The translations under genes were made by a program, and so were the position numbers. From positions 1 to 9,262 of the forward strand of contig JAUXFG010000154.1 in assembly GCA_030620115.1 (NCBI GenBank): a stretch of DNA of 9,262 nt, given 5' to 3'. Origin of the DNA: Candidatus Fermentibacterota bacterium. GTDB taxonomy: Bacteria; JAFGKV01. Of this stretch, positions 1 to 9,262 are shown in pieces (positions within the stretch are counted from its first letter, which is position 1; every line of letters starts with the position of its first letter). The notes below the pieces were generated by a model. It had not been told where the DNA came from. It made no database searches and was given only the letters and a program-made list of their open reading frames with translations.

Positions 1-22
1 CGCATGAGGCCGCTTTCAGATT

Positions 23-65
23 CCGCGACGTGTCGCGGGAAAACAAAGCGGCGGCATGTCGCCGC
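23..65. repeat. Two related GC-rich hairpins in tandem
   Basis: Hairpin A pairs CCGCGA (23-28) with TCGCGG (33-38) around the loop CGTG. Hairpin B pairs GCGGCG (48-53) with CGCCGC (60-65) around the loop GCATGT. The two share a similar core (CGACGTGTCGCGG versus CGGCATGTCGCCG, 10 of 13 positions identical), and their centres lie 26 bp apart. Neither is followed by a T tract on the plus strand, so they do not look like terminators for plus-strand transcription. A REP-type dispersed element or the tail of something to the left of the window are both possible. Confidence 0.5.
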
Positions 66-76
66 ACTCCATATGC

Positions 77-93
77 CTGTCCTCTGTCCTCTG
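77..93. repeat. Short tandem repeat, CTGTCCT unit
   Basis: The 7-bp unit CTGTCCT occurs 2.4 times without interruption (77-83, 84-90, then CTG at 91-93). It follows directly after hairpin B and may belong to the same intergenic element. Its function is unknown. Confidence 0.5.
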
Positions 94-244
94 ACTACCC
101 GGCCCGAAGGGGCGGCTCTTCTTCCGGACGAAGTCTCGGAAAAGGCAAGGATCTTCCGTAGTTTGTGCCGATGAGTCCTCCTGCGACACGGCGGTACAGA
201 ACCGATGCGGGAGAAGTACTCAATAATTACAGTTGGCCCTCAAG

Positions 245-250
245 AAGGAG
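245..250 (+). promoter_or_regulatory. Ribosome binding site that fixes a TTG start
   Basis: AAGGAG lies 8 bases before the TTG at 259. The only upstream in-frame ATG (205) has no SD-like sequence before it. This site, with the signal peptide that begins exactly at the TTG, decides the start of the first gene. Confidence 0.75.
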
Positions 251-258
251 AAAGCAGA

Positions 259-1362
259 TTGAAAAAATATAGTTTGCTGACGGCCGCACTGATCCTACTG
301 CTTGCGGTCACTGGCGTTGACGGCAAACCGAGGAAAAGAGGGAAGGAGCCGGAGTCCCCGAAGTACACGGTCGAGATCCAAAGCGGCTTGGCCACAACCT
401 ATGACGACAATGTCTTCAGACGCACCAAGGAGGAGCGCGACGAGTTCAAAACGGCGCCAAATACCGGGAAATGGGCGAATATCGAGACCCTCGACGATCT
501 CATCAATGCCGTCTGGGTACAGGCCACGTACTCCAAAGGCAATACTCGGGTTCGAGCCAAGGCCAAACAGTACAGCTACTGGCAAAACTGGGCCAAATCG
601 TTCCACCTCTATAGCCTGAACATTCGCGAGAAACTCGGGAAACGATTCTACGGTTATCTCGATTATCGGTACGTTCCACGTTACTACATCCGACAGATCT
701 ACTCCGAAGTTACCAGAGATCACGAGGCCTACGATTATGCAAAGCATCGTGTAGCCGTGGAATTCCGTAAGGATTTGCTCAGAAAAGGCGCCTTATCATT
801 GAGGACCCATGGTCGGTATGAACATGAGAACTACGATAAGAGCTTCGACGAGTACGACTTCGATGCGTTTGCCATTGAAGCGGAGGCATCGTACAAGCTA
901 AGCAAGGCTGTCAAGGTAGGTGTTGAAGGGCTCTTTCGAAGCGTAAACTGCGTCGGGTACATTGTACCGAATGACACTGCTGGAATCGTCGAGTTGCGCA
1001 GAGACTCGGATGCCTCCTATGATGAGAATACCCTTGAGTTGTACGCTGATTATCGATTACCAACGAAGCTGTTTGGCCGTACGCCGCGTTTGGGAGTAAG
1101 AGGAACGGTCGACAAGAAGGTATACGCCACCGATATCAGCATTTACGACGACCCGTATCATTCAGGACGGGAAGACCTTAAGTTTGCATTCCTTGCAGAT
1201 ATCAGGCTCTCCTTCCCATTTGGCATGGACCTCAAACTGGGTTACAAATGGCAAGAGAGGGAAGTGGATTCCTCGTCCACGGCCGATCTCGGAGAGGAAA
1301 AGGACTTCACGAGCAACGCCGTCAGCCTCGAGATCGCATTCAAGCATAGCCTTATAGGCTAA
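259..1362 (+). CDS. Outer-membrane beta-barrel protein (porin-2-like), TTG start
   Basis: This 367-residue protein is predicted to be exported and inserted in the outer membrane. From the TTG start it begins MKKYSLLTAALILLL, a typical signal peptide (Lys-Lys, hydrophobic core, cleavage probably near residue 22), followed by a basic linker (KPRKRGK). Residues 36-53 contain YDDNVF, a motif common at the first strand of the putative beta-barrel porin 2 (BBP2) group. The rest is rich in Tyr, Arg, Asp and Glu, with alternating hydrophobic/polar strands and charged turns, as in a transmembrane barrel. The last strand (AVSLEIAF) is followed by KHSLIG rather than ending in the aromatic residue usual for BAM substrates. 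It is the first gene of a four-gene operon, 19 bases before the lipoprotein gene. The barrel class is well supported; the transported or bound partner is unknown. A pore, an anchor or an export channel for the downstream secreted proteins are all possible, and the last is speculation. Confidence 0.75.
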   Translation: MKKYSLLTAALILLLAVTGVDGKPRKRGKEPESPKYTVEIQSGLATTYDDNVFRRTKEERDEFKTAPNTGKWANIETLDDLINAVWVQATYSKGNTRVRAKAKQYSYWQNWAKSFHLYSLNIREKLGKRFYGYLDYRYVPRYYIRQIYSEVTRDHEAYDYAKHRVAVEFRKDLLRKGALSLRTHGRYEHENYDKSFDEYDFDAFAIEAEASYKLSKAVKVGVEGLFRSVNCVGYIVPNDTAGIVELRRDSDASYDENTLELYADYRLPTKLFGRTPRLGVRGTVDKKVYATDISIYDDPYHSGREDLKFAFLADIRLSFPFGMDLKLGYKWQEREVDSSSTADLGEEKDFTSNAVSLEIAFKHSLIG

Positions 1363-1381
1363 GGCAAGGAGGGAATTTGAG

Positions 1382-2389
1382 ATGAAGAAGCTCTGCTTTC
1401 TTTTCGCCGTGGTATACCTTGTGGGATGTGCTGATCGTGATGGTCCCACGGAGCCTGGAGATGCATATCATCTCGTCGCCACAGTACCGACAACGGGCTA
1501 CGTCAACGACGTTATCGTCCATGATGGCTACGCGTATACTGCCACCGGTGAAGTAGGCTTGTCGATCATAACTGTCGCCGATCCTGGATCCGCAAGACTG
1601 ATCGCCCAGTACGATCTCCCGCAAGGTAACTCAAAAAGCATCGACCTGCTTGAAAGGGATGGTCGTCTCTACGCGTTCGTGGCTGCGGGATCGTATGTCG
1701 GACTGCAGATCATCGATGTCACGACGCCCGAATCGCCGTCGTTCGTATCAGTGATAATCGGAGAAGATCCAGAAGGTATCGACTACGTGGAGTCCTTCGA
1801 GGCGCTGGCATTGGTAGATACCATGGTTTACATCGCGGATCGTTCAGGCGGACTGGCTAGCTTCAATATCATGGACATGTCCATTCCTCCTCACTTCGAA
1901 CACCGTTTAAGAACCGGGGGCTACGCGCGTGGGGTCACGGTACGAGACAGCATCATCTATATGGCCGTGGGAGAAGGCGGGCTCGCAACGGTTCGTCACG
2001 ATCCCGAGAAGACTTCCGGTGTTCTCGAACTGCTCGATACCCATGACACACCCGACTATGCATATGACGTCAAGGTCTCGGAAGACCTGATTGCGTATGT
2101 TGCAGACGACGCGTACGGTGTTCGGGTGTTCGACGTAAACGACCCATGGAATATATTGGAGATCGGCTGGGCGAGAACGCCGGGCAATGCGAGACGGCTG
2201 TTCATCCATGGAAACCGGCTGCTTGTCGCTGACGGATCCGAGGGGTTGGCTGTTTTGGATATTTCCGATCCGACACGTCCGACAATGGTGGGTCAATACA
2301 TTGTGAAAGATGCCAAATCAGTATGGGCCGATAACGATTACATCTACCTCGGCACCGAGCATGACGGACTTCTAATAATCAATTGGTAG
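1382..2389 (+). CDS. LVIVD-repeat lipoprotein, seven-bladed beta-propeller
   Basis: The 335-residue product starts with a short lipoprotein signal peptide with lipobox LVGC, giving Cys16 as the predicted lipidated residue. A Gly/Pro/Glu linker follows. The remainder is a run of degenerate ~42-residue units of the pattern V-x-(V/L)-x-D/H-x-x-(A/L)-Y-x-A-x-(G)-x-x-G-L-x-(I/V)-(I/F)-D-(V/I)-x-D/T-P, the LVIVD repeat. I count seven, starting near residues 41, 85, 130, 181, 226, 269 and 311. The last unit stops at GLLIINW without its outer strand, while residues 29-39 before the first unit resemble that strand, so the ring probably closes by N/C-terminal pairing. LVIVD propellers are mostly extracytoplasmic and of unknown function; protein binding is the usual guess. 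Asp17 does not follow the Cys (the +2 residue is Ala), which in a proteobacterial-style Lol system would favour the outer membrane. The SD AAGGAGG at 1366-1372, 9 bases before the ATG, supports the start. Confidence 0.85.
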   Translation: MKKLCFLFAVVYLVGCADRDGPTEPGDAYHLVATVPTTGYVNDVIVHDGYAYTATGEVGLSIITVADPGSARLIAQYDLPQGNSKSIDLLERDGRLYAFVAAGSYVGLQIIDVTTPESPSFVSVIIGEDPEGIDYVESFEALALVDTMVYIADRSGGLASFNIMDMSIPPHFEHRLRTGGYARGVTVRDSIIYMAVGEGGLATVRHDPEKTSGVLELLDTHDTPDYAYDVKVSEDLIAYVADDAYGVRVFDVNDPWNILEIGWARTPGNARRLFIHGNRLLVADGSEGLAVLDISDPTRPTMVGQYIVKDAKSVWADNDYIYLGTEHDGLLIINW

Positions 2390-2400
2390 CGGCCATCATT

Positions 2401-2406
2401 AGGAGG
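2401..2406 (+). promoter_or_regulatory. Ribosome binding site of the FG-GAP gene
   Basis: A perfect AGGAGG sits 6 bases before the ATG at 2413. It decides against an upstream in-frame TTG at 2383 that overlaps the end of the previous gene and would add ten polar or basic residues before the signal peptide. Confidence 0.85.
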
Positions 2407-2412
2407 TACAAG

Positions 2413-4218
2413 ATGAAGTTAGGAACGTTGTCCCTGCTGTTTGTTTTTCTTATTCCACTTACTGTTGCCGCGTGGGAAAACGATCAGCACCTCTGGTCGG
2501 CGCCATGGTCGTGGACCGGGCCTATGGATGAGGCTAAATTGGGACTATCCGTGGCTTCCGGAGGAGACCTGAATGGCGATGGCATCGACGATTTGGTGTT
2601 CTGCGCTCCCTTCGACGCCACGAGCGGAACCGAACTCGGCGCCGTTTTCGTGGTCTTCGGCTCGGCCTCCGGCTTCCAGCCGGAACTCGATATCAGTTCC
2701 TCTGCAGGGGCGAGCTACAGAGGAGAAGCATTAGGTGATCACCCCGGAGGTTCGACTGAAGGAGGAGCCGCCGGAGTCGCTATCGTTCCAAGCATGAACG
2801 GTGACATCTACGATGATATTGTGATTGCGTCTCCCGACAACGACGAGACGGGTCTCGATGCGGGCAAGGTCTACATAATCTTCGGCAAGGCCTCCGGGTG
2901 GCCTCTGGATGACCCCCTCTCCAACGCCGACGCATCATTTGTCGGAGAGGCGGCGAACGACAAGGTTGGCACAGTTGTGGCGTCTGCAGGAGACGTGAAC
3001 GGCGATGGTAAGGGTGACCTATTGATCGGGGCCCCGTTTGCGGACAGCGGCAAGGTCTATCTGATCCTCGGCAAGGATACCGGATGGGGAACATCTGTTT
3101 CGCTCTCCAACGCCGACGCTTCCTTCATTGGGGAGGACGATCAGTTCAACCTGACCCGCGCAGGTTTTTCTGTTTCCGGAGTTCCGAGTCTGAACGGCGA
3201 CAGCTACGATGAAATCCTCATCGGAGCCCCGAAGTTCACTCCCGATTTCGACCACATGTTCTTGGGCAAAGCCTATCTGATCTTGGGCAAGACCACGGGC
3301 TGGACCAACAATGACACTCTTTTCAACGCCGACGTTTCTTTCATTGGCTCTGCGGCAGGGGATGAAATCGGAACAGGGGTATCTTCCGCCGGTGATACCG
3401 ACAATGACGGCAAGGGTGATCTATTGATCTCATCTCCCGTGGGAACAGGCAATGTCTACCTCTTTCTCGGGAGCGATCTCACAATACCAGGTACCGGCAT
3501 CACAATGAGTTCCGCTCAGACCCACATTGTTGGGGCCGACAACTCCCTTGGCAACGCCATGGCTGTTTTGGGTAGCGCGAACAATGACGACTATGACGAC
3601 TTCGTCATTGGCGCTCCATTCTACGACGCCGGCCCAGGCAAGGCCTATGCGGTGTTTGGCAGATCAACTTGGCCTGCCGACCTTCAGATAGAAGACTGTG
3701 AAGGAGGTTGGAAGGGGACTTCGGGCAAATTCTGGGCTGGCGGTAGTGTTGCCGGAGGCGATGTAAACAACGATGGACTCGCCGATCTGGTACTCGGGGC
3801 CGGCGCCGATCCTACAGGCGGTTACGACGCCGGTGGTGCTTACGTGATTCAAAGCAATTACGGAGCTGATACTACACCTCCTGCGAGAACCACCGACCTT
3901 AATGCGGAATACGATGTGTCCGGTCGGGCCACGCTGGAGTGGAGCCAGGTCACGCTTGACGAGAACGGCATTCCCGAGGACGTGCTGTTCTACCGCGTGC
4001 TACGCTACAAACATAGGTTCACCGACACGCCCCGGACCTTTGTCAAACACCTCCCGGCAGTTATCGACCCGGTGACGACGATCCAAGACACGGCCCACGT
4101 TATCGGTGATATCGACTATCATTACTACTATCGTCTCTTCACAGTAGATGACTCGGGTAATGTCTCAGAACTCTCCACCGGGACCGGAGAGTTCGATTTC
4201 CTAACCCATATCCAATGA
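2413..4218 (+). CDS. Secreted FG-GAP (integrin-alpha-like) propeller with Fn3-like tail
   Basis: The 601-residue protein starts with a clear signal peptide (MKLGTLSLLFVFLIPLTVAA, cleaved near residue 20). Seven FG-GAP repeats follow, each with a calcium-loop position and an IGAP/FCAP-type strand. The loops begin at residues 52, 127, 194, 259, 328, 388 and 450, about 60-75 residues apart, so the domain should form a complete seven-bladed propeller. Blades 1, 3, 5 and 7 carry canonical loops such as DVNGDGKGD. Blades 2, 4 and 6 have Ser instead of the first Asp and Asp-x-Tyr instead of Asp-Gly. Residues ~491-595 (TTPPARTTDLNA onwards, with YHYYYRLFTVDDSGNVS) look like a fibronectin type III domain. 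No lipobox, LPXTG or FlgD-like tail is visible, so its retention at the surface would depend on a partner. FG-GAP propellers of this kind act in adhesion or ligand binding in known families; the ligand here is unknown. It sits 23 bases after the lipoprotein gene and 11 before the C25 gene. Confidence 0.87.
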   Translation: MKLGTLSLLFVFLIPLTVAAWENDQHLWSAPWSWTGPMDEAKLGLSVASGGDLNGDGIDDLVFCAPFDATSGTELGAVFVVFGSASGFQPELDISSSAGASYRGEALGDHPGGSTEGGAAGVAIVPSMNGDIYDDIVIASPDNDETGLDAGKVYIIFGKASGWPLDDPLSNADASFVGEAANDKVGTVVASAGDVNGDGKGDLLIGAPFADSGKVYLILGKDTGWGTSVSLSNADASFIGEDDQFNLTRAGFSVSGVPSLNGDSYDEILIGAPKFTPDFDHMFLGKAYLILGKTTGWTNNDTLFNADVSFIGSAAGDEIGTGVSSAGDTDNDGKGDLLISSPVGTGNVYLFLGSDLTIPGTGITMSSAQTHIVGADNSLGNAMAVLGSANNDDYDDFVIGAPFYDAGPGKAYAVFGRSTWPADLQIEDCEGGWKGTSGKFWAGGSVAGGDVNNDGLADLVLGAGADPTGGYDAGGAYVIQSNYGADTTPPARTTDLNAEYDVSGRATLEWSQVTLDENGIPEDVLFYRVLRYKHRFTDTPRTFVKHLPAVIDPVTTIQDTAHVIGDIDYHYYYRLFTVDDSGNVSELSTGTGEFDFLTHIQ

Positions 4219-4219
4219 G

Positions 4220-4224
4220 AGGAG
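4220..4224 (+). promoter_or_regulatory. Ribosome binding site of the C25-like gene
   Basis: AGGAG (within GAGAGGAG, 4217-4224) overlaps the stop codon region of the preceding gene and lies 5 bases before the ATG at 4230. An in-frame ATG at 4215 would place this SD inside the coding sequence and adds MRGAT before the signal peptide, so 4230 is preferred. The closeness of stop and start suggests translational coupling. Confidence 0.7.
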
Positions 4225-4229
4225 CAACG

Positions 4230-7200
4230 ATGAGATACTTCCTTGTAGTATTCCTCCTATTGGGTGTTCAGGTCGCTGTCGGTGCGCCGATCGCAGATGC
4301 GGACATCGATGTTCTGAACTCATCAGCTGACGGGCTTCAGGCACGGATCACCTTTCCTGCTGATCCCGGGCAACGTGTCCCGTTGGGCTTCATGATCGTA
4401 CCTGAGAGCGCATCGCTGAACGCACATGCTTCTCTTGACGGGCAAGAATCGACCGGTACGCCAATTAGCGTGGAGATTGGTGATCCTGCCTTCATTCGTG
4501 AGGTCAGGGTCGTAACGGTTGCTCTCATCTCGCCTGATGCGGTTGAACGTGGCACTGTGCTCACTGTCGATGTCGAGCTAAGCCTCAGCTCAGTGCCGAC
4601 AGGTCCGATTTTTAAGGGATATCTGCCACCTTCATTCGTGGAGATACTACGTTCCTCAGCCCTCAATTGGGATCAAGTGGAGGTGGAGGAACGAAGCCCC
4701 GCTCCTCGCTACCTGGTGATTACCCCCGACGAGATGTCAGGCACAGTAGCACCCCTGTTCGACTGGAAAGAACGCAAAGGGCTCGGGCCTGAGCTCGTCA
4801 CGCTGAACGAAATCGGCAGCAACGATCCCTCCGACATCCGTGTGTACATTCAAGACAGATACAACACGACAGGTACGCTTGAGTATGTGCTGCTGATTGG
4901 TGATCATGAGCTGTTGCCCGCGTTCATGGGGTACTACAACCCGGTGGACGGGGGTAATCTCCCTTCAGACAAGTACTACGCTTTTGTGGCGGGAGGAGAC
5001 AACCTGCCCGATGTGCATGTGGGCAGACTCCCGGCCGGCTCTCCTGGCGATCTTACGGCGATGATAGACAAGGTGCTCGCCTACGAGCGCGGAGATGAGG
5101 CCGATATTTGGATGCACAGGGCCGTAATGGCCTCAGGCAACCAGCACCCTTCGCAGAAGGGAACGAAAAGGACTATCCGGAATCAACTGCTGGGCTTTGG
5201 ATACGATCTTGTCGATACGGTCTTTGCGCCGGATCAAGGCGCCGTTGATCTCATCAATGCAGTCACCGAAGGAAGAAGCATCGTGAACTTCCGCGGTGGC
5301 CTTGCAACAAGACAGGAGTGGGCCGCCATTGGCTTCGACACCGATGATTGCAACTATCTCGGCAACGGGCTGAAGCGACCGCTCGTATTCGGTATCATCT
5401 GCATGACGGGAGATTTCACCTGGGATGGCGGAGACTGCCTTGGCGAAGCATGGATGAAGGTTGCCGGTGGCGCCATTGGCTTTTTCGGCGCTTCGCAACA
5501 GTCCCACACGTTCGTCAACAACACGTTGGACTTGGGCCTCTTCGACGCGATTGTAAACCAGGGCATCAGGCCCATAGGTGCTATCACTGATGCGGGTCTC
5601 TACTACATGTACTACAACTATGCGTGGAGCGACACCGTGCTTATCCAACTTCAGCAGTACAACCTGTTGGGGGACCCGGAAACGCCTCTTTGGGTCGGTG
5701 AACCCGGAACCATGACCGTAGATCATCCGGGGTCCGTTCCTCAGGGTACGTCAGACGTCGTGGTCAGTACGGGAGTTGGAGGAGCACTGGTCTGTCTGCG
5801 AGGCGCAGGCGTGTATGAAGCAGTGTACGCCGACGGCTCCGGCAATGCATATTTCCAGATCACTCCCACATCGTCAGGCCAGATCGATGTCACGGTCACT
5901 GGCTACAACATGATTCCGTATCAGGGCCAGATGTCCGTGACGCAAACCTACGCCATCGCGGGCAATGTCTATTCTGAAGATGGACCGGCCTTGGAAGGCG
6001 TCACGATGACGCTTTCCGGCGACGCCTCCGATCAGGCAACGACCAATGTAGACGGGTGGTATCGATTCAATGATCTGAACCAAGGGGGCACGTACACGGT
6101 CACGCCTTCATATTCGAACTCCATAGGCGCATGGACGTTCGATCCCGAAAGCAGAACATACGAGAATCTGCAGGGTGATCAGTGGTCACAGAACTACACC
6201 GCCAATGTGCCCAGATACACGTTGGCAGGAAGCGCTCGCACCTCTGGAGGCGCCGCGCTGGGAGGGGTCACGGTAACCTTGTCTGGCGCCTCCAGCGATG
6301 AGACCACCACCAATCAGGATGGCTGGTACCAGTTCGGCAATCTCCGTGGCGGTCTGTCCTACACGCTCACCCCGTCATATACACCCCAGGAGGGCGCCTG
6401 GAGCTTCGATCCGGAAGACCGGAGCATCGGATTCCTGGATGAGGATCGTTGGGATCAGGATTTTTCCGGAACGCCGCCATTCTACGGCATCACGGGTACG
6501 GTGACTGCGGAGACGGGCGAGGCAGTCGAGAGCGTCAAGATTGTCCTGTCCGGCGATGGAGCCGATACGACCCACTCGAATGTGCAGGGTCAGTTCTCGT
6601 TAGGCCCGTTGGCCGGCGGCGCGAGCTATACGGTCACATCCTATTACACACCGGTTGAGGGCGCATGGAGCTTCGATCCGTCGTCCTACGACTTCTCCCC
6701 ACTCACTGGTCCGGAAACCGCCAATTTCCAGGGGACGAGACCACGGTATTCGCTATCGGGAGTCGTCACGACGCGGGATGGCCAGGGCCTTGAGGGGGTT
6801 CTGGTCAGGCTTTCCGACGGCAAGGTTGACTCATCACTCACCGACCAAGAAGGGGCCTATAGCCTCGAAAATCTTCCCGGTGGCTTTTCGTATGCAGTGA
6901 CGCCCTATCTCGCATACGATGACTCGGTGAACTGGGGATTCACCCCTGAGGTTGTATCTATCGATACCCTGGTAGGATCGCTGGACAATGTCGGCTTCCT
7001 TGCGCAGCTGCCCGTCTTGCTCTACGTGGGTGATGGCTTTGGACAGCCGGGCTCTTCAGGGAACCCGGTGGATCTGTCGGTGGATAATGCGACTTACCAG
7101 ACTGTTTCGCTGGACTCAGTAACCTTCACGCTGCTCTACTCATCGGCATTCGGCTACCATATTCCTTCGGAGAGCGGTGTCATCACTGTGGGAAGGGCAG

Positions 7201-7754
7201 AAGATATGACTGTTTCCTATACGGTGGATGAGACGAATGAGGCCGCATGCTCGCTTTTTGTGACACTCTCCGGCCCTGGGGCGCTGGAGTCCGGCAGCGA
7301 TCCCGTGCTTCGTCTCCTTTTTGATGTCGACGCAGAGGCAGACACCTCGCGAGCAACAGTGCTCTCATTCGTCACGGCTTCTGTTTGGGACACTACAGGT
7401 GTGCTCATACCAGTCGACAGCCATGACACAGGCGTCTTCGGATCGGGTGTGAGTTCAGCGCCCTCTCCCCAAGAGTATAGGCTCAACTTCTCACCGCCTG
7501 TGCCGAATCCCACCACAGGAGAGGTCCAGTTCTTGTTCCAGCTCCCACGGACCGCACGGACCACTGTAGTGATCCGTGATCTCAATGGCCGTGTGGTCAC
7601 GAAACTCCGCCAGGGGATTCTGTCTCCAGGCGAGCATTCCGTTCGATGGGACGGCAAGACCGAATCAGGAAACATGCTCCCCAACGGCGCATATCACTGC
7701 CAACTGGTGGCTGGTGGCGAAACTGCCCATCGTTTGGTGGTTTTCCTGAGATAG
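4230..7754 (+). CDS. Gingipain-like (peptidase C25) multidomain surface protein, probable pseudo-protease
   Basis: The 1174-residue product has a signal peptide (MRYFLVVFLLLGVQVAVGA), then a prodomain-like beta-rich region (~21-155), then a peptidase C25 domain (~160-490). C25 hallmarks are LLIGDHELLP (221-230), DVHVGRLPAGSPGD (261-274), the Cys motif CMTGDF (Cys391), CLGEAW (403-408) and FFGASQQSHT (418-427). In active members the catalytic His sits in a GHG motif about 33 residues before the Cys; here that stretch reads NFRGGL (353-358), with Gly357 at the His position, so proteolysis is doubtful. An Ig-like region follows (~495-570), then four tandem carboxypeptidase-regulatory-like domains starting at Tyr574, 663, 752 and 840, a beta-rich, possibly cohesin-like domain (~929-1070), and a FlgD-like C-terminal domain (~1082-1174: VPNPTTGEV, DLNGRVV, RWDGKTESG). 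Such tails often act like the secretion/anchoring domains of type IX substrates, but no type IX machinery gene is in the window. It is the last gene of the operon, before a strong terminator. C25 assignment is firm; the substrate or binding role is unknown. Confidence 0.85.
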   Translation: MRYFLVVFLLLGVQVAVGAPIADADIDVLNSSADGLQARITFPADPGQRVPLGFMIVPESASLNAHASLDGQESTGTPISVEIGDPAFIREVRVVTVALISPDAVERGTVLTVDVELSLSSVPTGPIFKGYLPPSFVEILRSSALNWDQVEVEERSPAPRYLVITPDEMSGTVAPLFDWKERKGLGPELVTLNEIGSNDPSDIRVYIQDRYNTTGTLEYVLLIGDHELLPAFMGYYNPVDGGNLPSDKYYAFVAGGDNLPDVHVGRLPAGSPGDLTAMIDKVLAYERGDEADIWMHRAVMASGNQHPSQKGTKRTIRNQLLGFGYDLVDTVFAPDQGAVDLINAVTEGRSIVNFRGGLATRQEWAAIGFDTDDCNYLGNGLKRPLVFGIICMTGDFTWDGGDCLGEAWMKVAGGAIGFFGASQQSHTFVNNTLDLGLFDAIVNQGIRPIGAITDAGLYYMYYNYAWSDTVLIQLQQYNLLGDPETPLWVGEPGTMTVDHPGSVPQGTSDVVVSTGVGGALVCLRGAGVYEAVYADGSGNAYFQITPTSSGQIDVTVTGYNMIPYQGQMSVTQTYAIAGNVYSEDGPALEGVTMTLSGDASDQATTNVDGWYRFNDLNQGGTYTVTPSYSNSIGAWTFDPESRTYENLQGDQWSQNYTANVPRYTLAGSARTSGGAALGGVTVTLSGASSDETTTNQDGWYQFGNLRGGLSYTLTPSYTPQEGAWSFDPEDRSIGFLDEDRWDQDFSGTPPFYGITGTVTAETGEAVESVKIVLSGDGADTTHSNVQGQFSLGPLAGGASYTVTSYYTPVEGAWSFDPSSYDFSPLTGPETANFQGTRPRYSLSGVVTTRDGQGLEGVLVRLSDGKVDSSLTDQEGAYSLENLPGGFSYAVTPYLAYDDSVNWGFTPEVVSIDTLVGSLDNVGFLAQLPVLLYVGDGFGQPGSSGNPVDLSVDNATYQTVSLDSVTFTLLYSSAFGYHIPSESGVITVGRAEDMTVSYTVDETNEAACSLFVTLSGPGALESGSDPVLRLLFDVDAEADTSRATVLSFVTASVWDTTGVLIPVDSHDTGVFGSGVSSAPSPQEYRLNFSPPVPNPTTGEVQFLFQLPRTARTTVVIRDLNGRVVTKLRQGILSPGEHSVRWDGKTESGNMLPNGAYHCQLVAGGETAHRLVVFLR
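5949..7010 (+). repeat. Four tandem ~89-residue domain repeats within the C25-like gene
   Basis: Units begin at about 5949, 6216, 6483 and 6747 (residues 574, 663, 752, 840). Each has Tyr-x-(I/L)-x-G at the start, GV-x-(V/M)-x-LS in the middle, a T/S-N-x-x-G-x-(Y/F) turn, and G-G-x-x-Y-x-(V/L)-T. Units 1-3 then share GAW(T/S)FDP, and unit 4 has NWGFTP at the matching place. Spacing between the WxF motifs is 89, 89 and 90 residues. The fold class is carboxypeptidase-regulatory/transthyretin-like, usually a stalk or binding module. Confidence 0.75.
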
Positions 7755-7790
7755 GAGCGCCCCGACAGCCATCAAGACTGATAGGAATCG

Positions 7791-7830
7791 TCGAGGGCAG
7801 AGCACATCCGCTGCTCTGCCCTCGATTTCT
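7791..7830 (+). terminator. Rho-independent terminator of the four-gene operon
   Basis: A perfect 14-bp stem (7791-7804 paired with 7812-7825) closes a 7-base loop and is followed by TTTCT. It begins 36 bases after the stop of the C25-like gene and ends just before the stop codon of the convergent minus-strand gene. Read on the minus strand it is followed by only a weak T content (CGATTCC), so it mainly serves the plus-strand operon but could slow transcription from both sides. Confidence 0.8.
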
Positions 7831-7834
7831 CAGA

Positions 7835-8929
7835 TCATTGCGGTGACTCCCCCAATCTCACCAGGAATTCCCAGATCCACGCCCCATCTTCTGTTCCCTG
7901 ACAGATGCCGGGATACAGACCAAAGAGCGCAATCCCCAATACCGCAAGCAGGCATACCGCCCAGGCAGTGCCCTCAAGGCTTGCTTCCCTCAGCTGGGCT
8001 CGCACAGGACGGAGGAATACAGGCGCCACGAGAAGCGCAAGCACAAAGACTACAAAACCCGCAGGGCTCGAACCCAGCATTGAGGAAAGAGCCACCCACC
8101 GGTAGGCAAATCCCACCAAACCAGGCAGCGCCAATAGCGAGGCTACCGGTACGAGCCCGATTCCACGCACCATGAAGCCTCCCTGGCGCTCTTTGCGAGG
8201 AGCAGTCAGAATCACCAGACAGATCACTGGAAGCAGGGCGGCCCAGAGTGCAAGAGGTAGATAATGGGTGCCGAGCCATCGCGCTCCCAAAACAAAGACC
8301 ATCATCAGCTGGAGCTCGAAGAACCACAGCAGCGACAATGGTGCTCGCCGGCCGGCCTCAGATGCTGCCAAACCGGCCGCCCATAAAACCCCCACGCCGG
8401 GCAAGAAGATGAGCAATGGGGCCCAGGCGTCGAAGCTGACCGGATAAATGCGTGGGAGCGTCCATCCCAGCAAGGAAAGCGCCAAAGCTCCTCTGGCGAC
8501 CCTCCTCCCCCATCCCTCGGAACCGATGAGCCACGAGCCCGTAGCCGGCCACACACCTGCGACCAGGAACGTCCCTGCCACCGAAAGGAGCATCAAGGGC
8601 AGGGAATCATGACGTACTGTCCGCACGAAGAGGAAAGCGCCAAGAAGCATCCCCCATCCCACACATGCCTCGTCAGATCGAGCTTCCTCTTCCTTCCATC
8701 CGATCAACAGGAGCCCCAACAGGCCCAGTTGTGCTTCCGGTGCATCGACAAGAATCGCCGCCATCGCCATCACCACACGAGCGCTGTCCCATATGTGGCG
8801 GCCCCAAAGAAAAAGAAATCCAGCAAAAAAACCCATTGGCGCCACCATGGGGGCACGCTCCACCAGGGCCAATCCTGCGGCGAGGAGCCCAATCCCCACC
8901 AAGCTCCTCATCAACGAAACATCCCTCAC
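7835..8929 (-). CDS. Polytopic inner-membrane protein, faintly NuoN/MrpD-like
   Basis: The 364-residue product is almost wholly hydrophobic, with roughly 11-13 potential membrane helices. The C-terminal half has a feel of the NuoL/M/N-MrpD antiporter-like family: VASLLALPGLVGFAYRW (compare the family's loop before the Gly-Phe-x-x-Lys helix), a run AGRRAPLSLLWFFELQLMM where family members have a Lys-Arg/Ser-rich helix, and GIALFGLYPG near the end (NuoN-like LGLYP). The conserved Lys of the GFxxK helix is Arg, and the protein is shorter than the usual ~450-500 residues, so any proton-pumping role is uncertain. Start choice: GTG at 8929 has no clear SD, while an in-frame ATG at 8911 is preceded by GAGGGA about 10 bases upstream; the shorter form is as likely. 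It converges on the operon and has no visible partner gene, although more could lie to the left of its end only in the plus operon. An unrelated membrane protein is a real alternative. Confidence 0.7.
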   Translation of the reverse strand: MRDVSLMRSLVGIGLLAAGLALVERAPMVAPMGFFAGFLFLWGRHIWDSARVVMAMAAILVDAPEAQLGLLGLLLIGWKEEEARSDEACVGWGMLLGAFLFVRTVRHDSLPLMLLSVAGTFLVAGVWPATGSWLIGSEGWGRRVARGALALSLLGWTLPRIYPVSFDAWAPLLIFLPGVGVLWAAGLAASEAGRRAPLSLLWFFELQLMMVFVLGARWLGTHYLPLALWAALLPVICLVILTAPRKERQGGFMVRGIGLVPVASLLALPGLVGFAYRWVALSSMLGSSPAGFVVFVLALLVAPVFLRPVRAQLREASLEGTAWAVCLLAVLGIALFGLYPGICQGTEDGAWIWEFLVRLGESPQ

Positions 8930-8979
8930 AGGCCGTTACTCACTTTCCAGTAGGCGCATGAAGATCTGGGAGATATCAG

Positions 8980-9043
8980 ACATTCAATCCACCAACCGCC
9001 TGATCGAATCGAAATCCTTACTTCCGCGTTGGCTGTTGAATGT
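8980..9043. repeat. Imperfect inverted repeat
   Basis: ACATTCAA (8980-8987) followed by CCACCAACC matches the reverse complement of CGTTGGCTGTTGAATGT (9027-9043), with differences in the middle of each arm. The arms are separated by about 28 bases. Immediately to the right, TTGAA (9036-9040) and TTCAA (9050-9054) form a second small inverted pair around TGTTCGATG. Such a structure would form a stem-loop in single-stranded DNA or RNA; its role is unknown. Confidence 0.45.
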
Positions 9044-9111
9044 TCGATGTTCAATTCCTCATTCCCTCAATTCCAGCAATCAAGCAATTCGGAATCCCCC
9101 TCCCCCCTCCC

Positions 9112-9214
9112 AGATTCTTCGGTCGCTCCGCTCCCTCAGAATGACAGGCATTCACACATCTACATAGGCACACTACCACTGTCATTCTGAGCGACTACAA
9201 GAAGCGAAGAATCT
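9112..9214. repeat. REP-like pair: two 36-bp copies in inverted orientation
   Basis: Copy 1 (9112-9147) and the reverse complement of copy 2 (9179-9214) have equal length. The first 10 bases (AGATTCTTCG) are identical, the last 16 differ at one position (TCCCTCAGAATGACAG versus TCGCTCAGAATGACAG), and the central 10 bases differ. A 31-base spacer separates them. The ends resemble an intergenic repeat of the type GTCATTCTGAGCGAAGCGAAGAATC that I recall from many environmental bacterial genomes; that link is from memory. The arrangement is like a REP doublet (BIME/REPIN) mobilised in trans. Confidence 0.7.
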
Positions 9215-9262
9215 CTCCTTGCTCCTCGTTCTGTCATCTCAGCGCTGAACGCTCTCCTCCCC

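Follow-up and report, generated by a model that had tools for sequence, protein, structure and literature searches.

A gingipain-like C25 domain that keeps the catalytic-position cysteine, lacks the histidine and has a changed S1 pocket

The window analysed here (9,262 nucleotides from a Candidatus Fermentibacterota bacterium, contig JAUXFG010000154.1) codes for a large secreted protein with a peptidase family C25 domain, in which the cysteine at the catalytic position is retained, the catalytic histidine is replaced by glycine and, as judged from alignments and conservation, the S1 pocket around the retained cysteine is changed in a coordinated way. The domain belongs to a large and apparently undescribed group with an N-Y-R-G motif, referred to here as R-type; a search of the open-access literature found no description of this group, nor of LVIVD proteins together with C25. 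We hypothesize, while regarding the matter as evenly poised, that the gene product belongs to the T9SS-type surface proteins and that its retooled R-type C25 domain serves as a cysteine-centred binding or covalent-capture domain and works with an outer-membrane barrel. C25 gingipain-like peptidases are usually read as Arg-specific proteases, and many genes labelled 'gingipain-like protease' may have another role.

Features of the window (all coordinates refer to the whole stretch)
Feature	Coordinates	Strand	Basis
Predicted 14-strand outer-membrane beta-barrel, candidate partner, first gene of the window	205..1362	+	AF2 model, co-occurrence
LVIVD-repeat lipoprotein, lipobox LVGC	1382..2389	+	PF08309 E 1e-23; adjoins R-type C25 in other families
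FG-GAP repeat (beta-propeller) protein	2383..4218	+	PF01839 E 7e-36; same place in orthologous locus L050
Secreted R-type C25 protein, 1174 aa	4230..7754	+	ORF, domains, start and codons
Peptidase_C25 domain	4710..5690	+	PF01364, full length
NFRGG motif (Asn353-Gly357) in place of gingipain R N-Y-T-G-H	5286..5300	+	Single-sequence and profile alignment
Arg355, R-type hallmark, aligned with RgpB Thr209 at S1 base	5292..5294	+	Alignments, conservation
Cys391, catalytic-position cysteine, retained	5400..5402	+	Conserved in 177/177 sampled and 81/81 complement domains
His426-Thr-x-x-Asn430-Asn431, R-type (T)HTxxNN lid motif, at RgpB Trp284 region	5505..5522	+	Alignments, conservation
Peptidase_C25_C Ig-like domain	5703..5927	+	PF03785 E 1e-7
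FlgD_ig C-terminal domain, likely type IX sorting tail	7512..7712	+	PF13860

The protein consists of a signal peptide, an N-terminal domain, the C25 domain, a C25_C Ig domain, four CarboxypepD_reg repeats and a FlgD_ig tail. Its start is the first Met at 4230, closely preceded by an AGGAG-like site; starting instead at the in-frame ATG at 4215 would lengthen it by five residues. By sequence and fold, the protein is a member of peptidase family C25. PF01364 is matched in full (positions 1-374, E 1.9e-60, 205.6-208.9 bits, cut-off 23), the best solved relatives of the domain are RgpB/gingipain R (E about 4e-31), and the AF2 model of the domain, with pLDDT mostly >94 and a poorly modelled Ig part, superposes on RgpB (4ief/1cvr; Z 48.3, rmsd 1.4-1.7 across 321-325 residues) as well as on Kgp (Z 44). 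Because of this close superposition, the gingipain fold is predicted to be intact. With gingipain R (RgpB) and gingipain K, the window protein shares this fold (Z 48 and 44), the C25-then-Ig-like order, the catalytic-position cysteine and a type IX-like tail. The N-terminal domain has no match in the PDB or Pfam, and Pfam gives no Propeptide_C25 match in this N-terminus, which is shorter; half of the 12 R-type proteins scanned elsewhere (6/12) carry this domain. Export by a type IX system is likely, judging from tails and components: the genome has 69 FlgD_ig tails, the best-scoring copy being that of the window protein, a partial SprA_N match and six PorV-family proteins over cut-off. Por_Secre_tail scores the window protein at 19.8 bits, under its cut-off of 23, and Por_Secre_tail or FlgD_ig tails are found on 7 of the 12 R-type proteins scanned elsewhere, two of them below cut-off.

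When aligned with gingipain R, NFRGGLATRQEW of the window lies opposite NYTGHGSETAW of RgpB and CMTGDF opposite CVNGDF, which places Cys391 on Cys244; one extra residue in the window lengthens the His-Cys spacing from 33 to 34. The register is unchanged in a profile built from 68 sequences, with YRG(W) over YTGH. The earlier note had put Gly357 (codon 5298-5300) at the histidine site, 34 residues before the cysteine of a retained Cys motif, and both the codon positions and the RgpB alignment bear this out. The match to the Pfam Peptidase_C25 model is full-length, and neither the single-sequence alignment with RgpB nor the profile alignment finds a histidine at the catalytic position, in the aligned stretch of the window about 33 residues before the cysteine, where GHG is expected. 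Hence, at the level of sequence, the active C25 His-Cys dyad is absent from this domain. Compared with RgpB and gingipain K, the histidine is missing, Thr209 is replaced by Arg, the Asp163 anchor is lost and the Trp284 lid is replaced; since histidine, anchor and lid are all missing, the domain has neither the dyad nor the Arg/Lys pocket. A sequencing error, which close homologues with GHG would have exposed according to the earlier note, is excluded because an orthologue from another Fermentibacteria MAG (L021/L050), whose domain shows 57% identity, has NYRGG and an intact cysteine motif (CLTGDF) and dozens of relatives carry the same change. The probability of a sequencing or assembly error at this one codon is hence negligible.

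The survey of homologues proposed in the earlier note revealed how large the R-type group is. All C25 domains of six genomes were gathered with the Pfam model, which avoids the bias of using the variant as query. This complement set (n=81, after removal of a 106-residue fragment and without an N-terminal fragment from G003) comprises 45 domains with histidine, 33 of the N-Y-R-G type and three others, and the cysteine is present in all 81. The catalytic histidine is thus missing from 36/81 domains, 33 of which have an arginine two residues earlier. The genome of the window alone has 19 C25 domains, five of the N-Y-R-G kind and one with GRG. In a wider set of 177 domains, 89 have the histidine and 88 do not; the arginine occurs in 87/88 of the latter versus 5/89 of the former, and the cysteine in 177/177. 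The sampled R-type members come from 29 genomes in 20 bacterial families. In estuary sediments, C25 'gingipain-like peptidases' have been reported to account for >40% of the peptidases predicted to be exported (PMC6752024). Such counts could overstate proteolysis, as more than two fifths of the complement domains are without the histidine and the R-type ones are also without the Arg-binding pocket.

The S1 pocket of RgpB has Thr209 and Val242 at its base, Trp284 as its lid and Asp163 as its charge anchor (PMC9559808). Arg355 of the window is aligned with Thr209. An acid in the Asp163 region is found in 41% of His-type domains at the best position, compared with 2-6% of R-type domains, and the alignment shows none at the Asp163 position of the window domain. 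Neither the acidic S1 anchor nor the Trp lid of gingipain R/K is found in this domain, the lid position being occupied by His or another residue in the group. At this position, whose alignment to Trp284 is uncertain by one residue (MAFFT moves the motif by one), His occurs in 51/87 R-type and 0/88 His-type domains; in the other 36 R-type domains the residue is K, R, N, Q, S, Y or another. Conservation was ranked per column over 330 columns, weighted for similarity, in R-type and His-type domains. The Cys391 column ranks first in both types, while the old histidine column falls from rank 2 in the His-type to 126 in the R-type. The Arg355 column rises from 199 to 3, a somewhat circular rank, as the R-type set is partly defined by this arginine; the 33/36 counted without that bias provides a check that does not depend on the definition. 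Asn430, Asn431 and the following Gly move from ranks 118, 261 and 279 in the His-type to 18, 31 and 39 in the R-type. The loss of the histidine together with the rebuilt S1 pocket argues against a standard His-Cys protease, and the invariant cysteine, the newly conserved Arg355 and the rebuilt pocket argue against simple decay.

These data bear on two alternatives. The domain could be an inert pseudo-protease scaffold, a structural or protein-binding module that has lost catalysis and in which the cysteine is a structural relic. The missing dyad, the setting of the domain among several others, including repeats and an Ig tail, in a surface protein, and the frequency of pseudo-forms in clan CD (PMC6426788) would fit this; however, the cysteine is the most conserved R-type position, and Arg355 and the lid residues are newly conserved. 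The pseudo-orthocaspases (clan CD, C14) provide a comparison, being widespread in bacteria with an incomplete His-Cys dyad and including a Gln-Cys type that keeps the cysteine. They mostly lose the cysteine and keep the acidic S1 pocket, whereas R-type domains do the reverse, with an invariant cysteine and a changed pocket (PMC6426788). We therefore consider an inert scaffold unlikely, and the term pseudo-protease used in the earlier note applies only in the sense that the His-Cys dyad is missing, not in that of mere decay or an inert scaffold. Alternatively, the domain could be an active cysteine protease in which the lid His426 as a relocated base, or no base at all, supports hydrolysis. The presence of the lid His in more than half of the R-type and none of the His-type domains, the invariance of the cysteine and the substrate-assisted activation computed for RgpB (PMC10882967) speak for this, but the lid His is missing from over two fifths of R-type members, and His426 sits in the lid loop on a different pocket wall from the classical histidine, which makes such a protease decidedly improbable. 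His426 was rejected as a general replacement base because of these missing members, although it may still act as one in this protein, and His226 (within GDH) because it is unconserved in the R-type. Of the earlier suggestion of a subfamily with another base, the subfamily stands, and is large, while neither histidine qualifies as its general base. The residue of most interest is instead Arg355, two residues ahead of Gly357, on which the earlier note is silent.

The R-type C25 gene of the window is the last in a string of four, following the genes for the barrel, the LVIVD lipoprotein and the FG-GAP protein, the true start of which is probably an ATG near 2413. The same order is found in L050, with identities of 42, 51, 54 and 53% for barrel, LVIVD, FG-GAP and C25 proteins, respectively. 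The AF2 model of the barrel (mean pLDDT 71.6) has 14 long strands and matches CymA and OmpG at Z 24 and 22, with matches of this kind spanning Z 24-20. The predicted fold is like that of these monomeric 14-strand porins, but identity is only 10-12% and there is no common family. A profile search matched the barrel in 28 of 386 genomes, with one per genome among the matches listed. It is present in 27/29 sampled R-type genomes, and R-type domains are present in 27/28 barrel genomes (386 genomes, Fisher 4e-38); in the two R-type genomes without a barrel, the sampled R-type domains are of the divergent NYRGEG kind only. G196 is the sole barrel genome without a sampled R-type C25; its R-type gene may have been missed or lost. 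Shared descent was controlled for with an RpoB tree covering 66 genomes, across which the two traits are distributed patchily (11 and 9 changes). Among 11 independent contrasts, the traits go together in nine, are opposed in none and tie in two (sign test p 0.004); the strongly supported branches alone give about 4:0 for co-occurrence, which is not significant by itself.

Adjacency is less frequent, the barrel gene adjoining an R-type gene in only about 7/27 genomes. Barrel, LVIVD and R-type C25 genes are direct neighbours in L251 and L252, which represent two further families, an LVIVD gene adjoins an R-type C25 gene in L250, and by coordinates the barrel gene adjoins R-type genes in G209, G071 and G212. 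A gene for a surface LVIVD-repeat lipoprotein is often found beside R-type genes; taken alone, this link is weak, since such genes abound in these genomes and one of them sits next to a His-type C25 gene. Several R-type genes per genome versus a single barrel would suit a shared receptor, anchor or channel, and the barrel, as a candidate partner, offers a concrete handle on R-type function. Further gene arrangements were observed in and beyond the window. In the genome of the window, an FG-GAP gene follows another R-type C25 gene on the opposite strand (L238:6132-7928), and the minus strand of the window at 7835-8929 holds an ORF for a very hydrophobic 364-aa membrane protein without a Pfam or NCBIfam match. 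At G003:C1:143104-188476 and L242/L251, four R-type C25 genes lie within 45 kb, two in tandem, and one is preceded by LVIVD and barrel genes.

Simulations of RgpB have indicated that the substrate itself deprotonates the cysteine, the histidine being sterically unable to do so, and that the histidine helps water in deacylation (PMC10882967). If this also applies here, Cys391 may still be acylated without the histidine, while hydrolytic release would be poor without its assistance. Since Arg replaces Thr at the base of the S1 pocket and the acid is gone, the pocket should prefer an anion, and may take an acidic side chain or carboxylate beside the cysteine. On these premises, we propose that the domain would capture a ligand tightly or covalently, or transfer the acyl group, instead of carrying out ordinary proteolysis, and that it would do so on the surface of the cell in concert with the barrel and the LVIVD lipoprotein. 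A bolder version, put forward tentatively and rather against our expectation, is that R-type C25 domains form a distinct class of His-free Cys-Arg enzymes or covalent-capture proteins with a charge-inverted S1 pocket, acting as the surface part of a conserved machine to which a dedicated 14-strand barrel would contribute the outer-membrane component and an LVIVD propeller the lipoprotein. If functional, the Cys-Arg pocket would be a rare pseudo-dyad that keeps the nucleophile and swaps base and specificity pocket.

Acyl transfer also features in a further alternative, a sortase-like transpeptidase analogous to PorU, in which the acyl-enzyme would be passed to an amine and the barrel would play for it the role that PorV plays for PorU. 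PorU, the type IX sortase, shares the C25 fold and the cysteine with the window domain and has likewise gained an arginine absent from gingipains, Arg722 (PMC4560394); sortases use Cys and Arg, and the 14-strand barrel co-occurs as a candidate partner. However, PorU retains the His-Cys pair and its Arg722 lies 32 residues after the cysteine (PMC4560394), whereas the window domain has no such histidine and its arginine precedes the cysteine. Unlike a sortase, R-type genes occur several per genome with tails like those of secretion substrates, and the NCBIfam PorU model NF033707 gives 69.3 bits against an equivalog cut-off of 420. A transpeptidase of this kind is thus decidedly improbable.

In a tree of C25 domains from which the trait columns had been left out, one clade (support 98) unites 63 R-type rows with a single row that has both Arg and His, and the other R-type lineages, including that of the window, lie near this main clade on weakly supported branches. 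Holding all R-type domains as one clade in a thinned set is not rejected (p-AU 0.22), and the R-type may have arisen once or a few times. Several domains combine the arginine with the histidine (L005, L042, L023, L105 and L126; NHRDHG, NYRGHG, TFRGHG and AYRGHE) and are possibly intermediates or reversions between both types; in L105 (G276:C121:5738-6814) a single TAG interrupts the C25 frame, which may reflect a pseudogene, an error or recoding. The orthologous C25 domains L011 (G000:C7:36508-37545) and L228 (G001:C327:11323-12354), both from Fermentibacteria genomes, read GRG, with the arginine exactly at the catalytic histidine site and the cysteine kept. In the C25 tree, L011 belongs to the opposite half, the PorU-like one, and therefore represents a second, independent His-to-Arg change. 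Finally, L232 (G003:C87:67617-68750) has GTG in place of GHG (NGFGTGARW) and keeps the cysteine without the arginine.
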